Shown in pieces: positions 1 through 64,000 of a DNA stretch of 64,000 nt (the first letter of the stretch is position 1; every line of letters starts with the position of its first letter). The stretch comes from Myxococcota bacterium (GTDB taxonomy: Bacteria > Myxococcota > XYA12-FULL-58-9 > JALHOP01). The notes beneath the pieces were generated by a model. That model saw nothing but the letters and a program-made list of their open reading frames with translations. It was not told the DNA's origin and did not search any database. A program made the translations under genes and the position numbers. The stretch spans positions 248,001-312,000 of the forward strand of contig JALHOP010000008.1 of assembly GCA_022842935.1 (NCBI GenBank). The letters are read 5' to 3'.

Positions 1-543
1 CACCCCCGCGTCCACGTCGCCCACCGCGCCGGTAAGGAAGGACTGGGGAAGGCCTATCTCGATGGGTTCCGCCGCGCGCTTGCCGCTGGCTACTCGCGTA
101 TCTTGGAGATGGACGCCGACTTCTCGCACCCACCCCGCTACCTCGGCGACTTACTCGCATTGGCCGACACGCACGACGTCGTCCTGGGGTCCCGCTGGGT
201 GAGTGGCGGCGGCACCGAAAACTGGCCGCTGCACCGGCAGTTCATCTCGCGCGCCGGCTCGTTGTACGCGCGAACCGTTCTGGGCGTTGGTATCAAGGAC
301 TTGACCGGCGGCTTCAAGTGTTTCAATCGCCGCGTCCTCGAAGCCATCGACTTGGACAGCGTCCAGTCGACAGGCTACGCGTTTCAGATCGAAATGACAT
401 ATCGCGCGCTGAAGCTCGGCTTCACCGTCGTCGAGACGCCCATCGTCTTCGTCGAACGGGAACAAGGCGCCTCGAAGATGTCACGGCGCATCGTGTTCGA
501 AGCGGTAGCGCGGGTGCCGAAGCTGCGCGCCGAGATCCGGTGA
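1..543 (+). CDS. Polyprenol monophosphomannose synthase-like GT2 glycosyltransferase (5' truncated)
   Basis: The start lies outside the window; 180 residues are visible. The reading frame begins at base 1 and continues through an internal Met. It matches the Dpm1/Ppm1 branch of GT2 enzymes, which move mannose (or another hexose) from a GDP-sugar to polyprenyl phosphate. Visible signatures are RAGKEGLGKAY near residues 10-20, the metal-binding DAD motif at residues 36-38 followed by FSHPP, the GSRW and TGGFKCF blocks, and a terminal EQGASKMS block. No C-terminal membrane domain follows, so this is the soluble catalytic form. Its stop overlaps the GTG start of the exporter gene by 4 bp, indicating one operon. 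The lipid-linked sugar could feed the GT-C type enzymes near 35-38 kb, but that link is inference. Confidence 0.85.
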   Translation, partial: HPRVHVAHRAGKEGLGKAYLDGFRRALAAGYSRILEMDADFSHPPRYLGDLLALADTHDVVLGSRWVSGGGTENWPLHRQFISRAGSLYARTVLGVGIKDLTGGFKCFNRRVLEAIDLDSVQSTGYAFQIEMTYRALKLGFTVVETPIVFVEREQGASKMSRRIVFEAVARVPKLRAEIR

Positions 544-2384
544 AGACCCTCCGCCGTCTCCTACGTTACGTGCGTCCGCACGTGGGCGCGCTGGTGACGG
601 CGTACGTTTGCATGATCGTCTTGGCGGCGACCGGCGCAGTGTTTGCTCTGCTCGCGGGCCCGCTGCTCAAGTTCGTCTTCACCGGCGATCTCCACGACAT
701 GATCTACGACTCGCGCGGTCAGCTACGCACGGGGTGGGACCTGCTCCCGCCTGCCGCCATCGAGTCGCTCAATGGGCTAGCTGACGTCTTGTGGTTCGTC
801 CCAGTCCTCATCGTGGTCTCGACGGTCATTCAGGGCATTGCCCAGACGGGACAGTTTTTTCTGCTCGGGCGCATGGCGCAGAGCATCCTCATCGCTCTAC
901 GCCGCGACGCGTTCGGCGCGATGCTGCGCTTGTCTCCGCGCTTCTACAATACGACGGCGCATGGTGATCTGCTGTCGCGGTTAACCAGTGACGCCGCGCA
1001 GGTCGAGCAACTCGTTTTCTACGGTCTCGCGCCTCTCTTGCGCGATTCGCTAGCCGTGGTTGTTCTCCTCGCCCTGTGCTTCGTCATGGATGCCAAGCTC
1101 GCACTCGTGACCTTCGTGGTCGTGCCCCTCGCGGTTCTGCCCATCGTACGGTTCGCGCGTTGGCTCAAGCGCGTCTCACGTCGCGGCCAGGCCGCTCAGG
1201 GCGCAATCAACGCGGTGTGCTACGAAGCGCTCGCGGGCATCCGTGTCGTCCAAGCATTCGCCAACGAGGCGCACGAAGAGCAACGGCTCGAGAAGGCGGC
1301 CCGCAAGTATTACGGCGAGATGCTGGTCTCGTATTTCATTCGGGCGGTGCGGACACCGACCATGGAGACCCTGGGCTTGTCCGCTCTAGCGGTTCTACTC
1401 GCCTATCTTGCGCGTGAGGTGCGCTTGAATCAGGCCGATCCAGCCCACTTCATCAGCTTCTTCGTTGCGATCGTCCTCATGTACGATCCGCTAAAGAAGT
1501 TGGGAAACACGAGCGACTTCCTTGCAGCCGGGTCCGCGGCGGCGGAGCGCATCTTCGAGATCGTGGACCTAACGCCGGATATACGCGACGCCGCAGGCGC
1601 CCGCGCCCTACCACCGTTCAGCGACGCGGTCCGATTCGAAAATGTGAGCTTCGACTACGTCGGCACACCCGTGCTCGCAGGGGTCACGCTCGACGTCCCC
1701 AAGGGTCAGATGGTGGCGCTGGTCGGGCCCTCGGGGTCGGGCAAGACCACGATGGCGAACCTCGTGCCGCGCTTCTATGACGTCACCCAAGGCCGCCTGA
1801 GTATTGATGGCATCGACGTGCGGGAGCTCGAGCTCGCGTCTCTGCGTCGTCAGGTGAGCGTCGTCAGTCAGGACACATTCCTCTTCAATACCAGCGTCGC
1901 GGACAACATCGCCTACGGGTCACCAAACGCGACGCCCGAACAAGTCCGTGCTGCGGCCAAGGCCGCCTACGCGGAGGAGTTCATCGACAAGCTCCCGAAG
2001 GGGTACGAGACGGTGATCGGGGAGCGCGGAGTCACGCTCTCTGGCGGCCAGCGCCAGCGCCTGGCCATCGCCCGCGCCCTGCTGCGCGACGCTCCTCTCT
2101 TGGTACTCGACGAAGCGACGAGCGCCCTCGATGTCGAGAGCGAGCGCTACGTACAAGAAGCGCTCGACGTGTTGATGCGCGGGCGAACGAGCCTAGTCAT
2201 TGCCCACCGACTGTCGACCGTGCGACGCGCGAGCCTCATCTGCGTTCTGAAGGAAGGCAAGATCATCGAGCGTGGAACACACGAAACCCTCATAGGCGCC
2301 GCTGGCGAGTATGCTCGTCTTTACGCCATGCAATTCGACGACAAAGAACCATCCGAGGCCTCGTCTGCAGCCCGGCCGAGCTGA
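540..2384 (+). CDS. ABC transporter, fused permease/ATPase, MsbA-like
   Basis: A 614-residue half-transporter. The N-terminal half holds about six membrane helices and the C-terminal half is the nucleotide-binding domain. Walker A (GPSGSGKTT) lies near residue 397, the signature LSGGQRQR near 500, Walker B (LLVLDEATSALD) near 522 and the switch His (IAHRLST) near 555. This layout fits lipid or glycolipid flippases of the MsbA type. I chose the GTG at 540 because it forms a GTGA overlap with the preceding stop and gives the family-typical start KTLRRLLRYVRPH. Upstream in-frame codons give Arg-rich shadow sequence. A lipid-linked glycan or glycolipid is a reasonable substrate given the neighbouring synthase and acyltransferase. 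Confidence 0.9.
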   Translation: MKTLRRLLRYVRPHVGALVTAYVCMIVLAATGAVFALLAGPLLKFVFTGDLHDMIYDSRGQLRTGWDLLPPAAIESLNGLADVLWFVPVLIVVSTVIQGIAQTGQFFLLGRMAQSILIALRRDAFGAMLRLSPRFYNTTAHGDLLSRLTSDAAQVEQLVFYGLAPLLRDSLAVVVLLALCFVMDAKLALVTFVVVPLAVLPIVRFARWLKRVSRRGQAAQGAINAVCYEALAGIRVVQAFANEAHEEQRLEKAARKYYGEMLVSYFIRAVRTPTMETLGLSALAVLLAYLAREVRLNQADPAHFISFFVAIVLMYDPLKKLGNTSDFLAAGSAAAERIFEIVDLTPDIRDAAGARALPPFSDAVRFENVSFDYVGTPVLAGVTLDVPKGQMVALVGPSGSGKTTMANLVPRFYDVTQGRLSIDGIDVRELELASLRRQVSVVSQDTFLFNTSVADNIAYGSPNATPEQVRAAAKAAYAEEFIDKLPKGYETVIGERGVTLSGGQRQRLAIARALLRDAPLLVLDEATSALDVESERYVQEALDVLMRGRTSLVIAHRLSTVRRASLICVLKEGKIIERGTHETLIGAAGEYARLYAMQFDDKEPSEASSAARPS

Positions 2385-2409
2385 GACATTCATCCTGCGC
2401 GCCATCATC

Positions 2410-3555
2410 GTGGTGGTGCTCGGAGCGTTCGCCTTCGGCCTTGCACGTCACGTGCATGACAGACGCACGCCTGTCCTCGAGAGCGGCCCATCGTTTCGCC
2501 CCCGCGGCGCCTATCACGTGCGCGCTGATGTGCAGGAGCGCGGCCTTACTTCGTTAGACGCCCTCGCGTCGCGAGCCAAAGCGTCCGGACTGTCCTTCGT
2601 GGTCATCACCGACCCCAATGCGCAGCTCGCGGGTCCCATGGTCCGCGATGGTGTCGTGATCTTGTCGTACGCAGAGCTCGCGACCCCCGCCGGCCTCGTC
2701 GTCGGCCTAGGCACGGGGTACGTCCTGTCGGCGGGCGAACGCATGGCACCGCGTGTCCACGCCGCGATTCGCTCTCTCGGCGGCGTTCCTGTCATTAGCC
2801 ATCCGAGCGACCCCAAGCGTCCGTGGACTGGGGAGCTCGAGGGCGCAGGTGGCTTCGAGATCGCTAGCTTCGCCGCTACCGCGCGGCGGGTCGCAGGAAG
2901 CTTTTCGTTTGGTCTCGTTCCGCTTCTACTCGGTGCGCAAGTCAACCCGAGACTCGCGCTCGCGCAGCTCTATGAGCGCGACCGCGATGCCTTACGACTT
3001 TGGGACAGCGAAGCAGGCGAGGTCGTCGGCTTCTGCGGCGCAGGCTCGCTCGACGCCGTCGACGCGAGCCAGGATCTCTCCACCTGGAACATCATCCTCG
3101 ACGACGCCTTGCCCGATGACCCAGCGCAGCGCCCTGTCGCGCTTCTCGATCAGCTAAGTCATGGCGCCTTCTTCTGCGCCGCGGGCCTCTTCGGCGAGGC
3201 TCCCTACTTCGAGTTCGGCGCTCGCAAGGGTAATGCCTGGACCGGGAAGAACGGCAGCATCGTCCGCGACATCGATGCCGCCGAGCTCGTCGTCCTCGCT
3301 CCGTCGACCACGAGCGGCTTGCCGAACATCGTTTTGTTGCGCAACGGTGAGGAGGTCGCACGCGTGTACGGCCGGGAGCTCCGCTATGGCGAACCCGTAC
3401 CCGGCACCTACCGCGTCGAGGTTCGCATTCCAATGCCTTTCGTGGTGAGCGGTGAGCGCTCCGTGCCCGTCATCTATTCGAACCGAATCCGCGTCGTATC
3501 GACCTTGCTCCCGGGCATGCTCGAGTCGCCCGGCGCCGAAGAGCTGCTTCCGTGA
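2410..3555 (+). CDS. Membrane-anchored PHP-fold protein with degenerate metal site
   Basis: About 381 residues with an N-terminal hydrophobic anchor and then a PHP-like (polymerase/histidinol phosphatase) domain. The family pattern can be followed: the usual first motif HxHT-SDG becomes HVRADVQERG, TDHN becomes TDPN, and a later AHP-type block is ISHPSDP. Metal-ligand histidines are therefore missing, suggesting a binding or structural role rather than phosphoesterase activity. The C-terminal third is rich in beta strands. The start is uncertain: GTG at 2410 follows the exporter stop by 25 bp, whereas an ATG at 2311 would overlap the exporter by 74 bp with unnatural sequence. It ends in a GTGA overlap with the acyltransferase, so it belongs to the same operon. 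Confidence 0.65.
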   Translation: MVVLGAFAFGLARHVHDRRTPVLESGPSFRPRGAYHVRADVQERGLTSLDALASRAKASGLSFVVITDPNAQLAGPMVRDGVVILSYAELATPAGLVVGLGTGYVLSAGERMAPRVHAAIRSLGGVPVISHPSDPKRPWTGELEGAGGFEIASFAATARRVAGSFSFGLVPLLLGAQVNPRLALAQLYERDRDALRLWDSEAGEVVGFCGAGSLDAVDASQDLSTWNIILDDALPDDPAQRPVALLDQLSHGAFFCAAGLFGEAPYFEFGARKGNAWTGKNGSIVRDIDAAELVVLAPSTTSGLPNIVLLRNGEEVARVYGRELRYGEPVPGTYRVEVRIPMPFVVSGERSVPVIYSNRIRVVSTLLPGMLESPGAEELLP

Positions 3556-4190
3556 ACCGCATCATCGGCTGGGTCCTCGCTTGCTTCATGCTACTCCTGC
3601 GCTGGTTGACGCGCGGGAGCTTCGTGAACGATCCGCGTCCGGCCTTGCGCGCCGCACGGACTCCCTACGTGATGGCAGCGTTGCACGCCCACCAAGTCGC
3701 GGCCGTCTGTCACAACGACGAGAAGGGGCTCGTCGCGATGGTGTCACGCTCGACGGACGGAGACTTGCTCGTCCCGAGCCTCAAAGTCCGCAGCATCATT
3801 CCCGTACGCGGCTCGTCGAGCAAGAACGGCAAGGACAAAGGCGGGCTGCGAGCCATGGTGAGCATGGCGAAGCTGATGGAGCAGGGTCACGGCGCGATCA
3901 TCACGGTCGACGGGCCGCGCGGCCCACGCGGGGTCCCGCAACCGGGTATCGCGGTGCTGGCCCAGCGAACGAATGCACTGGTGCTGCCGGTGGTCTCGGT
4001 CGCCTCGCGCTACTGGACCCTCACCAAGACGTGGGACCGTATGCAAATCCCCAAGCCGTTCAGCCGCGTGCGCATCATCTACGGACCGCCGATCCGCGCA
4101 AACGACTTTACCGACAAGCAGGCGCTCCTCGACGCGGTCCAGGCGGCGCTTGCTGCCTTGGAGCGCGAACACGATCTCATGGGAGGCTAA
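3552..4190 (+). CDS. DUF374 lysophospholipid acyltransferase-like protein
   Basis: A 212-residue protein with an N-terminal membrane-entry helix. DUF374 blocks are clear: SRSTDGDLL, a basic PVRGSSSKNG segment, VDGPRGPRG followed by QPGIAVLAQRTNA, and the terminal WDRMQIPKPFSRV. These belong to the lipid A / lysophospholipid acyltransferase superfamily. The N-terminal block, usually WHG-like in this family, reads AALHAHQ here. The GTG start overlaps the stop of the PHP-like gene by 4 bp. The product probably acylates a lipid made or exported by this operon; the substrate cannot be read from sequence. Confidence 0.8.
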   Translation: MNRIIGWVLACFMLLLRWLTRGSFVNDPRPALRAARTPYVMAALHAHQVAAVCHNDEKGLVAMVSRSTDGDLLVPSLKVRSIIPVRGSSSKNGKDKGGLRAMVSMAKLMEQGHGAIITVDGPRGPRGVPQPGIAVLAQRTNALVLPVVSVASRYWTLTKTWDRMQIPKPFSRVRIIYGPPIRANDFTDKQALLDAVQAALAALEREHDLMGG

Positions 4191-4254
4191 AGTCGGTCCC
4201 GTTCCACGCGCTCTCGCAAACCCTATCGTCTTGGGGCACAATCCCTAAGTCGTC

Positions 4255-4980
4255 ATGCGCCGCCCACGCATCGGTTTCGTCGCCTACACCTCGACCCGAG
4301 ATCCAACGCGCTACGTGGCGCCGATTGACTACGTTCAAGCGGTGGAACGGGCCGGCGCCGACGCCGTGATCGTGCCGCCGGGCCCAACTGCGGCGCACCT
4401 GCTCGACCTCGTGCAAGGCCTCGTCTTGGTTGGCGGTGGCGACATTTGCCCGAGTCGCTATAGCGCACAGCCCCATCCCGCTTGTTATGGGATCGACGCG
4501 CTGCGCGACGCGACCGAGCTGGCAGTCCTCGAGGTGGCGATGACGACCCGGCATCCGGTGCTCGCCATCTGCCGAGGGATGCAGCTCGTCAATGTGGCGC
4601 TTGGCGGTACGCTGCACCAGCATCTGCCTGACGTCGTCGGCGATACGGTCGCTCACCGCGTTGTCCGCGAGAGCGCAGAGCTGGTCGCGGTCGATCACGA
4701 GGTGAGCCTCGAGCCAACGAGCCTCGTCGCGCAGGTTTGCGGCGCGCCCCGCCTCAGCATCGCGTCGACCCATCATCAAGCCGTCGATCGATTGGGCCAA
4801 GGCGTACGAGCGATCGGCTGGGCCGAAGACGACGTCATCGAGGCCATCGCCGTCGACGACCATCCGCAGCTCCTTGCGGTGCAGTGGCATCCGGAGCTGA
4901 CAGCAGCGAAAGACAAGCGGCAGCAAAGCCTGTTCGACTGGCTCGTGCGGGAGGCTCGGGACGGTCGCACCGAACGGTAG
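4255..4980 (+). CDS. Gamma-glutamyl-gamma-aminobutyrate hydrolase-like, peptidase C26
   Basis: A 241-residue class I glutamine amidotransferase-fold hydrolase. The nucleophile Cys sits in AICRGMQLVNVALGG, preceded by GLVLVGGGDICPSRY, and the catalytic His lies in VQWHPEL near the C terminus, with ASTHHQAV between them. This arrangement matches PuuD-like enzymes that cleave gamma-glutamyl amide bonds. It could process gamma-glutamyl products of the ligase operon at 16.5-20.8 kb, but no physical linkage supports that. It stands alone, about 65 bp after the acyltransferase gene. Confidence 0.85.
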   Translation: MRRPRIGFVAYTSTRDPTRYVAPIDYVQAVERAGADAVIVPPGPTAAHLLDLVQGLVLVGGGDICPSRYSAQPHPACYGIDALRDATELAVLEVAMTTRHPVLAICRGMQLVNVALGGTLHQHLPDVVGDTVAHRVVRESAELVAVDHEVSLEPTSLVAQVCGAPRLSIASTHHQAVDRLGQGVRAIGWAEDDVIEAIAVDDHPQLLAVQWHPELTAAKDKRQQSLFDWLVREARDGRTER

Positions 4981-5037
4981 CTTGCAATCGGCTGGCGGAG
5001 CGGCGATTGAGCCTCGTCCCCGACGACGGCTCGGTCC

Positions 5038-5571
5038 ATGGCACTCAAATCCACCATCTACAAGGTCGCACTGACGGTTGCGGACGTCGATCGTGGTCAC
5101 TACGCCGATCACGCGCTAACCGTCGCACGACATCCTTCCGAGACAGACGAGCGCTTGATGGTTCGCGTCGTCATTTTCGCGCTGCACGCTCACGAGCACC
5201 TCGAGTTCGGCAAGGGCGTGAGCAGCGCGGAAGAACCGGACCTGTGGAGGAAAGATCTCACCGGTGTCATCGAAGAGTGGATCGAGCTGGGACAGCCGGA
5301 TCCAAAAGACGTGATGCGCGCGTGCGGACGAGCCCGGAGGGTCTCGGTCTACGCCTACGGCGGCGGCGCCCTCCCGTGGTGGAAGAGTGCAGCATCGACG
5401 CTCGAGCGCGCGAAGAACCTCTCCGTGTACAAGCTCGAGCTTGGTGAAGCCGGCGCACTATCCGCCTTCGCGGACAGGACCTTCGCCCTCCAAGCGACAA
5501 TTCAAGACGGCCAGGTGATGCTCAGCAACGACAGTGGCAGCCTCACCGTCGAGACGGTCAAGCTTCGCTGA
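5038..5571 (+). CDS. yaeQ: YaeQ family protein
   Basis: A 177-residue protein matching YaeQ along its length: the opening MALKSTIYK, the SETDERLMVRVV block, the EPDLWRKDLTG segment, VSVYAYGG, and a C terminus of alternating beta strands. YaeQ has a PD-(D/E)XK nuclease-like fold; its cellular role is poorly defined. The gene is convergent with the DEAD-box helicase and the 3' ends overlap by 14 bp. Confidence 0.9.
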   Translation: MALKSTIYKVALTVADVDRGHYADHALTVARHPSETDERLMVRVVIFALHAHEHLEFGKGVSSAEEPDLWRKDLTGVIEEWIELGQPDPKDVMRACGRARRVSVYAYGGGALPWWKSAASTLERAKNLSVYKLELGEAGALSAFADRTFALQATIQDGQVMLSNDSGSLTVETVKLR

Positions 5572-6670
5572 GCGGCCGCAACTCCACACCGAGCTCGTCG
5601 CTATAGCGTTTGAGGAGAAACATCTCACGCTTGGCGACCATCATGACCGAGGCACCTTCACGCCCTGCTCTCCCGGTGCGCCCGATGCGATGGACGTAGA
5701 CGTCTTTGTCGCGCGCAACGTCATAGTGGACGACCCAATCGAGCCCGGGCACGTCGATGCCGCGCGCCGCGGTATCCGTGGCGACGAGCACGCGCGCATC
5801 CCCTTTCTTGAAGGCGCGGATCGCTTGCTCGCGGTCTCTCTTGCGTCGCTCGCTGCTCACCGTCACCGCGCTCACGCCGCTCTCGTTGAAAAAGCGGTAG
5901 AGGTGGGCAACGGTCTCGAGCTTGTTGACGAACACCAGAGCGCGTTTGATGCGGTGCTTGTCGAGGAGTCGCGCGAGCCAGACCTCTTTGCGCCGCTCGT
6001 CAAAGGTCGTGAAGTAGTGCTCGACCTGACTCGGCATGGGCTGCGCGGGCGGAGCGAGCCTGACGAAATCGTCGCGCATGAGATCTTTGGCGAGCTGGTC
6101 GGCCTTGGGCGCGAAGGTGGCCGAGGTGAATACGAGCTGCGGCTTGAACTCCGGACGCGACGCGATCTCGCGTAAGTTCTTCTCGTTGGCCGGCGACAAG
6201 ATTTCGTCCGTCTCATCGAGAACCACTGCGGCGAGCTGCGCGACCTTCAGGCGCCGGTCGAAGATCATCTCGATGACGCGCCCGGGCGTACCGACGATGA
6301 TGCGCGGGTGTTTCTTGAGCCGCTCGCGTTGGCGGTCAGGGTTCGCACCGCCGACGAGCGAGGTGCTGGTGACCCCGGGCCCTGAAAACGCCTCGACCAC
6401 GCGCAGAATCTGGATTGCGAGCTCGGGCGATGGCGCGAGAACCAGAACGCGAAACGTGTCGTCGCCTCGCGCACGCTGTAACAGGGGCAACAGATAGGCG
6501 AGCGTCTTGCCGGTACCCGTCGCCGACTGGATGAGAACGTCTTTGCCGGCCAAGATGACGGGAATCGCCGCACGTTGAACGTCCGACGCCTCACGAATGC
6601 CCGCCTTGCGAAGCGCGGCGGCGAGGAAGTCGGGCATGTCGAGTCCACTGTCGCTGAAGGCGCTGCTCAT
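5558..6670 (-). CDS. DEAD-box ATP-dependent RNA helicase
   Basis: A 370-residue, two-RecA-domain helicase of minimal length. In order: the Q-motif region (EASDVQRAAIPVI), motif I ATGTGKT, GTPGRVIEM, motif II as DETD rather than DEAD, TSAT, then domain 2 with TDTAARGIDVPG and HRIGRTGRAG. There is almost no C-terminal extension. The ATG at 6670 gives the normal start MSSAFSDSGLDMPDF; the longer frame upstream adds a non-family segment. The DETD box is a tolerated variant, so activity is expected. It likely unwinds structured RNA during ribosome assembly or mRNA turnover. Confidence 0.9.
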   Translation of the reverse strand: MSSAFSDSGLDMPDFLAAALRKAGIREASDVQRAAIPVILAGKDVLIQSATGTGKTLAYLLPLLQRARGDDTFRVLVLAPSPELAIQILRVVEAFSGPGVTSTSLVGGANPDRQRERLKKHPRIIVGTPGRVIEMIFDRRLKVAQLAAVVLDETDEILSPANEKNLREIASRPEFKPQLVFTSATFAPKADQLAKDLMRDDFVRLAPPAQPMPSQVEHYFTTFDERRKEVWLARLLDKHRIKRALVFVNKLETVAHLYRFFNESGVSAVTVSSERRKRDREQAIRAFKKGDARVLVATDTAARGIDVPGLDWVVHYDVARDKDVYVHRIGRTGRAGREGASVMMVAKREMFLLKRYSDELGVELRPLSEA

Positions 6671-6787
6671 CTCGTACGGGTGTCTAGCACGGATCCCCGC
6701 TCGAGCGATGGCCGCCACGTCGGGCGTTCACGTTGGCAACTCCATGAGCGCTCGCCAGCTGCTTCGAATCCTGACAAGAACCACCTC

Positions 6788-7813
6788 ATGCAGTTCGGAA
6801 TCGATAGCTTCGTCGAGCACACGCAAGACCCGGTGAGCGGTGCCACCGTCACTGCGGCCGAACGCATGCAGCAGCTCATCGCGGAGGCTGTCTGCGCGGA
6901 TGTGTCGGGCCTCGACGTGGTGGCCATCGGTGAGCACCACCGCGGCGAATATCTCGCGTCGTCTCCTGCGGTGGTTCTCGCCGCCATCGCGACCTGCACC
7001 AAGAAGGTGCGTCTCGCGAGCGCCGTCACTGTGCTTGGCTCCGACGATCCGGTCCGCGTGTTCCAGTCATTTGCGACCGTCGATCTGGTGTCGAATGGTC
7101 GCGCCGAGATCATCGCCGGCCGCGGCTCCTTCATCGAGTCATTTCCGCTCTTCGGCTATGACCTCGACGACTACGACGCAGTGTTCGCGGAGAAGCTGGA
7201 CCTCCTACTCGCGCTTCGCGACCACGAGCACGTCACCTGGTCTGGCAAGTTTCGCCCCGCGCTCACGGGTCAAGGCGTCTACCCGCGCCCAGCCCAAGCC
7301 TCGCTACCGGTCTGGCTCGGTGTCGGTGGTACCCCGCAATCGTTCGTTCGCGCCGGGGTCCTGGGCTTACCCTTGATGATCGCGATCATCGGTGGCGAGC
7401 CGCACCGCTTCCGCCCCCTCGTCGACCTCTATCGCGAGGCCGGCAAACGCGCTGGTCACCCGCCCGAGCGCCTCGCCGTCGGCGTGCACGTCCATGGCTT
7501 CCTCGCCGACGATGACGCCACGGCCCGAGAGCTGTTGTTCCCCTACCATGCGGCGGCGTTCACTCGCATCGGACGAGAGCGCGGCTGGCCACCGACGACC
7601 CGCGCTCACTATGACGCCATGAGCGGTCCGACCGGTTCACTGTTCGTTGGCAGCGCCAAGACGGTCATCGACAAGGTGCGCCACATCGATCGGGCGCTCG
7701 GCGGGGTCGCGCGGCTCACCATGCTGATGACGCCGGCCACGATGCCACACGACGCCGTCCTCCGTTCGATCGCGATCTTTGGGCGTGACGTAGCAAGCCA
7801 AGTGAACGCCTAG
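6788..7813 (+). CDS. LLM-class flavin-dependent oxidoreductase
   Basis: A 341-residue luciferase-like TIM-barrel oxidoreductase. The start MQFGIDSFVEHTQDP, the GEHHRGEYLASSP block, LASAVTVLGSDDPVRVFQ and the EIIAGRGSFIESFPLFG segment are typical of the family and resemble the LLM_2I7G-type subgroup. FMN or F420 is the expected cofactor; the substrate is unknown. ATG 6788 is the family start, and upstream in-frame sequence lacks similarity. The gene is divergent from the helicase gene. Confidence 0.85.
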   Translation: MQFGIDSFVEHTQDPVSGATVTAAERMQQLIAEAVCADVSGLDVVAIGEHHRGEYLASSPAVVLAAIATCTKKVRLASAVTVLGSDDPVRVFQSFATVDLVSNGRAEIIAGRGSFIESFPLFGYDLDDYDAVFAEKLDLLLALRDHEHVTWSGKFRPALTGQGVYPRPAQASLPVWLGVGGTPQSFVRAGVLGLPLMIAIIGGEPHRFRPLVDLYREAGKRAGHPPERLAVGVHVHGFLADDDATARELLFPYHAAAFTRIGRERGWPPTTRAHYDAMSGPTGSLFVGSAKTVIDKVRHIDRALGGVARLTMLMTPATMPHDAVLRSIAIFGRDVASQVNA

Positions 7814-7903
7814 AGAGCGCTTTTCCCCCAAGCTCAGCGGCATCCGCGGGCGCGAGGAAACTTCGGGCGGTCTCGCGCACCGAAAGGGTGGAGGACACAG
7901 CAG

Positions 7904-8398
7904 ATGTCGACCATCGCGACCTGGATGCCCAATGCTTTCTCTCCGCTTGCCCCGACGCAGACCCTTGAGCTCGGTACGCCGAGCCTCGGGCGTGCGAAGC
8001 TCGTCAATGACGTGCATGTGCTGGCGCGTCGCGGTCAGCAACTCGACACGGCCGCCTTCCAAGCGGAAACGAACCGCTACATCACTGCAATGCAGACGGC
8101 GACGCGTTCCCGCGAGCCCGGCGCGCTAAGCAAGGTTCCGCCGTTCGATACGACTCCAACGCCCGCAGCGGATCAGCTGATTAAGCACGCCAGCGATGTT
8201 CACGCGATGCTGCAGGCCTTCGCAGCGGGCGACCCGGCAATCACGGCGCAGATCGGAGGCTATCTCGACGCGTTCGCTACGCAGCTCGCTCCGCAGGGGC
8301 AAGAGCCGGGGCGCACCGACCCTCAAGCAGCCGACCAGCTCTGGGCGCTCGCGCAAGCGGCCACGCAGTTCATGATGGTGCACACGCTCGCCGGCTAG
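7904..8398 (+). CDS. Hypothetical soluble protein
   Basis: A 164-residue protein that I do not recognise. A good ribosome-binding site (GGAGG about 10 bases upstream) supports the ATG. The sequence is Ala/Gln-rich and mostly helical, without signal peptide, membrane segment or Cys. The 3' end faces the minus-strand propeller gene, with a small inverted repeat (8407-8422) across the convergent stops. Confidence 0.6.
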   Translation: MSTIATWMPNAFSPLAPTQTLELGTPSLGRAKLVNDVHVLARRGQQLDTAAFQAETNRYITAMQTATRSREPGALSKVPPFDTTPTPAADQLIKHASDVHAMLQAFAAGDPAITAQIGGYLDAFATQLAPQGQEPGRTDPQAADQLWALAQAATQFMMVHTLAG

Positions 8399-8412
8399 GA
8401 GCGCCACGGCAC

Positions 8413-9708
8413 TCAGGTGCCGCGCGGCCTGTAGACCCAGATCTGGTCGTCGCCAGTACGCGCCGCGAGCGGCATGTAGACGATGCTGCGCACCTTCGCG
8501 TCGTAATGAAACTTCTTGTACGTGAGCCCAATGCCGACCGCAGGGTCAGCGGGGGCAAAGGTCTGTCCAGCACCAAGGGGCGCTCGGGTCACGGGCCACG
8601 CCGAACCCAGATCGCTCGGAATCGCAATCTCGTACAAGGCGCTGTCATCGCCCGCAACGCCAGCGACGAGGATACGCTCGTTGTCAGGGCACCAGCATCC
8701 TGCGGACCACGGCAGGTCGAGGGTGAGCGGCTGATCGAGCGCGGCGCTACCGCCAAGCGTCGGCTGCGCGACCGACACGTCCATCCACTGCAGGCGCAGA
8801 GCACCCGCCAAGGGGAACATGCAAACCACAAGGTTACGCGAAGGAACCGAAAAGAGGACACCGCTATCGAAACCGTCGCCAACGTCCAGCTCGAAGCCCG
8901 TTCCGGTACCGCGGACGTACATGTTGGTCGCGCGGTCGAACCAACGCACGGCTCCAGGTAAGCCGCCGCCCTGGGAGGCGATGTAGACGCGTTGCTGCGA
9001 GGCAACGAAGGCCGTGTACCAAGGCGCCGCGGTCGTTCCCCATCCGGCGCCCGGAGTGTTGCTCGTCACGCGGGTCCACTTGCGATTGGTACCGCCGGCA
9101 GTCTGCAAGGTCGTCGTATCGAAGCGTAGCTGATGAGCGGCCCACGCCCCCGCATCGTTGGCTGCGTTGACCGCCGCGCCACCGACCTGCAACAGCGTCC
9201 CGAACGGGGCACCGCCGTGCTCAGGCCCGATGATGTCGCCGCAACAGTAGCTATGGGGCGAGCCCGGCTGTCCATCGATGGTCGACTCCATGTACGCGAA
9301 GTCAAGAGAGCTGTTTGCGTTGCCACGGCTGTTGTCGAAGCGCGTCGCGGCATCCGTGCCAACTCCGAACCACGGCGTCGGATCAGAGACGCGGCGAAAG
9401 CGGATACCGTCGCTACCGTATTCGGCGACGGTCACCGTGTTGTCGTTAGTGCCGGCGTGCCCGCCGCCCCAAAAAACGGTGGCCCCCCATTCTCCCCAGT
9501 ACGGGTTCTTGAAGGCGCCGCTATAGTCGTTGACGGTGTTCACGAAATAGAATGGCTCGAAGTACGGCGCGCATTGGTCGATGAACCGGTTCAGCAAGCC
9601 GCCGTTGCTCTGGGTGAGCAGCGCGACGTTACCCGGCGAAGGCACCCAACTCGGCAGCGGCGGTGGGGCCTGCACACGAACGTTGAAGGTCTGGGATGTT
9701 CGAGCCAG
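8413..9708 (-). CDS. Beta-propeller-like secreted protein; downstream part of a stop-interrupted gene
   Basis: About 431 residues, rich in aromatic, Gly and Asp/Asn residues, with repeated strand patterns suggesting a beta-propeller. Examples are VRWFDRATNMY, ERILVAGVAGDDSALYEI and DQIWVYRPRG. I cannot assign a family. The frame is the same as that of the upstream Tat/Ig gene and is separated from it only by the tandem stop TGA-TAG. The first residues (ARTSQTFNVRV) read as the missing last strand of that Ig-like domain. A Shine-Dalgarno AAGGAG (9715-9720) lies 6 bases before a CTG at 9706-9708, so re-initiation is possible. Without the CTG, the first conventional start is GTG at 9675, which has no ribosome-binding site. 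Confidence 0.55.
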   Translation of the reverse strand: MARTSQTFNVRVQAPPPLPSWVPSPGNVALLTQSNGGLLNRFIDQCAPYFEPFYFVNTVNDYSGAFKNPYWGEWGATVFWGGGHAGTNDNTVTVAEYGSDGIRFRRVSDPTPWFGVGTDAATRFDNSRGNANSSLDFAYMESTIDGQPGSPHSYCCGDIIGPEHGGAPFGTLLQVGGAAVNAANDAGAWAAHQLRFDTTTLQTAGGTNRKWTRVTSNTPGAGWGTTAAPWYTAFVASQQRVYIASQGGGLPGAVRWFDRATNMYVRGTGTGFELDVGDGFDSGVLFSVPSRNLVVCMFPLAGALRLQWMDVSVAQPTLGGSAALDQPLTLDLPWSAGCWCPDNERILVAGVAGDDSALYEIAIPSDLGSAWPVTRAPLGAGQTFAPADPAVGIGLTYKKFHYDAKVRSIVYMPLAARTGDDQIWVYRPRGT

Positions 9709-9726
9709 AACGTTCTCCTTGGGCTA

Positions 9727-10158
9727 TCAGGCGCGGCCGTCGTCAGCGGTCGCCACGTAGGTCGTCGCAGCGAGGGCCGTCGTCGGGGTCCCGCTGATGA
9801 CACTCCCGACGCGCGTGACTCCGGCCGGAAGGGCCGCATCGAGCTCGTAGGCGAGCGTGTCGAGATCGGGGTCGGTACAATAGTCGGCAAGGTCGAGGTA
9901 GACCGGAACACCGATCGTCCAGACCTGGTCCGGGATCGGCGTCCAGACCGGCGCCTGATTGGCGGCCGCAACGTCATCTCCCGGGGGCGGGTCGACGTCA
10001 CTCCCATCATCGCCAGCGAGCCCGGTCGAACCAACGCTCCCAGGCGAGCACCCCACCGCTGCTCCCACGAGCGCGCCGCCCGCGATGAGGACATCGCGTC
10101 GGCTCAACGTGAGGGGCGAGACGGGTGCTATCGCGCGGGGTTTTGTTTGGCTCGACAC
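9727..10158 (-). CDS. Tat-exported Ig-like domain lipoprotein, N-terminal fragment
   Basis: 143 residues ending at an in-frame TGA-TAG pair. The N terminus carries a twin-arginine signal (SRRDVLIAGGALVGAAVGC) whose AVGC is also an acceptable lipobox. A short acidic linker follows, then a putative Ig-like domain (NQAPVWTPIPDQVWTIGVPV...SGTPTTALAATTYVATADDGRA). The domain ends before its final strand, which is encoded after the stops in the same frame. The natural gene was therefore probably one protein of about 580 residues: signal, Ig-like domain and propeller. It is now a disrupted gene, or expressed in two parts or by readthrough. Confidence 0.55.
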   Translation of the reverse strand: MSSQTKPRAIAPVSPLTLSRRDVLIAGGALVGAAVGCSPGSVGSTGLAGDDGSDVDPPPGDDVAAANQAPVWTPIPDQVWTIGVPVYLDLADYCTDPDLDTLAYELDAALPAGVTRVGSVISGTPTTALAATTYVATADDGRA

Positions 10159-10246
10159 GGCCGTCCTCGACGTGGCTGGCTTCTGCAGCGACCAACGTCT
10201 CCATGATACCCCGCTCGCGCGAGCGGCGCCCCTGACAACCGGACGG

Positions 10247-10282
10247 GGCCTACCCCCGCCGCTCGAGCACGGGGGTTAGGCC
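10247..10282 (-). terminator. Hairpin downstream of the rhomboid gene
   Basis: An inverted repeat with arms GGCCTACCCCCG and CGGGGGTTAGGCC (one bulged base) encloses a GC-rich loop. It lies 25 bp past the rhomboid stop and upstream of the Tat/Ig gene. No T-tract follows, so intrinsic termination is only possible. A perfect 16-bp palindrome (10211-10226) lies just beyond it. Confidence 0.35.
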
Positions 10283-10307
10283 GCCACTCTGGCCGCTTCG
10301 CGCCCGG

Positions 10308-11510
10308 TCAGTTGAGATCGAACCGCGTATTGCGCGCCTGCGCGAGAGCGTTGCGCGCCACCTGTTGCATGTCGTTCGACGCGCCGAGCTCGAGCACCTT
10401 GTAGAAATGATTGCTGGCCTCGGCCGAGTCGTTCTTGAAGTGCAGGTCGATGAGACCCGCCCGCAGGTGGGCGCGCGCGAGCCATTGCGGGTCCCGCTGG
10501 ACCTCGATGAAGCGTCGCAGCAACGCCAGCGCCACGTCGTAGTCGCCTTGATCAGTCAGCCAGTCCGCAAAGCGAATCGCTTCGTTCTTGTCGATTTGAT
10601 CACGTTCGTTCGGGGACATTGCCACGTACGCACGGTACACCTCGTGCCAGTTGCCAAGCGCCAGGGACTCGCGAAACGCCTGGAACGGGTTCGCCGCGAC
10701 CCGCGCTTGGCGTACGGGCTCGAACACGGGCTGCTGTGGCCGGGTCCAGGGATCGCGGGGCGCGAAGCGCTCGAGAGCCTGCGACGTGGCGCCCGCGCGT
10801 TGCAAACCCCAGGCAAGCAAGAACCCAGCGATGAAGCCACCGATGTGGGCGCCGTGCGCGACGCCCCCACTCCCGGCGCCACGCGTGACGAACGGCAAAA
10901 TGTTGTCGATGATGAGATACGACCCGAGCACCAACCGCGACGGCAGTCGAACGAGTTGGAAGAAGAACACCGTCTTCACGACGTTCCTTGGAAACCAGAC
11001 AAAGTAGAGGCCGAGCACGCCCGAGATGGCTCCCGAGGCGCCCACCAGCGGGGTCTGCGAATCGCCCGCCATGAGGGCGAAGAAGAACGTCGCCGCCGCG
11101 CCGCACGCAAGATACGTGACCAGGTAGCCAGCCCGGCCCATGCGATGCTCGACGTTGTCGCCAAAGATGTAGAGGAACAACATGTTCCCGAAGAGGTGAG
11201 CCCAGCCACCGTGCATGAACATCGAGGTGAACACCGTCGTAAGGCTGGGCGAGCCGGGACGGTAACCCCAATGGAAGACGAACAGATCATACGCCGAGAT
11301 CTGACCCGCCAGAGCCTGCGCGGCGAGGTCGGGCGCCCGTCGTCGCAGAAACTGCATGTACTCGCCAAACAAGGGGTCTGCCGGGTCTGCGGCCTGCGCC
11401 ATCATGGGCGCCGCCGTGAGCAAAAAAATGACGACGTTGGCCGCGATCAACGTCCAATTGACATAAGCCCGCCCACGGGGATTGGGCTCGTCGCCTAGGG
11501 GGAAGAACAT
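10308..11510 (-). CDS. Rhomboid family intramembrane serine protease with C-terminal TPR-like region
   Basis: A 400-residue membrane protein. The rhomboid core spans roughly residues 20-240. It has the HGGWAHLFGNMLFLYIFG segment, the nucleophile Ser in GASGAISGVLG near residue 157, and the catalytic His in HGAHIGGFIAG near 220. Both catalytic residues are present, so an active membrane protease is expected. The C-terminal 140 residues are soluble and helical with TPR-like spacing, perhaps for substrate or partner docking. The ATG at 11510 follows AAAGG and gives the family-like opening MFFPLGDEPNPRGR. The longer frame upstream is the antisense shadow of mlaC. The gene is divergent from mlaC across a 141-bp gap. 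Confidence 0.88.
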   Translation of the reverse strand: MFFPLGDEPNPRGRAYVNWTLIAANVVIFLLTAAPMMAQAADPADPLFGEYMQFLRRRAPDLAAQALAGQISAYDLFVFHWGYRPGSPSLTTVFTSMFMHGGWAHLFGNMLFLYIFGDNVEHRMGRAGYLVTYLACGAAATFFFALMAGDSQTPLVGASGAISGVLGLYFVWFPRNVVKTVFFFQLVRLPSRLVLGSYLIIDNILPFVTRGAGSGGVAHGAHIGGFIAGFLLAWGLQRAGATSQALERFAPRDPWTRPQQPVFEPVRQARVAANPFQAFRESLALGNWHEVYRAYVAMSPNERDQIDKNEAIRFADWLTDQGDYDVALALLRRFIEVQRDPQWLARAHLRAGLIDLHFKNDSAEASNHFYKVLELGASNDMQQVARNALAQARNTRFDLN

Positions 11511-11651
11511 TTCTGCCTTTACTTCGCTTTGGCCCTGTTGCGTGTTTCGCGGCTTCGCCGCTCGTACGCCCCACGCCTGTCGCGGGACCTTAGAATAAGC
11601 CCAGTTGCGGTTGTTGGCGATGCCTTGTAAGAGGCGCGCCCGGGAGACCTC

Positions 11652-12227
11652 ATGAAGAGTGCATCGTTCGCGTTCGTGCTGTCGCTCGCCTTGTCCAGCG
11701 TTGCCTTCGCTCAGGCGCCCTCCGCCGCCGAAGGCCAGAAGCCCATCAAGACGCTGATCAACGCCATCCGCTATAGCAAGGACGACCTCGCCACCAAGCA
11801 GGTCGGCTACGACGTGATGGTCGAGAAGCTCATGGATACGTCCTGGAAAGATGCGACTGACGCAGACAAGAAGGAGCTCATCGCCGGCATGGAGAAGCTC
11901 ATCCGCGGCATCTCTTTCCCCGCCGGCCGTGACATCTTCAAGTACTTGGACAACGTCCTCTACGACGCGCCACGCATGGACGGCAACGCGGTCAAGGTGA
12001 AGTCGACCGTTGTCATCCACCGCGACCTCAAGAAGAGTGAGATCGTCATCGACTGGGTGCTGGGCAAGAGCGCAGGCCAGTGGAAGGTCTACGACACCAT
12101 CATGCAGGGCGAGAGCACCCTCGCCGGCATCCGCGATGAGCAAATTAAGCCTCTCCTCAAGGAAGGCGGCATCGGCGCGGTGAAGAAAGCGATGAACGAC
12201 AAGGTCGCCGAGATCAGCAAGAAATGA
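11652..12227 (+). CDS. MlaC/Ttg2D-like periplasmic phospholipid-binding protein
   Basis: 191 residues with a Sec signal peptide (about 1-20, ending VAFAQA). The mature protein matches the MlaC family: PIKTLINAIRYSKDD at the N terminus, then the helical and strand pattern ending VYDTIMQGESTLAGIRDEQIKPLL. MlaC shuttles phospholipid between outer- and inner-membrane Mla complexes. No mlaEFD genes are adjacent. The stop overlaps the ATG of the next lipoprotein gene (ATGA), so the two are co-translated. Confidence 0.8.
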   Translation: MKSASFAFVLSLALSSVAFAQAPSAAEGQKPIKTLINAIRYSKDDLATKQVGYDVMVEKLMDTSWKDATDADKKELIAGMEKLIRGISFPAGRDIFKYLDNVLYDAPRMDGNAVKVKSTVVIHRDLKKSEIVIDWVLGKSAGQWKVYDTIMQGESTLAGIRDEQIKPLLKEGGIGAVKKAMNDKVAEISKK

Positions 12228-12847
12228 AGTACGCCGTTGTCCTCACGCTCGCTCTAGTGGGTTGCAGCTCGCTAGGCACGACCTACGTCGCGCCAGGCTA
12301 TCTGTCCACTTCAGCGGATGCAGTGAAGCGCATCACGGTTGGCGCCTGGGCCCCAGCCGACCAAGCCGGCGCGGCGCCAGTCATTGCGCGCATCGCCGCT
12401 GACTTCGTCAAGCTGCGCAAGAACTACATCGTCCCCGAGTCGCTCGCCCTCAAAGGGTGGGAAGAAGGCTGCAAGGACAACCGGGAGGGCGTGCTCGCGG
12501 TACGCGTCCTGAAGAGCGCAATCGAAAACCAAGACGTCGAGCTGACAGTGGCCGTCGAGCTCTTCCGCTGTAGGGACGGCGCGTTGTTATGGCGCGCGGA
12601 GGGCAAAGGTGACGGTAAGTCGAACGACGAAAGTCTCAAGGAGATGGTCAGCAACTACGCGCGCGACGTCGACCCTGCGGCAGCCCAGTTCGCGGCCCCC
12701 GCGTTCGTCGTTCTGCAAGACGTCCTGAACGCCCTCCCCGACGTCGTCCTGAGCGACGCCGAGGTCGAGGAGAAAATCGAGATTGGACTGGTCAAACCCG
12801 TTTACGACCGGGTGCAGGTCCTGTCAGCAAGTCTAGAAGTCATCTGA
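12224..12847 (+). CDS. Lipoprotein resembling the MXAN_6521/LA_1396 family
   Basis: 207 residues with a lipoprotein signal ending in LVGC at about residue 14. The mature part begins TTYVAPGY and continues with a VKRITVGAWAP strand and a conserved-looking REGVLAVRVLKS...LFRCRDGALLWRAEG core. The pattern resembles the MXAN_6521/LA_1396 lipoproteins known from myxobacteria and Leptospira, whose role is unknown. It is coupled to the mlaC-like gene by a 4-bp overlap, suggesting a role in envelope lipid traffic. That role is inference only. Confidence 0.7.
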   Translation: MKYAVVLTLALVGCSSLGTTYVAPGYLSTSADAVKRITVGAWAPADQAGAAPVIARIAADFVKLRKNYIVPESLALKGWEEGCKDNREGVLAVRVLKSAIENQDVELTVAVELFRCRDGALLWRAEGKGDGKSNDESLKEMVSNYARDVDPAAAQFAAPAFVVLQDVLNALPDVVLSDAEVEEKIEIGLVKPVYDRVQVLSASLEVI

Positions 12848-12858
12848 GAGGCACAGCA

Positions 12859-14247
12859 ATGGCGCTCATGTCCGGTGCGGTCGGTAACATTCTCGATGCA
12901 GTGGGTTGCACGCCACTGGTGAAGCTCAACCACGTGGGCGCACACACCAAAGCCGAGATCTACGCGAAGTGCGAGTTCCTCAATCCCGGCGGGTCCATGA
13001 AGGACCGCATCGCCATCAACATCATGAACGAAGCCGAGGCGCGCGGCGAGATCCGCCCCGGCGGAACCATCGTCGAGGCGACGAGCGGCAACACGGGTAT
13101 GGGCCTCGCGCTTGTCGCGGCCGTGCGCGGTTACAAGTGCGTGTTCGTGATGCCGGACAAGATGTCCGACGAGAAGATCCGCGTGCTGCGCGCCGTCGGG
13201 GCGAAGGTCGTCGTCTGTCCAACCGACGTCGAGCCCGAGGATCCCCGCAGCTACTACTCGGTCTCGCGACGCATCGCCGAAGAGACGCCGAACGCGATGC
13301 TCGCCAACCAGTACCACAATCCCGCCAACCCCGAGGCCCACTACAAGAGCACCGGCCCCGAACTGTGGAACCAGACCAAAGGCGAGCTCGATGTCTTCGT
13401 GTCCGGCATGGGCACCGGTGGGACGCTCTCCGGTACCGGCAAGTACCTCAAAGAGCAGAAGCCATCGATCCAGGTCGTGGGCGTCGATCCTGTCGGCTCG
13501 CTCTACTACGACTACGTGAAGACCGGTCGCGTGACGACCGCTCATCCGTACAAGGTCGAGGGCATCGGCGAGGACTTCTTCCCCTCGACCATGAACCTCA
13601 AGATCTTGGATGAAGTCATCCGCGTCACCGACAAAGAATGCTTCATGGCGGCGCGCGACATGGTCAAGAAAGAGGGAATCCTCTGCGGCGGCTCTGCCGG
13701 TGCCGCGGTCATCGGAGCGGTGAAGTACGCCGAGATGATGAACAAGCCGATGAAGATCGTCGTGCTCTTGCCCGACAGCGCTGTGCGCTACCTCACCAAG
13801 TACCTCGACGACGAGTGGATGCGCCAAAACGGATTCTTGGGACCAGAGCCGGGACTTGGGCGCGTAAGCGACCTCCTCGCTCAGCGGCCCAAGGTGACGC
13901 TACAAACCGCGCAGGCGAAAGATCCGGTGAAGCAGATCATCATGCGCATGAAGGAGCACGGTATCAGTCAGGTACCGGTTCTCGACGGCACCAAGATCAT
14001 GGGCCTCGTCAACGAGCGCGACCTCTTGCAGTTCTTCATGACACAAAACGCGAAGCTCGAAGGCGAGGTCGGCCCCTTGGTCGACACGCAGTTCACGACC
14101 GTCGACACGGCGACCCCGGTCGCGACGCTGTCGGGCCTGTTCAACCAGAACCCGGTCGTGCTCGTCGTGGAGAACCGCGAGCTGAAGGCGGTGATCACCA
14201 AGATCGACCTCATCGAATACATGGCCAAACACCTAAACGCTGCTTGA
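12859..14247 (+). CDS. Cystathionine beta-synthase with C-terminal CBS domain pair
   Basis: A 462-residue fold-type II PLP enzyme. The PLP Lys is in NPGGSMKDR, the substrate/phosphate loops are TSGNTGMGLA and GMGTGGTLSG, and a Bateman pair of CBS domains fills about residues 345-455. It should condense serine with homocysteine to cystathionine, the first step of reverse transsulfuration. The CBS pair allows allosteric control by an adenosyl ligand. The gene follows the lipoprotein gene by 11 bp with an AGAGG-type ribosome-binding site. Cystathionine gamma-lyase, the partner activity, may be encoded at 22.1-23.2 kb. Confidence 0.9.
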   Translation: MALMSGAVGNILDAVGCTPLVKLNHVGAHTKAEIYAKCEFLNPGGSMKDRIAINIMNEAEARGEIRPGGTIVEATSGNTGMGLALVAAVRGYKCVFVMPDKMSDEKIRVLRAVGAKVVVCPTDVEPEDPRSYYSVSRRIAEETPNAMLANQYHNPANPEAHYKSTGPELWNQTKGELDVFVSGMGTGGTLSGTGKYLKEQKPSIQVVGVDPVGSLYYDYVKTGRVTTAHPYKVEGIGEDFFPSTMNLKILDEVIRVTDKECFMAARDMVKKEGILCGGSAGAAVIGAVKYAEMMNKPMKIVVLLPDSAVRYLTKYLDDEWMRQNGFLGPEPGLGRVSDLLAQRPKVTLQTAQAKDPVKQIIMRMKEHGISQVPVLDGTKIMGLVNERDLLQFFMTQNAKLEGEVGPLVDTQFTTVDTATPVATLSGLFNQNPVVLVVENRELKAVITKIDLIEYMAKHLNAA

Positions 14248-14388
14248 ACGCGCGTTCGAGGTTCTAGCGGTCGCAGGTGGGCACTGTCGCGCTGGTAAGC
14301 GAGGCCGCCATCGCGGACCCCGTTCGTGTCATCGGCACGGGTACCGACGCGAACCCAGCGCCGCTCGACCTTCGTCGACTCATCGAAG

Positions 14389-15000
14389 CTACACCTTGAT
14401 GCGAAGTCGGCGCGCGACCGCGTACTGACGCACCCGCGCTTTCACGGCGAGCATGAGCTCCGGAATGGCTTTGCGATTGGCCGCGCTGACGATCCACTGC
14501 GGGATCGAGCCCCCGGGCGTCGTGTGCACCCAGTAGTTGACCCACGCCCCGTCCTTGCCGCCGGGCTCGACGACCCAGGCGCCTTCGACACGCTTCAAGC
14601 GGACGGCGTCGCCAGCCGCCGGGCCGCGATGGTTCGCCGTGGTCCAGGTCTGTTTGTAGGTAGCGCGCTCGGCGTCGACATCGTTGATGACGCGAACCGT
14701 GTAGTCGCGATCGTCGACCAGAGGTGGGCTGATGCGTTGATAGAGAAACACGGCGCCGGCCTCTTCGCGATCGACGACCCTCGACTCGAGCAAATGAGGA
14801 ATGAACGCTGGGTGCTTCTCGATGTCCGCGAGAACGGACCATACGTGCTCGGGAGCGTCCTCGACGAACATGCGCGCCTTGACTTCGCGCAAACCGGTGG
14901 CCGCGTTTTCGCGCGACCAAACAGTGAGCTCCGCGCTCTCCATCTCGACCGACCAATCACCGGACGCGACCAAGAGGCAAACGACCGTCTGGACCAGCAT
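14389..15000 (-). CDS. Secreted START/SRPBCC-like domain protein
   Basis: About 203 residues with an N-terminal signal-like segment (MLVQTVVCLLVASG). The START-type lipid-binding fold follows, with VFVEDAPEHVWSVLADIEKHPAFIPHL, the DDRDYTVRV block and a C-terminal GSIPQWIVSAANRKAIPELM helix. Such proteins bind hydrophobic ligands. I chose ATG 15000 because it gives the signal; sequence encoded further upstream is Arg/Pro-rich shadow. Confidence 0.7.
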   Translation of the reverse strand: MLVQTVVCLLVASGDWSVEMESAELTVWSRENAATGLREVKARMFVEDAPEHVWSVLADIEKHPAFIPHLLESRVVDREEAGAVFLYQRISPPLVDDRDYTVRVINDVDAERATYKQTWTTANHRGPAAGDAVRLKRVEGAWVVEPGGKDGAWVNYWVHTTPGGSIPQWIVSAANRKAIPELMLAVKARVRQYAVARRLRIKV

Positions 15001-15127
15001 GTTCCAATAGTACGCCGTGCGACGCGACGTTGCGTCGACAGCGAAGTGCCTTTGCGGTGGATTTTGTGCGGTGTCTCCCAGGCACGACCACGTTGCCCCA
15101 CCCGCTCCCGATCCCTCGGACGCCGGC

Positions 15128-16423
15128 TCAGGCAGCCTTCTGCTCGGCTTGATAGGGCGCAACCTTCAAGAGCAGCAGCATGCCCGGGAGAGCCAGCGCG
15201 GTACACAGAAAGAAGAAGTTCAGCCAACCGACCGTTTCGATGATCTTACCCGTGTACGCGTTCACCAGCGACCGTGGCACCGCGGCCAGACTCGTGAACA
15301 GCGCGTATTGCGTCGCGGTGTACATCGGGTTCGTCGTACGCGCGATGAACGCCACCAAGGCAGCGCTGCCGAGACCCACACCTAGCGCTTCGAAGCCGAT
15401 CACCGCTGCCAGCGACACCAGCCGTCCGGAGTCCGCTGGCGACGGCCCCTGCCAGGCGAGCCACGCGAATCCCAAGATCGAGACGACCTGAACCACGCCG
15501 AAAATCCACAGCGCCCGGTTGATGCCGAGCTTCACCATCCAGACACCGCCCAGAAGACCGCCGATTACGGCGGGCCAAAGGCCGGCGTTCTTCGCGACGA
15601 TGCCGATCTCCGACTTGGTGAAGCCCATGTCCAGGTAGAAGAGCGTAGCGTTGGCGGTGCACATGGCGTCGCCCAGCTTGTAGAGAAACATGAAGGCGAG
15701 AATGAGCGCCGCCGTTTGCCATCCCGCCCGGGTCATGAACTCGCGAAAGGGTTCGACGACCGCTTTATAGATGGTGCGCGGCGCGGATACTGCGACAGGC
15801 TCGGCGATGAGCAGAGTCGTCACCAAGCCCGGCAACATGAAGAGCGCAACAATGGGGAAGACCCAGCGCCATTCGATGCGGTCGGCGAGGATGAGCGCGA
15901 CTGAGCCGGGGATGAGTCCCGCCACGCGGTAAGCGTTGACGTAGAGGGAGTTGCCCATGCCGAGCTCGCTCTCGTTCAGGAGCTCCCGGCGGTACGCGTC
16001 GATGACGATGTCCTGCGTAGCGGACACGAACGCGAGCGATACCACTGCGACGATGATCGGCATCATCTGCTCGGAGGGCGATAGCTGCCCGACCATCGCG
16101 ATGATCAGGATGAGCAAGACTTGGGTTGCGAGCATCCAGGTCCGGCGACGCCCAAAGCTCTGAATGCCATAGCGGTCGACGAGTGGCGCCCAGAGAAACT
16201 TCCAGGTGTACGGCAGCTGCGCCAGCGCGAACGCCGCGATGGTCTTGATGTTGATCTCGTAGGACCTCATCCAGGCCGGCAACATGTTCAAGAAAATGAA
16301 CAGAGGAAGCCCAGAGGTGAATCCTCCTGAGGCGCAGATGAGCATGCGCCGGTTCGCGACGACCTTCCAGATCGAGGGTTTGCCCTCGGGGATCGCGGTC
16401 CTTGCAGTCACTGCAACGCTCAT
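15128..16423 (-). CDS. MFS permease, AmpG-like
   Basis: A 431-residue protein with about 12 membrane helices. The first half carries the AmpG hallmark PYTWKFLWAPLVDRY after GGFTSGLPLFIF and WMRSYEINIKTIA. The second half has LGDAMCTANATLFYLDMGFTKSEIG. AmpG imports anhydromuropeptides for peptidoglycan recycling; some homologues have other substrates. ATG 16423 gives a standard cytoplasmic start, and the longer upstream frame is not family-like. It is divergent from the ligase operon with a gap of about 110 bp, a likely shared promoter region. Confidence 0.8.
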   Translation of the reverse strand: MSVAVTARTAIPEGKPSIWKVVANRRMLICASGGFTSGLPLFIFLNMLPAWMRSYEINIKTIAAFALAQLPYTWKFLWAPLVDRYGIQSFGRRRTWMLATQVLLILIIAMVGQLSPSEQMMPIIVAVVSLAFVSATQDIVIDAYRRELLNESELGMGNSLYVNAYRVAGLIPGSVALILADRIEWRWVFPIVALFMLPGLVTTLLIAEPVAVSAPRTIYKAVVEPFREFMTRAGWQTAALILAFMFLYKLGDAMCTANATLFYLDMGFTKSEIGIVAKNAGLWPAVIGGLLGGVWMVKLGINRALWIFGVVQVVSILGFAWLAWQGPSPADSGRLVSLAAVIGFEALGVGLGSAALVAFIARTTNPMYTATQYALFTSLAAVPRSLVNAYTGKIIETVGWLNFFFLCTALALPGMLLLLKVAPYQAEQKAA

Positions 16424-16536
16424 AGCGCCCAAAGCCAAGGCAGGGCAAAGTGTTGGCGCAGGCAAGGCTTCACATCGGTGCTGGCGTGTGCCAAACCGAT
16501 AGGCATCAAATACAGGGGTGAGCGGCACAGCGGCGG

Positions 16537-17292
16537 ATGGAAACGCGCAAGATACCCTTCGAGATTTGGCGACAACCGGATGAGACGACGTGCGGCCCCA
16601 CGTGTCTCCACGCCATCTACAACCACTACGGCGATGCCATCGACCTCGACAAGCTCGTTACCGAGGTCACACAGCTCTCTGGAGGCGGGACCTACGCCGT
16701 GCATCTGGCGAACCACGCCTTGAAGCGTGGCTATCCCGTTCGCCTGTACTCCTACAATATGCAGGTCTTCGACCCGACGTGGTTCCAGGGCAACGTCGAC
16801 CTCTCGCAGAAGCTCCTCGCCCGCCGGGAGGTCATGAAGTCTCCTGACTTGCGGGGGGCGGCCGATGCCTACTTGCAGTTCATCCGCTTGGGCGGCGAGC
16901 TGCGCTGGCGTGACCTCACTGCCTCGCTCATCCGCAAGTACATCAGCCGTAGCGTTCCCATCCTGACTGGCCTCTCGGCGACGTATCTCTACCAGAGCGC
17001 CCGCGAGAGCACCGTCAACCAAGACTACGATGACGTGCGTGGCGAGCCCACCGGCCACTTCGTCGTGCTCACCGGCTACGACGCCGAGGAGCGAAATGTC
17101 CTCATCGCCGATCCTTATCCTGTTGCCGAAGGGCACAAGTACGCGGTCAACATCGATCGCGTGTTGTGTTCCATCCTATTGGGAGTGCTGACCTATGACG
17201 CAAACCTCGTCATCATCGGGAGCCGCCAAGCCCACCGAAACGAGTTCAGCGGCGTCACCCAGAGACCCGCAGGCGTCGTCCGTCGGCGGTGA
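16537..17292 (+). CDS. C39/papain-like cysteine peptidase, first gene of a ligase operon
   Basis: A 251-residue protein with the C39-like catalytic set: Gln13 and Cys19 in WRQPDETTCGPTCLHAIY, His174 in PTGHFVVLTGYD and Asp192 in IADPYP. There is no signal peptide or transporter fusion, so it should act in the cytoplasm, unlike bacteriocin-exporter C39 domains. It opens a four-gene operon and its 3' end overlaps the RimK-like gene by 98 bp. The product could cleave a peptide substrate or act as a transpeptidase on the peptide made by the two downstream ligases. Confidence 0.75.
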   Translation: METRKIPFEIWRQPDETTCGPTCLHAIYNHYGDAIDLDKLVTEVTQLSGGGTYAVHLANHALKRGYPVRLYSYNMQVFDPTWFQGNVDLSQKLLARREVMKSPDLRGAADAYLQFIRLGGELRWRDLTASLIRKYISRSVPILTGLSATYLYQSARESTVNQDYDDVRGEPTGHFVVLTGYDAEERNVLIADPYPVAEGHKYAVNIDRVLCSILLGVLTYDANLVIIGSRQAHRNEFSGVTQRPAGVVRRR

Positions 17293-18889
17293 CGAAGCGG
17301 CTCCCGAGTGGACGAGCGACACGGCGAAGGGCGAAAGCGCTCAACGCAGGGTGAAGCGCGCTGCGCAGCCGGTTCGTCTCGAGACCGTCGACACCAAAGC
17401 GACCGCCGAGGTTCCCAACACCATCATCGTGGTCGACAACCCGAAGGACTTCGCGCTGGGCGTGCCGAACGTCAAGGTCATATCGGCGCGCAACTATCTC
17501 TCTGACGGGTCTCTGCAGGCGCGCCGGCGCCTCAAAGTCTTCAACCTCTGCAAGAGCTATCGCTACCAGAGTGTCGGCTATTACGTATCGCTCCTGGCCG
17601 AAGCGCGCGGGCATCGTCCCTTGCCAAGCGTCGCCACAATCCAGGACATGAAGCTCCAGACACTCATCAGACTGACCTCCGAGGAGCTCGACGAGCTCAT
17701 TCAGAAGACGCTCTCGACCATGCCGACGAACGAAGTGGAGCTGCACATTTACTTCGGCCGCAGCGTGTACTCGATGTACGAGCGGCTCGCCTTGCAACTG
17801 TTCAACCTCTTCCAGGCTCCGTTTTTGCGGGCAGACTTTGCGAAGCGCGAAGGCACCTGGGAGCTGCAGGCCATCGGTCCGATCGCGGCCAACGAGATCC
17901 CGGCGCACGAGATCCCCCACGTCATCGGCTTCTGCCGTGAATACTTTGCCGGCCGTCGTCGCGTCTCGGCCAAGGAGAAACCGGCACGCTACGAGCTGGC
18001 GATCTTGTGGGACGCCAAAGAGAAAACATCGCCCTCGGACGAGAAGGCCATTAAGCGCATCACGCGGGCCGCCGAGGCCAAGGACCTGAACGTCGAGATC
18101 CTCGGCAAGGACGACTACGCCCGCATCGGTGAGTTCGATGCCCTACTCATTCGCGAGACAACTGCCGTCAACCATCACACGTATCGCTTCGCGCGCCGAG
18201 CTGCCGCTGAAGGCCTGGTGGTCATCGATGACCCCCATTCGATTCTACGCTGCACCAACAAGGTCTATCTCGCCGAGCTCCTGGCGCGGCACCAGATCCC
18301 GACACCCAAGACGCTCGTCGTGCATGACGATAATATCGCCCTCATTCAGAAGACACTGGGCCTCCCCTGTGTGCTCAAGCAGCCGGATAGCTCCTTCTCG
18401 CAGGGTGTCGTCAGGGTCGAGACTAAGGATCGACTCGTGTCCGTCGTCGAGGACTACCTGGAGAAAAGCGAGCTGGTCATCGCGCAGGAATACATTCCGA
18501 CCGAGTTCGACTGGCGAGTCGGCGTGCTCGACAAGAAGCCACTGTTCGTCTGCAAGTATTTCATGGCCCGCCGTCACTGGCAGATCGTCAAAAACGAAGA
18601 CGACGGCGACAAGGACTTCGGGCGCGTCGAGTGCGTGGCCATCGAAGACGCCCCGCACGAGCTCATTCGAGTCGCCGTGGGCGCCGCCAATCTCATTGGC
18701 GACGGACTCTACGGCGTCGACGTCAAGCAGCTCGCCGACAACAAGTTCGTGGTCATCGAGATCAACGACAATCCGAACATCGATGCCGGTTACGAGGACT
18801 CCGTGGGTAAAGACAGTCTCTATGCCCGACTCATCGACGTCTTCATACGGCGGCTCGAGGCGCGTACCGACCGGAGTGCCCGTCCATGA
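17195..18889 (+). CDS. RimK-like ATP-grasp ligase with N-terminal RLAN-type domain
   Basis: A 564-residue protein. A Ser/Ala-rich leader (about 1-70) precedes a RimK-associated N-terminal domain (about 75-260, from NTIIVVDNPKDF). A RimK-type ATP-grasp domain fills the C-terminal half, with DDPHSILRCTNKVYLAELLARHQIPTPKT, VLKQPDSSFSQGV and the metal/ATP residues in VVIEINDNPNIDAGYED. It is predicted to form an amide bond between a carboxylate and an amino acid. The ATG at 17195 overlaps the peptidase gene by 98 bp; GTG at 17351 is an alternative that would remove the overlap. Its stop overlaps the GCS2 start by 4 bp. Confidence 0.82.
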   Translation: MTQTSSSSGAAKPTETSSAASPRDPQASSVGGDEAAPEWTSDTAKGESAQRRVKRAAQPVRLETVDTKATAEVPNTIIVVDNPKDFALGVPNVKVISARNYLSDGSLQARRRLKVFNLCKSYRYQSVGYYVSLLAEARGHRPLPSVATIQDMKLQTLIRLTSEELDELIQKTLSTMPTNEVELHIYFGRSVYSMYERLALQLFNLFQAPFLRADFAKREGTWELQAIGPIAANEIPAHEIPHVIGFCREYFAGRRRVSAKEKPARYELAILWDAKEKTSPSDEKAIKRITRAAEAKDLNVEILGKDDYARIGEFDALLIRETTAVNHHTYRFARRAAAEGLVVIDDPHSILRCTNKVYLAELLARHQIPTPKTLVVHDDNIALIQKTLGLPCVLKQPDSSFSQGVVRVETKDRLVSVVEDYLEKSELVIAQEYIPTEFDWRVGVLDKKPLFVCKYFMARRHWQIVKNEDDGDKDFGRVECVAIEDAPHELIRVAVGAANLIGDGLYGVDVKQLADNKFVVIEINDNPNIDAGYEDSVGKDSLYARLIDVFIRRLEARTDRSARP

Positions 18890-20115
18890 CACTTTCGCTG
18901 TTTCAAGGCTTCGGCGTCGAGCTCGAGTACATGGTGGTCGCCGAGGGCAGCCTCGACGTCATGCCCATCGTCGACGAGCTGTTCTTGCAATACGCGGGGT
19001 CGTACGTCTCCGACATCGAACGTGGTCCGCTATCCTGGTCGAACGAGCTGGTCGCGCACGTCGTCGAGCTCAAGACCACCATGCCCGTCGGCACGCTCGA
19101 TGGGGTCGCGGCCGCTTTCCAGCGTGACGTGCAAGAGATCAACCGGTTGCTCGCGGGCAGCGATGCCCGCCTACTGCCAACCGGCATGCACCCGTGGATG
19201 GACCCGAGCAAAGAAACGCGTCTGTGGCCGCACGACAACGACGCCATCTACAAGGCCTTTGACCGCGTCTTCGGTTGTAGCGGACACGGTTGGTCGAACC
19301 TGCAAAGTGCTCATCTCAACCTGCCGTTTGCAAACGACGCCGAGTTCGGAAAGCTCCACGCGGCGATTCGTTTGATCTTGCCGCTCATTCCCGCGCTCTC
19401 GGCAAGCACCCCGTTCATGGACGGCAAGCTCGGCGGCGCGCTCGACCAGCGTCTGGCCGTCTACCGCACCAACTCCAAGCGCATCCCGTCGGTCTGCGGC
19501 CGTGTGATCCCCGAGCCGGTCTATACGCGCGCGACCTACGAGCGCGACCTGCTCGGACGCATCTATGCCGACATCGCACCACTCGACCCCGAGGGAATTC
19601 TCCAGGACGAGTTCTTGAACGCTCGCGGTGCAATCGCGCGGTTCGGTCGCGGCAGTATCGAGATCCGCATCATCGATACCCAGGAATGCCCAGCCGCCGA
19701 CCTTGCGATCATCGCGCTCGTCGTGACGACCCTCGAAGACCTCGTCGCCGAGCGATGGAGCACAGGGCGCGAGCAGGCGGGCTGGCCGACCGAGCGCTTG
19801 GCCGACCTCTACGACCGCGTGGTGGCCGAAGGCGACCTCGCCGTCATCGACGACCCGGAGTACCTGCGGACATTCGGTCTCGGCGTCGAAAAGGCGACCG
19901 CCGCCGAGGTCTGGCACGCCATCCTCGAACTCGTGGTCGGGGCACCGCGGTTGCAGCAGCACCTACCTGCCTTGTCGATCTTGACCCAGGGGGGCCCCTT
20001 AGCTCGCCGCATCGTACGTCGCACCGGCCAGAAGCCCAAACGCGAGAAGCTTCACGAAGTCTACTCCGAGCTCTCCCAATGCCTCTCGCAGGGGCGAATG
20101 CTGAGTGCCTCATGA
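18886..20115 (+). CDS. GCS2-type carboxylate-amine ligase (glutamate-cysteine ligase-like)
   Basis: A 409-residue member of the glutamate-cysteine ligase 2 superfamily. The ATP/metal motif GVELEY is at residues 10-15, then ELKTTMPVG, a SAHLNLPF block and FGRGSIEIRIIDTQECP. Family members use ATP to link an amino acid through a gamma-carboxylate. It is translationally coupled to both neighbours by ATGA overlaps. Together with the ATP-grasp enzyme it could build a short gamma-linked peptide. Replacement of GshA/GshB in glutathione synthesis is a second possibility, considering glyoxalases elsewhere in the window. Confidence 0.82.
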   Translation: MTLSLFQGFGVELEYMVVAEGSLDVMPIVDELFLQYAGSYVSDIERGPLSWSNELVAHVVELKTTMPVGTLDGVAAAFQRDVQEINRLLAGSDARLLPTGMHPWMDPSKETRLWPHDNDAIYKAFDRVFGCSGHGWSNLQSAHLNLPFANDAEFGKLHAAIRLILPLIPALSASTPFMDGKLGGALDQRLAVYRTNSKRIPSVCGRVIPEPVYTRATYERDLLGRIYADIAPLDPEGILQDEFLNARGAIARFGRGSIEIRIIDTQECPAADLAIIALVVTTLEDLVAERWSTGREQAGWPTERLADLYDRVVAEGDLAVIDDPEYLRTFGLGVEKATAAEVWHAILELVVGAPRLQQHLPALSILTQGGPLARRIVRRTGQKPKREKLHEVYSELSQCLSQGRMLSAS

Positions 20116-20825
20116 TGGGACAAGTTGGCCTCGTGCTCTCCTGTGAGCACGCAGGTAACGAAGTGCCCCAGGTCTTCTCGACCAGCTTTCGAGCGAGCAA
20201 ACAGACTCTGGGGAGTCATCGCGGCTACGATCCCGGCGCTCACGCCCTGGCGCAGGCATTCGCGACGACCCTCGGCCTGCGACTCTACGCGCAAAGTGTC
20301 TCGCGCCTCCTCATCGACTGCAACCGGTCCGAGGATAGCCCGACGCTGTTCTCGCCGTTCAGCCCCCTCACGGCGGACGCACGGGCGCGCCTGCTCAATG
20401 AGCACTACCGCCCCTATCGTGACGCAGTGAAGGCCGAGGTCGAGCGGCTACTCAGCATACACGTGCGCGTCGTTCATCTGTCGGTGCACAGTTTCACGCC
20501 CGAGCTGCGCGGTAAGGTGCGCGCCACCGACATCGGCCTGCTTTTCGATCCGACCCATGCGTTCGAGACCTCGGTCTGCAGCCGCTGGCGAAGCGCTCTC
20601 TTGTCCACGAAAACGGACTATGTCGTGCATGACAACGAGCCCTATCGCGGCGACGGCGATGGTCTCACCACCACGTTGCGCAACACCTTCCCGCGCGACC
20701 GCTACGCGGGCATCGAGCTCGAGGTAAACCAGAAGTATCCACGTCGACACCCAGTGCGCTGGAGCGCGATGCAACTCTTGGTCACCACCACCTTCGCGAC
20801 GGCCATCCGCCAGCTCACTTCTTGA
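20112..20825 (+). CDS. N-formylglutamate amidohydrolase-like hydrolase
   Basis: 237 residues matching the FGase fold: VLSCEHAGNEVP at the N terminus, GYDPGAHALA, LLIDCNRSEDSP, VVHLSVHSFTP and the terminal IELEVNQKYP block. Known members hydrolyse N-formylglutamate, but many homologues lie outside histidine catabolism. No hut genes are present here, so hydrolysis of a capped or gamma-linked glutamyl product is more plausible. ATG 20112 overlaps the previous stop (ATGA), completing the operon. The 3' end overlaps the convergent GNAT gene by 11 bp. Confidence 0.82.
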   Translation: MMGQVGLVLSCEHAGNEVPQVFSTSFRASKQTLGSHRGYDPGAHALAQAFATTLGLRLYAQSVSRLLIDCNRSEDSPTLFSPFSPLTADARARLLNEHYRPYRDAVKAEVERLLSIHVRVVHLSVHSFTPELRGKVRATDIGLLFDPTHAFETSVCSRWRSALLSTKTDYVVHDNEPYRGDGDGLTTTLRNTFPRDRYAGIELEVNQKYPRRHPVRWSAMQLLVTTTFATAIRQLTS

Positions 20826-21282
20826 GGTCGGCCGTCATGATGACGCGCGTTAGGGCGGTGAAACCCTGACGCTCGTATAGAGCGCGCGCCCGCGCGTTGG
20901 CGGCGTTGGTCTCGAGGGTCAAGCGCACCCAGCCGCGCTCCTTTGCAACGGCCGTGGCGAGCGCCAGTATTCGGCCGCCGATACCGGCCCCCCGTCGCTC
21001 GGCGCGAACGAACAACTCATCGACGACACCAACGACACCGCCATATTCGTTCGAGAAGAACGGCACGAGGATCACATAGCCGACGACCTCGTCGCCCAGC
21101 CTGACCAGGAACGGGGAGACCTTCTCGGGCTCACGCAACATGCGCTCGGCCTGGGCAGTCGCGCGCTCCGACGTCATCACGGTGCTGCTCGGGTCGTCCA
21201 CGTACAGCCGCACGACCATCGCCGCGAAGGTCGAAACGTCGGCGCGCTCGAGAGGCGTCAGGATGAATTCAGAACGTGTCAC
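20815..21282 (-). CDS. GNAT family N-acetyltransferase
   Basis: About 155 residues with the GNAT core: GYVILVPFF, VDELFVRAERRGAGIGGRIL (acetyl-CoA loop near residue 105) and LTLETNAANARARALYERQGF. The substrate is unknown. GNAT genes are recalled from related ATP-grasp/C39 loci, so its position facing that operon may be meaningful. The start is uncertain: GTG 21282 overlaps the glyoxalase II stop by 14 bp, whereas ATG 21312 would overlap by 44 bp. It is probably co-transcribed with glyoxalase II. Confidence 0.8.
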   Translation of the reverse strand: MTRSEFILTPLERADVSTFAAMVVRLYVDDPSSTVMTSERATAQAERMLREPEKVSPFLVRLGDEVVGYVILVPFFSNEYGGVVGVVDELFVRAERRGAGIGGRILALATAVAKERGWVRLTLETNAANARARALYERQGFTALTRVIMTADLKK

Positions 21283-21976
21283 GGGCTTGGCGACGTTCTG
21301 TAAACGTCGCAAGGTCGGGTGAACGCAAGAACGGATTCACGGCGCGCTCGACGCCGATGGTCGATGGGAGCGAAGGCACCCCGCTCGCACGCAAGGACTG
21401 AACTTCGGCAAGTCGCCTGGATACCGCGTCGTTCGTTGGCTCGGTCGCGGCCGCGAACGCAAGGTTCTTTTCAGTGTACTCATGGCCGCAGAAGACCTTG
21501 GTATCGTCCGGAAGCTCGCCCAGGCGACGCAACGAGTCGAAAAGCTGACCCGCGGTGCCCTCGAACAGACGCCCGCAGCCGGCGGAGAACATGGTGTCGC
21601 CGGTGAAAACCATTCCCCCGCCGTAGTAGCAAACCGCGCCCGAGGTGTGGCCGGGGGTTTCCATGATGGTGAACATCGTGCCCGCCACCGTGATGGTCGT
21701 GCCATCGCTCACTCCGCGGGTGACACCTGGAATTCGACGCAGGTCGCTCGTCGAAGCGAAGACATCGACATCGGAGCTTGCAAGGCCAATGACCCCCGCA
21801 ACGTGGTCCCGATGATGATGCGTGAGCAGAATTGCCTCGACCTCGAGCCCACTCTCTTTGAGGTACCTCTGCACCGGCTCGAGCTCGCCCGGATCGATGA
21901 CCACGCAACGGTCGCCGTTCTCGACGACCCAGACGTAGTTGTCGGAGAGAACCGGAATGGGCCTGACAGTGACCAT
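21269..21976 (-). CDS. gloB: Hydroxyacylglutathione hydrolase (glyoxalase II)
   Basis: A 235-residue metallo-beta-lactamase fold enzyme. The binuclear metal site is shown by THHHRDH, PGHTSG, FTGDTMFSAGCGR and CGHEYT. The GCGRLFEGTAGQ segment is typical of glyoxalase II, which hydrolyses S-lactoylglutathione. A glyoxalase I candidate lies at 58.4 kb. The presence of both implies glutathione or a similar thiol in the cell. Its 3' end overlaps the GNAT gene. Confidence 0.9.
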   Translation of the reverse strand: MVTVRPIPVLSDNYVWVVENGDRCVVIDPGELEPVQRYLKESGLEVEAILLTHHHRDHVAGVIGLASSDVDVFASTSDLRRIPGVTRGVSDGTTITVAGTMFTIMETPGHTSGAVCYYGGGMVFTGDTMFSAGCGRLFEGTAGQLFDSLRRLGELPDDTKVFCGHEYTEKNLAFAAATEPTNDAVSRRLAEVQSLRASGVPSLPSTIGVERAVNPFLRSPDLATFTERRQARDTF

Positions 21977-22059
21977 GAAGCACAGTGTTATAGCGTACGG
22001 ACGACTGGCGCCAAGTGGTGTTGATCGCCCCGGGTTGCAAACCTCGGGTCCAGCTCGCT

Positions 22060-23232
22060 ATGACAGCGCGCACCATGCGATTCGACACCCTAGCGATTCA
22101 CGCCGGCCAGAAGCCGGATCCCGTCACCGGCGCCATCATGACCCCGGTTTACCAAACCTCGACCTACGTCCAGGAAGGCCCAGGCGAGCATAAAGGCTTC
22201 GAATACAGCCGTACCCACAACCTGACGCGGTATGCCCTCGAGGATAACCTGGCGGCGCTCGAAGGGGCCTCCCTAGGGGTTGCCTTCGCAAGTGGCCTCG
22301 CCGCCACGACGACCGTCATGCACACGCTGAAGGCTGGCGATCACGTCATTTGCGGCGACGACGTTTACGGCGGCACCTTCCGGCTGTTCGACAAGGTCCT
22401 ACGCCACATGGGCCTGTCGTTTTCGTATGTCGATCTGTGCGATGAGAAGGCCTTCGCGGCCGCCATTCGCCCCGAGACGAAGGTGGTGTGGCTCGAGACA
22501 CCAACCAACCCGATGCTCAAGGTCATCGACATCGAGACCATTGCGGGGATTGCCCACAAGCGCGGCGTGAAGGTGTTTGTCGACAACACCTTTTGCTCGC
22601 CAGCGATTCAGCAACCGCTCAAGCTCGGCGCTGACCTGGTCATGCACTCGACCACGAAGTTCCTCAACGGCCACTCCGACGTCGTGGGTGGGTTTGCCTG
22701 CACGAGCGACAAGGAGCTCGGCGAGCGCCTGAAGTTCCTGCAAAACGCGATCGGCGCCGTGCCCGGTCCCTGGGACGCATGGCTCGTGCTCCGCGGCACC
22801 AAGACGCTGCACGTCCGTATGAAGGCGCATGACATGAACGGCCGTCGGGTCGCCGCGTTCCTCGCGGAGAGCGCGGATATCGAAAAAGTGTATTACCCGG
22901 GCCTGTCCTCGCATCCGCAGCATGCCATCGCCCAGAAACAAATGAAGGGCTACGGCGGCATGATCTCGTGCGTGGTCAAGGGGGGCCTGCCGCGGGCGCG
23001 CGCCTTCCTGAAATCGCTCAAGATCTTCGCCCTGGCCGAGTCGCTGGGTGGAGTCGAGTCGCTCATCGAGCACCCGGCCATCATGACGCACGCGTCGGTG
23101 CCACCCGAGACGCGCAAGAAGCTCGGTATCGACGATGGCTTTATCCGCCTCTCCGTCGGTATCGAAGACGTCCAGGACCTGCTCGACGACATCGCGCAGG
23201 CGCTCGTCGCGAGCGCTCACCTCGCCGGATGA
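22060..23232 (+). CDS. Cystathionine gamma-lyase/gamma-synthase (Cys/Met metabolism PLP enzyme)
   Basis: About 390 residues, fold-type I. Signature segments are FDTLAIHAGQKPDP, YSRTHNLTRYALEDNLAALEG, WLETPTNPMLKVIDI, VDNTFCSPAIQQPL, the PLP Lys region HSTTKFLNGHSDVVGG, and SLGGVESLIEHPAIMTHASVPPE near the C terminus. Lyase and synthase activities cannot be separated by eye. The cystathionine beta-synthase gene in the window favours lyase. ATG 22060 or ATG 22075 are both possible. It ends in an ATGA overlap with a small secreted-protein gene. Confidence 0.88.
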   Translation: MTARTMRFDTLAIHAGQKPDPVTGAIMTPVYQTSTYVQEGPGEHKGFEYSRTHNLTRYALEDNLAALEGASLGVAFASGLAATTTVMHTLKAGDHVICGDDVYGGTFRLFDKVLRHMGLSFSYVDLCDEKAFAAAIRPETKVVWLETPTNPMLKVIDIETIAGIAHKRGVKVFVDNTFCSPAIQQPLKLGADLVMHSTTKFLNGHSDVVGGFACTSDKELGERLKFLQNAIGAVPGPWDAWLVLRGTKTLHVRMKAHDMNGRRVAAFLAESADIEKVYYPGLSSHPQHAIAQKQMKGYGGMISCVVKGGLPRARAFLKSLKIFALAESLGGVESLIEHPAIMTHASVPPETRKKLGIDDGFIRLSVGIEDVQDLLDDIAQALVASAHLAG

Positions 23233-23705
23233 AGACGCTCTTTGGTTTGCTGCTCGTCATGTTGCTCGCGCGTCCGGCAGGGGCGACGCGCGCCTTGCCG
23301 GTGAGCCTCGAGTCCCTCACGCGCACCGCCCAGCTCATTGTCGATGGCGACGCGCAACGAGGCCAGAGCTTCCGCATCGACGGACGTATTTTCACGCGTG
23401 TCGAGGTGCGCGTGCGCGGCGTATGGAAAGGTGATGAGCGTCCCGCATCGGTGAGCATCGTCCTTCGCGGCGGCGTCGTCGACGGTGTCGGCCAGCGTGT
23501 GGATGGCGAAGCGGTGCTCGAGGAAGGTGACCACGCGGTCCTCTTCCTGCGCTACGACGAGGACCTCGCCGGATACCGTCCGGTCGCACTCGAACAAGGC
23601 GCGTTCCGTGTCCGCGCGAGTGACGACGGACGCTCGGCGCGCCTCGACGCCATTAACCTACCGAGCTTCGAGCGCCGGGTCCGAGGACTTGTGCGTGCGC
23701 CGTAG
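23229..23705 (+). CDS. Hypothetical secreted protein
   Basis: 158 residues with a clear signal peptide (MKTLFGLLLVMLLARPAGA). The mature protein is beta-rich (LIVDGDAQRGQSFRIDGRIFTRVEVRVRG... DHAVLFLRYDED) and matches no family I can name. The pattern recalls small secreted proteins seen beside myxobacterial matrixins. It overlaps the PLP-enzyme stop (ATGA) and its own 3' end overlaps the matrixin start, so all three are probably co-transcribed. Confidence 0.7.
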   Translation: MKTLFGLLLVMLLARPAGATRALPVSLESLTRTAQLIVDGDAQRGQSFRIDGRIFTRVEVRVRGVWKGDERPASVSIVLRGGVVDGVGQRVDGEAVLEEGDHAVLFLRYDEDLAGYRPVALEQGAFRVRASDDGRSARLDAINLPSFERRVRGLVRAP

Positions 23706-24654
23706 CGCCCTTGCGGTTCTCGTGATTGTGGGCTGCATGTGCGCCCCCGCCGTGGCGCGGGCTTTCGCCTGTGCCCGCGTCAGTACAACGGGTGGCAGCG
23801 AGGGCGCTTCACTCGCATGGTTCTCACGCACCATCACCTTTACCCTCTTTGCGGCCGGTACCAACGACATCGCTGGCGATGCCGAGCGTGACGTCCTGCG
23901 CGAATCGTTCGCGGTCTGGGCGGGACTGGACCTCGGTGACGACGTTGTGGACTGTCAGCTCGCAGCGGGGGTCGACCTTACGTTCGTCGAGACGTCGCTC
24001 TCGACCACCGACCGTATCGGCTATGACTTCGGAGATCCCGCGGCAACGGAGAACCTGCTCATCTTCCGCGATAGCGGATGGGATAGCGCGGAAAACAATG
24101 TCATCGCACTCACCACCACGACCTACGACCCGGTGAGCGGAGAGATCCTCGACGCGGACATCGAGTTCAATAGCACCGTGTTCGACTTCACCATCACGGA
24201 TGATGGTGTGGCGATGGATCTGAAGAACACGGCGGTCCACGAGATCGGCCACTTCTTGGGCCTAGCACACACCTCGAGTGCGTTCCCGCGCGCGACGATG
24301 GCAGCGCGCGCCGTACCGGGCGAGGTCGAAAAGCGCGACCTTGCCTGCGATGACGCGACCGCCATCACCTTCAAGTATCCGACCGGCAGCGAGAACGGCT
24401 ATTGCAGCCCTCCCACACCCGCATGCGGCAACTGCGCGCCGCCCGACGCCGCGACGAGCGAAGCCGTCGTCCGGGTCACCGCGCAGTCGGCCAACGGTGA
24501 CCTCGGAGGCTGCGCGGCGACGGCACCCTCCTGGCTGATGCTGGTCGCCGGGCTTGCTTTCGGCAGGTGGCTTGGTGCGGAGCGGTCGCGACGCGCGTTA
24601 CGCTCGGGTCGACTTCAGGCGCTCTTGAGCGAACGCGCCACGTCCGCGAACTGA
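23695..24654 (+). CDS. Matrixin-type zinc metalloprotease with MYXO-CTERM-like tail
   Basis: About 319 residues. A signal peptide (VRRSALAVLVIVGCMCAPAVARA) precedes a matrixin domain with the zinc motif HEIGHFLGLAH (HExxHxxGxxH) and a metzincin-like region after it. The C terminus carries a Cys (GDLGGC), a hydrophobic stretch (SWLMLVAGLAFGRWL) and basic residues (RSRRALR). This layout resembles the MYXO-CTERM surface-sorting signal. GTG 23695 overlaps the preceding stop by 11 bp and gives the signal peptide. The protease is probably exported and anchored at the cell surface. Confidence 0.75.
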   Translation: MRRSALAVLVIVGCMCAPAVARAFACARVSTTGGSEGASLAWFSRTITFTLFAAGTNDIAGDAERDVLRESFAVWAGLDLGDDVVDCQLAAGVDLTFVETSLSTTDRIGYDFGDPAATENLLIFRDSGWDSAENNVIALTTTTYDPVSGEILDADIEFNSTVFDFTITDDGVAMDLKNTAVHEIGHFLGLAHTSSAFPRATMAARAVPGEVEKRDLACDDATAITFKYPTGSENGYCSPPTPACGNCAPPDAATSEAVVRVTAQSANGDLGGCAATAPSWLMLVAGLAFGRWLGAERSRRALRSGRLQALLSERATSAN

Positions 24655-25046
24655 TCGCGGTAACGCTCGAAGAGCTCGCCCAGAGCGGTGCCGGTCACGA
24701 TGACCATGCGCGACCCGACGCGGCGGACGGCAAGCATCTGCTGTAGGTCGCGCCCAGCGTCGAACTGAAAGCGTATGAAAGGGATCGCTGGCCCGAGCTC
24801 GCCCTCCTCGAGCACCTCGAAGTTGTCGAACGCCTCCGCAAACTGCTTGTGGAGGTCGGCCAGGTACTCTTCGGGCGCGGCATCGTTACCGTCCACCCAG
24901 TTGATGACCACGTTGCCGGGCGACAAGGCTTGCCCTTGCCCAACGTCGGTCGGGGGGATCGTGAACGTCATCGTCGATTCATCGTGCCAGCCGTCAGGCA
25001 GTTCGGTCACGAGACCCATGAATGAGGCGCGCATGGCGGAAGGCAT
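24615..25046 (-). CDS. DcrB/DUF1795-like protein
   Basis: 143 residues with the DcrB-like arrangement: ELPDGWHDESTMTFTIPP, VVINWVDGNDAAPEEYLADLHKQFAEAF, then paired strands with FDAGRDLQQMLAVRRVGSRMVIVTGTAL and a terminal FADVARSLKS helix. There is no signal peptide, so it is probably cytoplasmic. Homologues occur in several contexts, including type VI secretion and Rhs loci, but none is present here. The start may be 25046 or the ATG at 25034. The 3' end overlaps the convergent matrixin gene by 40 bp. Confidence 0.7.
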   Translation of the reverse strand: MPSAMRASFMGLVTELPDGWHDESTMTFTIPPTDVGQGQALSPGNVVINWVDGNDAAPEEYLADLHKQFAEAFDNFEVLEEGELGPAIPFIRFQFDAGRDLQQMLAVRRVGSRMVIVTGTALGELFERYRDQFADVARSLKSA

Positions 25047-25126
25047 ATCACCGTTCGTGGCGGAGATCTCGCTGGCTTGGGCTCACGTCACCTCGGTGAA
25101 GAGCGCCACCTTCGCGTGTCGGCAGG

Positions 25127-26572
25127 TTAGCGCTCGTCAGGCTTGCCAACCCGCGTGGTGTCTTCGGGCGACCAGGTGGGATCCACGATCGGACGGTCGG
25201 CCCAGTCGTCGGGTCCTTTCCCACGCGTCTTGCGCTTGCGCTTCGGCAGACGCAGCCCGGTAAGCTTTCCGAGCAGCGGCATTGCCGTGCCGAGGAGCGC
25301 GACGAGCATCCCGCCGGCCGCCGAGGCAACCAGGTCGTCGTGGTCGAGCGCAATGAGGGAGCACCCGACCACGACCGACGCGGAGGCAGCAACGCGCGTC
25401 GGTCCATAAGTATAGAGGACATCGAGCACGACGACGCGACGACGGATGAACCACTCATCGACCGCGATCGCTACGAGTGGAGGCAAACCAAGTGCGAAGA
25501 TCCAGGTCGGAACGCTAGCCATCGCAGCGAGCAACGCGGCGAGGGCTGCTGTGACGTACGCCACGTAGGGATAGCGCCAGCGCGGCACCGCGGAGCAAAG
25601 CGCGAGCGACGCGCTCAACACGCCGAACAAAGGCAGCACCGCGAAACAAAGAGCCAGCGCCACCGTCGCGCCCAGCCAGCCAAAGACCAGACCGAAAGCG
25701 CCTGCGGCATCGCCGATCAACGAGGCATCCGAGTGTCCGCGCGCCGACTGCGACGCTGCCGCGAGTCCGACCACGAGCAAGGGCACCGCGACCGTGGCGG
25801 CGAGCAGCCACGTCCACGGCGGCCGCGTGCTGGTATGGCGCTCGCGATAGCGGACCCATTCCGGCACGGCCCAGACCAGAACCATCGCGTCCAGCAACGC
25901 AAGACCGATTTGATCGACGAGAGCATGCGGTGAAAACGGGCGACTTGCGGCGAGCAGCCAGCTCCCCGAAAGGACGAGCACGCCAAACAAGACGACGAAG
26001 GCGGCGCCTCCCAACGCGATGAGGATCCGCGCCGTCAGGCGGGAGCGCCGCACCCTGCCCCTCGCCACCCACCCCAGTGCGACACCGAGCACACCAAGCA
26101 CGACGAAACCGGTCAGCCGGGGCGTTGCGGTCCACTCGAAACCAAGCTGAGGCGCGCCCCACAGCGCGGTCGCTTGCACCAGGAGCCCAAGCCATTCCGC
26201 GAAGGGCTGCAGGTGCGCCGCCGTCCACGCGAGTCCGACACCCCACCGCAAGATGTGCACGGGTATCGCGGCCCGCGCTCCAAACGCCGCCCGCGACAGC
26301 GGGCCGGACCCGACCCCGAAGCGCGTGGCGCTGCCGGTGAACAACAAGCCTGCCGCAACCGTGACGAGGACCACGGCGAGCGCACGCGACGCAACGCTCC
26401 AGACACTTTCGCCGAGGTAGCGCCCGGTGCTGACGCTCGCAGCTCCCAGAGCAACACCGAGCCAAAGCACCCTCTCGCGCGCGCCGTTGAGGGTACGTTG
26501 CTGCTCGTACGTCGGCGCGATGTCTGACGAGACGAGCCCCGGATCGCCGAAGGCGTCGGTCCCTTTCGTCAA
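25127..26572 (-). CDS. Polytopic membrane protein, NCS1 permease-like
   Basis: 481 residues with about 12 hydrophobic segments. The stretch PLSRAAFGARAAIPVHILRWGVGLAWTAAH resembles the RGA-LP-WFG region of NCS1 (cytosine/purine/allantoin) transporters. The first cytoplasmic segment and the Lys/Arg-rich tail (LPKRKRKTRGKGPDDW) fit an inner-membrane protein. The overall similarity looks weak and substrate residues cannot be assigned. Its start overlaps the stop of the ribbon-helix-helix gene by 4 bp, so the two genes are coupled. Confidence 0.6.
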   Translation of the reverse strand: MTKGTDAFGDPGLVSSDIAPTYEQQRTLNGARERVLWLGVALGAASVSTGRYLGESVWSVASRALAVVLVTVAAGLLFTGSATRFGVGSGPLSRAAFGARAAIPVHILRWGVGLAWTAAHLQPFAEWLGLLVQATALWGAPQLGFEWTATPRLTGFVVLGVLGVALGWVARGRVRRSRLTARILIALGGAAFVVLFGVLVLSGSWLLAASRPFSPHALVDQIGLALLDAMVLVWAVPEWVRYRERHTSTRPPWTWLLAATVAVPLLVVGLAAASQSARGHSDASLIGDAAGAFGLVFGWLGATVALALCFAVLPLFGVLSASLALCSAVPRWRYPYVAYVTAALAALLAAMASVPTWIFALGLPPLVAIAVDEWFIRRRVVVLDVLYTYGPTRVAASASVVVGCSLIALDHDDLVASAAGGMLVALLGTAMPLLGKLTGLRLPKRKRKTRGKGPDDWADRPIVDPTWSPEDTTRVGKPDER

Positions 26573-26898
26573 GGCTCGAGCGCGTCCTTCGGGATCTGCG
26601 CGAGGTCGAGCTGCGCCAAGGCGTAGCGGATGAGCTGGCTCTTGTTCGCCTTGTAGTGCCCGCGGCGCTTGAGCTCGGTCACCATGCGGTCGAGACGCTC
26701 GATGTCTTCGTTGTAGAGCGAAATCGAAACGATCTTGTAGTGCGAGGGCTTGGGCGCCGCCGGGCGCGTGGTCACCGCATGCGGCCGTCGCGGAGCCTGT
26801 CGACTCGGACCATACATGGCATCGACGAGGAGCTCTTCGCCGGCGAGCGGGTTCTCGATGAGGACAGTCGACTCTTGGGCTTTCATGGTCCTACTCAT
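26569..26898 (-). CDS. Ribbon-helix-helix-like DNA-binding protein beside parA
   Basis: About 109 residues. A flexible N-terminal arm precedes a C-terminal RHH-type segment: KIVSISLYNEDIERLDRMVTELKRRGHYKANKSQLIRYALAQL. The strand (VSISLY) and two helices match MetJ/Arc proteins. Start ATG 26898 or ATG 26886; an AGGAG lies directly before the first, which suits the second better. The gene lies 68 bp downstream of the ParA-like gene. RHH proteins serve as centromere-binding partners of ParA in some partition systems, so a ParA/RHH pair is plausible. Confidence 0.7.
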   Translation of the reverse strand: MSRTMKAQESTVLIENPLAGEELLVDAMYGPSRQAPRRPHAVTTRPAAPKPSHYKIVSISLYNEDIERLDRMVTELKRRGHYKANKSQLIRYALAQLDLAQIPKDALEP

Positions 26899-26966
26899 CT
26901 CCTGGGGCGACCTCGGGCCGCCAGTTAGCGAAGTGATACGAGCGACGCGAAGCGGCCGAGCTGCGT

Positions 26967-28109
26967 CTAGGCCGCCTGTTGCGGGTCGCTGTTTTCGGTC
27001 ACGTGCTGATCGATGGTGTGCGCTTCGAGCGCCGCACCCGTGCGCAGCCACTCGACGACGCGTACATAGTCACGCGCGCCATTCGACTCGGGCGCGAGCT
27101 CGAAGATGGTCTTCTTGAGACTAGGCGCCTCTGCCAGCTTGGTGTTCACGCGCACCGGCGGCAAGGTGCGCGGCCCGAATGTCTGCTTCAGGTGACCGTA
27201 CGCACTGACGCTCACCTTGTTGCGCACGTCGAAGAAGGTGGGGAGGACGCCTGCGATGTGCAGGCTACGTCCGGTGTTCTCGCTTACGCGTCGCAGGGTT
27301 CGGAGGAGCTGCTTGACGCCAACGAGCGCGAGATAGTCGCAGCTCACCGGGATGAGCACTTCGCTCGCGTACGTTAGAGCGTTGTGGTTCATCAGGGACA
27401 GCGCCGGTGCGCAATCGAGCACGACGTAGTCGTAGCCCCGCAGCTTGTCCATTGCCATCGTGAGACGCCACATGCGGTGTTGCTCGTCGTCACGCGCGAG
27501 CTCGATGTCGGCAGCGGCGAGCCCCTCGTCGCTGGTGATGACGTCGAGGTTTTCGCGCACCGGCACTGTACAGTGCGACGGGTCGAGGCCACGCAACATC
27601 GGATAGAACACCGAACGTGGCGACGAGATGCCGAGCGACACGCCAACGTTGCCTTGCGAGTCGAGATCAATGAGCAAGGTCCGCTCGCCGACCTGCGCCA
27701 AACCCGCTGCCACGGATACGGCCGTCGTTGTCTTTCCAGTGCCGCCTTTCTGATTGAGGACGGCGATGACACGGGGCGGCTTCTCTGGTGGCTGGTCCGC
27801 TTGGACGGTCGAAGCGGTGACGCACGCCTCGCTGCAGTAGTAGGTGGTCTGTGGCAAGCCCTCGGCATCGACATGGCTTTCGACTTGCCAGGCGTGCGTC
27901 GGGTTAAAGTTACTATTGCAGACACTGCAAGCATGACTCTGTGTGAGCGTATGCATGCGGCAACGCTGCGTGCAGTAGTAGTTCACGTCGCTGCCGCGCT
28001 GCTCGACCTGCATCTTGAGGCGCGGAACGAACTGCGTACCGCAGGCGGTACAGAGGACGGCCTGAGTGGTATCCACGAACCCTCCGAAGCTCTTGAGTAG
28101 GCACACCAA
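26967..28109 (-). CDS. ParA family ATPase with two N-terminal zinc-finger-like repeats
   Basis: 380 residues. Residues 20-50 and 61-96 are two copies of a CxxC-x(22-27)-CxxxC module (Cys 20/23/46/50 and 61/64/92/96). The copies share F-x-P, QVE and YYC features, like small zinc ribbons. The ParA domain follows with deviant Walker A KGGTGKTT (121-128), LIDLDSQGN, and VVLDCAPALS. ParA proteins form dynamic ATP-dependent DNA-bound patterns for positioning cargo. The metal-binding head is unusual and may dock cargo or DNA. An RHH protein follows. An AT-armed palindrome (28199-28225) lies upstream. Confidence 0.85.
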   Translation of the reverse strand: MVCLLKSFGGFVDTTQAVLCTACGTQFVPRLKMQVEQRGSDVNYYCTQRCRMHTLTQSHACSVCNSNFNPTHAWQVESHVDAEGLPQTTYYCSEACVTASTVQADQPPEKPPRVIAVLNQKGGTGKTTTAVSVAAGLAQVGERTLLIDLDSQGNVGVSLGISSPRSVFYPMLRGLDPSHCTVPVRENLDVITSDEGLAAADIELARDDEQHRMWRLTMAMDKLRGYDYVVLDCAPALSLMNHNALTYASEVLIPVSCDYLALVGVKQLLRTLRRVSENTGRSLHIAGVLPTFFDVRNKVSVSAYGHLKQTFGPRTLPPVRVNTKLAEAPSLKKTIFELAPESNGARDYVRVVEWLRTGAALEAHTIDQHVTENSDPQQAA

Positions 28110-28198
28110 GCTCGCGGACGCCGCACGGCCCGACGCGCATCGGGCTCGTGAAGCACTTCCATAAGCTTGCCTCTCACCTTACGGACGGCCGATCGCGT

Positions 28199-28225
28199 GT
28201 CAATTTTTCCGCGCGAAAAATCGAC
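28199..28225. promoter_or_regulatory. Palindrome upstream of the parA-like gene
   Basis: Arms GTCAATTTTT and AAAAATCGAC (9 of 10 paired) flank a CCGCGCG centre. It lies about 90 bp before the parA-like start and 20 bp after the S9 peptidase stop. It could be an operator or partition site; an A/T-armed stem with a GC loop is not a typical intrinsic terminator. Confidence 0.35.
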
Positions 28226-28244
28226 GTCGCGCGTACGCGGTGAC

Positions 28245-30422
28245 TCAGCCGCGAAGCTGGGGGCGAAGCACGATCTCTGAGCCAAACTGTCCGCGAAACC
28301 AGTGCGGCAAGAGCGGCCGATGCGCCCGTGCGCCGTGGCCGCCGTCCACCGAGACCATCGCAAACTTGCGGTTACGCTGCCCGAAACGCCGCTCGAGGAT
28401 GTTCATCGAGAGCTGGGGCGAGCCCGGCTCCGCGCGGTCATCCTGGTTCTGAACGCAAAACAGCATGGTGGGGAGCTTCGGGGCCTCGGCCAACCGCTGC
28501 GGCGAGCTCAGGCGGCGTGCCTGTTCGAACGCAACGTCCTGATCGTCCCACTGACCATTCGGGTCCATGCCAGCGCCGAAGTCACCCGCCGACCATATTT
28601 CGGGGTTCTGAACCACGAGGCGTTGTGAGTTGCCTGCGGAGACCACCGAGATGCGGTGGGTAAAGGCCTCCGGGTCACGTGCCGCGCCGTTCTCCTCTTT
28701 CCATCCCCCCCAGCTGCGACCGTACCCGACGCGCACGTCGAACCCACGGTCGCGTAAGAAGTACCCCGCGTCGCTCTGGTCGTCGATGGTCAGCGTCCGG
28801 TCACGCGCGCCTAGGTTGCGCCACTTGGCCCCATGCTCGCCGCCACCGCGAGCGCCGACCTCCATGACAGAAAATCCGAGCGCGAGGTGCAGGTGGTGCG
28901 TCAAATCCCAACCGCGATTCAAGACGATGCCGATCGAGCCGTAGCTCTCGGCGACGACGCGCTTCTGCTGGCCGGCCGGCACATCGAGCGGCGTCCACAG
29001 GTGGTAAGGGATCTTGGTGCCGTCGCGTGCCGTGAAGAAGCCGTGCTCTTCCTTGAATTTCTTGGGGTCGAGGTCGACCTCTTTGCCGCTGAAGCGACCC
29101 TCCACCGCGAGCGTCTCGAGGTTCAGGCGGTACGTGCGTCGGGACTTGAGCTTCGAGCTCACCGTGAAGTCCGTGAAGCGCTCGGAGCTCGCATCACCGG
29201 TGAACTTGAGGCTCGGTTCGCACCAATCGGGCATGCCGAGCTCGCGCATCGACACCGTTTTGAGCTCGCGCCCCTCGAGGTCGAAGATGCGCAGCGACCA
29301 ACGCTGATCGGTGCTCAGATACCAGGTGCAGAGCTTGTCGCCGACACGTTGAGCGACGTGAAGAGTCGCATCGGGCAGCGAGGGCACGATCTCCGTCGGC
29401 TGGCCCGTCTTCGGATCGACCTTCGTCAACGCGTAGGTATCGTGGACACCGGGCGTTTGGTAGATGACGGCATCCGCTTCGGCAGACACGATACGCCCGA
29501 TGTCGCCGGAAGGTAACAGCGTGCCGGCGTCGTCACTGAAGACACCCTCGGCGGAGCGCGACAGCAAGGTGTTGAACAACGGAAAGCCAGGCGTTTGGTC
29601 AATCGTGAGGTTGGCGGCCACGAGGACATCGTCGGCCGTGAGCGGATAGATGAAATGGGGCAACGACGATGCGCCCTTGAAGACCATCACGGGCTTTGCT
29701 TGCGGCGCGCCTGTGCCCACGTGGTCGAGCGACTGAAACATCACCTCGGGGCGGACCTTGAAGCCGGCTGGCTTGCTGTTCGGATAGTAGACGCCGCGCG
29801 AATCGGCGGCGAAGCGCAAACCGTTGCCGAATGAGTTGAAGACAATCTGCGGTAGAACCAGCTCATGGCTCTTACGATCGATGACGCTCCAAACGCGGTC
29901 GTCACCGGTGCCAGCGGTGCTAAAGGCCACGAAACGACCATCCGCGCTCAGGTCGAGCTCGGCCACACTCCGACCCGCCGGAACGAGACGCGCGGGCACC
30001 AGGATCTCGACCGCACCCGCCTCGTCGGTCAGGGTGACATCGGGGCCCATGGCGAGGCGTTTGCCCCGGTAGTCGGTCTCGGGCGGGAGGTTTGCCGGCC
30101 GTAGCCGCGCCAGATAGTCCTCGACCTGTGCGCGTAGCTCGGGCTCGGGTGTCACGTAGGTCGCGACGAAGTCGGCATGGCGCTCGAGGCGCCAAGCAAG
30201 CGCCTTCTCACCGCGACCGTCCCCGATCTCGATGTCGCGGATGGTCGACATGAGGGGCGGTTCTGTCGCCGCGAGCCGCGCGCGCGTGGGTGCAGCGTTG
30301 ACGAGCTGGTCGATGGGCTTGCAACGCTCAAAACGAGCCGCCCCGCTCGACGCTTCCTGGGATCCTGACGCTTCCGCCGGGCCCGTGGTCCCCGACTTCG
30401 CCGTGCTCCGCTCGATCTTCAT
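28245..30422 (-). CDS. Prolyl oligopeptidase family (S9) serine peptidase
   Basis: About 725 residues. An N-terminal low-complexity extension precedes a seven-bladed propeller region and a C-terminal alpha/beta-hydrolase. The C-terminal domain begins around EHGFFTARDGTKIPYHLWTP. The nucleophile is likely the Ser of GYGRSWGGW, with Asp in NQDDRAEPGS and His in DGGHGARA. The nucleophile elbow is GRSWGG instead of the common GGSNGG, so specificity may be altered. No signal peptide is visible from ATG 30422, which I prefer to the longer frame starting at 30506. Confidence 0.75.
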   Translation of the reverse strand: MKIERSTAKSGTTGPAEASGSQEASSGAARFERCKPIDQLVNAAPTRARLAATEPPLMSTIRDIEIGDGRGEKALAWRLERHADFVATYVTPEPELRAQVEDYLARLRPANLPPETDYRGKRLAMGPDVTLTDEAGAVEILVPARLVPAGRSVAELDLSADGRFVAFSTAGTGDDRVWSVIDRKSHELVLPQIVFNSFGNGLRFAADSRGVYYPNSKPAGFKVRPEVMFQSLDHVGTGAPQAKPVMVFKGASSLPHFIYPLTADDVLVAANLTIDQTPGFPLFNTLLSRSAEGVFSDDAGTLLPSGDIGRIVSAEADAVIYQTPGVHDTYALTKVDPKTGQPTEIVPSLPDATLHVAQRVGDKLCTWYLSTDQRWSLRIFDLEGRELKTVSMRELGMPDWCEPSLKFTGDASSERFTDFTVSSKLKSRRTYRLNLETLAVEGRFSGKEVDLDPKKFKEEHGFFTARDGTKIPYHLWTPLDVPAGQQKRVVAESYGSIGIVLNRGWDLTHHLHLALGFSVMEVGARGGGEHGAKWRNLGARDRTLTIDDQSDAGYFLRDRGFDVRVGYGRSWGGWKEENGAARDPEAFTHRISVVSAGNSQRLVVQNPEIWSAGDFGAGMDPNGQWDDQDVAFEQARRLSSPQRLAEAPKLPTMLFCVQNQDDRAEPGSPQLSMNILERRFGQRNRKFAMVSVDGGHGARAHRPLLPHWFRGQFGSEIVLRPQLRG

Positions 30423-30561
30423 GGCAGCCCCTGCTGACGATGCTCTCGACCGCTTATCGGTCGAGAGCGATAGGGGGATGCCCCCGAGGCGGTGTTGCTT
30501 CGTCACCCCAGGAGATCACCGACCGTCAGAAGGCGGCAGCCAATCGCTCGCCAGTGACACG

Positions 30562-30903
30562 TCAGATGTGAACGATAGAGACCTCATACCGCGTGAGGTC
30601 ACCCTTGCCGGTGACGTAGGCCTGCGTCGCGCCGTCGAGCGCTGCCTGCAGCTCTTGCCCGACGAGCAGCGCCGACTTGGCGCCGGAGAGCCTGCGTCCC
30701 GCGATGGTGATCTCGGCGCCATCGTAGGTGAGGCGCAACGCGTCGCCAAAGCCACGCGCCTCACCGGAGACGGTGATGGTCGCCGAGAAGAACGAGGTGG
30801 CAACCTTGATGTCGAGGCCCCGGGCCACATGCGCGATACGCACGTCGGGGACGTCGGTCGATGTGGGGGTGCGGACGGCTGGCGTGGAACCAACGCGGGT
30901 CAT
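30562..30903 (-). CDS. Hypothetical small protein
   Basis: 113 residues from ATG 30903, which has GGAG six bases upstream. It has a disordered, Pro/Thr-rich start and a strand-rich body (LDIKVATSFFSATITVSGEARGFGDALRLTYDGAEITIAGRRLSG). No family recognised, no signal or membrane segment. It is in the same orientation as the S9 peptidase gene, about 140 bp upstream of it. Confidence 0.5.
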   Translation of the reverse strand: MTRVGSTPAVRTPTSTDVPDVRIAHVARGLDIKVATSFFSATITVSGEARGFGDALRLTYDGAEITIAGRRLSGAKSALLVGQELQAALDGATQAYVTGKGDLTRYEVSIVHI

Positions 30904-31298
30904 GATGCGCTCCATTTGTGGATGGGAAGCCACGTTTATCGTTCGACAGCGCGCGCAGGTGCGTTGATATGGCGCCCAGCGTGAGGGGGCGTACGATCAA
31001 CTTAGGGCGCTGACACGAGCTCGCGCGAGCGCGCTTGCTTCATAGTGCTCGATTGGCGCGCACGTTGGTGACCGCGCGTCTTTCGCTCCGGGCACGCCGC
31101 AGCCCGCTCCGGGGCACTTCGGTCGCTAGACGGCGCGGTAAAAGCGCGTCGGTCCGGCGTAGCCGGCGCGCAAGCGCTTCGATCACACGCAACATCGTCT
31201 GTCGATCCTCACAACGCATCAAAACCGCCGAAAGCTACGCCGAATCCCAACTTGAACGCGCGCCCAGCGTGAGGCAGCGGCGCAACTTCGTCGAAACC
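30904..31298. other. Spacer with a 15-bp direct repeat
   Basis: No convincing gene. Frames across it are Arg/Ser-rich shadows. GCGCCCAGCGTGAGG occurs at 30972-30986 and again at 31260-31274. It presumably contains the promoters of the two divergent flanking genes. Confidence 0.4.
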
Positions 31299-32150
31299 AT
31301 GCCCGATAACGTCGCGGCGCAACTCGGGAGAGATTGGGTGAGTGCTAGCATCGAACCATCACGTTTCCTCGTTGCGACAACCCACGTCGTTCCCCCGCTC
31401 GACACGGTGGCAGCGGTACCAGGACGCGCGCACGTCACGACGAACGCCGTGGTCCCCGCCTCGGCAGCGGCCCTCCCAGCCCTCCGATCGGTTCAACCTC
31501 TCACCGCCGCGAGCTACATTCTGCCGGGCGCTGCCTGCTCCGGTTGGCTCGTCAGCGTGGGCTTGGCGTGGTCACAGGGTGCCTCGCTTCCGTTGATCGC
31601 CGCGGTCACTGCCGCTGGCGTGGCCTCTGTCGCTGTCATGGGCAGAGAGCTCGCCGCGCGCTGGGTCTCGGGACCACGCCCCCCCGCACCGCCGAGCGAT
31701 CCAACCGAGCTCATCACCCACTTCAACTACGCCACAGACACCGCCGCGGACGCGAATCTGCGGGTGGACCACGCGGCCAAGTACGCAAACCTGGCGGTAA
31801 CCGTGCCAGGTGCCGACGCCGAACGTCTCTTCGGGGACTTGCCCAGGGGCTCCGATTGGGGAGTTCGTAACGGCCAGCCCAAGATGTACGGCGTGCTCAA
31901 GACGATCGGTCTCACCCAGTGGTCGAGCCAAGGCTGGTCGCCGTTCGACCTCGAAGCGGTGATCGTCGGCTTGTCGAAACTGGGGCCCGTCACCGAGTCC
32001 CAGCGGGCGAATATCGAAAAGAGCGCCATGGAGATTGTCAAGAGATCCCAAGGTCGCGACAACAAGCGCGATGCGTACCTCGCCGAGCTTGACGCTGCGG
32101 TGCGCGAGCTCGTCCGCCGGGCACCTAAGGCGACAGCTGCAGCCGACTGA
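31299..32150 (+). CDS. Hypothetical membrane protein
   Basis: 283 residues from ATG 31299; the Arg-rich frame upstream looks non-coding. An N-terminal region of about 80 residues precedes two hydrophobic helices (SYILPGAACSGWLVSVGLAW and LPLIAAVTAAGVASVAVMG). A soluble C-terminal domain with Trp-rich patches (SDWGVRNGQPKMYGV, TQWSSQGWSPFDLEAVIVG) follows. I do not recognise the family. No ribosome-binding site decides the start. Confidence 0.5.
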   Translation: MPDNVAAQLGRDWVSASIEPSRFLVATTHVVPPLDTVAAVPGRAHVTTNAVVPASAAALPALRSVQPLTAASYILPGAACSGWLVSVGLAWSQGASLPLIAAVTAAGVASVAVMGRELAARWVSGPRPPAPPSDPTELITHFNYATDTAADANLRVDHAAKYANLAVTVPGADAERLFGDLPRGSDWGVRNGQPKMYGVLKTIGLTQWSSQGWSPFDLEAVIVGLSKLGPVTESQRANIEKSAMEIVKRSQGRDNKRDAYLAELDAAVRELVRRAPKATAAAD

Positions 32151-32222
32151 CGCGTCCCGCCCTTTCGCGCCAGCTCGCTCTGCGGGGGTTGCGATAGACT
32201 CCTTGTCGTCATCAAGCGACAG

Positions 32223-33560
32223 TCAATAGCGCGCCGACGTCCTGTCTATGCGACCGCGATAGTAGACAGCGTCGATCCGACGCGTGTCCTCGATTTGCAC
32301 GAGCGGATTCGCACGCAACACGATGAAGCTCGCCTGTTTGCCGACCTCGAGCGTCCCAGTATCGTTGTCGATGCCGAGCAACTTGGCGCCGTTTCGTGTC
32401 GCGACCGTGATGGCCTCGAGGGGCGAAAGTCCGGCGGCGACCATGTTGACGAGCTCGTGGTGCTCGCTAAAGCCCTGCACGCGAATTGCGTTCGCGCCTG
32501 CATCGGTGCCCATGGCAACGGTCACACCGCCATCGTAGAGCGCCTTCAGGTTGTGGAGCGCCGTGCTGTACGCATCGCGTTCCGTGGCAGTCACCGGATT
32601 GTTGCGCACCCTCTCGAGGTATTCGGGGCTCTTCACCATCTCGAGCACGCCGGGCTCACACGCGTTGGTGAAGAAGAGCTCGTTCAGCCACGCGGGCGAG
32701 CTTGTGTACGCGAAAGCAAACTCGTCGATGGACAGCGTCGGAACATACACGACCCCGCGTGCAGCCATCGCGGCGACGAGCTCCGCATCGACCTTCGCGT
32801 CACGGATGCTGTGCGCGAATATGTCGATACCGGCCGCGACGAGGGCCCGGGCATCATCGAGGTGGTAGACGTGAGCGGCCACGCGCACGTGGTGCCGATG
32901 CGCTTCGTCGATGATGGCGGTGAAGACCTCGGGCCTCATCTTGGCGTATTTGCCCCAGAAGTCGTCGACCCAGATCTTCAGCACGTCCGGCCGGTACCCA
33001 ACGAGCTTGCGGACGTCCGCGCGTGCCTCGTCTGGCGTGGATGGCCGCAAGACCTGGTCGAAGCCCATCTCGATCGGCGGCATCCCGCCGGGGACCCCAA
33101 AGCCTAGCCCCGCGCTGTAAAATCGGGCACCCGCGAGCGAGCCTTCGCGCGAGGCATCGCGCCACGCAAAACCTTCGACGCGGTCGCTGCCGAGCGCGAG
33201 TACGGCCTGCACACCATAATCGCGAAAGCGGACGAGTTGTCGTTCCACGTTGTCGCGCGTGTAGTGAGCCGCCGCCGTCGTCGTGCCTGCGAGCAGGCCG
33301 AGATGCGTGTGAACGTCGACCATCATCGGCATCATGAACTTGCCGCTCACATCGACGATGGTGGCACCGTCGAGCATCGCCTTGTCGACCTCGCCGCGCC
33401 CGACGATGCGATCACCACGAATGACGAGGTCATCGACGACCGCATCCGCCCCCGTGCCGTCGATGATCACGGCGCCGCGAAAGATGGTGACGGGGGTGTT
33501 CGTCTTGTGGTTGTGCGCGCAAGCGGAGAGGACGATCAAACCAAGCAGAGCCGATCGCAT
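32223..33560 (-). CDS. Amidohydrolase family lipoprotein
   Basis: 445 residues with a lipoprotein signal (LIVLSAC). The metal-dependent amidohydrolase barrel shows MVDVHTHLGL, a Lys-containing DVLKIWVDD strand, VAAHVYHLDDARALVAAG and MGTDAGANA, followed by the terminal GKQASFIVLRANPL typical of imidazolonepropionase/prolidase-like members. It probably hydrolyses an amide or cyclic amide in the periplasm. The substrate is not deducible. Confidence 0.85.
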   Translation of the reverse strand: MRSALLGLIVLSACAHNHKTNTPVTIFRGAVIIDGTGADAVVDDLVIRGDRIVGRGEVDKAMLDGATIVDVSGKFMMPMMVDVHTHLGLLAGTTTAAAHYTRDNVERQLVRFRDYGVQAVLALGSDRVEGFAWRDASREGSLAGARFYSAGLGFGVPGGMPPIEMGFDQVLRPSTPDEARADVRKLVGYRPDVLKIWVDDFWGKYAKMRPEVFTAIIDEAHRHHVRVAAHVYHLDDARALVAAGIDIFAHSIRDAKVDAELVAAMAARGVVYVPTLSIDEFAFAYTSSPAWLNELFFTNACEPGVLEMVKSPEYLERVRNNPVTATERDAYSTALHNLKALYDGGVTVAMGTDAGANAIRVQGFSEHHELVNMVAAGLSPLEAITVATRNGAKLLGIDNDTGTLEVGKQASFIVLRANPLVQIEDTRRIDAVYYRGRIDRTSARY

Positions 33561-33580
33561 GGACCCGGCGGAAAAAGTGC

Positions 33581-34213
33581 TCAGGAGGTCAGCCAGGAGA
33601 GATCGCCCGAGCCCTTGCGCAGCACCTTGGGTTCGCTGCCAGTCAGGTCGATGACGCTCGATGGCTCTCCGTAGAGCATACCGACGTCGAGGAACACGTC
33701 GACCGTCCGCCCGAACAGACGCATGATGTCGTCAGGATTGTTCGTGTAGGCCGGTGCGCCGTCGTCGGCCGTGCGCCCCACGGTCGTGCTCACGATGGGA
33801 TGTCCGAGCTCGTCGATGAGCGCCTTGCACACCGCGCTTTTCGGAATGCGGATGCCGACGCTACGCGCGTTCGACTGCATGAGCTTGGGTACCTCACGCG
33901 TCGCCGGCAGGATGAACGTGTATTCGCCGGGCACGTGATGGCGGAGGATGCGGTAGTTCTTGTTCTCGACAGACGCGTATTGAGCGACTTGCGACAGGTC
34001 GCTGCAGATGAACGACAGCGGGTGCTTTTGGTCGAGACCCTTGAGCTGGTAGATGCGGTCAATCGAGCGCTTGTTGTTGATGTCGCAGCCCAAGCCGTAC
34101 GTTGTGTCGGTCGGATAGATGATGGTCGAGCCCTGACGCAGCAGCTCGACGGCGCGGCTGATGTGACGCGGCTGCGGGTGCTCGAGGTTCGTCTGCAGGC
34201 GAAGGATGCTCAC
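33581..34213 (-). CDS. Sua5/YciO/YrdC family protein (YciO-like)
   Basis: 210 residues, single YrdC-like domain: STIIYPTDTTYGLGCDINNKRSIDRIYQLKG, HPLSFICSDLSQVAQYA, PGEYTFILPATREVP and SVGIRIPKSAVCKALIDELGHPIVSTT. The family makes threonylcarbamoyl-AMP for tRNA t6A, although the YciO branch differs from TsaC/Sua5 in activity. The start is GTG 34213 in a GTGA overlap with a small upstream ORF, so translation is coupled. Confidence 0.82.
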   Translation of the reverse strand: MSILRLQTNLEHPQPRHISRAVELLRQGSTIIYPTDTTYGLGCDINNKRSIDRIYQLKGLDQKHPLSFICSDLSQVAQYASVENKNYRILRHHVPGEYTFILPATREVPKLMQSNARSVGIRIPKSAVCKALIDELGHPIVSTTVGRTADDGAPAYTNNPDDIMRLFGRTVDVFLDVGMLYGEPSSVIDLTGSEPKVLRKGSGDLSWLTS

Positions 34214-34389
34214 GACTCGCTCTGCCCCCCGGTGAGCAGCGGCGCGATGGCCGTCGCCTGGGCTGGGACCGCTCCCGCGCGCTCTGGCCAGGCGTAGTCA
34301 CGCTCGACCTCGGCGACATCACCCCCCCGAGCCCGCACGAGTCGGAGCAACAGCGCCCTGTAAGCCTCGAATTCGCGACGCTTGTCCAT
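34210..34389 (-). CDS. Small 59-residue protein coupled to the YciO-like gene
   Basis: A short ORF whose TGA stop overlaps the GTG start of the YciO-like gene. The protein begins MDKRREFEAYRALLLRLVRARGG and ends in an Ala/Gln/Gly-rich tail, without Cys or membrane segments. The overlap and the natural-looking helical N terminus support it. A longer frame through the TPR gene antisense is a shadow. No family recognised. Confidence 0.45.
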   Translation of the reverse strand: MDKRREFEAYRALLLRLVRARGGDVAEVERDYAWPERAGAVPAQATAIAPLLTGGQSES

Positions 34390-34473
34390 CAAGGCTAAGT
34401 GCCTCAAAGGAGTGCTCTCAATCAAGTTGTGAGCGTTGACTGGCCACCCGAACATGGGCTCAATACGGCCCAC

Positions 34474-35292
34474 ATGGCCAAAAAGCGCGACGAGATCGTC
34501 CAATCCGACGAGCACAACGCTCGAGGCATCGAGCTCGCCGACCGCGGCTGGCTCGATGAAGCAGTCAGCGAGTTCCGTAAGGCCATCGCGCTCGACCCCA
34601 AATCGGCGCATGCCCACGACAACCTCGCCACCGTGCTCGCCGAGAAGGGCGAGCTGACCGAAGCGCTCTTCGAATACGTCGAGGCGTTGAAAAGCGACGA
34701 AGGCAGTGCCACCGCGCGGCACTATCTGGCGAGCTTCCTCGCCTCGCAGGGCCACGATCTCGCGGTCGCGCTCTACCGCCGAGCCATCGAGCTCGAGCCC
34801 GACTTTCCCGACGCACACTTGAATCTTGCAATGTCGCTCGCCGACCATGGCCGCCTCGACGAAGCCTTGGTTGAGCTCGAAATCGCGCACAAGCAGGCGC
34901 CCGAAGACGCGCTCATCCAGCACGAGCTCGCGTGTTGTCTCATCGACCTCGAACGCTACCCGGAGGCCATTGGGCACCTGAAGAAGGTGGTCAAGGCGAC
35001 TCCCGAACATGTCGAAGCGCACGTCGACCTTGGCATCGCGTACACAGCGCAGGGCTTCTACGCAGAGGCAGAAAGCACCTTCCAGCGAGCGCTCGAAATC
35101 GACGCCCACGACTTCGCGACGCACTACCACCTGGCCGCGCTTTACGCGACCTGGGACCGGCTGAAGGAGTCGCTCGATCACCTCGAGATGGCCGCCGCCC
35201 AAGACCGTGAAAAGGCACGGCTTTGGGTGCGAGAAGATCGCCTCTTCGATCCGTTGCGCGCCGACGACCGCTACCTTGCCTTGATGGCTTAG
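34474..35292 (+). CDS. TPR repeat protein
   Basis: 272 residues consisting of about six tetratricopeptide repeats, e.g. ARGIELADRGWLDEAVSEFRKAIALDP and AHLNLAMSLADHGRLDEALVELEIAHKQAP. No signal peptide from ATG 34474; the upstream ATG at 34399 is less natural. It is a protein-protein interaction scaffold of unknown partner. It is followed by the membrane glycosyltransferase genes in the same direction, 20 bp away. Confidence 0.8.
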   Translation: MAKKRDEIVQSDEHNARGIELADRGWLDEAVSEFRKAIALDPKSAHAHDNLATVLAEKGELTEALFEYVEALKSDEGSATARHYLASFLASQGHDLAVALYRRAIELEPDFPDAHLNLAMSLADHGRLDEALVELEIAHKQAPEDALIQHELACCLIDLERYPEAIGHLKKVVKATPEHVEAHVDLGIAYTAQGFYAEAESTFQRALEIDAHDFATHYHLAALYATWDRLKESLDHLEMAAAQDREKARLWVREDRLFDPLRADDRYLALMA

Positions 35293-35312
35293 GGCGAGTA
35301 GAGGCCGGCTCG

Positions 35313-36575
35313 ATGTCGGCGACCGCGGCGCACACCTCGAGCACGTTTGGTTGGCCGGTGGAGCCCGCTCGACTCGTGCTGTGGCTCGCGGCGCTCACAC
35401 TTTGCGTGTTCTGTTTCACGCACCATCGCGTTGGTCACAACGTGGCGTCCCGCTACTGGACGGTCCAGCGTCTCGTTGACGACGGGACCATGGAGCATCC
35501 GGACGCCTGGTCCATCGACACGGTCCGCATCGACGGCCGCTACTATTCGTCGAAGCCACCAAACTATAGCCTCATCCTCGCCGGCGAAGCTTGGGTAGTG
35601 AAGACGCTGACCGGCATGCCGGTCGGCGAGCACGAGCGCTTCTACCTCACGTACCTGGTGTTCGTGAGCCAGGTGGTGCCGTATTGCTTGATGTTGTGGC
35701 TCGGCGCGCGCTTTGTCGCCGAGCTCACCGAAGAACGGTGGGAGCGCGCGTACGCGATGGCGGCCTTGTCGTTCGCTTGCCTACCCTTCGGTTACGCGGT
35801 CACGCTCAACAATCACACGCCAACAGCGATCTTCTTGTTCGTCGTGCTCGTACTCGTGGTGCGGGCACGCGAAAGGATGCGCCGCGGCATCGCCTTCACC
35901 ATCGGCTGCCTTTGCGGTCTCGCGTTCACCTTCGAGCTCACCGCTGGCGCGTTCGCTGCGGCGTTCATGGCGCTCGTGGCATACCGCGACCGTCGGATGA
36001 TCGGCTGGGCGCTCTGCGGCGCCTTGCTGCCAATCGTCCCGACGCTCGCGACGTACTACGTGATCAGCGGCAAACCTCTGCCCTTCTACGCCCAGAAGGA
36101 GCTCTACGACTACGCCGGTAGTTACTGGAACTCCCCCAAGAGCCTCGACGCCCTCAACGAGCCAAAGCTAGTCTACGGTTTCCAGGCCTTGTTCGGCCTC
36201 CGAGGCCTCTTCTCGCTGACCCCAATCGGTATCTTGGCGCTTGTCGGTATGATTCGCGAAGTTCGCAATCGCGGACTAATGGCTGGTGAAATGCTGGCCA
36301 TTGGAGGCGCGTCGCTCACGGTTATCGCGTACATCATCTCGACGACCAACAACTACGGCGGCGCGGCCATGGGCATGCGCTGGTTCGCACAGTTCGGTCC
36401 TCTATGGGCCATTGCCGCCATACCCGTTGCAGGCGACATGTTGCGCAACAATCGAGGCCGTCTGCTCGCGCTGTTCCTGCTGGCACTTTCTTGCGACATC
36501 GTCGTCGAGTCGCTCATACGCTCGGCGTTCAAGAACGGCGGCTGGGTGCTTGGCCTCACCAAGGTGCTCGGATGA
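35313..36575 (+). CDS. Polytopic membrane protein, GT-C glycosyltransferase-like
   Basis: 420 residues with about 10-11 hydrophobic helices. The first large extracytoplasmic loop contains SRYWTVQRLVDDGTMEHPDAWSIDTVRIDGRYYSSKPPNYSLIL. This resembles the acidic, sugar-donor loop of GT-C (GT39/GT83-like) enzymes that use polyprenyl-phosphate sugars. An AGAGG precedes ATG 35313. The stop overlaps the next GT-C gene (ATGA). No exact family assignment is secure. Confidence 0.6.
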   Translation: MSATAAHTSSTFGWPVEPARLVLWLAALTLCVFCFTHHRVGHNVASRYWTVQRLVDDGTMEHPDAWSIDTVRIDGRYYSSKPPNYSLILAGEAWVVKTLTGMPVGEHERFYLTYLVFVSQVVPYCLMLWLGARFVAELTEERWERAYAMAALSFACLPFGYAVTLNNHTPTAIFLFVVLVLVVRARERMRRGIAFTIGCLCGLAFTFELTAGAFAAAFMALVAYRDRRMIGWALCGALLPIVPTLATYYVISGKPLPFYAQKELYDYAGSYWNSPKSLDALNEPKLVYGFQALFGLRGLFSLTPIGILALVGMIREVRNRGLMAGEMLAIGGASLTVIAYIISTTNNYGGAAMGMRWFAQFGPLWAIAAIPVAGDMLRNNRGRLLALFLLALSCDIVVESLIRSAFKNGGWVLGLTKVLG

Positions 36576-38041
36576 GCGACGATCAGCGCCTGCGTCGGCG
36601 ACTGTGGTGGCTCATCGCCGGGCTGCACCTCGTCGCGGCGGTCTTGAGCAAGGGCTATCACCATCCGGATGAGTACTTTCAGATCATCGAGTTCGCGCGA
36701 CACAAGCTGCTCGGCACGAGCGGCGACGAGCTCGCGTGGGAATACGGGGCGCGGATCCGTCCTTGGCTCCAGCCCGCGTTCTACGCGCTGATCATTGATG
36801 GGCTCTCGGCAGCGGGACTCGCCAACCCCTTCTTGCAGACTCTCATCCTGCGGCTCGTGTCCTCCGCGATCGGCTTCGCCTCCATCGTCGTGCTCGCGCG
36901 AGCGGCCTCGCGGTGGATGACTTCAGAGTCGGGACGAACATGGCTGGTGGCCGCCCTCGGCCTCGCCTGGTGTGTTCCCTATCTGCATGCCCGCACCTCG
37001 TCCGAGAACCTCTCGACGAGCTTCATATGTTTTGCCGTCGCGGCGCTCTGCGCGTGTATCGACGAGAACGCATCGAGGCAGCGCCGCATCTGGCTGGGCG
37101 TTCTAACCGGAGCCTGCGCAGGCATCGCGTTCGAGGCGAGGTTCCAAGTCGGCTTGATGATCGCCGGGGTCGTGTTCTGGGTCATTTATCGCCGCCAGTG
37201 GCTGTTGCTTGTGTCCGCTACGGCGGGCATGACGGTCGTTTTCGGCCTAGGACGGATCGTCGACCACTGGGGTTATGGCGACTGGACGCTCACCCCGCTC
37301 GCGTATTTTCGCGTCAACATCGTCGAGTCGAAGGCCTCGAGCTTCGGGGTGCAACCTTGGTGGTGGTACTTCCGAAAGGTCGTCAGCGAGACACCTCCCC
37401 CCGTTGGTCTCCTAGCGCTCGTGCTGCTCCCTTGGGCTTGGCTGCGCGGCAGAAGGCACCTGCTCACGTGGGCAACGGTGCCCTTCTTCGTGGGTCATGT
37501 GGTCATTGCACACAAGGAGCTACGCTTCCTCTTCCCCATGGTCCCGCTCGCGACGGCACTACTCGTGGTCACCTTCCAGCGCTTTACGCTGCCGCTTGCT
37601 ACGCTACCGCGATGGGGCCGCGTGCTCGTGGTCCTCGGCGTGCTGCCGAACCTTGCCTACCTCGTGATGAACTGCGTGAAGCCAGTCCGCGGCGAGGTGC
37701 TGGTCCTCGAGTCGATCTGGGACCATACCCCCCAGGAGCGCGACCTCTACGTGGCCGACGCGAGTCCATTTGCCTACCGCGAGCTCTCCTTTGGCTTCTA
37801 CACATCGCCGCGGGTGCGCCTGCACTATATCGATGACTACGCAGCCGTAGAACGCGCGTTCGCGGAGGGTCGGGCGCCCTTCCTCGTCTACATGTCGAGC
37901 AACTGGCTACCGCCGGAAGCCGAGGGACTCGCTGCGCGCTGCAGCGTCGTCCACCAGAGCTTCCCTACGTGGGTCAAGCGTTTCAACTTCAAGAACTGGC
38001 TTCAGCGCACCTACCAAGCGCTGCTCCTCGAGTGTCGCTAG
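36572..38041 (+). CDS. GT22 (Alg9/PIG-B type) mannosyltransferase-like membrane protein
   Basis: 489 residues, multi-spanning. The first loop has the GT22 hallmark HHPDEYFQIIEFA followed by LAWEYGARIRPWLQPAFYAL. Later, HKELRFLFPMVPL matches the HKE-RF motif of Alg9/PIG-B enzymes. These use dolichyl or polyprenyl phosphomannose, matching the synthase at the left edge of the window in chemistry if not in linkage. ATG 36572 overlaps the previous stop (ATGA). The target glycan is unknown. Confidence 0.8.
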   Translation: MSDDQRLRRRLWWLIAGLHLVAAVLSKGYHHPDEYFQIIEFARHKLLGTSGDELAWEYGARIRPWLQPAFYALIIDGLSAAGLANPFLQTLILRLVSSAIGFASIVVLARAASRWMTSESGRTWLVAALGLAWCVPYLHARTSSENLSTSFICFAVAALCACIDENASRQRRIWLGVLTGACAGIAFEARFQVGLMIAGVVFWVIYRRQWLLLVSATAGMTVVFGLGRIVDHWGYGDWTLTPLAYFRVNIVESKASSFGVQPWWWYFRKVVSETPPPVGLLALVLLPWAWLRGRRHLLTWATVPFFVGHVVIAHKELRFLFPMVPLATALLVVTFQRFTLPLATLPRWGRVLVVLGVLPNLAYLVMNCVKPVRGEVLVLESIWDHTPQERDLYVADASPFAYRELSFGFYTSPRVRLHYIDDYAAVERAFAEGRAPFLVYMSSNWLPPEAEGLAARCSVVHQSFPTWVKRFNFKNWLQRTYQALLLECR

Positions 38042-38235
38042 TATTCCGAGGTCATAGCGGCCGCCCAACCGAGCCTCCCGTGGAAGGTGACCCTTCCGCC
38101 CCCCCCAAAACCGGCTAACTTGACAGGCCGTTTGCCCGCGCGGGACCGAGAACCATCAAGGGGCGAGCGGCTTTTCTGCTTGCATTCCCGCGCCTGCAGT
38201 GAGATTGCGAGTCATTCTCAATTGCAGAGGGAGCG

Positions 38236-39393
38236 ATGTTTCGTTTGCGAACCGTACGTTTCCCACGCTCGAACGAAGGTCCCGTCGGCATCATCGGCGG
38301 TGGCAACAGCGCCCATGCTCTGGCCGCCTATCTCGCCCAGCGTGGTTACGCGCCGCACATGTTCGTTCGCTCGCCACACAAGGTCGCGACGCTCGCGAAG
38401 GCGAAGTTGCTGCGAGCCACAGGCGCGATCGACGGGCTCTTCGCCATCCCCATGGTCACCGGCTCCATCGAGGAGCTCGCCGCGGCGTGCCCGACCATCT
38501 TCGTGTGCACCGTCGCAACCGCTTACCGTGATGTGGCCCGGCAGCTCGCGCCCTATCTCACCGCCGCGCACGAGGTCATCGTCTTCTCGAGCAAGCTGTT
38601 TGGCTCTCTCGAGCTGGCACGCGCCTTCGACGAATACGGCGGCGCAGAGCCTGGCCTCATCGCCGAGACAGACGCCCTGTTCGCCGCGCGTCTGCAGCGC
38701 GACGGGTCCGTTCACGTTCGCGGCATCAAGAAATGGAACCTCGCGGCGACGCCACGCCCGGAAGATATGCAGCGCGGCGTCGAGCTCGTGCAGCGCTTCT
38801 TCCCCCAAGTCGAGCGCGCTACGAACCTCGTCCAACGCGGCCTGACCGACTTCGGCGCCTTGGTTCACCCCCTCACCGTCATCGTGAACGCGAGCCGCGT
38901 CGATCGCGGAGAGTCTTTTCTTTTCTACGTAGACGGGTTCACCCCGCGGACCGCTGCCCTCGTCGAGGCGCTCGAGGCCGAGTTCCAAGCCATCGCGGCG
39001 GCGTACGGGAGCTCACTCATCTCCGCGCGCAACCTTCTCGACCGCTACTACGGCTGCGACGCGAGCGGTACCCTGTTGAACGCGATGCGCACTGTCCCGA
39101 ACTATCAGACCAGCGTCTCGCCAACCGAGCTCGACCACCGTTACCTGCGTGAAGACGTTAGCTGCACGCTGCTGCCTGCGCATCAGCTCGCCAGAAAGGC
39201 GATGCTCGAGGTCCCAGTGCTCGACTCGGTGGTCGCCCTTGCACGGGTCCTCCTCGGCACGGAGGCATTCGCGAGCGCGAGGACCCTCACGAGCCTCGGC
39301 TGGGATGCGCTCTCGGCCTCGGAGATCCGAGAGCAGTTGCACCCGCCCGCACCGCGCGCGCGTGAGGGGCAGCGCTACGAGTTGGTGTCGTGA
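38236..39393 (+). CDS. Opine dehydrogenase (octopine/nopaline dehydrogenase family)
   Basis: 385 residues. The NAD(P)-binding fold begins with GIIGGGNSAHALAAYL (GGGNSA at 21-26). The ODH helical domain contains the catalytic His211 in DFGALVHPLTVIVNASR, then LLDRYYG, and the family block LDHRYLREDVSCTLLPAHQLA. Opine dehydrogenases reductively condense an amine with an alpha-keto acid. In metallophore loci this is the last step (CntM). A strong ribosome-binding site (AGAGGGAG) precedes ATG 38236. The stop overlaps the EamA exporter start (GTGA), matching the CntM-CntI pairing, but no nicotianamine synthase-like gene lies alongside. Confidence 0.85.
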   Translation: MFRLRTVRFPRSNEGPVGIIGGGNSAHALAAYLAQRGYAPHMFVRSPHKVATLAKAKLLRATGAIDGLFAIPMVTGSIEELAAACPTIFVCTVATAYRDVARQLAPYLTAAHEVIVFSSKLFGSLELARAFDEYGGAEPGLIAETDALFAARLQRDGSVHVRGIKKWNLAATPRPEDMQRGVELVQRFFPQVERATNLVQRGLTDFGALVHPLTVIVNASRVDRGESFLFYVDGFTPRTAALVEALEAEFQAIAAAYGSSLISARNLLDRYYGCDASGTLLNAMRTVPNYQTSVSPTELDHRYLREDVSCTLLPAHQLARKAMLEVPVLDSVVALARVLLGTEAFASARTLTSLGWDALSASEIREQLHPPAPRAREGQRYELVS

Positions 39394-40292
39394 CAACGGT
39401 CTGGCTCCTGCTCGCGCTCCTCGCGGCTTCGTTCGAGCCACTCGTCGCAAAGCTAGGCTACACCAACGGCGTCGCTCTCGAGTCGCTGTTCGTTGGCCGC
39501 TGCCTCGTCGCCGCGCTGGCGGTGTGGCCGATTACCCGCTTTCGTACCGGCGTCGATACGCGTCTACCGGCGAGCGCGCGCGATCGTCGTGGTGTCGTCC
39601 TCGGGGGGTTGTTGCTCGCGACAACCTCGGGCCTGACGCTCTTTGCGCTCACGCGCGTTCCCACCAGCATCGTCGTGGTCGCCGTCACGACCACGCCAGC
39701 CCTCGTCGCCGCGGTAAACCACATACGCGGTCAAGAGCGCACGGGTCTGCTCTTCTGGTTGGGCGTGGCCGCGTGCGTAAGCGGCGTTCTCATGACCCTC
39801 GAGCTGCCGGGCGACGAAAGCCTCGACAGGTTCGGCATCGCGGCATCGGTCGCCGCCGTCATCTCGTCATGCGTCTATCGCCTGCACCTCGACACATTGA
39901 TGAAGCGGGTCGCTCCGGCGGTGGTCTCGTCGTGGGTCATGACCGTTCAGGGCGTCTGCGCCATCGTCATTTTCGGACCGTTCGTGCGCGCCTTCCCCAC
40001 TGCGGCTGTGCTGGCAAGCGTGTGGACTGGCATCTTCGCCGCGCTCGCCAACGTGGCCTTCCTCAAGGCGATGCAGCTGGTCGGAGCTACCCGCGTGTCG
40101 ATCTTCACGCTGTTGCAACGCCCCCTCGTCATCGGCGTCGCCGCGCTCGTCCTCGACGAGCCACTCGGCCCCATGCAGTGGATCGGCACTGGGCTCGTGA
40201 TTGCCGGCATGCTGGCAACGCGCGGCCTCTTCTCAAGCCGCTGGCAACGCGCTAAGCCGATGCCCCCATGCGCCATATCCTATTCGCGGTAG
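39390..40292 (+). CDS. EamA/DMT family exporter coupled to opine dehydrogenase
   Basis: 300 residues with 10 predicted helices in two EamA halves (ALTRVPTSIVVVAVTTTPALVAAV in the first, AALANVAFLKAMQLVGATRVSIFTLLQRP in the second). DMT transporters export small metabolites. Because translation is coupled to the opine dehydrogenase, the opine product is its likely cargo. This is inference by analogy with the CntI exporter of pseudopaline operons. Its 3' end overlaps the next gene by 25 bp. Confidence 0.82.
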   Translation: MTTVWLLLALLAASFEPLVAKLGYTNGVALESLFVGRCLVAALAVWPITRFRTGVDTRLPASARDRRGVVLGGLLLATTSGLTLFALTRVPTSIVVVAVTTTPALVAAVNHIRGQERTGLLFWLGVAACVSGVLMTLELPGDESLDRFGIAASVAAVISSCVYRLHLDTLMKRVAPAVVSSWVMTVQGVCAIVIFGPFVRAFPTAAVLASVWTGIFAALANVAFLKAMQLVGATRVSIFTLLQRPLVIGVAALVLDEPLGPMQWIGTGLVIAGMLATRGLFSSRWQRAKPMPPCAISYSR

Positions 40293-42175
40293 CCGCATTT
40301 TCCTTCGCTGCTTGTTCTCACGTCACGTCGACCACCGGAACGCTGCGAGGTCCCCCGACAGCGCCGGCAAAGCTTGACGTCCACTCGCACGCCCGACCCG
40401 CCGAGGCCGTCGTGCGTCATGTGAGCCTCGATCTGACGACGGACTTCGAGCACCGCACCATGCACGGTGAGGCTACGCTCACCATCGACCGCCAGCCCTC
40501 GGCCAAACAAATCGTCCTCGACATCAAGGGGCTCCTCATCGCGCGCATCGTGGACGGGGCCGGTAAGCCGCTCACCTTCGAAGTCGGCGCGTCCGACGGT
40601 CTCATCGGCGCGGCCTTGTCAGTGGCTCTACCCGAGGTCGGTGACCAAATCGTCATCGCATACGTCACGGCGCCGGACGCCACCGCCTTGCAGTTTCTCG
40701 CGCCCTCGCAAACCGCGGGCAAGCAGAAGCCGTTTCTCTTCACGCAGGGCCAGGCCATCCTCACGCGGACCTGGATCCCACTGCAAGACTCGCCGGGAGT
40801 GCGCGTCACTTACGACGCAACCATCCATGTTCCGAGCGATCTGCGCGCAGTCATGAGCGCCGCACACGTCGGAGAAGAGGACGGCGAAGTCGACGGCATC
40901 ATGCGCACGTTCAAGTTCAACATGCCGGAGAGGATTCCGCCCTACCTGATCGCTTTAGCGGTCGGCGACCTCGCGTTCCGCAAGATTGGAGACCGGACCG
41001 GCGTTTATGCAGAGCCTTCGATTGTCGAGGCGGCCGCGCATGAATACGGCGACACCGAGAACATGGTGGAAGCCGCCGAGAGCCTCTATGGACCGTACCG
41101 CTGGGGTCGCTACGACATCCTGGTTTTGCCGCCTTCCTTCCCATTCGGCGGCATGGAAAACCCGCGGCTTACTTTCGTTTCGCCGACGTCGATCGTCGGC
41201 GATCGCTCGATGGTGTCGCTCATCGCACACGAATTGGCGCATTCCTGGTCCGGCAACCTCGTCACCAATGCCACCTGGAACGACTTCTGGCTGAACGAGG
41301 GCGCCACGCAATACTTCGAGAATCGCATCCTCGAGACGCTTTATGGGCAGGACCGCATGGCCCTCAACCAAGTGCTCGAGTGGCAGGAGCTCGCCGCCGA
41401 GCTCGCCGAGTCCAAAGACAAACCCGACCACACCAAGCTGTGCCTCGACATGAAGGCCAACGAGGACCCCGATGACGGCGTCAACGCCGTTCCGTACACC
41501 AAGGGGGCCAGCTTCTTTAGTATGCTCGAGCGGACGGTCGGACGCATGCGCTTCGACGCCTTTTTGAAGAACTACTTCAACACGCATGCCTTCCAAAGCA
41601 TCACCAGCGAAGAGTTCGTCCGCTTGGTGAAGCAAGACCTCTTCAATGGCGACGCCGGCGCGGTGCAGGCCGCACAAGTCGATACATGGGTGTTCGAGCC
41701 AGGCCTGCCGAATAACGCGGTGCCGCCGACCTCGAAGCTGCTCGCCAATGTCGACACCGAGCTCGACAAGCTCAAGACCGGCGTAGAGCCGCCCTCGCTT
41801 GCCACCAACGGCTGGATCACTGCGCAATGGCTGCACTTCTTGAAGAACATGCCGCAGCCGCGCAGCGCCGATCAGCTCACGGCGCTCGACAAGACGTTCG
41901 CCTTTTCACAGACGAACAACCGAGCGATTCGCTTCGAGTGGCTGCGCATCGCCGCTAAGAATCACTACGACGGCGCCGTCGCCTCCATGGAGGAGCATCT
42001 CTCCACCCAGGGTCGCCGCCGCTACATCATTCCAGTCTACAAGGATCTGGTTGCGAGCGATTGGGGTCGCCCTATTGCCGAGCGAGTCTTCGCCGCTGCG
42101 AAACCGAGCTACCATCCACTCACGGCGCGCTCGATCGAGCAGGTGCTAGCGACGGGCGCCCAGGCGCCGCACTAG
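40268..42175 (+). CDS. M1 family metallo-aminopeptidase lipoprotein
   Basis: 635 residues with a lipoprotein signal (FSFAAC). The gluzincin core shows GGMENP near residue 295 and the zinc motif HELAHSW starting at His321, completed by NEGATQYFE. The C-terminal helical domain and the leukotriene-A4-hydrolase-like N-terminal beta domain are both present. It should release N-terminal amino acids in the periplasm or at the surface. The start overlaps the EamA gene by 25 bp. The stop borders the first arm of a hairpin array. Confidence 0.88.
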   Translation: MRHILFAVAAFSFAACSHVTSTTGTLRGPPTAPAKLDVHSHARPAEAVVRHVSLDLTTDFEHRTMHGEATLTIDRQPSAKQIVLDIKGLLIARIVDGAGKPLTFEVGASDGLIGAALSVALPEVGDQIVIAYVTAPDATALQFLAPSQTAGKQKPFLFTQGQAILTRTWIPLQDSPGVRVTYDATIHVPSDLRAVMSAAHVGEEDGEVDGIMRTFKFNMPERIPPYLIALAVGDLAFRKIGDRTGVYAEPSIVEAAAHEYGDTENMVEAAESLYGPYRWGRYDILVLPPSFPFGGMENPRLTFVSPTSIVGDRSMVSLIAHELAHSWSGNLVTNATWNDFWLNEGATQYFENRILETLYGQDRMALNQVLEWQELAAELAESKDKPDHTKLCLDMKANEDPDDGVNAVPYTKGASFFSMLERTVGRMRFDAFLKNYFNTHAFQSITSEEFVRLVKQDLFNGDAGAVQAAQVDTWVFEPGLPNNAVPPTSKLLANVDTELDKLKTGVEPPSLATNGWITAQWLHFLKNMPQPRSADQLTALDKTFAFSQTNNRAIRFEWLRIAAKNHYDGAVASMEEHLSTQGRRRYIIPVYKDLVASDWGRPIAERVFAAAKPSYHPLTARSIEQVLATGAQAPH

Positions 42176-42325
42176 AGCGTATCTCATAACCCGCGCTGAG
42201 ATGGTTCGAGGCGTGTTGCGGGTTATGAGACACGCTCTCGGCCCTTACGGGCCTGGTTATTTCGCTTCGCTAGTTCGTCTGCCTCCGGGCAGACAGAACA
42301 CATCTCATGTTGTGAGATGTGTTCT
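42175..42325. repeat. Array of four hairpins between convergent genes
   Basis: Four inverted repeats fill the spacer. First, a 20-bp stem (19 paired) at 42175-42194/42218-42237. Second, GGCCC/GGGCC at 42240-42253. Third, GTCTGCC/GGCAGAC at 42277-42294. Fourth, a perfect 13-bp stem AGAACACATCTCA/TGAGATGTGTTCT at 42295-42325. It may be a bidirectional terminator, a REP-like element or a structured RNA. The first and last stems share the TCTCA core. Confidence 0.6.
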
Positions 42326-42327
42326 AG

Positions 42328-43080
42328 CTAAAGCTGCGCCGCCTCGGGAACGAGCTTCACGAGGGCGGTCATCTCGGCGTCCGTGTGGTTCTCGCGCTTC
42401 GCTTTGACGGACTGCTTCGGGAAGACGCGCACCGAGTTGTGCTGATGATTCGACTTGAAGAGGACTGGCTTCTTGACCTTACCGGTGAGTAGCTCCACCT
42501 CGCCGTTGCAGTCGCAGACGTAGGTGCTCTTGGCGGCCTTCTCGACGAAGAAAATGGTGCCACGTACGCCCGCGACCGCGTTTTCGGTCTGGACCTCGTA
42601 GCTCGTACCCGCCGGTAGGAAGCTCCACAACGCGCCGGCGAGCAGCTTGAGTGAGTGGGTCTTGCGCTCGGAGCTGCCAAGCTCAACGCGGCTCTTGGCG
42701 CGCACTTCGATGAGGGAGCCGGCAACCACGGCAATGACGGCATGCCCGTCATCTCCCGTGACGATGACCGCCTTCTCGGGAATCGCCATGTCGAGCGCTG
42801 CGGGTTTGTCATCGATGGTGACCGTGCCCTTGACCTCGAGGAAACGACGCGGAGACTTCTCCTCGGAGGGTGACGTCGGCGCGGCGGCCTGGTCGCCGTC
42901 ACCGCCGGGGGTCGCAGGAGCTGCGGCATCGCCAGCCGAAGCAGCGCCAGCTGTGTCAGCCGCTGCGGCGTCACCAACGGGCGTTGCCACAGGGGCGTCA
43001 CCGACCGGCGGCTGGAAATCGGTGTTCTCTTCACACGCTACGAACGCGAGACAAGCGGCGGCAACGAAGATGCGTCTCAT
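42328..43080 (-). CDS. FecR-domain lipoprotein
   Basis: 250 residues with a lipoprotein signal (CLAFVAC) and a long Ala/Asp/Gly-rich linker (about 25-75). A FecR domain follows: VIVTGDDGHAVIAVVAGSLIEVRAKSRVELG, then TENAVAGVRGTIFFVE, TYVCDCNGEVEL and a beta-rich end. It lacks the N-terminal transmembrane anti-sigma arrangement of true FecR. It is therefore a surface or periplasmic FecR-fold protein of the kind common in myxobacteria. No linked sigma factor is present. Confidence 0.78.
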   Translation of the reverse strand: MRRIFVAAACLAFVACEENTDFQPPVGDAPVATPVGDAAAADTAGAASAGDAAAPATPGGDGDQAAAPTSPSEEKSPRRFLEVKGTVTIDDKPAALDMAIPEKAVIVTGDDGHAVIAVVAGSLIEVRAKSRVELGSSERKTHSLKLLAGALWSFLPAGTSYEVQTENAVAGVRGTIFFVEKAAKSTYVCDCNGEVELLTGKVKKPVLFKSNHQHNSVRVFPKQSVKAKRENHTDAEMTALVKLVPEAAQL

Positions 43081-43128
43081 GGGACAAAGGGTAGCCGCGT
43101 CCCCTCCGTTGTTCCAGAAAGGCGCGCG

Positions 43129-44184
43129 TCAAAGGCCGCTCAGCACCTCCGTTGATTCCGGCCGATCCCCGAGCAAGGCGCGGGCCTTTTTGCGCATGCT
43201 CGCGATGATGCGGGCGACGACTTCCATATGGGGGTCATCGAGTCCGAGTGCCCGGGCGCTGTAGTCGACCTCGCCAAGGTAGCGCTCACGCAGCGGCGTC
43301 CCGGCCTTGAGCATCGATAGCGCCGCAGTGAGTCGCATCAGGTGGTGCACCTCGCGCGATGCGTGGTTGGGTTCGTCCAGGTGATGGTCGCGGCAAACTT
43401 CGAGAATACTGGGTGGCACATTCCAGAATCTCAGAGCGGCCTCGCCGGTCGTCACGTGCAGCTCGTCAAGGATATGCTCGACGACATTTTGCTCGATGTC
43501 GGCTGGCAGCTTCTTCTCGATGACGAGCGCACACACCGAGCGGAGGGTGAATGTACGGCCGATGTCGAGGAACAAGCCGCACGAGAAGGCGTGATCGGCG
43601 TCCACCACACCGAGGATTCGCGAGAGCGCGCTCGCGGCGAGCGCGATCGTGACCGCGTGGGCGTGCTCGTCGTACCAGCTACGCGGCAACACCGAGCGAA
43701 GGCGACGCGTGTAGAGGTTGAACATGAACCGCGACGCAGCGACCGCCGCGACTTCACCGACCTCGCGTCGTCCGAGCCGGATCACCGCATCGCGGAGGCT
43801 CGTGAGCTGCGAAACGCCGCGATAAAAGGGTGAGTTTGCGACCTTTAGCACGTGCGCAGCGGTGTCAGGATCGCGGGCGATCGTTGCAACCACCTCGGCC
43901 GCTTCGACCATCTGGATGCGCCGCGACAGGTCGAGGATGGCGAGCGCGTACATGGGCATAGCGGGCAGCTGCTGGCGATCGACGGTGATCTCGCTAACCA
44001 CGGCCGGCACGATCGCCTGCGCCCTCGTCCGGTAGGCGGGGTGGTCTGGGCGCGACTCCGGTAATGCGAGCAAGGTCGCCAGCCGCTGCGCTCTGGTCTC
44101 GGCCTCGGGCTCGCCGACGGGTAGGACGACGCTCGCCATCGACGCTGCCATCGACGGTTTTGTGCGGAACTGAAACGTCGCCAT
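43129..44184 (-). CDS. HDOD domain protein
   Basis: 351 residues. After a variable N-terminal region, the HDOD domain starts near QLPAMPMYALAILDLSRRIQMVEAAEVVATIARDPDTAAHVLKVANSPFY and includes LRDAVIRLGRREVGEVA and DADHAFSCGLFLDIGR. HDOD proteins are signalling scaffolds related to HD phosphohydrolases without the full metal site. ATG 44184 gives MATFQFRTKPSMAAS; the longer frame upstream is not natural. It is divergent from the following gene with a 102-bp gap. Confidence 0.82.
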   Translation of the reverse strand: MATFQFRTKPSMAASMASVVLPVGEPEAETRAQRLATLLALPESRPDHPAYRTRAQAIVPAVVSEITVDRQQLPAMPMYALAILDLSRRIQMVEAAEVVATIARDPDTAAHVLKVANSPFYRGVSQLTSLRDAVIRLGRREVGEVAAVAASRFMFNLYTRRLRSVLPRSWYDEHAHAVTIALAASALSRILGVVDADHAFSCGLFLDIGRTFTLRSVCALVIEKKLPADIEQNVVEHILDELHVTTGEAALRFWNVPPSILEVCRDHHLDEPNHASREVHHLMRLTAALSMLKAGTPLRERYLGEVDYSARALGLDDPHMEVVARIIASMRKKARALLGDRPESTEVLSGL

Positions 44185-44257
44185 AAGACCCGGAAATGTC
44201 TGTGTGATCGTCCTCACCCTCGGTATCGCCGTCACAGCACGCACCGAACTGGGTGGG

Positions 44258-44275
44258 GTCGCCGATACCGGCGAC
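44258..44275. promoter_or_regulatory. Palindrome in the HDOD/peroxidase-like divergent gap
   Basis: GTCGCCGATACCGGCGAC pairs its outer six bases perfectly, 12 bp upstream of the plus-strand ATG and beside its ribosome-binding site. The partial sequence CGGTATCGCC recurs 30 bp upstream (44221-44230). It could be an operator for either divergent gene. Confidence 0.3.
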
Positions 44276-44286
44276 AAGGAAAACAC

Positions 44287-45042
44287 ATGACCAGTATGGC
44301 TATCGTTTCGTCCGTCCCCACCCGCGAAGAAATCATCGCGGCAATCCCCTGCCCTGTGATCGCGGCTATTGCGAAAGCCTTCCCCGAAGTGAAGGTCACC
44401 GAGGCAGGGATCGAGCGGCAGTCACTCATCGATGCGCTCGCGAAACGCGGGTTCTCACCCCGGCTGCTCCGCCTCCTGAACGACGCGCTTTTGCAGGCCG
44501 CTCGCGCGAACGGCAAGGACGGCACCCATTTCGACGCGGCGGATCTTCGCAAGACGCCGTTCTTCGACGCACTCACGACAGGCATTTTCCGGAACGGCTT
44601 CAACGCCACGCGCTTTGAGGAGCTCATGCAGGTCGCAAAGAATGGCGAGCTTGGGGCACCCGAGATCGCGCGCATGATTCGAGCTCTCGCCGCGGAACAA
44701 AAGACGGGCTTGAAGCCCATCCTCTTCACGGCCGCCGAGTATTCGGCACTCCGACAAGTCACCGTCGGAAGCGGAAAGATGACGACCGCTCAGCTGGAGT
44801 CGTTCTTCCGCAACGGCAACCTCGGGCCACGCTTCCACGACCCCAGCTACTCGAAGGACCTAGGCCGCATTGGCTGGAGCACCGCCAAGACTCTGGTGTG
44901 CTACGGGGCGCAGGTCTCGGTTGGCTACTTCACGGGCAACGCCGACCTGCCCCGCCTCTCGCCGTTGCCACCGACGGCCGCTGCTGGCGCCGCTGCGGCG
45001 ACCGAGCGCCCCAAAGGTAAATGCCCGTTCGGTCACGGGTGA
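44287..45042 (+). CDS. Hypothetical protein, weakly peroxidase family 2-like
   Basis: 251 residues with AAGGA upstream of ATG. An early PCPVIAAIAKAFPEVKVTEAGIERQSLIDALAKRGF segment recalls the PCP-N-LANHG-P-DG start of heme-thiolate chloroperoxidase-like proteins, in which that Cys ligates heme. The C terminus ends in KGKCPFGHG, a second CP motif. The middle is helical. Resemblance is weak and other residues of the heme pocket are not obvious. No signal peptide. Confidence 0.5.
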   Translation: MTSMAIVSSVPTREEIIAAIPCPVIAAIAKAFPEVKVTEAGIERQSLIDALAKRGFSPRLLRLLNDALLQAARANGKDGTHFDAADLRKTPFFDALTTGIFRNGFNATRFEELMQVAKNGELGAPEIARMIRALAAEQKTGLKPILFTAAEYSALRQVTVGSGKMTTAQLESFFRNGNLGPRFHDPSYSKDLGRIGWSTAKTLVCYGAQVSVGYFTGNADLPRLSPLPPTAAAGAAAATERPKGKCPFGHG

Positions 45043-45134
45043 GACGCGATTCGCTCATCGTAAGCTAGCGTAGAAGCACATTCGAGCGGCGTATCCATGC
45101 AGCGTTGCTACGTCGCTTGGTTTAGACTTTCGGC

Positions 45135-45884
45135 ATGCTCTCCGCGCTCTTGTCCGTGCTGCTGTCGCTCCCCTACCAGGACGGCGAGCAGCGCTTCGTC
45201 ATCGATCTGCCAAACGGTTGGTCTGCGTCGGCTGCCGACCCAGGCGGCGTGACCTTCACGCGTAACCGCGACGGCGTGCTCGCGATCTGCTCGGTGCGGG
45301 TCACGCGTTTGGGGCAGACGTCGCTCGACGGCTACGTGAAGGCCCTGGTTAGCTCGACGCAGGGTCAACCCGGCTACAGGCTGGTCGCCCAAGGCAACGA
45401 CAAGCTCGCCGGGGCAACGGCCTTTAGGCGACGATTCGTCGCCAACATCGACCCCGCAGGCAAGCTCCAGAAGATGGCGGACGAGCGCGTCACCGCGTCC
45501 AATGGGGTCGCGTATCTGGTCCACGTGGAGACCGTCTCGCAGGCTTTCGAAAGCTTCGTTCCCGAGTTCTCTCAGCTGGTGAACAGCTTTGATTTCCCGC
45601 GCCCGCAGCAGCAAGACCAAGGGATCGGCTTGCCGAACTACGTTCTGGTCGGCTCGTGGGCCTCGCAAACCGACGCCGCCTCACGCGTCACCTTCTACGC
45701 AGACGGTCGTGTGTTCTTCGGCGCCTTCAGCGGCGCGTACCGCATCGACGGCAATCAGCTGGTGGTCCAGCTCACCAATCGCGAGCCTCAGGTATTCTAC
45801 TGGGAGCTCGTCTCTGGAAATCTCACGCTGGTGTCACCGCAGCTCGCAGTCCCATTGCGCTATCGTCGCGTCCTCATCAACTAA
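45135..45884 (+). CDS. Secreted DcrB/PsbP-like protein with C-terminal beta domain
   Basis: 249 residues. A short hydrophobic N terminus (MLSALLSVLLSLPYQ) may be a weak signal. The first domain (FVIDLPNGWSASAADPGGVTFTRNRDG... YLVHVETVSQAFESFVPEFSQLVNSFDF) has the PsbP/DcrB fold pattern. The second (VLVGSWASQTDAASRVTFYADGRVFFGAFSGAYRIDGNQLVV) looks like a small lipocalin-like beta barrel. Function unknown. Confidence 0.6.
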   Translation: MLSALLSVLLSLPYQDGEQRFVIDLPNGWSASAADPGGVTFTRNRDGVLAICSVRVTRLGQTSLDGYVKALVSSTQGQPGYRLVAQGNDKLAGATAFRRRFVANIDPAGKLQKMADERVTASNGVAYLVHVETVSQAFESFVPEFSQLVNSFDFPRPQQQDQGIGLPNYVLVGSWASQTDAASRVTFYADGRVFFGAFSGAYRIDGNQLVVQLTNREPQVFYWELVSGNLTLVSPQLAVPLRYRRVLIN

Positions 45885-45904
45885 CACGTCGTCTAGCCCC
45901 CGCT

Positions 45905-46534
45905 TCAGGGCATGACCGTCGGTGGTCGAATTACGATGCTCGGGCTCTTTGCTGGGTCGAGCCGGCTGAGGAGCTGCTCCAGGGCGGCGCGGTCGAGCGC
46001 GATACATCCCGAGGTTGGGCTGTCGGGCCCGGCCCAGACGTGCAAGAAGATCGCACTGCCATGGCCCGGTGTGACGGGCGACGTGTTGTACGCGACGACG
46101 AGACCCAAGGCGTATTGGCCGTCGCTTCGCTGCATGACCTCGAACGACTGAGCGTTCGTCATCCCGCGCTTCATCCAACGGTTGTAGTCAGGCGACTCGG
46201 CGTCATCGACCCAGACGTCGGCGGCGGTCACCTGCCGGTAGGGCAAACGCGTTGGGCTGCCTGCGGCCTCGCCGAAGGCAGTGCCCAGCCCAAACGTGCC
46301 GCTCGGCGTCTTCCCGTCTCCCTCGCGTTTGCTTCCTGGACGCGCAATCCCGTTGCGGCCAACGACCGCAGCGAACGGGCCAAGAACGAGCTGCCAATCG
46401 CCCCCGACCATCTCGTGGAGGCTGACGCTGCCCCGCGATGCGCCGTCACCTTCGACGATGATCACCTGACTCGGCCCGTCGGCGGTTGGTGTCGAGCAGG
46501 CGGCAAGCAGGACAATGGCAGCGAAGCGTTGCAT
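45905..46534 (-). CDS. L,D-transpeptidase (YkuD) lipoprotein
   Basis: 209 residues with a lipoprotein signal (AIVLLAAC). The YkuD core is read from RPGSKREGDGKTPSGTFGL, a central YALGLVVAYNTSPVTPGHGSAIFLHVW and the nucleophile Cys in PTSGCIALDRAALEQLL. It should form 3-3 peptidoglycan crosslinks or attach proteins to peptidoglycan. ATG 46534 gives the signal. The start lies about 70 bp from the rRNA terminator, which protects it from rRNA readthrough. Confidence 0.85.
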   Translation of the reverse strand: MQRFAAIVLLAACSTPTADGPSQVIIVEGDGASRGSVSLHEMVGGDWQLVLGPFAAVVGRNGIARPGSKREGDGKTPSGTFGLGTAFGEAAGSPTRLPYRQVTAADVWVDDAESPDYNRWMKRGMTNAQSFEVMQRSDGQYALGLVVAYNTSPVTPGHGSAIFLHVWAGPDSPTSGCIALDRAALEQLLSRLDPAKSPSIVIRPPTVMP

Positions 46535-46603
46535 GTGCTTGAGCCCGAGAGTCGTTCCCAAACGCCTGCGGGGTCGCGAGCCCCGCGGTCCCGCGGCACG
46601 ACG

Positions 46604-46650
46604 CAAAAACACGAAGGCCCCGCGACACATTGCTGTGGCACGGGGCCTTC
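46604..46650 (-). terminator. Rho-independent terminator of the rRNA operon
   Basis: On the minus strand a GAAGGCCCCG / CGGGGCCTTC stem with a loop of about 18 bases is followed by a T-rich tract (complement of CAAAAAC at 46604-46610). It lies 10 bp past the 5S gene. Confidence 0.8.
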
Positions 46651-46659
46651 TAAAATTAT

Positions 46660-46776
46660 TCCGGCAGCGACCTACTCTCCCACACGGTTACCCGTGCAGT
46701 ACCATTGGCTCAGGTGGGCTTAACTTCCGAGTTCGAGATGGGATCGGGTGGAACCCCACCGACATTGCCACCGGAA
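46660..46776 (-). rRNA. rrf: 5S ribosomal RNA
   Basis: The minus strand opens with TCCGGTGGCAATGTCGG and closes with a complementary CGCTGCCGGA. It contains the conserved CCCATCTCGAACTCGGAAGTTAAG block. Length about 117 bases. It is the last gene of the rRNA operon. Confidence 0.93.
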
Positions 46777-46785
46777 ACTTAAAAC

Positions 46786-46800
46786 ACTGAATAGTAAGAA
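46786..46800 (-). other. 3' half of outer 23S processing stem
   Basis: ACTGAATAGTAAGAA here is the perfect 15-base complement of TTCTTACTATTCAGT at 50240-50254 on the other side of 23S. The two can pair in the precursor, as in RNase III processing stems. Confidence 0.6.
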
Positions 46801-46923
46801 CTTGTCGAATCTTGGCGAGAGCGTGTGAACAACTCTCTAGAAGCTTACGCTTCTCTCTGAATCATCGCACTCGGCGATGTTTTGTGCGGTCTATTTCGAG
46901 ACCGCACTCTGCGTGCTACGCGC

Positions 46924-46939
46924 TGAAATCTAGCTTCGA
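46924..46939 (-). other. 3' half of inner 23S processing stem
   Basis: TGAAATCTAGCTTCGA pairs perfectly over 16 bases with TCGAAGCTAGATTTCA at 49977-49992. Together these flank the mature 23S closely. Confidence 0.65.
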
Positions 46940-46954
46940 ACCACTAGAAAAACA

Positions 46955-49925
<2,971 letters not shown>

Positions 49926-50378
49926 TTTTTCTGGCGACCGCTCTTGCGAGCGACCGCTTCGAATAATCGACGCAGCTCGAAGCTAGATTTCAAAACGTAG
50001 CTTGGTTCTTTCGAACTAATGAATGCTGATGTGTCTCACGACAGCATCAACTTCCAGACTTCGTCATCTGCCCATCTCGCCGCTGCGGCTCGATGTTTGA
50101 CTACTACCGCGTCTCACGACGCAGAGAGTGCAGTGACGATAAACAGTGAGAATCGTTCGCTTCTAAAGAGTATTGTTCTTTACGTGTCGTCTAATCCGCT
50201 GACGCGGACCAAACACACTCGCGTTTGATTCGATATCGTTTCTTACTATTCAGTTTTCAAAGAGCACTTCGAAACCATCCGAGCACACACCCATGAAGAG
50301 CATGGCCGGATCTGTATCGATCTGTTTCACGTGTACTGATGTCGCGTATCCCCACTCCGCCTCGACCCAGAGGGTCGA
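49926..50378 (-). other. tRNA-Ala to 23S spacer with boxA and processing-stem halves
   Basis: This 450-bp spacer has no gene. It holds the 5' halves of both 23S processing stems (49977-49992 and 50240-50254). It also has an antitermination boxA-like sequence (minus strand TGCTCTTTG, complement of 50258-50266) just upstream of the outer stem. Confidence 0.6.
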
Positions 50379-50454
50379 TGGTGGAGCCGATGGGGATCGA
50401 ACCCACGGCCTCAGGCTTGCAAAGCCCGCGCTCTCCCAGCTGAGCTACGGCCCC
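50379..50454 (-). tRNA. tRNA-Ala (TGC), CCA encoded
   Basis: The minus-strand sequence opens GGGGCCGTAGCTCAGC. It has a TTTGCAA anticodon loop with TGC, a GGTTCGATCC T-arm, and an acceptor end CGGCTCC-A-CCA with CCA in the DNA. It sits between tRNA-Ile and 23S, as in many rRNA spacers. Confidence 0.95.
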
Positions 50455-50698
50455 GTCTCGTTGCCTTGACGGCTTCGAGGTGGTTCACATCGACATCACC
50501 GACGAACATTGGGTTGCGTTCGTCGTTTTCGTGAGCCGCGCCTTCTAGCTGCGATGCTCACGTGCTGTCAACCTCTTTTTTTGCTGCCGTCGTTTTTGTT
50601 TCGGCGCAGGTTTTTGCGAGGTTGGCCGGGCGGGTCTAACGAAGTTGCGCCTGAAGTGGCGGGCAACGAAGACTGCGCGGCGCGGATGCAGGACTGAA
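50455..50698 (-). other. tRNA-Ile to tRNA-Ala spacer
   Basis: 244 bp without gene or obvious structure. It is long compared with the few tens of bases usual between these two tRNAs. Confidence 0.4.
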
Positions 50699-50772
<74 letters not shown>

Positions 50773-50830
50773 GCGATCGGTTCCCTGCGGGAAGCCCGAA
50801 TCCGCTTGCAACAACACACGTTTTCGAACT

Positions 50831-50840
50831 CAAAGAGCTT
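50831..50840 (-). promoter_or_regulatory. boxA-like antitermination sequence in rRNA leader
   Basis: The minus strand reads AAGCTCTTTG, resembling the rrn boxA core GCTCTTT. It lies between the promoter and tRNA-Ile, matching the second copy upstream of 23S. Confidence 0.5.
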
Positions 50841-50885
50841 TGCTTCGTGACCCCAACCAGGGAGCCCGTCGCAACGAGGTGCGCG

Positions 50886-50914
50886 GGTATAGAGGTTGGC
50901 TTTCACACCGTCAA
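50886..50914 (-). promoter_or_regulatory. Sigma-70 promoter of the tRNA-Ile/tRNA-Ala/23S/5S operon
   Basis: The minus strand reads TTGACG (50909-50914), a 17-bp spacer, then TATACC (50886-50891). A/T tracts upstream (AAAAAG, and a run of eight A near 50940) resemble an UP element. Transcription would start about 105 bp before tRNA-Ile. Confidence 0.65.
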
Positions 50915-51231
50915 CGACTTTTTCTGGGGGGAGCGCTTTTTTTTGCTCATGCCTCGATCCCGCGCGCCGTACGCGGTTCTAGGAACGTTCTGGCGACGCC
51001 GCCCCTAGCCCCTTTTTGCGCCTGACGTCGGTCAACGCATGCCTTCCGTCGGAGGCGCACCCGTTGCGTCGCGCACGCAAAAGCAGACAGGCCTCCCGAC
51101 GGCTCGTTACGCTCGACGACAGCTGGGTGAGGTCAATTGTGACTGCGCCGCGATGGCGCATCTAACTGTTCCAGCAGGACTTTTTGTATGCCCGGTGGTC
51201 GTTTGGTGGGCGCTGGTTTGCGTTGACAAGT
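50915..51231. other. Non-coding region upstream of the rRNA operon; no 16S gene
   Basis: No 16S sequence is visible: the anti-Shine-Dalgarno 3' end (GGATCACCTCC in either orientation) and other conserved 16S blocks are absent. The frames present are Arg-rich shadows. The left edge holds the A/T tracts beside the rRNA promoter. Confidence 0.6.
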
Positions 51232-51693
51232 ATGACGCGCCCCCGTCAAATCGACGTCATGGGTCCGCGACCGAGCGCAGCCAACGTCGGCAAGCACCCC
51301 CTCACAACGCAGCTGGTCGGCTGCTTGAAGAGGCAGGGGAAAACGTTCGCTATTGCCGACAAGGACGTGGTCCGCTTCCGCGACAGCGGCCTAGGCCTGC
51401 GACCCGACGGGCTACTGGACTGGCTGCGCGACCTTACGGTCCTCATCGCAACACTCGAGGGGCCGATGAGCTCGCCAGCAACCGCCAAGCAGCTGCGCGA
51501 GCTGCTTTTCGCGCCCTTGTGCTCGGCTCTCGACGGGCACGTCCATGCGGACGGGGTGCGACAGAAGCGCCAAGCAGGCGCCAAACGCGCCGCAGCCAAT
51601 CAGTTGAAGTCGTTAGAGGCACACAATCGAACGGCGGGTTTGCCACGCGCGAGCAAGTCGTCCGGGGCTACGCTGCGCCCACGCAGCAAATGA
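51232..51693 (+). CDS. Hypothetical protein
   Basis: 153 residues from ATG 51232 (an ATG at 51184 is in frame). It is basic, with a helical middle (LLDWLRDLTVLIATLEGPMSSPATAKQLRELLFAPLCSALDGH) and a Lys/Arg-rich disordered tail. No family recognised. Its stop lies 10 bp before the TTG start of the next gene, and the intervening ribosome-binding site suggests they are co-expressed. Confidence 0.4.
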   Translation: MTRPRQIDVMGPRPSAANVGKHPLTTQLVGCLKRQGKTFAIADKDVVRFRDSGLGLRPDGLLDWLRDLTVLIATLEGPMSSPATAKQLRELLFAPLCSALDGHVHADGVRQKRQAGAKRAAANQLKSLEAHNRTAGLPRASKSSGATLRPRSK

Positions 51694-51703
51694 GAGGTGA
51701 TTC

Positions 51704-52213
51704 TTGGGTAATCCAGTCATAGGCAGCGGCACCGTCGACCAAGTTTACCAGGAGGTCCGCGGCTACGAGGGCGGGTCACTGCGAGGCGACAAGATCACGA
51801 GTCAAGAGCTAGCCGCCCTGCGTGAGGCATTCGCTCGCACGAGCGACGGCATCCTCGGGATCGGAAACCAGCAAGAAAGCTTCCTCGAGGGCCTCGCTGG
51901 CGACAACGAGTCCCTGGCGGCGGCGCTGCGTGACCCGAATATGGACTACACCGGCTACCTGCAGCTGCGCTCGCAAGAGCTCACCGCGCGCCAGGCCGTC
52001 TTCGACGCAGGCCAAGGCAACGACATTTCGGCATCAGAGCTCGAGGCGCTACGTCAGCAATATGGACGCACACCCGAGGGCTCGGCCGAGCGCCAAAGCC
52101 TCCTCGAGAGTATTGGGAAGAACGCGTCCCTCGTCGCGGCGGTCCAGGATCCGTCGATCAGCTACACGCAGTATCGCTCGATGCGCGGAGCAGAAGAAGC
52201 CCGCAAGTCCTAA
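51704..52213 (+). CDS. Hypothetical protein with internal duplication, TTG start
   Basis: 169 residues. The start is TTG, decided by a strong Shine-Dalgarno (GAGAGGTGA at 51692-51700) just upstream. Two related units of about 60 residues are visible, each reading (D)xISxxELxALRxxxxRT...LLES/FLEG...SLxAAxxDPxxxYxxYxxxRxxE. The DxISxxEL pattern is faintly EF-hand-like. There is no signal peptide. Function unknown. Confidence 0.6.
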   Translation: MGNPVIGSGTVDQVYQEVRGYEGGSLRGDKITSQELAALREAFARTSDGILGIGNQQESFLEGLAGDNESLAAALRDPNMDYTGYLQLRSQELTARQAVFDAGQGNDISASELEALRQQYGRTPEGSAERQSLLESIGKNASLVAAVQDPSISYTQYRSMRGAEEARKS

Positions 52214-52275
52214 AGGTGCCGGCGCCGCCCCGCGACTTCGCCACGGCGGCGCCAACTCACCCGGGTGCCTTTAGG

Positions 52276-53391
52276 TCAGCGCCCAACGGAGCTCGCGAGC
52301 TCATCCATGAAGTGGCTAACGGGCGGACGGACGAGGCTACCAGCCATGGCGTCGGCAACGAGCTTGCCGGCGCGGCCCGAGGCCGCGTAAGCGCGACTGC
52401 CGCCCACCACGAGACCGCTCGCGGCTGCCGCGAGAGCGGAGCGTGCTGCAAACGTCTTCGCACACTTCGCGCGCTCCATGCTCCGCGCGGGGAAGGGCCA
52501 GGCGTCCGTCATAGCGACGGCCTCGACGAAGCCCCACGCGGCTTCGAGCTCGAGGGCATGCTCGGCGAGCTTGCCACGGGCCCAAATGGCTTCCTTGCCG
52601 ACCGAAGAAGCCCCCAAGGTGACGGCGCCGTCGCCGACACCTACGAAGATGGCCGCGAAAAGAACGGTCGACCAGTGGCGAGCGTTGACTCCCGAAAGGG
52701 CGCCGGGGTGACCGTAGTAGCTCGCGGCCTCGGCGTTCTCGAGGGTGAGCCCGACGCTCGCCGTCGAGCGCATACCCCAGGCATCCCAGGCGCTGTCGAG
52801 TGTCAGTCCATGCGCTTGACGCGCCACGAAGAATCCGTCGACGACGTCGCCGCTGCGGGCCGCGCACAAGAAGTAGTCGGCATCCGGGCCAAACGTCGCG
52901 AACGCTTTGCGTCCGCTCAAGAAGATACGACCTTCCTTATCTTGCTTGGCGGTGGTCTTCGTTTGCTGGAGGTCGCCATGCGAGCCTGGTTCGGCGTTGG
53001 CAACCGCGAGAATTTTGCCGGCGCCGACAGCGGCGGCTACCCACTCGGCGCCCTTCTGCTGAGCTGGGCGCAGTGCGGACGGTATGACGTTCGCGGGCAG
53101 ACGCGCGATGGCGGTGTTTCCCCAGGGCATGGCGAGCGCAAGAGCAGTCGAAGGCGCGTGTCGCGCGAGCGTACGCACCGCTGTGCAACAATCGAACAAC
53201 GACGATCCCCACCCACCGAGTGCCTCTGGCAGAGGAGCCTTGAGGATACCGCTAGCGCGCAACTCAGCGACGACCGTCGGTTCGAGCCGGGTTGCCCCAG
53301 CGTTTTCCGCCGCGAGCTCTCTCTCGCCCCACTTCGGCGCCAGCTCATCCATCAGAGCGAGGACGCGGTTATCCTTCACCATGGTCGTCAC
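52276..53391 (-). CDS. Acyl-CoA dehydrogenase-like flavoprotein
   Basis: 371 residues with the three-domain acyl-CoA dehydrogenase layout: helical N domain (GILKAPLPEALGGWG), beta domain (ANAEPGSHGDLQQTKTTAKQDKEGRIFLSGRKAFATFGPDADYFL, DAWGMRSTASVGLTLENA) and C-terminal helices. The usual catalytic Glu block is not obvious, so it may be a monooxygenase-like or non-dehydrogenase member. GTG 53391 overlaps the dusB stop by 4 bp; ATG 53382 is an alternative. Confidence 0.75.
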   Translation of the reverse strand: MTTMVKDNRVLALMDELAPKWGERELAAENAGATRLEPTVVAELRASGILKAPLPEALGGWGSSLFDCCTAVRTLARHAPSTALALAMPWGNTAIARLPANVIPSALRPAQQKGAEWVAAAVGAGKILAVANAEPGSHGDLQQTKTTAKQDKEGRIFLSGRKAFATFGPDADYFLCAARSGDVVDGFFVARQAHGLTLDSAWDAWGMRSTASVGLTLENAEAASYYGHPGALSGVNARHWSTVLFAAIFVGVGDGAVTLGASSVGKEAIWARGKLAEHALELEAAWGFVEAVAMTDAWPFPARSMERAKCAKTFAARSALAAAASGLVVGGSRAYAASGRAGKLVADAMAGSLVRPPVSHFMDELASSVGR

Positions 53392-54395
53392 CCCAGAGCC
53401 GCGCGGGTGTCGAATTCGACGGTCTCGTCGTCGTTCGATGCGGCGGCCGTGCCGTAGAACTCTTCGCAGGCCGTGATGAGCGTCGGCAAGTCATCGATGC
53501 GCGTCGCGCGCTCGCGAAACGCGCGTGCGCCGGCGAGACCATGCGCGTACCACATCAGGTGCTGACGGAAGCGCCGAAGCGCAGTCAGCTCGTCACCGAC
53601 GAACGCGATGTGGTCACTCAGATGGCGCCGCACGAGCAACCAGCGCTCCGCCGCTGTCGGCGGCTTGGCGCCTGGCCTGACGAGCTGTTCGAAGATCCAG
53701 GGGTTCCCGAGCGCGCCGCGACCGATCATCACGGCAGCGCAGCCCGTCTCGGCGAGCATCTTGCGAGCTAGGTCCGGAGTGTACGCATCGCCGTTGCCTA
53801 TAACGGGGATGGGCGACGCCTCGACGAGGGCCGCGATCAACGACCAGTCCGCTTTACCGGAGTACCCTTGCGCCCGCGTACGCGCGTGCATTGCGATGGC
53901 CGCTGCCCCAGCATCGGCCACTGACTTCACCATGTCGCGGAAGTTCAGAGTCGCCGCGTCCCAACCGGCCCGAATCTTAACGGTTACGGGCACGCCTGTC
54001 CGCTTGGCGATGGCGGCGACGATGGATCCCGCGCGCTGCGGGTCACAGAGCAGCGCGGAGCCGGCACCGTTCTTGGTCACCTTCTTCACCGGGCAGCCCA
54101 TGTTGATGTCGATGATCTTGGCGCCGAGCTCGACCGCCCGAGCCGCGCCTTCGGCCATCGAATCGGCATCGCCCCCAAAGATCTGCACCCAGAACGGCTG
54201 CTCGCTCGCGGCGTGAGTCACGTAACGCGCGGTGCGCGTTTGGCCGTAGAGGAGACCCTTGGCGCTGACAAGCTCGGTCGGCGCAGCGCCAGCCCCAAGC
54301 TCCCGCGCAATGACGCGGAAAGGCATCTCACTGACACCGGCCATGGGCGCCAGGATCCAGGGATTCGGCAAGACATACGGACCGAGCTGCATCAC
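53388..54395 (-). CDS. dusB: tRNA-dihydrouridine synthase, DusB-like
   Basis: 335 residues. FMN-dependent Dus signatures are LAPMAGVSEMPFR, TELVSAKGL, IDINMGCPVKKVTKNGAGSALL with the catalytic Cys, VKIRAGWD, MHARTRAQGYSGKADW and GNGDAYTPD...MIGRGALGNPWIF. It reduces uridines in the tRNA D-loop. GTG 54395 overlaps the upstream DUF883-like stop (GTGA), with ATG 54392 directly after. Genes on both sides are coupled, forming one operon with the small membrane proteins. Confidence 0.92.
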   Translation of the reverse strand: MMQLGPYVLPNPWILAPMAGVSEMPFRVIARELGAGAAPTELVSAKGLLYGQTRTARYVTHAASEQPFWVQIFGGDADSMAEGAARAVELGAKIIDINMGCPVKKVTKNGAGSALLCDPQRAGSIVAAIAKRTGVPVTVKIRAGWDAATLNFRDMVKSVADAGAAAIAMHARTRAQGYSGKADWSLIAALVEASPIPVIGNGDAYTPDLARKMLAETGCAAVMIGRGALGNPWIFEQLVRPGAKPPTAAERWLLVRRHLSDHIAFVGDELTALRRFRQHLMWYAHGLAGARAFRERATRIDDLPTLITACEEFYGTAAASNDDETVEFDTRAALG

Positions 54396-54700
54396 TCCTG
54401 TGCCATATCCGTCTGTTCACGTTCTGGCGAGGGCGCCCCTTCATCTTGATGACGTGACACGAGGCCCATGACCGCCGCCTCGATCTGCGGCAACGCGAGC
54501 CGCGCAGCCACCGCCAAGAGCGCCTTGCCTGTCCGTGATCGAAGACCGCCACCAAGCACGAAGCCGACACCAAGCGCAGCTCCCAGCGCGATGTACGGAT
54601 GTTCACGCGTCGCCCGCACCACCTGTTTCGTGAGTGTACGGGCGGCGCGTGCCATCTCTTCGATGTCGTAGTCGTCGAAAGGCTCGCGAGAAGTCATCAC
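54392..54700 (-). CDS. DUF883/ElaB-YqjD-like membrane-anchored protein
   Basis: 102 residues. An acidic helical N terminus (DDYDIEEMARAARTLTKQVVRATREHP) precedes a glycine-rich membrane helix (YIALGAALGVGFVLGGGL) followed by RSR. This is the DUF883-type layout; E. coli members (YqjD, ElaB) tether ribosomes to the membrane in stationary phase. Here the helix is followed by a longer soluble tail. The stop overlaps the dusB start. Confidence 0.68.
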   Translation of the reverse strand: MMTSREPFDDYDIEEMARAARTLTKQVVRATREHPYIALGAALGVGFVLGGGLRSRTGKALLAVAARLALPQIEAAVMGLVSRHQDEGAPSPEREQTDMAQE

Positions 54701-54764
54701 GCCTGCTTTCGCACGTCAGGCGCCGTGTGTCGACGTCGCAAAACGCCGCACAGGCGCCGTCGCT

Positions 54765-55019
54765 TCAAGAAGCGCTTTTGTCGACGTTCTCGCCGCTGAA
54801 ACGGCTACGCAGCTCGTCGAAGCGTCCAACGAGGTCGCTGCGCAGATCGCCGCCAGCCTTTGGCGCAAATGCGAGGCCGAGCGCCGTGCCAACCAAGATC
54901 CCGAGACCGAAGACCCCGATGGCTTGACCTACCATGGCGTAGGGATTGTGACGCTCGAGGCCGATGGCCTCGAGAATCTGATCCCGACCAAAGCGCTTCA
55001 TCAAATCTTTGCGATTCAT
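54765..55019 (-). CDS. YtxH-like small membrane protein
   Basis: 84 residues from ATG 55019, six bases after AAGGAGATGAAA-type ribosome-binding sequence; ATG 55025 is also in frame but too close. A Gly-rich helix (GQAIGVFGLGILVGTALGLAFAPKAGGDLRSDL) matches YtxH proteins, whose GLLFAPKSG motif is recognisable. A charged amphipathic C terminus follows. It is probably an inner-membrane stress-type protein. Confidence 0.7.
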   Translation of the reverse strand: MNRKDLMKRFGRDQILEAIGLERHNPYAMVGQAIGVFGLGILVGTALGLAFAPKAGGDLRSDLVGRFDELRSRFSGENVDKSAS

Positions 55020-55139
55020 TTTCATCTCCTTGCCGCGGTAAGGCGGCGCATGCCCATGTCTGCCGGAGCCTAGCGAAAGGAACCAACCCGGTCCGTCCGG
55101 CCCGAGACCGGCTCATCGACCCGAGCTACGCACTGCGCT

Positions 55140-55442
55140 CTAGCGGCGGACGTTGTCCAACAGCTCACTCCCAAGATTCGCGAGCATGTAGCGTCCAGCC
55201 ACCGCAAGGCCGACACGCGTGAGCCGGCTCGATAGGCCGCCGGCAAGCAGATAGCCGACGGCAAACGCTCCGACGATCGCGACATACGGGCGCGTTTCCA
55301 TGAGCTCCGTCAGCGCGCCTCGCGCCTGGTCCGTGAACGCGCCCACAGACGAGGCTAGTTGCTTGGCGTCGTCGCGAATTCGATTGCCAGCTTCAATCAC
55401 CTGGCCGTTGTCCACGCTGGTCATCTTCTTTTTCTCCGTCAC
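55140..55442 (-). CDS. DUF883-like membrane-anchored protein
   Basis: 100 residues: an amphipathic helical N-terminal half (EAGNRIRDDAKQLASSVGAFTDQARGALTELMETRPY), a glycine-containing membrane helix (VAIVGAFAVGYLLAGGL) then SSR. It aligns by pattern with its two neighbours. GTG 55442 overlaps the upstream stop (GTGA); ATG 55424 is an alternative. Confidence 0.65.
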   Translation of the reverse strand: MTEKKKMTSVDNGQVIEAGNRIRDDAKQLASSVGAFTDQARGALTELMETRPYVAIVGAFAVGYLLAGGLSSRLTRVGLAVAGRYMLANLGSELLDNVRR

Positions 55443-55648
55443 CGTGAAACGATGCGTCCGAGGACGTAACCGACCAGCAGGGCGGAAGCGACGACGACGA
55501 GCGGACGCTCGCGCGCCATGGTCCGCAATTGCGAATCGACCGTTGCGAGGCGCTCGCGAAGCTCTTCCGCCTCGATACCGAGCATCTCGGCTGCCTCGGG
55601 CTGATGGCCGTTCTTCTTCTTGCGACCGACTTCTTTCTCGTTCTGCAT
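55439..55648 (-). CDS. DUF883-like membrane-anchored protein
   Basis: About 69 residues from ATG 55648 (GTG 55672 also in frame). A charged helix (EELRERLATVDSQLRTMARERP) leads into a membrane helix (LVVVASALLVGYVLGRIVSR). It is the shortest of the paralogous set and ends right after the R-x-VSR motif. First gene of the small-membrane-protein/dusB operon. Confidence 0.62.
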   Translation of the reverse strand: MQNEKEVGRKKKNGHQPEAAEMLGIEAEELRERLATVDSQLRTMARERPLVVVASALLVGYVLGRIVSR

Positions 55649-55930
55649 GGATGATTCGTCCTCAAGCACCAAAGGTTTCTGCAGTCCGGCCGCGGCGCAA
55701 GCCCCTCCCCCCGAAGTTGCCTGCGCCGCGGCGGGCGTCAGCTCTGCATTCTATTCGCCCGCCGGGCCCACCGGCTCTCCCCCCGAATCGCCGGTGGCGG
55801 CGAGCATGCTCCGACACTGAGCACAGGCCGTGCCACACCTTGAGAAAGCTCTCCGGCACGTACCGACGCGGCGCATGCATCGGTGACGCGAACGCGCGTG
55901 GCGCCATCGCGCCCCGTGTGCGGCAAAACG

Positions 55931-56503
55931 CTACAGCAACTGAAGATGTGCTTGGTCGTTCCAGCGGATGATCGCGGGCCGGCCGTGTTCGAGCCCGAGA
56001 ACGCCAATGCTCGCGGTGCCAATGCCGAGGTGGTGGCCCCACGAAGGCTCTTCTCCCAGGAATACGGCAGTGAGGATGCGCAGGAGATGGCCATGCGCCA
56101 CCAGCGCCACGGTCTCATTGCTAGAGAGAAGCGCGAGCACGCGCTCGCAACGCTCGCCCACCTGGGCCAGCGTTTCGCCGCCGTGCGTCCCATGGGTAAA
56201 GAAGTGCCAACCTGGATGGTCGGCGCGAATCTCGGAGGTCGTCCGGCCCTCGTCTGCACCGTAGTCGACCTCGACCAGCTCATCGACGATCGTGTACGGC
56301 GTCAGACCTGCAAGCTCAGCCGTCGTCGTCGCGCGCCGGAGGGGACTCACTAGCGTCCGCGCGATGCGCTGCGTCGACAATGCTGCGCCCAGCGCGCGGG
56401 CTTGCGCAATGCCCGCGGACGTGAGCGGTAGGTCCGTCCTTCCGGTGTGGCGCCCAGCCTCGCTCCACTCCGTGGCACCATGACGGATCAAAAGAATTCG
56501 CAT
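55931..56503 (-). CDS. Histidine phosphatase family protein
   Basis: 190 residues with the RHG motif (LLIRHGATEW), the second conserved Arg in SPLRRATTT, Glu in DYGADEGRTTSEI and the second His in ALVAHGHLLRIL. It resembles alpha-ribazole phosphatase/phosphoglycerate mutase-like enzymes; the substrate is not evident. ATG 56503 is the family start. Its first 24 bp overlap the divergent TonB-like gene's start region. Confidence 0.85.
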   Translation of the reverse strand: MRILLIRHGATEWSEAGRHTGRTDLPLTSAGIAQARALGAALSTQRIARTLVSPLRRATTTAELAGLTPYTIVDELVEVDYGADEGRTTSEIRADHPGWHFFTHGTHGGETLAQVGERCERVLALLSSNETVALVAHGHLLRILTAVFLGEEPSWGHHLGIGTASIGVLGLEHGRPAIIRWNDQAHLQLL

Positions 56504-57532
56504 GAGCTTCCCGTGCAACCGGCCAGGGTCTGGCCGCGATGGCTACGCATCGGCGTCGTTCTTTGCATCTCGCTCGGGGCGCACGCCAGCCTCCTGTGGA
56601 TAGCCGGGTCGCGGTTCGTCCGCGAGCCACCCAGGCGCAAGAGCCAACCCATCAGCCTGGTGATTCGCGAGCGTCCAAGCACTCAAACTCCACGCATCGA
56701 CACCCCTCTAACGCCGCAGCCAGCGGCGCTCGAGCCCGAGGTGGCAACGCGCGCACCGGAGCCCAAGGTCGAGCGCCCCCGCGACAGGGGGCCTGCAGGT
56801 ATTCTCGACTTCCCAGAAATGGCGCCCCCGCGCGAGCCGTCAATGCGCACGCAGCGGGAAACAGCCTCTGGCCGCGGAGGCGGTACGGGCGGCGAGGCTG
56901 GGTTGACCGGAACGCCCACGGGCGACGTCGACCTTCTCGACGCAAGGGCCGCGAGCGGCGCCGCTAGCACCTTCTCGAAGCCAAACGACTCGAGCGAGGG
57001 GCCAAACCTACCTCAGCGCGGCGAGCTGACCGCAGCTCAGCGTGCCGATGATGCCCTCGCTCGCATGCGCAGCGATCAAGCCGCCGAACAGCACGCCGAG
57101 AAACCCCGCGAAGCGCCAGCCGAGCTCGTCGTTGCGCAAGCCGAGGCCGATCGTCGATGGGCCCCACCATCTGCGGCTGTCGCTGGCTCGCGCAACAAGT
57201 GCAAGACCTGCGAGCACGAAATCGGGCGTCTGTCCGCTATCGTCGACGTGTCGCGCTCCGAAGGCGACGGTGAAGCGACGATCATCGTGGCTCAGCCGTC
57301 CGGAGACCCCGCGTTCGACAGAAGCGCTGTCGAGGCGGTGAAGGCGGCTTTACCTTCGGCACCCAAGGCCTACGTTTGGTCGCGCTGGCGCTTTAACGCG
57401 GAAGTCTATCGCTGGAGTGCCTCGGACATGCTACTCGACCCAACATTCAAGCCTCCGGGGCGCAAGCTGCCCAGCTCGGGGCTCGGCGCGATGTCGATGA
57501 CAACGAGCGTTCGGCTCGTCGCTTTTCGCTAA
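56480..57532 (+). CDS. TonB-like energy-transducing protein
   Basis: About 350 residues: one N-terminal membrane helix (IGVVLCISLGAHASLLWIAG), a long Pro/Arg/Glu-rich spacer, and a C-terminal domain. The C-terminal SGDPAFDRSAVEAVKAALPSAP is typical of TonB/TolA C-terminal folds. A CKTC pair begins that domain. ExbBD genes are not adjacent. ATG 56480 overlaps the divergent phosphatase start by 24 bp; a GTG at about 56512 would avoid it. Confidence 0.7.
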   Translation: MTDQKNSHELPVQPARVWPRWLRIGVVLCISLGAHASLLWIAGSRFVREPPRRKSQPISLVIRERPSTQTPRIDTPLTPQPAALEPEVATRAPEPKVERPRDRGPAGILDFPEMAPPREPSMRTQRETASGRGGGTGGEAGLTGTPTGDVDLLDARAASGAASTFSKPNDSSEGPNLPQRGELTAAQRADDALARMRSDQAAEQHAEKPREAPAELVVAQAEADRRWAPPSAAVAGSRNKCKTCEHEIGRLSAIVDVSRSEGDGEATIIVAQPSGDPAFDRSAVEAVKAALPSAPKAYVWSRWRFNAEVYRWSASDMLLDPTFKPPGRKLPSSGLGAMSMTTSVRLVAFR

Positions 57533-57555
57533 CGCATTTCGGTTTGAGGAATGGA

Positions 57556-58329
57556 ATGAACTTTCGCTACCTGCCGCTGCTCGCCATTCTGCTCCTGCCC
57601 AGCTCCGCCTTCGCGGTCATCGAGCCTTACACGGGCTTCGACACCACCAGCTCGCAAGATTATGCGTTGCGCGGTCGGGGGCTCACGCTCTCGTCGCACA
57701 CCGCCGAGCTGAGCGCGCGAGCCCAGTGGATCTTGCTCGACGACGCGCCGAATATCTTTGCGCTCCGGCCCGGGTTTGCGTTTGGAATCACGGGCAACCT
57801 CGAGCTCGGCGTTGAGGCCATCGTGCAGCTCGAGCCGGGCTCGGAGGTTCTCTTCGTTCCGCGCCTCGTCTACTCGATCATCGAGAGCAGCACCGTCGAC
57901 GTGGCCATCACCGGCTTGCTCGTTTTCGACTTCGACGACAACGGCGGTGACAGCAACATTCTGCCGACGCGCCAGTTCGGAGTCCCAGTGCGTATCAAGC
58001 TCCTCGACAGCCTCTCGCTTTTCACCGGCAACAACGCGATCACATGGCAGCACATCGGCGACGACGACTTTATCGACCTCAATGTCAACGTGGGGCTCAG
58101 CTACCAGTTCGACAGCGACATGGCGTTCCGCTTCGACACCCAGATCCTCGCGGTGAACCTCGTTGGTGACCGCGATTCGACGACCATCAGTGACATCTTC
58201 CCTCTCGGCTTCAGCATCGTCTACGCGGTGGCGAGCCGCGTCGATATCACCGCCGGGGCGACGTATTACGCAGTCGACGGAGGCAATGACTTTCTCGCGC
58301 TCGATGGTGGTCTACTCGCTCGGTTCTGA
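57556..58329 (+). CDS. Outer-membrane beta-barrel protein
   Basis: 257 residues with a signal peptide ([20 protein letters not shown]) and then alternating amphipathic strands ending in a terminal aromatic (LDGGLLARF), as required by outer-membrane assembly. The ribosome-binding site TGAGGAATGG precedes ATG 57556. Function unknown. It lies 23 bp after the TonB-like gene, suggesting a shared transcript. Confidence 0.72.
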
Positions 58330-58400
58330 GCAACGTGACCTCGCCGGAGAGAAGCAGCGCGACCGTTGCCATCGGCACCTTTTCGTTGCATTTCGCCGGC

Positions 58401-58838
58401 ATGCGTTACTTGCACACGATGATACGCGTCAGCGACCTCGAGGCCTCGATCGACTTTTTCTGCAACAAGCTCGGTCTCGTCGAGGTAAGCCGAAAGTCGA
58501 ACGACAAAGGTCGCTTCACGTTGGTCTTTCTGGCTGCGCCGGGCGACGTCGAACGCGCAAGCACAGAGAGCGCGCCGCTCATCGAGCTCACGTACAACTG
58601 GGACCCAGAAGCCTACACAGGCGGCCGCAACTTCGGTCACCTCGCCTATCGCGTCGACGACATCTACGCGGTCTGCGACAGGCTCATGAAAGCAGGCATT
58701 ACCATCAATCGGCCGCCACGTGACGGGCACATGGCGTTCATCAAGACACCTGACGGCATCTCGATCGAGCTCTTGCAGAATGGAACACTCCCGCCGAAGG
58801 AGCCCTGGGTCTCGATGCCAAACACCGGGACCTGGTAG
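58401..58838 (+). CDS. gloA: Lactoylglutathione lyase (glyoxalase I)
   Basis: 145 residues, VOC fold: [62 protein letters not shown] and the terminal [16 protein letters not shown] with its metal-ligand Glu. It isomerises the hemithioacetal of methylglyoxal and glutathione. ATG 58401 is the family start; an in-frame start at 58335 adds 22 non-family residues. Glyoxalase II lies at 21.3-22.0 kb. Confidence 0.88.
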
Positions 58839-58844
58839 GCCGCC

Positions 58845-59375
58845 ATGACGGACGTCGTCGAGGTCGCGTCGAGCGGGCGAGCGAAGTGTCGCGGTTGCAC
58901 CAAGACAATCGCCAAAGACGACCTGCGATTCGGCGAGCGCGTTGCCAACCCGTTCGCCGAGGGCGAAGCGGAGCTGACCTACTGGTTCCACGTGAAGTGC
59001 GCGGCGTATCGACGCTGCGAGCGATTCGTCACGCTCACGCCGGAGCAACTCGCGGGCATCCCTGACGCTGGCCTCTTGAAGGAACGCGCCGAGCACGGCG
59101 TCGCCCATCACCGGCTGCCACGCATCGATGGGCTCGAGCGCGCGAAGTCTGGCCGTGCCAAGTGCAAACACTGCAAGGAGACCATCGAAGCCCAAGTTGC
59201 GCGCGTCATCCTGGCCTTCTGGGAGGAGGGCCGATTTGGACCGATGGGTTTCGTGCACCTAACGTGCGGCCCGGCCTACTTCGAAACACGAGCGCTGCTG
59301 CCGTGGCTCGACCATGCGGCGCCAGAGGCGACCGCGGCCCTCGCGAGCGAGGTGAGTGCCGCGCTCGCCGGCTGA
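58845..59375 (+). CDS. Tandem PARP-type zinc-finger protein
   Basis: 176 residues made of two PARP-like fingers. Finger 1: SGRAKCRGCTKTIAKDDLRFG... with Cys15, Cys18, His49 and Cys52. Finger 2: KSGRAKCKHCKETIEAQVARV... with Cys107, Cys110, His138 and Cys141. The SGRAKCxxC opening is diagnostic of zf-PARP, the DNA-break sensor of eukaryotic PARP1 and DNA ligase III. No ADP-ribosyltransferase or ligase domain is present. A DNA nick/end-binding role is inferred. The gene starts 6 bp after glyoxalase I. Confidence 0.82.
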   Translation: MTDVVEVASSGRAKCRGCTKTIAKDDLRFGERVANPFAEGEAELTYWFHVKCAAYRRCERFVTLTPEQLAGIPDAGLLKERAEHGVAHHRLPRIDGLERAKSGRAKCKHCKETIEAQVARVILAFWEEGRFGPMGFVHLTCGPAYFETRALLPWLDHAAPEATAALASEVSAALAG

Positions 59376-59488
59376 CCTTCCACCCTGCTCAGCCGTCGGA
59401 AACACCCGGCGCCGCACGCCGCACGCGTCAGGGCTTGCCCCAAAAAAACTCCGCGTTGACGGTGACTTGAAGACGCGCGTCGATTTCA

Positions 59489-59559
59489 TCGCTAGCTGGG
59501 CGATAGCCACCGTAGTGGCAGGGAAAGGGAGCACACAGCCCCATGGAGACTCTTACATC
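59489..59559 (+). promoter_or_regulatory. Conserved leader upstream of Asp-rich lipoprotein 1
   Basis: Shared blocks with the leader at 60722-60791: TCGCTAG, then 19 bp on CACCGTAGTG (10 of 10), GGAAAGG, AGCC and ATGGAGAC at nearly the same spacing. In this copy the ATG at 59543 starts a six-codon ORF (METLTS) whose TGA overlaps the lipoprotein ATG. Confidence 0.55.
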
Positions 59560-60576
59560 ATGAAAATCTCATCCTTCTTCCTCACCGCAGGGGCGGCCCT
59601 AGCGCTCGCTGCCTGCGGCAACGACGGCACCTCGAAGGTTTCGCTAGCGGTCGCGGTGAGGGGCAGCAACGCCAACGCGTTGTCGGCCGCCGTCGTCGGC
59701 ACGCCCGGCGCATCGGGCCTGACACTCTCGGACGGGACGAACACGTTGGTCATCACGACTGCGGAGGTTGTCCTGCGCGAGATCGAGCTCAAGCGAACTG
59801 ACGTCACTGCGTGCGCTGGCAGCGGCGGCATCCTGCTGCAACAGGGGCTCGCCGCCGATCAGGGTGACGACGACCCGGTCGACCACGACGCCGGCGACGA
59901 CAAAGGCGGCAATCGTGACGACGACAGCGACGACGATCGCGACGGCTGTGAAAAATTCGAGACCGGCCCGCGCCTGGTCAGCTTGCCTCTCGACGGCGGC
60001 GTCTCCGAGCAGGTCATCGCTGCGGTACCCGAGGGCACGTATGACCGCCTCGAGTTCGAGGTCCACAAGCTGAGCGACGACAACGGTAGCGACATTTTGC
60101 GCGATCGCCCTGATCTCGCCGACGCGAGCATCCGCATCGTCGGCACCTTCAACGGCGCGTCGTTCGTCTTCGTGAGCGACGAGTCGTTCGAGCAGCGCGT
60201 CGAGCTCGAGCCGCCGGTCGTCGTCGGTGCGGGCGGCTCTGATGTCAACGTCACCTTGTCGATCGATATCGGCAAGTGGTTCACCAACGCGAGCGGCATG
60301 CTGGTCGACCCAAACCAAGTGGACGACGACATCATCGAGGACGGGATCGACGACTCGTTCGCTTGCTTCGAAGACGACGACCGTGATGGCGACGACGACG
60401 ACGGGGATGATGAAAACGGCGACGACGACGGGGATGACGACCACGGCAGCGATGACGACTCGACCGACGACGGGGATGACGACCACGGCGGCGATGACGA
60501 CTCGACCGACGACAGCGGCGCTGACTCGCCCGGAGATCTTGACGATTCTGGGGACGACAGCTCCTCGAACGGCTAA
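59560..60576 (+). CDS. Asp-rich lipoprotein, DUF4382-like, paralog 1
   Basis: 338 residues with a lipoprotein signal (ALALAAC). The core domain (SDGTNTLVITTAEVVLREIELKR...YDRLEFEVHKLSDD...FNGASFVFVSDESFEQRVELEPP) resembles DUF4382-type beta-sandwich lipoproteins. Two acidic inserts, one in the middle and one at the C terminus, are almost pure Asp/Gly with an imperfect 42-bp DNA duplication (GDDDHGSDDDSTDD and GDDDHGGDDDSTDD). They suggest divalent-cation binding at the surface. Upstream leader and body are duplicated in the next gene. Confidence 0.72.
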   Translation: MKISSFFLTAGAALALAACGNDGTSKVSLAVAVRGSNANALSAAVVGTPGASGLTLSDGTNTLVITTAEVVLREIELKRTDVTACAGSGGILLQQGLAADQGDDDPVDHDAGDDKGGNRDDDSDDDRDGCEKFETGPRLVSLPLDGGVSEQVIAAVPEGTYDRLEFEVHKLSDDNGSDILRDRPDLADASIRIVGTFNGASFVFVSDESFEQRVELEPPVVVGAGGSDVNVTLSIDIGKWFTNASGMLVDPNQVDDDIIEDGIDDSFACFEDDDRDGDDDDGDDENGDDDGDDDHGSDDDSTDDGDDDHGGDDDSTDDSGADSPGDLDDSGDDSSSNG

Positions 60577-60596
60577 GGTCGTAGCGCGCGGCGCGA

Positions 60597-60680
60597 GCCC
60601 ATCCCAGCACTTGAGATGGGCCCCGTTTGCCCCTGGCGAAACCAGGTAGCCCTCGAGAAATTGCAAAGCCCCGAAGGGGC
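60597..60680 (+). other. Structured spacer of three hairpins between the lipoprotein paralogs
   Basis: Three stems occur in a row: GCCCATC/GATGGGC (60597-60621), CCTGG-CGAAA-CCAGG (60632-60646) and GCCCC-GAA-GGGGC (60668-60680). They are followed directly by a strong terminator and then the paralog leader. The arrangement could be a 3' structure or an attenuator. I could not match it to a known riboswitch. Confidence 0.4.
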
Positions 60681-60685
60681 AACAG

Positions 60686-60719
60686 CCTGTGCCCGCCTTT
60701 GGCGGGCACAGGTTTTTTT
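60686..60719 (+). terminator. Strong rho-independent terminator
   Basis: A perfect 12-bp stem CCTGTGCCCGCC/GGCGGGCACAGG with a TTT loop is followed by seven T. It separates the two lipoprotein paralogs into different transcripts. Confidence 0.9.
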
Positions 60720-60721
60720 CG

Positions 60722-60791
60722 TCGCTAGTTTCGCAAGCCGCACCGTAGTGATTGGAAAGGCTCGCGAAAGAGCCGAATGGAGACCCTAGTC
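60722..60791 (+). promoter_or_regulatory. Conserved leader upstream of Asp-rich lipoprotein 2
   Basis: Second copy of the leader found at 59489-59559, with TCGCTAG at 60722, CACCGTAGTG at 60741, GGAAAGG at 60754, AGCC at 60771 and ATGGAGAC at 60777. Here the METL frame stays open into the lipoprotein. Confidence 0.55.
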
Positions 60792-61571
60792 ATGCGTTCC
60801 TTAAGCCTTATCCTTGGTTCCTGTATCGCGGTGGCCTCGGCAGCCTGTGGAGACGGCACACCCGAGGTGCGAATGTCAGTCGCGGTCCGTGGCACGAATC
60901 CCAACGCCTTGTCGGCGGCGGTCACGACCCTACCGGGCAGCGGGGGGCTCGTGCTCGAAGACGGCACCAACACTCTGCTCATCACCAAGGCCGAGCTCGT
61001 GTTGCGAGAGATCGAGCTCAAACGCACCGAGGCAACCGCCTGCCCCGACGGTAGTGAGGATGGCGACGACGACGACTGCGAGAAGTTCGAGACCGCGCCG
61101 CGCCTCGTCGACCTACCGCTCGACGGCAAGGTCTCGCAGGAGCTCGCGACCAATGTGCCGGCTGGCAGCTACGACGAGCTCGAGTTCGAGCTGCACAAGC
61201 TCGATGGCTCCGAGGGTAGCGACATCCTGCGTAGCCGTCCCGACCTCGAAGACACGAGCGTGCGCATCGTCGGCACCTTCAACGGCACCCCGTTCATCTT
61301 CGTCAGCGAGGAGTCGCAGGAGCTCGAGATCGAGCTCTCCCCGCCCCTGGTCGTCGCCGCGGATGGCTCTGACGTCAACCTCACGCTGGCCGTCGACCTC
61401 GCGGCCTGGTTCACCAACGGGTCCGGCACGCTATTGAACCCGACCGTGCAAAGCAGCGCGGACATCATCGACAACAACATCGATCAGTCTTTCGAATGCT
61501 TCGAGGACGACGATAGCGATGGTTCCGATGACGACAGCGAAGATGAAGACGACGATAGCAACGACGCGTAG
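60792..61571 (+). CDS. Asp-rich lipoprotein, DUF4382-like, paralog 2
   Basis: 259 residues from ATG 60792 (ATG 60777 adds METLV). A lipoprotein signal ends in SAAC. It aligns throughout with paralog 1: SVAVRGTNPNALSAAV, DGTNTLLITKAELVLREIELKRTE, CEKFETAPRLVDLPLDG, YDELEFELHKLDGS, VGTFNGTPFIFVSEES and QSFECFEDDDSDG. The acidic inserts are much shorter, so the Asp-rich tracts appear variable. It is followed 6 bp later by the sigma factor gene, probably in one transcript. Confidence 0.72.
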   Translation: MRSLSLILGSCIAVASAACGDGTPEVRMSVAVRGTNPNALSAAVTTLPGSGGLVLEDGTNTLLITKAELVLREIELKRTEATACPDGSEDGDDDDCEKFETAPRLVDLPLDGKVSQELATNVPAGSYDELEFELHKLDGSEGSDILRSRPDLEDTSVRIVGTFNGTPFIFVSEESQELEIELSPPLVVAADGSDVNLTLAVDLAAWFTNGSGTLLNPTVQSSADIIDNNIDQSFECFEDDDSDGSDDDSEDEDDDSNDA

Positions 61572-61577
61572 GTCCTG

Positions 61578-62258
61578 ATGTCCTGTATCTTGTCCGAAGA
61601 TCGAGCTCTGCTCGACCGCTTTCGTAGAGGCGAGCGCGACGCGCTGGGACGGGTGTTTTCACACTACGCGCCACACGTCGCCTCCCTCTTGAAGAGCGGC
61701 TTCGGGTTCTCGGCTGGAGGTCAGCGCGTCCGCTTCGGCGGCTATAAGCGAACCTTCGAGCTGGAGGATGCCTTGCAAGAGGTCTTCAAGCGGGCCTTCT
61801 CGGAGAGAGCACGCATGAGCTACGACGGACTTCGACCCTACGCGGCGTACGTCGCGGTCATCGCCCGCAACTTGGTGATCGACCAATACGCGTCGCGCAA
61901 GCGCGAGCTGTCGCACTTTAGCTTCGACGAAAGCGCAGCGCCCGAGAACGACACCGCACCCGAGACAGGCAGGCCAGAGCGAGAGCTGTTGGCAGGCGAG
62001 CTTCGCGCGATTCTCGCCGACTTCCGAGCCAAGCTCGACCAGCGCGAGCAGACTATCTTCACGCTCCGCTTCGAAGAAAATCTCTCGCACGCCGCCATCA
62101 CGGAGCGAACGGGGCTCACCGCCTCGCAGGTGAAGACCACTGAAGCAAAACTGCGGGTCGCTCTCATGAAGCACCTGCACAAACACGGCTATCTCGACGA
62201 ACGAGCTTCTCACGTGACGCCAGCGGCCGAGGCCGCACCGTCAGGAGACAACGGATGA
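61578..62258 (+). CDS. ECF-like RNA polymerase sigma factor
   Basis: 226 residues. Region 2 contains LLDRFRRGERDALGRVFSHYAPHVASLL, LEDALQEVFKRAF and YVAVIARNLVIDQY. Region 4 contains LDQREQTIFTLRFEENLSHAAITERTGLTASQVKTTEAKLRVALMKHL. An insert between helices (FGFSAGGQRVRFGGYKRTFE) is unusual. Its stop overlaps the anti-sigma gene start (ATGA). The targets are unknown; the upstream paralogous leaders are candidates. Confidence 0.85.
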   Translation: MSCILSEDRALLDRFRRGERDALGRVFSHYAPHVASLLKSGFGFSAGGQRVRFGGYKRTFELEDALQEVFKRAFSERARMSYDGLRPYAAYVAVIARNLVIDQYASRKRELSHFSFDESAAPENDTAPETGRPERELLAGELRAILADFRAKLDQREQTIFTLRFEENLSHAAITERTGLTASQVKTTEAKLRVALMKHLHKHGYLDERASHVTPAAEAAPSGDNG

Positions 62259-63079
62259 TGAATCACAAGAACGCGCTGCGTGACGCACAGGAGCTGGTCG
62301 CGAAGGGGCTCCCGACCCGACGTCATCGTCGCTTGAGAGAACATCTGCGCGGCTGCGACGATTGCATGCGGCACTACGAACGACTGCGGGCCGTCGAAGA
62401 CGCCCTTACGCCCGCATCGGTGATCTCCGACGTCGCGCTCGAGCGCATCGGCGCCCTGGTCCTCGACGAGGTGAGCCCACCCGCAACGCGGCGTGGCTAT
62501 TGGGCATGGGTCGGCGGACTGGGGACAGTATCCGCCATGGCACTGATGCTTGTCCTCGTCAGCCCGCGAACACCGGACGATGAGCTCACACCTCGCGGCG
62601 TCACCGCGACGGGCAACGGGCACGGCCTCGCCGCTTTCGTCGTTGACCCGACGCGCGGCGATGTCGCGCGTGCGACGGTTGGCGCCGATCGGCGCGTCAT
62701 CGTCCCCGCCGGCAAAGTCGTCCAGCTCGCCTACCGCAACGCGGCGTATCGCTACGTGATGGTCGTCGGCGTCGATGCGAGCCATGAGGTGCAGTGGTAT
62801 CATCCGGCCGAGCAAGAACGAGCGTCGGGGGGTGTTGCTCTCGTCGCCGGTGCGATCGACGAACCGCTGCCAGGCGCATGGAGCATCGACCGCGATATGA
62901 CACCACAACGCCTGTTCGCCGTTTTCGCCGATGCGCCGATCGACGCGGAAGCAGTCACACGCGCCGTCGAGCGTCTACGCGCGAGTGGCCAATCGGTTCG
63001 TAACGCCGAGCGCCTCCCGGGCCTAGCTTACGCTCAAGACAGTCTCCTCCTCGACATCGCCGAGCCCACGGGCCATTGA
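62255..63079 (+). CDS. Membrane anti-sigma factor with zinc-binding-type N terminus
   Basis: 274 residues. The N-terminal cytoplasmic part contains HRRLREHLRGCDDCMRHYERL, the HxxxCxxC signature of zinc-associated anti-sigma domains. One membrane helix (YWAWVGGLGTVSAMALMLVLVS) follows. The periplasmic domain has a strand-rich fold (VVQLAYRNAAYRYVMVVGVDASHEVQWYHPAEQE). It should hold the preceding sigma factor inactive until a periplasmic signal. It is coupled to both neighbours. Confidence 0.83.
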   Translation: MMNHKNALRDAQELVAKGLPTRRHRRLREHLRGCDDCMRHYERLRAVEDALTPASVISDVALERIGALVLDEVSPPATRRGYWAWVGGLGTVSAMALMLVLVSPRTPDDELTPRGVTATGNGHGLAAFVVDPTRGDVARATVGADRRVIVPAGKVVQLAYRNAAYRYVMVVGVDASHEVQWYHPAEQERASGGVALVAGAIDEPLPGAWSIDRDMTPQRLFAVFADAPIDAEAVTRAVERLRASGQSVRNAERLPGLAYAQDSLLLDIAEPTGH

Positions 63080-63921
63080 TGCACGTGATGCGCGCCATAG
63101 CAGTATTCGGCGTGGGCATGGCTCTCGCCGCGTGCGGCCTCGACCTCGCACGACGCGACGGCGAGCTTTCGGTCGTGTTGCTCGATAACGAGCCGTTTCG
63201 GGACAACGAAGCGGTGATCCGTATCGAGCACGACGACGTCGAATCCGAGAGTCGGCATCCGGTCGCCAACGAGATCATCCTCGAGTCGGTCCCAGCCGGG
63301 AACTGCCGCGTGAGCGCAGTGATTAGCGGCCAGGATCTCACCTCCAACCGCCTTCCCGTCTACGTCTACGAAACAACGCGCGCGAGCATCGGGCTCACGT
63401 TCTTTGCCCAATCCGCCGCAGCGGACGACGACGACGGCGACACCATAAGCAACGTCGATGACAATTGCATCGACGTCGCAAATCCCGATCAGAGCGATGG
63501 CGACCGCGATGGCGTCGGCGATACGTGCGACAACTGCCCTGCCTTTCCACATCCCCTACAGACCAACAGTGACGGCGATCTCTTCGGAGACCTCTGCGAC
63601 CCAGACATCGACGGCGACGGCATCCTGAACGTCCAAGATGCGTGTCCTCGCGACAGCGCTGGCAGCGTCGATCGAGACGGCGACCGCGTCTGCGATGGTC
63701 GCGACACATGTCCAGACCAAGACAACCCGACCCAGGACGACTGTGACGGCGACGGGGTCGGTGACGCGTGCGACACTGACATCGACGGCGATGGCGTCGA
63801 CAACGAGAACGGCGACAACTGCCCGTTCGCATGGAACCCCGATCAAGAGGACAGCAACGGCGACCGCATCGGTGACGCCTGCGCGACCGGCGCCAACACC
63901 TGTGTCCCGGAGGCATCATGA
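63079..63921 (+). CDS. Thrombospondin type 3 repeat lipoprotein
   Basis: 280 residues with a lipoprotein signal (MALAAC), a short beta domain, then a chain of calcium-binding type 3 repeats (DGDxDGVGDxCDNCP, DIDGDGILNVQDACP, DCDGDGVGDACDTDIDGDG). These bind Ca2+ and form rigid surface stalks. The start is taken at ATG 63079 in a TGATG overlap with the anti-sigma stop; TTG 63076 and ATG 63088 are alternatives. Co-transcription with the sigma/anti-sigma pair suggests it is part of the sensed surface structure. Confidence 0.78.
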   Translation: MHVMRAIAVFGVGMALAACGLDLARRDGELSVVLLDNEPFRDNEAVIRIEHDDVESESRHPVANEIILESVPAGNCRVSAVISGQDLTSNRLPVYVYETTRASIGLTFFAQSAAADDDDGDTISNVDDNCIDVANPDQSDGDRDGVGDTCDNCPAFPHPLQTNSDGDLFGDLCDPDIDGDGILNVQDACPRDSAGSVDRDGDRVCDGRDTCPDQDNPTQDDCDGDGVGDACDTDIDGDGVDNENGDNCPFAWNPDQEDSNGDRIGDACATGANTCVPEAS

Positions 63922-64000
63922 GACAGGGCATGTTGTTTCTAGCCTTGCTGCTCGCGGCCTGCGGCACCGAGCCGCCCGGCGGCGGCGGTGGCGGCGACGA
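63918..64000 (+). CDS. Lipoprotein, 3' truncated by window end
   Basis: Only about 27 residues are visible: MRQGMLFLALLLAAC lipoprotein signal, then TEPP and a poly-Gly run. The ATG overlaps the stop of the type 3 repeat gene, so it continues the sigma-factor operon. Nothing can be said about its body. Confidence 0.7.
   Translation, partial: MRQGMLFLALLLAACGTEPPGGGGGGD

Follow-up and report, generated by a model that had tools for sequence, protein, structure and literature searches.

What do four tightly packed genes in a Myxococcota genome, encoding a papain-fold cysteine enzyme, two different ATP-dependent ligases and a zinc amidohydrolase, make or remove together, and do they form a unit at all? 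The genes lie in a 64,000-nucleotide stretch of contig JALHOP010000008.1 (the window, in whose coordinates all positions are given), and an earlier note had described them as a candidate undescribed peptide-modification operon. All four reading frames are intact, adjacent and on the plus strand, and the open reading frames and Pfam matches agree with where that note had placed them. The first gene (16537–17292, +) encodes a 251-residue C39_2-type papain-fold cysteine enzyme with PF13529 and PF03412 matches above cut-off. It is followed by an RLAN-RimK ATP-grasp carboxylate-amine ligase (17195–18889, +; 564 residues when counted from the ATG at 17195), a 409-residue GCS2-family carboxylate-amine ligase of the GshA/YbdK superfamily (18886–20115, +; PF04107, with a GxExE metal/ATP signature) and a 237-residue FGase-family zinc amidohydrolase (20112–20825, +; PF05013). 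The GCS2 and FGase genes each overlap their upstream neighbor by 4 bp. Pfam scores all exceeded the curated cut-offs, with 49 bits for Peptidase_C39_2, 110 for FGase, 92.3 for GCS2 (cut-off 21), 48.6 for RimK (cut-off 21) and 162.7 for RLAN (cut-off 25). The top domain match of the ATP-grasp ligase, the diagnostic N-terminal RLAN domain (PF14401), had been overlooked. RLAN occupies residues 98–239 of the 564-residue frame (17486–17911, +) and has invariant columns, and the RimK-type ATP-grasp domain (PF08443) occupies residues 355–530 (18257–18784, +), with an invariant lysine pair and an Asp/Glu/Asn metal site.

The 98-bp overlap that had been reported between the C39 and ATP-grasp genes hinges on the choice of ATG 17195 as the ligase start. 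The ATP-grasp proteins of relatives begin about 75 residues further in and have no counterpart of the 75-residue low-complexity N-terminus, and the codon composition of the overlap stretch is C39-like rather than ATP-grasp-like, so the overlap is probably the product of a wrong start codon. An alternative in-frame GTG at 17351, 58 bp past the C39 stop, is possibly the true start. Packing is still tight, with a median C39-RLAN gap of 2 bp in relatives among the matches listed.

To ask how far the neighborhood is conserved, as the earlier note had proposed, we scanned genome contigs with the ligase and obtained at least 80 loci at 48–57% identity. Together with seven relatives from the window's phylum and the window itself, these made a set of 88 loci, which were picked by RLAN similarity and so say little about relatives of C39 and GCS2 elsewhere. 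Among the matches listed, C39, RLAN and GCS2 genes were all present at 69 of the 88 RLAN loci, and the plain order C39-RLAN-GCS2-FGase was found at 40 of those 69. One more locus had the same order with an over-long RLAN frame and another had the FGase gene on the opposite strand, giving 42 loci with FGase among these matches. A C39_2 gene lay directly upstream of RLAN at 73 of the 88 loci listed, the window included, and neighboring genes were spaced by 100 bp or less in 65 of 73, 66 of 73 and 33 of 42 pairs among the same matches. The cassette occurs in at least seven phyla, its hosts among the matches listed including Thermodesulfobacteriota, beta- and gammaproteobacteria, Planctomycetota, Bacteroidota, Balneolota and Spirochaetota. 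One relative carries an extra LAL_C2 ATP-grasp ligase overlapping its C39 gene. On a Legionella plasmid we also observed RLAN, GCS2 and FGase genes annotated one gene at a time.

Presence patterns and sequence divergence gave the same picture. Across 58 genomes of the window's phylum, C39 and RLAN were found in the identical eight genomes, and GCS2 in those eight plus one; an identical set of eight would arise by chance about once in 1.9 billion, relatedness being ignored. In a larger sample of the phylum, RLAN was present in 8 of 195 genomes, and the cassette is thus patchily distributed. The divergences of the C39, RLAN and GCS2 proteins were correlated with each other (r = 0.80–0.85, Mantel p = 0.001), and that of FGase was correlated with RLAN (r = 0.76). 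C39, RLAN-RimK and GCS2 are a genuine conserved unit, far beyond chance expectation.

The fourth gene had been counted as a full operon member; it belongs to the cassette as an optional component, present at 42 of the 69 C39-RLAN-GCS2 loci among the matches listed. Among relatives in the window's phylum, FGase is absent in one (G005) and lies away from the cassette in two (G008 and G029), and at locus L042 it is about 5 kb off. Its closest solved relative in a PDB profile search was Atu2144 (PDB 2odf, E = 2.3e-40), and it is not HutG, scoring 40.6 bits against TIGR02017, which has a cut-off of 278.75. Homologue alignment showed invariant EH, H, D, R, H, H and ExE residues. None of the four cassette proteins reaches a named NCBIfam equivalog.

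Searches for further members were negative. All-against-all clustering of flanking ORFs at the 88 loci among the matches listed revealed no fifth conserved gene; other ORF families that recurred at many loci proved to be either scattered genes or shadows of the four cassette genes, read antisense or out of frame. A GNAT acetyltransferase gene (20815–21312, −; Pfam Acetyltransf_1), tail to tail with the operon, had been suggested as a partner, and is evidently local to this genome: none of the 80 relatives among the matches listed had a homologue next to the operon, and we therefore judge it not to be part of the system. The other window neighbors considered as context (CBS, AmpG, GloB, CGL and a START-like ORF) did not recur beside the operon in the relatives searched. 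The AmpG-family transporter (15128–16528, 474 bits), an adjacent and divergent permease gene, would be the starting point for assigning the cassette to murein-peptide recycling or editing. Because AmpG was near the operon in no relative searched, this is a local association, and such a role is extremely unlikely.

There was likewise no small conserved ORF within 1.2 kb of the operon at the 88 loci among the matches listed. This bears on the idea that the cassette matures a graspetide-like ribosomal peptide, with the C39 enzyme as leader peptidase. C39 domains do cut double-glycine leaders, and ATP-grasp ligases macrocyclize graspetides (PMC8939145), but in addition to the missing precursor no ABC transporter was recurrent, ABC ATPases being found at eight loci among the matches listed in scattered positions and on either strand, and the RLAN-RimK protein was nearer to RimK and LysX in Foldseek comparisons. 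We regard this alternative as very improbable. The absence of a conserved small precursor ORF instead favors a small product.

The Cys19/His174/Asp192 triad reported for the C39 enzyme was correct. Cys19 (codon 16591–16593), His174 and Asp192 are invariant in 37 C39 homologues, as is Gln13, which is likely to be the oxyanion-hole residue. With this triad and glutamine in a papain fold in both the alignment and the predicted model, the protein has the defining features of C39 peptidases. It lacks a hydrophobic N-terminal stretch and is therefore probably cytoplasmic. Its AlphaFold2 model (mean pLDDT 91.7) matched the peptidase domains of ComA and PCAT, the pseudomurein endoisopeptidase PeiR and the phytochelatin synthase Alr0975 in Foldseek. 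As TM-scores were only 0.4–0.5, the predicted role may be either cleavage or transfer. Alr0975 cleaves glutathione, and the BtrH_N family has been described as near C39 (PMC10318531).

In the ATP-grasp ligase, the ATP/metal residues K281, K320, D434, E447 and N449 are invariant in homologues, and the RLAN domain has conserved Asn, Cys/Ser, Tyr-Gln, Arg and His residues in the homologue alignment. The AlphaFold2 model (pLDDT 88.7) had RimK, ArgX and LysX as top Foldseek matches, with E = 3.8e-18 to RimK (5zct). These residues and this fold are those of the RimK-like ATP-grasp superfamily, yet the protein falls below the cut-offs of both RimK families, scoring 41.4 bits against 331 for PRK10446 and 79.1 against 143.4 for TIGR00768. 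A link with phage was limited to one weak PHROG match to the ATP-grasp protein, and a link with defense to no PADLOC match. In the profile alignment, the positions matching RimK R64, R189 and N262 are retained, and those matching S7 and R8 are unconserved. In Pseudomonas aeruginosa RimK, R64, R189 and N262 touch bound poly-glutamate (PMC10092738). Their retention implies that RLAN-RimK activates a C-terminal-type carboxylate, and the lack of conservation at S7 and R8 suggests that the side chain handled may not be that of glutamate.

These similarities raise the possibility of a writer and eraser of protein tags comparable to RimK-RimB, in which RLAN-RimK would add residues to a protein C-terminus or side chain, the C39 enzyme would remove them, and GCS2 would supply the residue or an isopeptide branch. 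The nearest folds, RimK, ArgX and LysX, all work on protein C-termini, the acceptor contacts of RimK are kept, the additional RLAN domain could bind a protein, and Pseudomonas RimK has the protease RimB as its partner (PMC12239564). On the other side, no candidate target gene is conserved beside the cassette at the loci among the matches listed, RimB is a retropepsin and not a papain-fold enzyme, and GCS2 and FGase proteins are better known for acting on small molecules. We consider protein tagging a plausible alternative that deserves appreciable, though minority, weight. Since neither a protein target nor a precursor is linked to the cassette, a free peptide is favored over a protein mark.

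The GCS2 protein retains G8, E10, E12, E52 and E59 (trimmed numbering for the glutamates), the glutamates being invariant in 36 homologues. It combines PF04107 with the GxExE motif of its superfamily, a metal signature of gamma-glutamyl ligases (PMC2588565). Thus the active-site check that had been proposed for the two ligases gave a clear answer, catalytic residues being invariant in homologues of both. The GCS2 protein scored 49.5 bits against TIGR02050 (cut-off 176.4) and 27 against TIGR02048 (cut-off 249), below both the YbdK and GshA families. Both ligases consequently lie outside the canonical GshA/GshB and RimK families and, with the neighborhood conserved in relatives as well, the peptide-modification proposal survived the refutation test that the earlier note had itself laid down.

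These scores bear directly on the second hypothesis of that note, that the cassette makes glutathione or a glutathione-like thiol, with GCS2 serving as GshA and RLAN-RimK as GshB. Both ligase superfamilies would fit the two steps, and a cystathionine beta-synthase gene, a cystathionine gamma-synthase/lyase-type gene and a GloB-like gene are near the operon in the window. However, these sulfur genes do not accompany the operon in relatives, and the cassette GCS2 and RimK proteins are far below every named GshA/GshB cut-off. The genome also has a plant-type GshA-like GCS2 gene elsewhere (G000:C8:233273–234133; TIGR01436, 439.8 bits, just below the cut-off of 463) and a separate GshB gene (331.8 bits, cut-off 299), which argues against the cassette as the glutathione pathway of the cell. 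Among 37 RLAN-bearing genomes, a clear GshB was found in five and no match in 15. A glutathione-like pathway is accordingly very improbable.

Azospirillum and Tistrella replicons encode a GNAT-DUF3335 fusion followed by an RLAN ligase, DUF3335 (PF11814) being a C39-like papain family. In an RLAN tree built by a quick method and rooted at the midpoint, the RLANs of C39/GCS2-linked loci, together with a few secondary solo RLANs, were split from the GNAT-DUF3335 RLANs with 96% SH-aLRT support. Several lineages keep RLAN without the cassette C39 or GCS2, and in the seven solo-RLAN genomes tested neither a C39 nor a GCS2 of the cassette kind was found elsewhere in the genome. RLAN can therefore serve some function alone, which would also fit a ligase with its own acceptor, as protein tagging would have it. 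DUF3335 was detected in one of 29 RLAN-bearing genomes checked, that of a Desulfopila with a solo RLAN, where it is fused to GNAT and where C39 and GCS2 are absent; on this one example, GNAT-DUF3335 seems able to stand in for C39 and GCS2. No DUF3335 was found in the window's own genome, in which the papain-like partner is the stand-alone C39_2 enzyme.

RLAN was reportedly defined by Iyer et al. in 2009, with papain-like/GNAT fusions and GCS2 among its neighbors, and its neighborhoods are said to have been predicted there to be systems of peptide synthesis or modification. With the RLAN ligases, and their association with papain-like peptidases and GCS2, reportedly noted in that study, calling the system undescribed was too strong. 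A later paper cites Iyer et al. 2009 for DUF3335-GNAT fusions, and no description of this four-gene set was found in the literature searched. Measured against that literature, four points are new: the unit is conserved over several phyla, its presence pattern inside a single phylum is identical, a C39/GCS2 form is set apart from a GNAT-DUF3335 form, and at this locus the GNAT and glutathione readings are ruled out.

The cassette is of the RLAN amidoligase type, with RLAN N-terminal to a RimK-like ATP-grasp domain and an adjacent papain-like gene. Sequence features support the chemistry classes assigned to its enzymes, and two ATP-dependent amide ligases, a cysteine acyl-transfer enzyme and an optional zinc amidohydrolase, taken together, point to a glutamyl-type amide that is assembled and then trimmed. 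We tentatively favor a system in which a short soluble glutamyl-type peptide or conjugate is made and then trimmed or transferred. Peptide ligation and trimming, as first proposed, thus stands as the best reading, shorn of the GNAT partner, the 98-bp overlap and glutathione-like synthesis. In the cytoplasm, GCS2 would use ATP to activate the gamma-carboxylate of glutamate, or a similar group, and join it to an amine. RLAN-RimK would then activate a C-terminal-type carboxylate on the GCS2 product or on an RLAN-bound acceptor and add one more amino acid or amine. The C39 enzyme may act on this conjugate through a cysteine acyl-enzyme, to cleave it or to pass its acyl group on in the manner of phytochelatin synthase or BtrH, and FGase, where present, may strip off a cap, whether N-acyl or glutamyl. 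A small soluble molecule of this glutamyl type is the likeliest product, the main rival being a modified protein C-terminus. It is conceivable, though less likely than not, that many phyla use the cassette as a pathway devoted to a hitherto undescribed glutamyl-type metabolite, or to an isopeptide mark on proteins, in which C39 is a transferase passing a gamma-glutamyl group between the ligases, GNAT-DUF3335 being the equivalent module of the sister clade.

A cassette of three to four enzymes that stays together in lineages as different as Nitrosomonas, Planctomycetes, Bacteroidota and Spirochaetes must be doing something useful, whether by making a compound or by removing one, and the database names given to its genes one at a time ('RimK family protein', 'glutamate-cysteine ligase family protein', 'N-formylglutamate amidohydrolase') are misleading. 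Once found, its product would be either a small peptide that is both new and widespread or a novel kind of protein modification in bacteria, and RLAN would gain its first function.

Each of the known systems resembles the cassette in part. Like the RimK-RimB pair, which acts in polyglutamylation of RpsF in Pseudomonas, it combines a RimK-fold ligase, in which the acceptor-binding Arg/Arg/Asn residues are conserved, with a peptidase; unlike that pair, it has an RLAN domain, a papain-fold partner, an added GCS2 and a ligase scoring 41 bits against the 331 of the RimK equivalog. GshA/GshB together with phytochelatin synthase also comprise GCS2-fold and ATP-grasp ligases and a papain-fold enzyme of similar topology, but the cassette members are outside those families, and GshA-like and GshB genes are separate in the genome. 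Butirosin biosynthesis follows a gamma-glutamyl protection logic in which BtrJ and BtrH act. There too an ATP-grasp ligase is combined with a papain-fold acyltransferase and a glutamyl cap is later removed, whereas neither a carrier protein nor natural-product genes are found among the ORFs flanking the cassette. The RLAN GNAT-DUF3335 neighborhoods share with the cassette an RLAN-RimK ligase adjoining a C39-like papain-fold enzyme, and differ from it in that the cassette has a separate Peptidase_C39_2 protein without GNAT, followed by GCS2 and the optional FGase.

Members of the operon also occur apart from one another. An apparently complete RLAN-RimK ligase is retained in a betaproteobacterial clade consisting of Gallionellaceae and their kin (loci L018, L025, L027, L032, L033, L045 and L060), and searches of four of the clade's genomes, those carrying L018, L025, L032 and L045, found neither C39 nor GCS2. 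This pattern suggests that the ligase can serve a purpose independent of C39 and GCS2. A solitary relative of GCS2 was found in genome G013 (L108:1381-2820), adjoining a gene for a glycerol-3-phosphate dehydrogenase-like FAD oxidoreductase; neither C39 nor RLAN is present in that genome.

The cassette is extended in one same-phylum relative, L095, by a further ATP-grasp ligase, which carries an LAL_C2 (L-amino acid ligase) domain; its gene (6816-7985, minus strand) shares 4 bp with the C39 gene. This third ligase of the cassette is a clue pointing to dipeptide chemistry.

In the window's genome, the operon is flanked by genes for a cystathionine beta-synthase (12859-14247), a GloB-type hydroxyacylglutathione hydrolase (21269-21976) and a cystathionine gamma-synthase/lyase-type enzyme (22015-23232), none of which recurs next to the operon in relatives. 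Elsewhere in the window, 5S, 23S, tRNA-Ala and tRNA-Ile genes are arranged as in an rRNA operon (46659-50772, minus strand). No 16S gene follows tRNA-Ile or was matched by Rfam anywhere in the 64 kb, and no conserved 16S primer sites were found across the window; the gene is either unlinked in this lineage or lost from the assembly. Downstream of the operon, a metalloprotease (23485-24654) gives a hint that the genome comes from Myxococcota or a related group: it is similar to the myxosortase-dependent MXAN_2677/2678 family, with a score of 131 bits, below the family cut-off of 250 bits.
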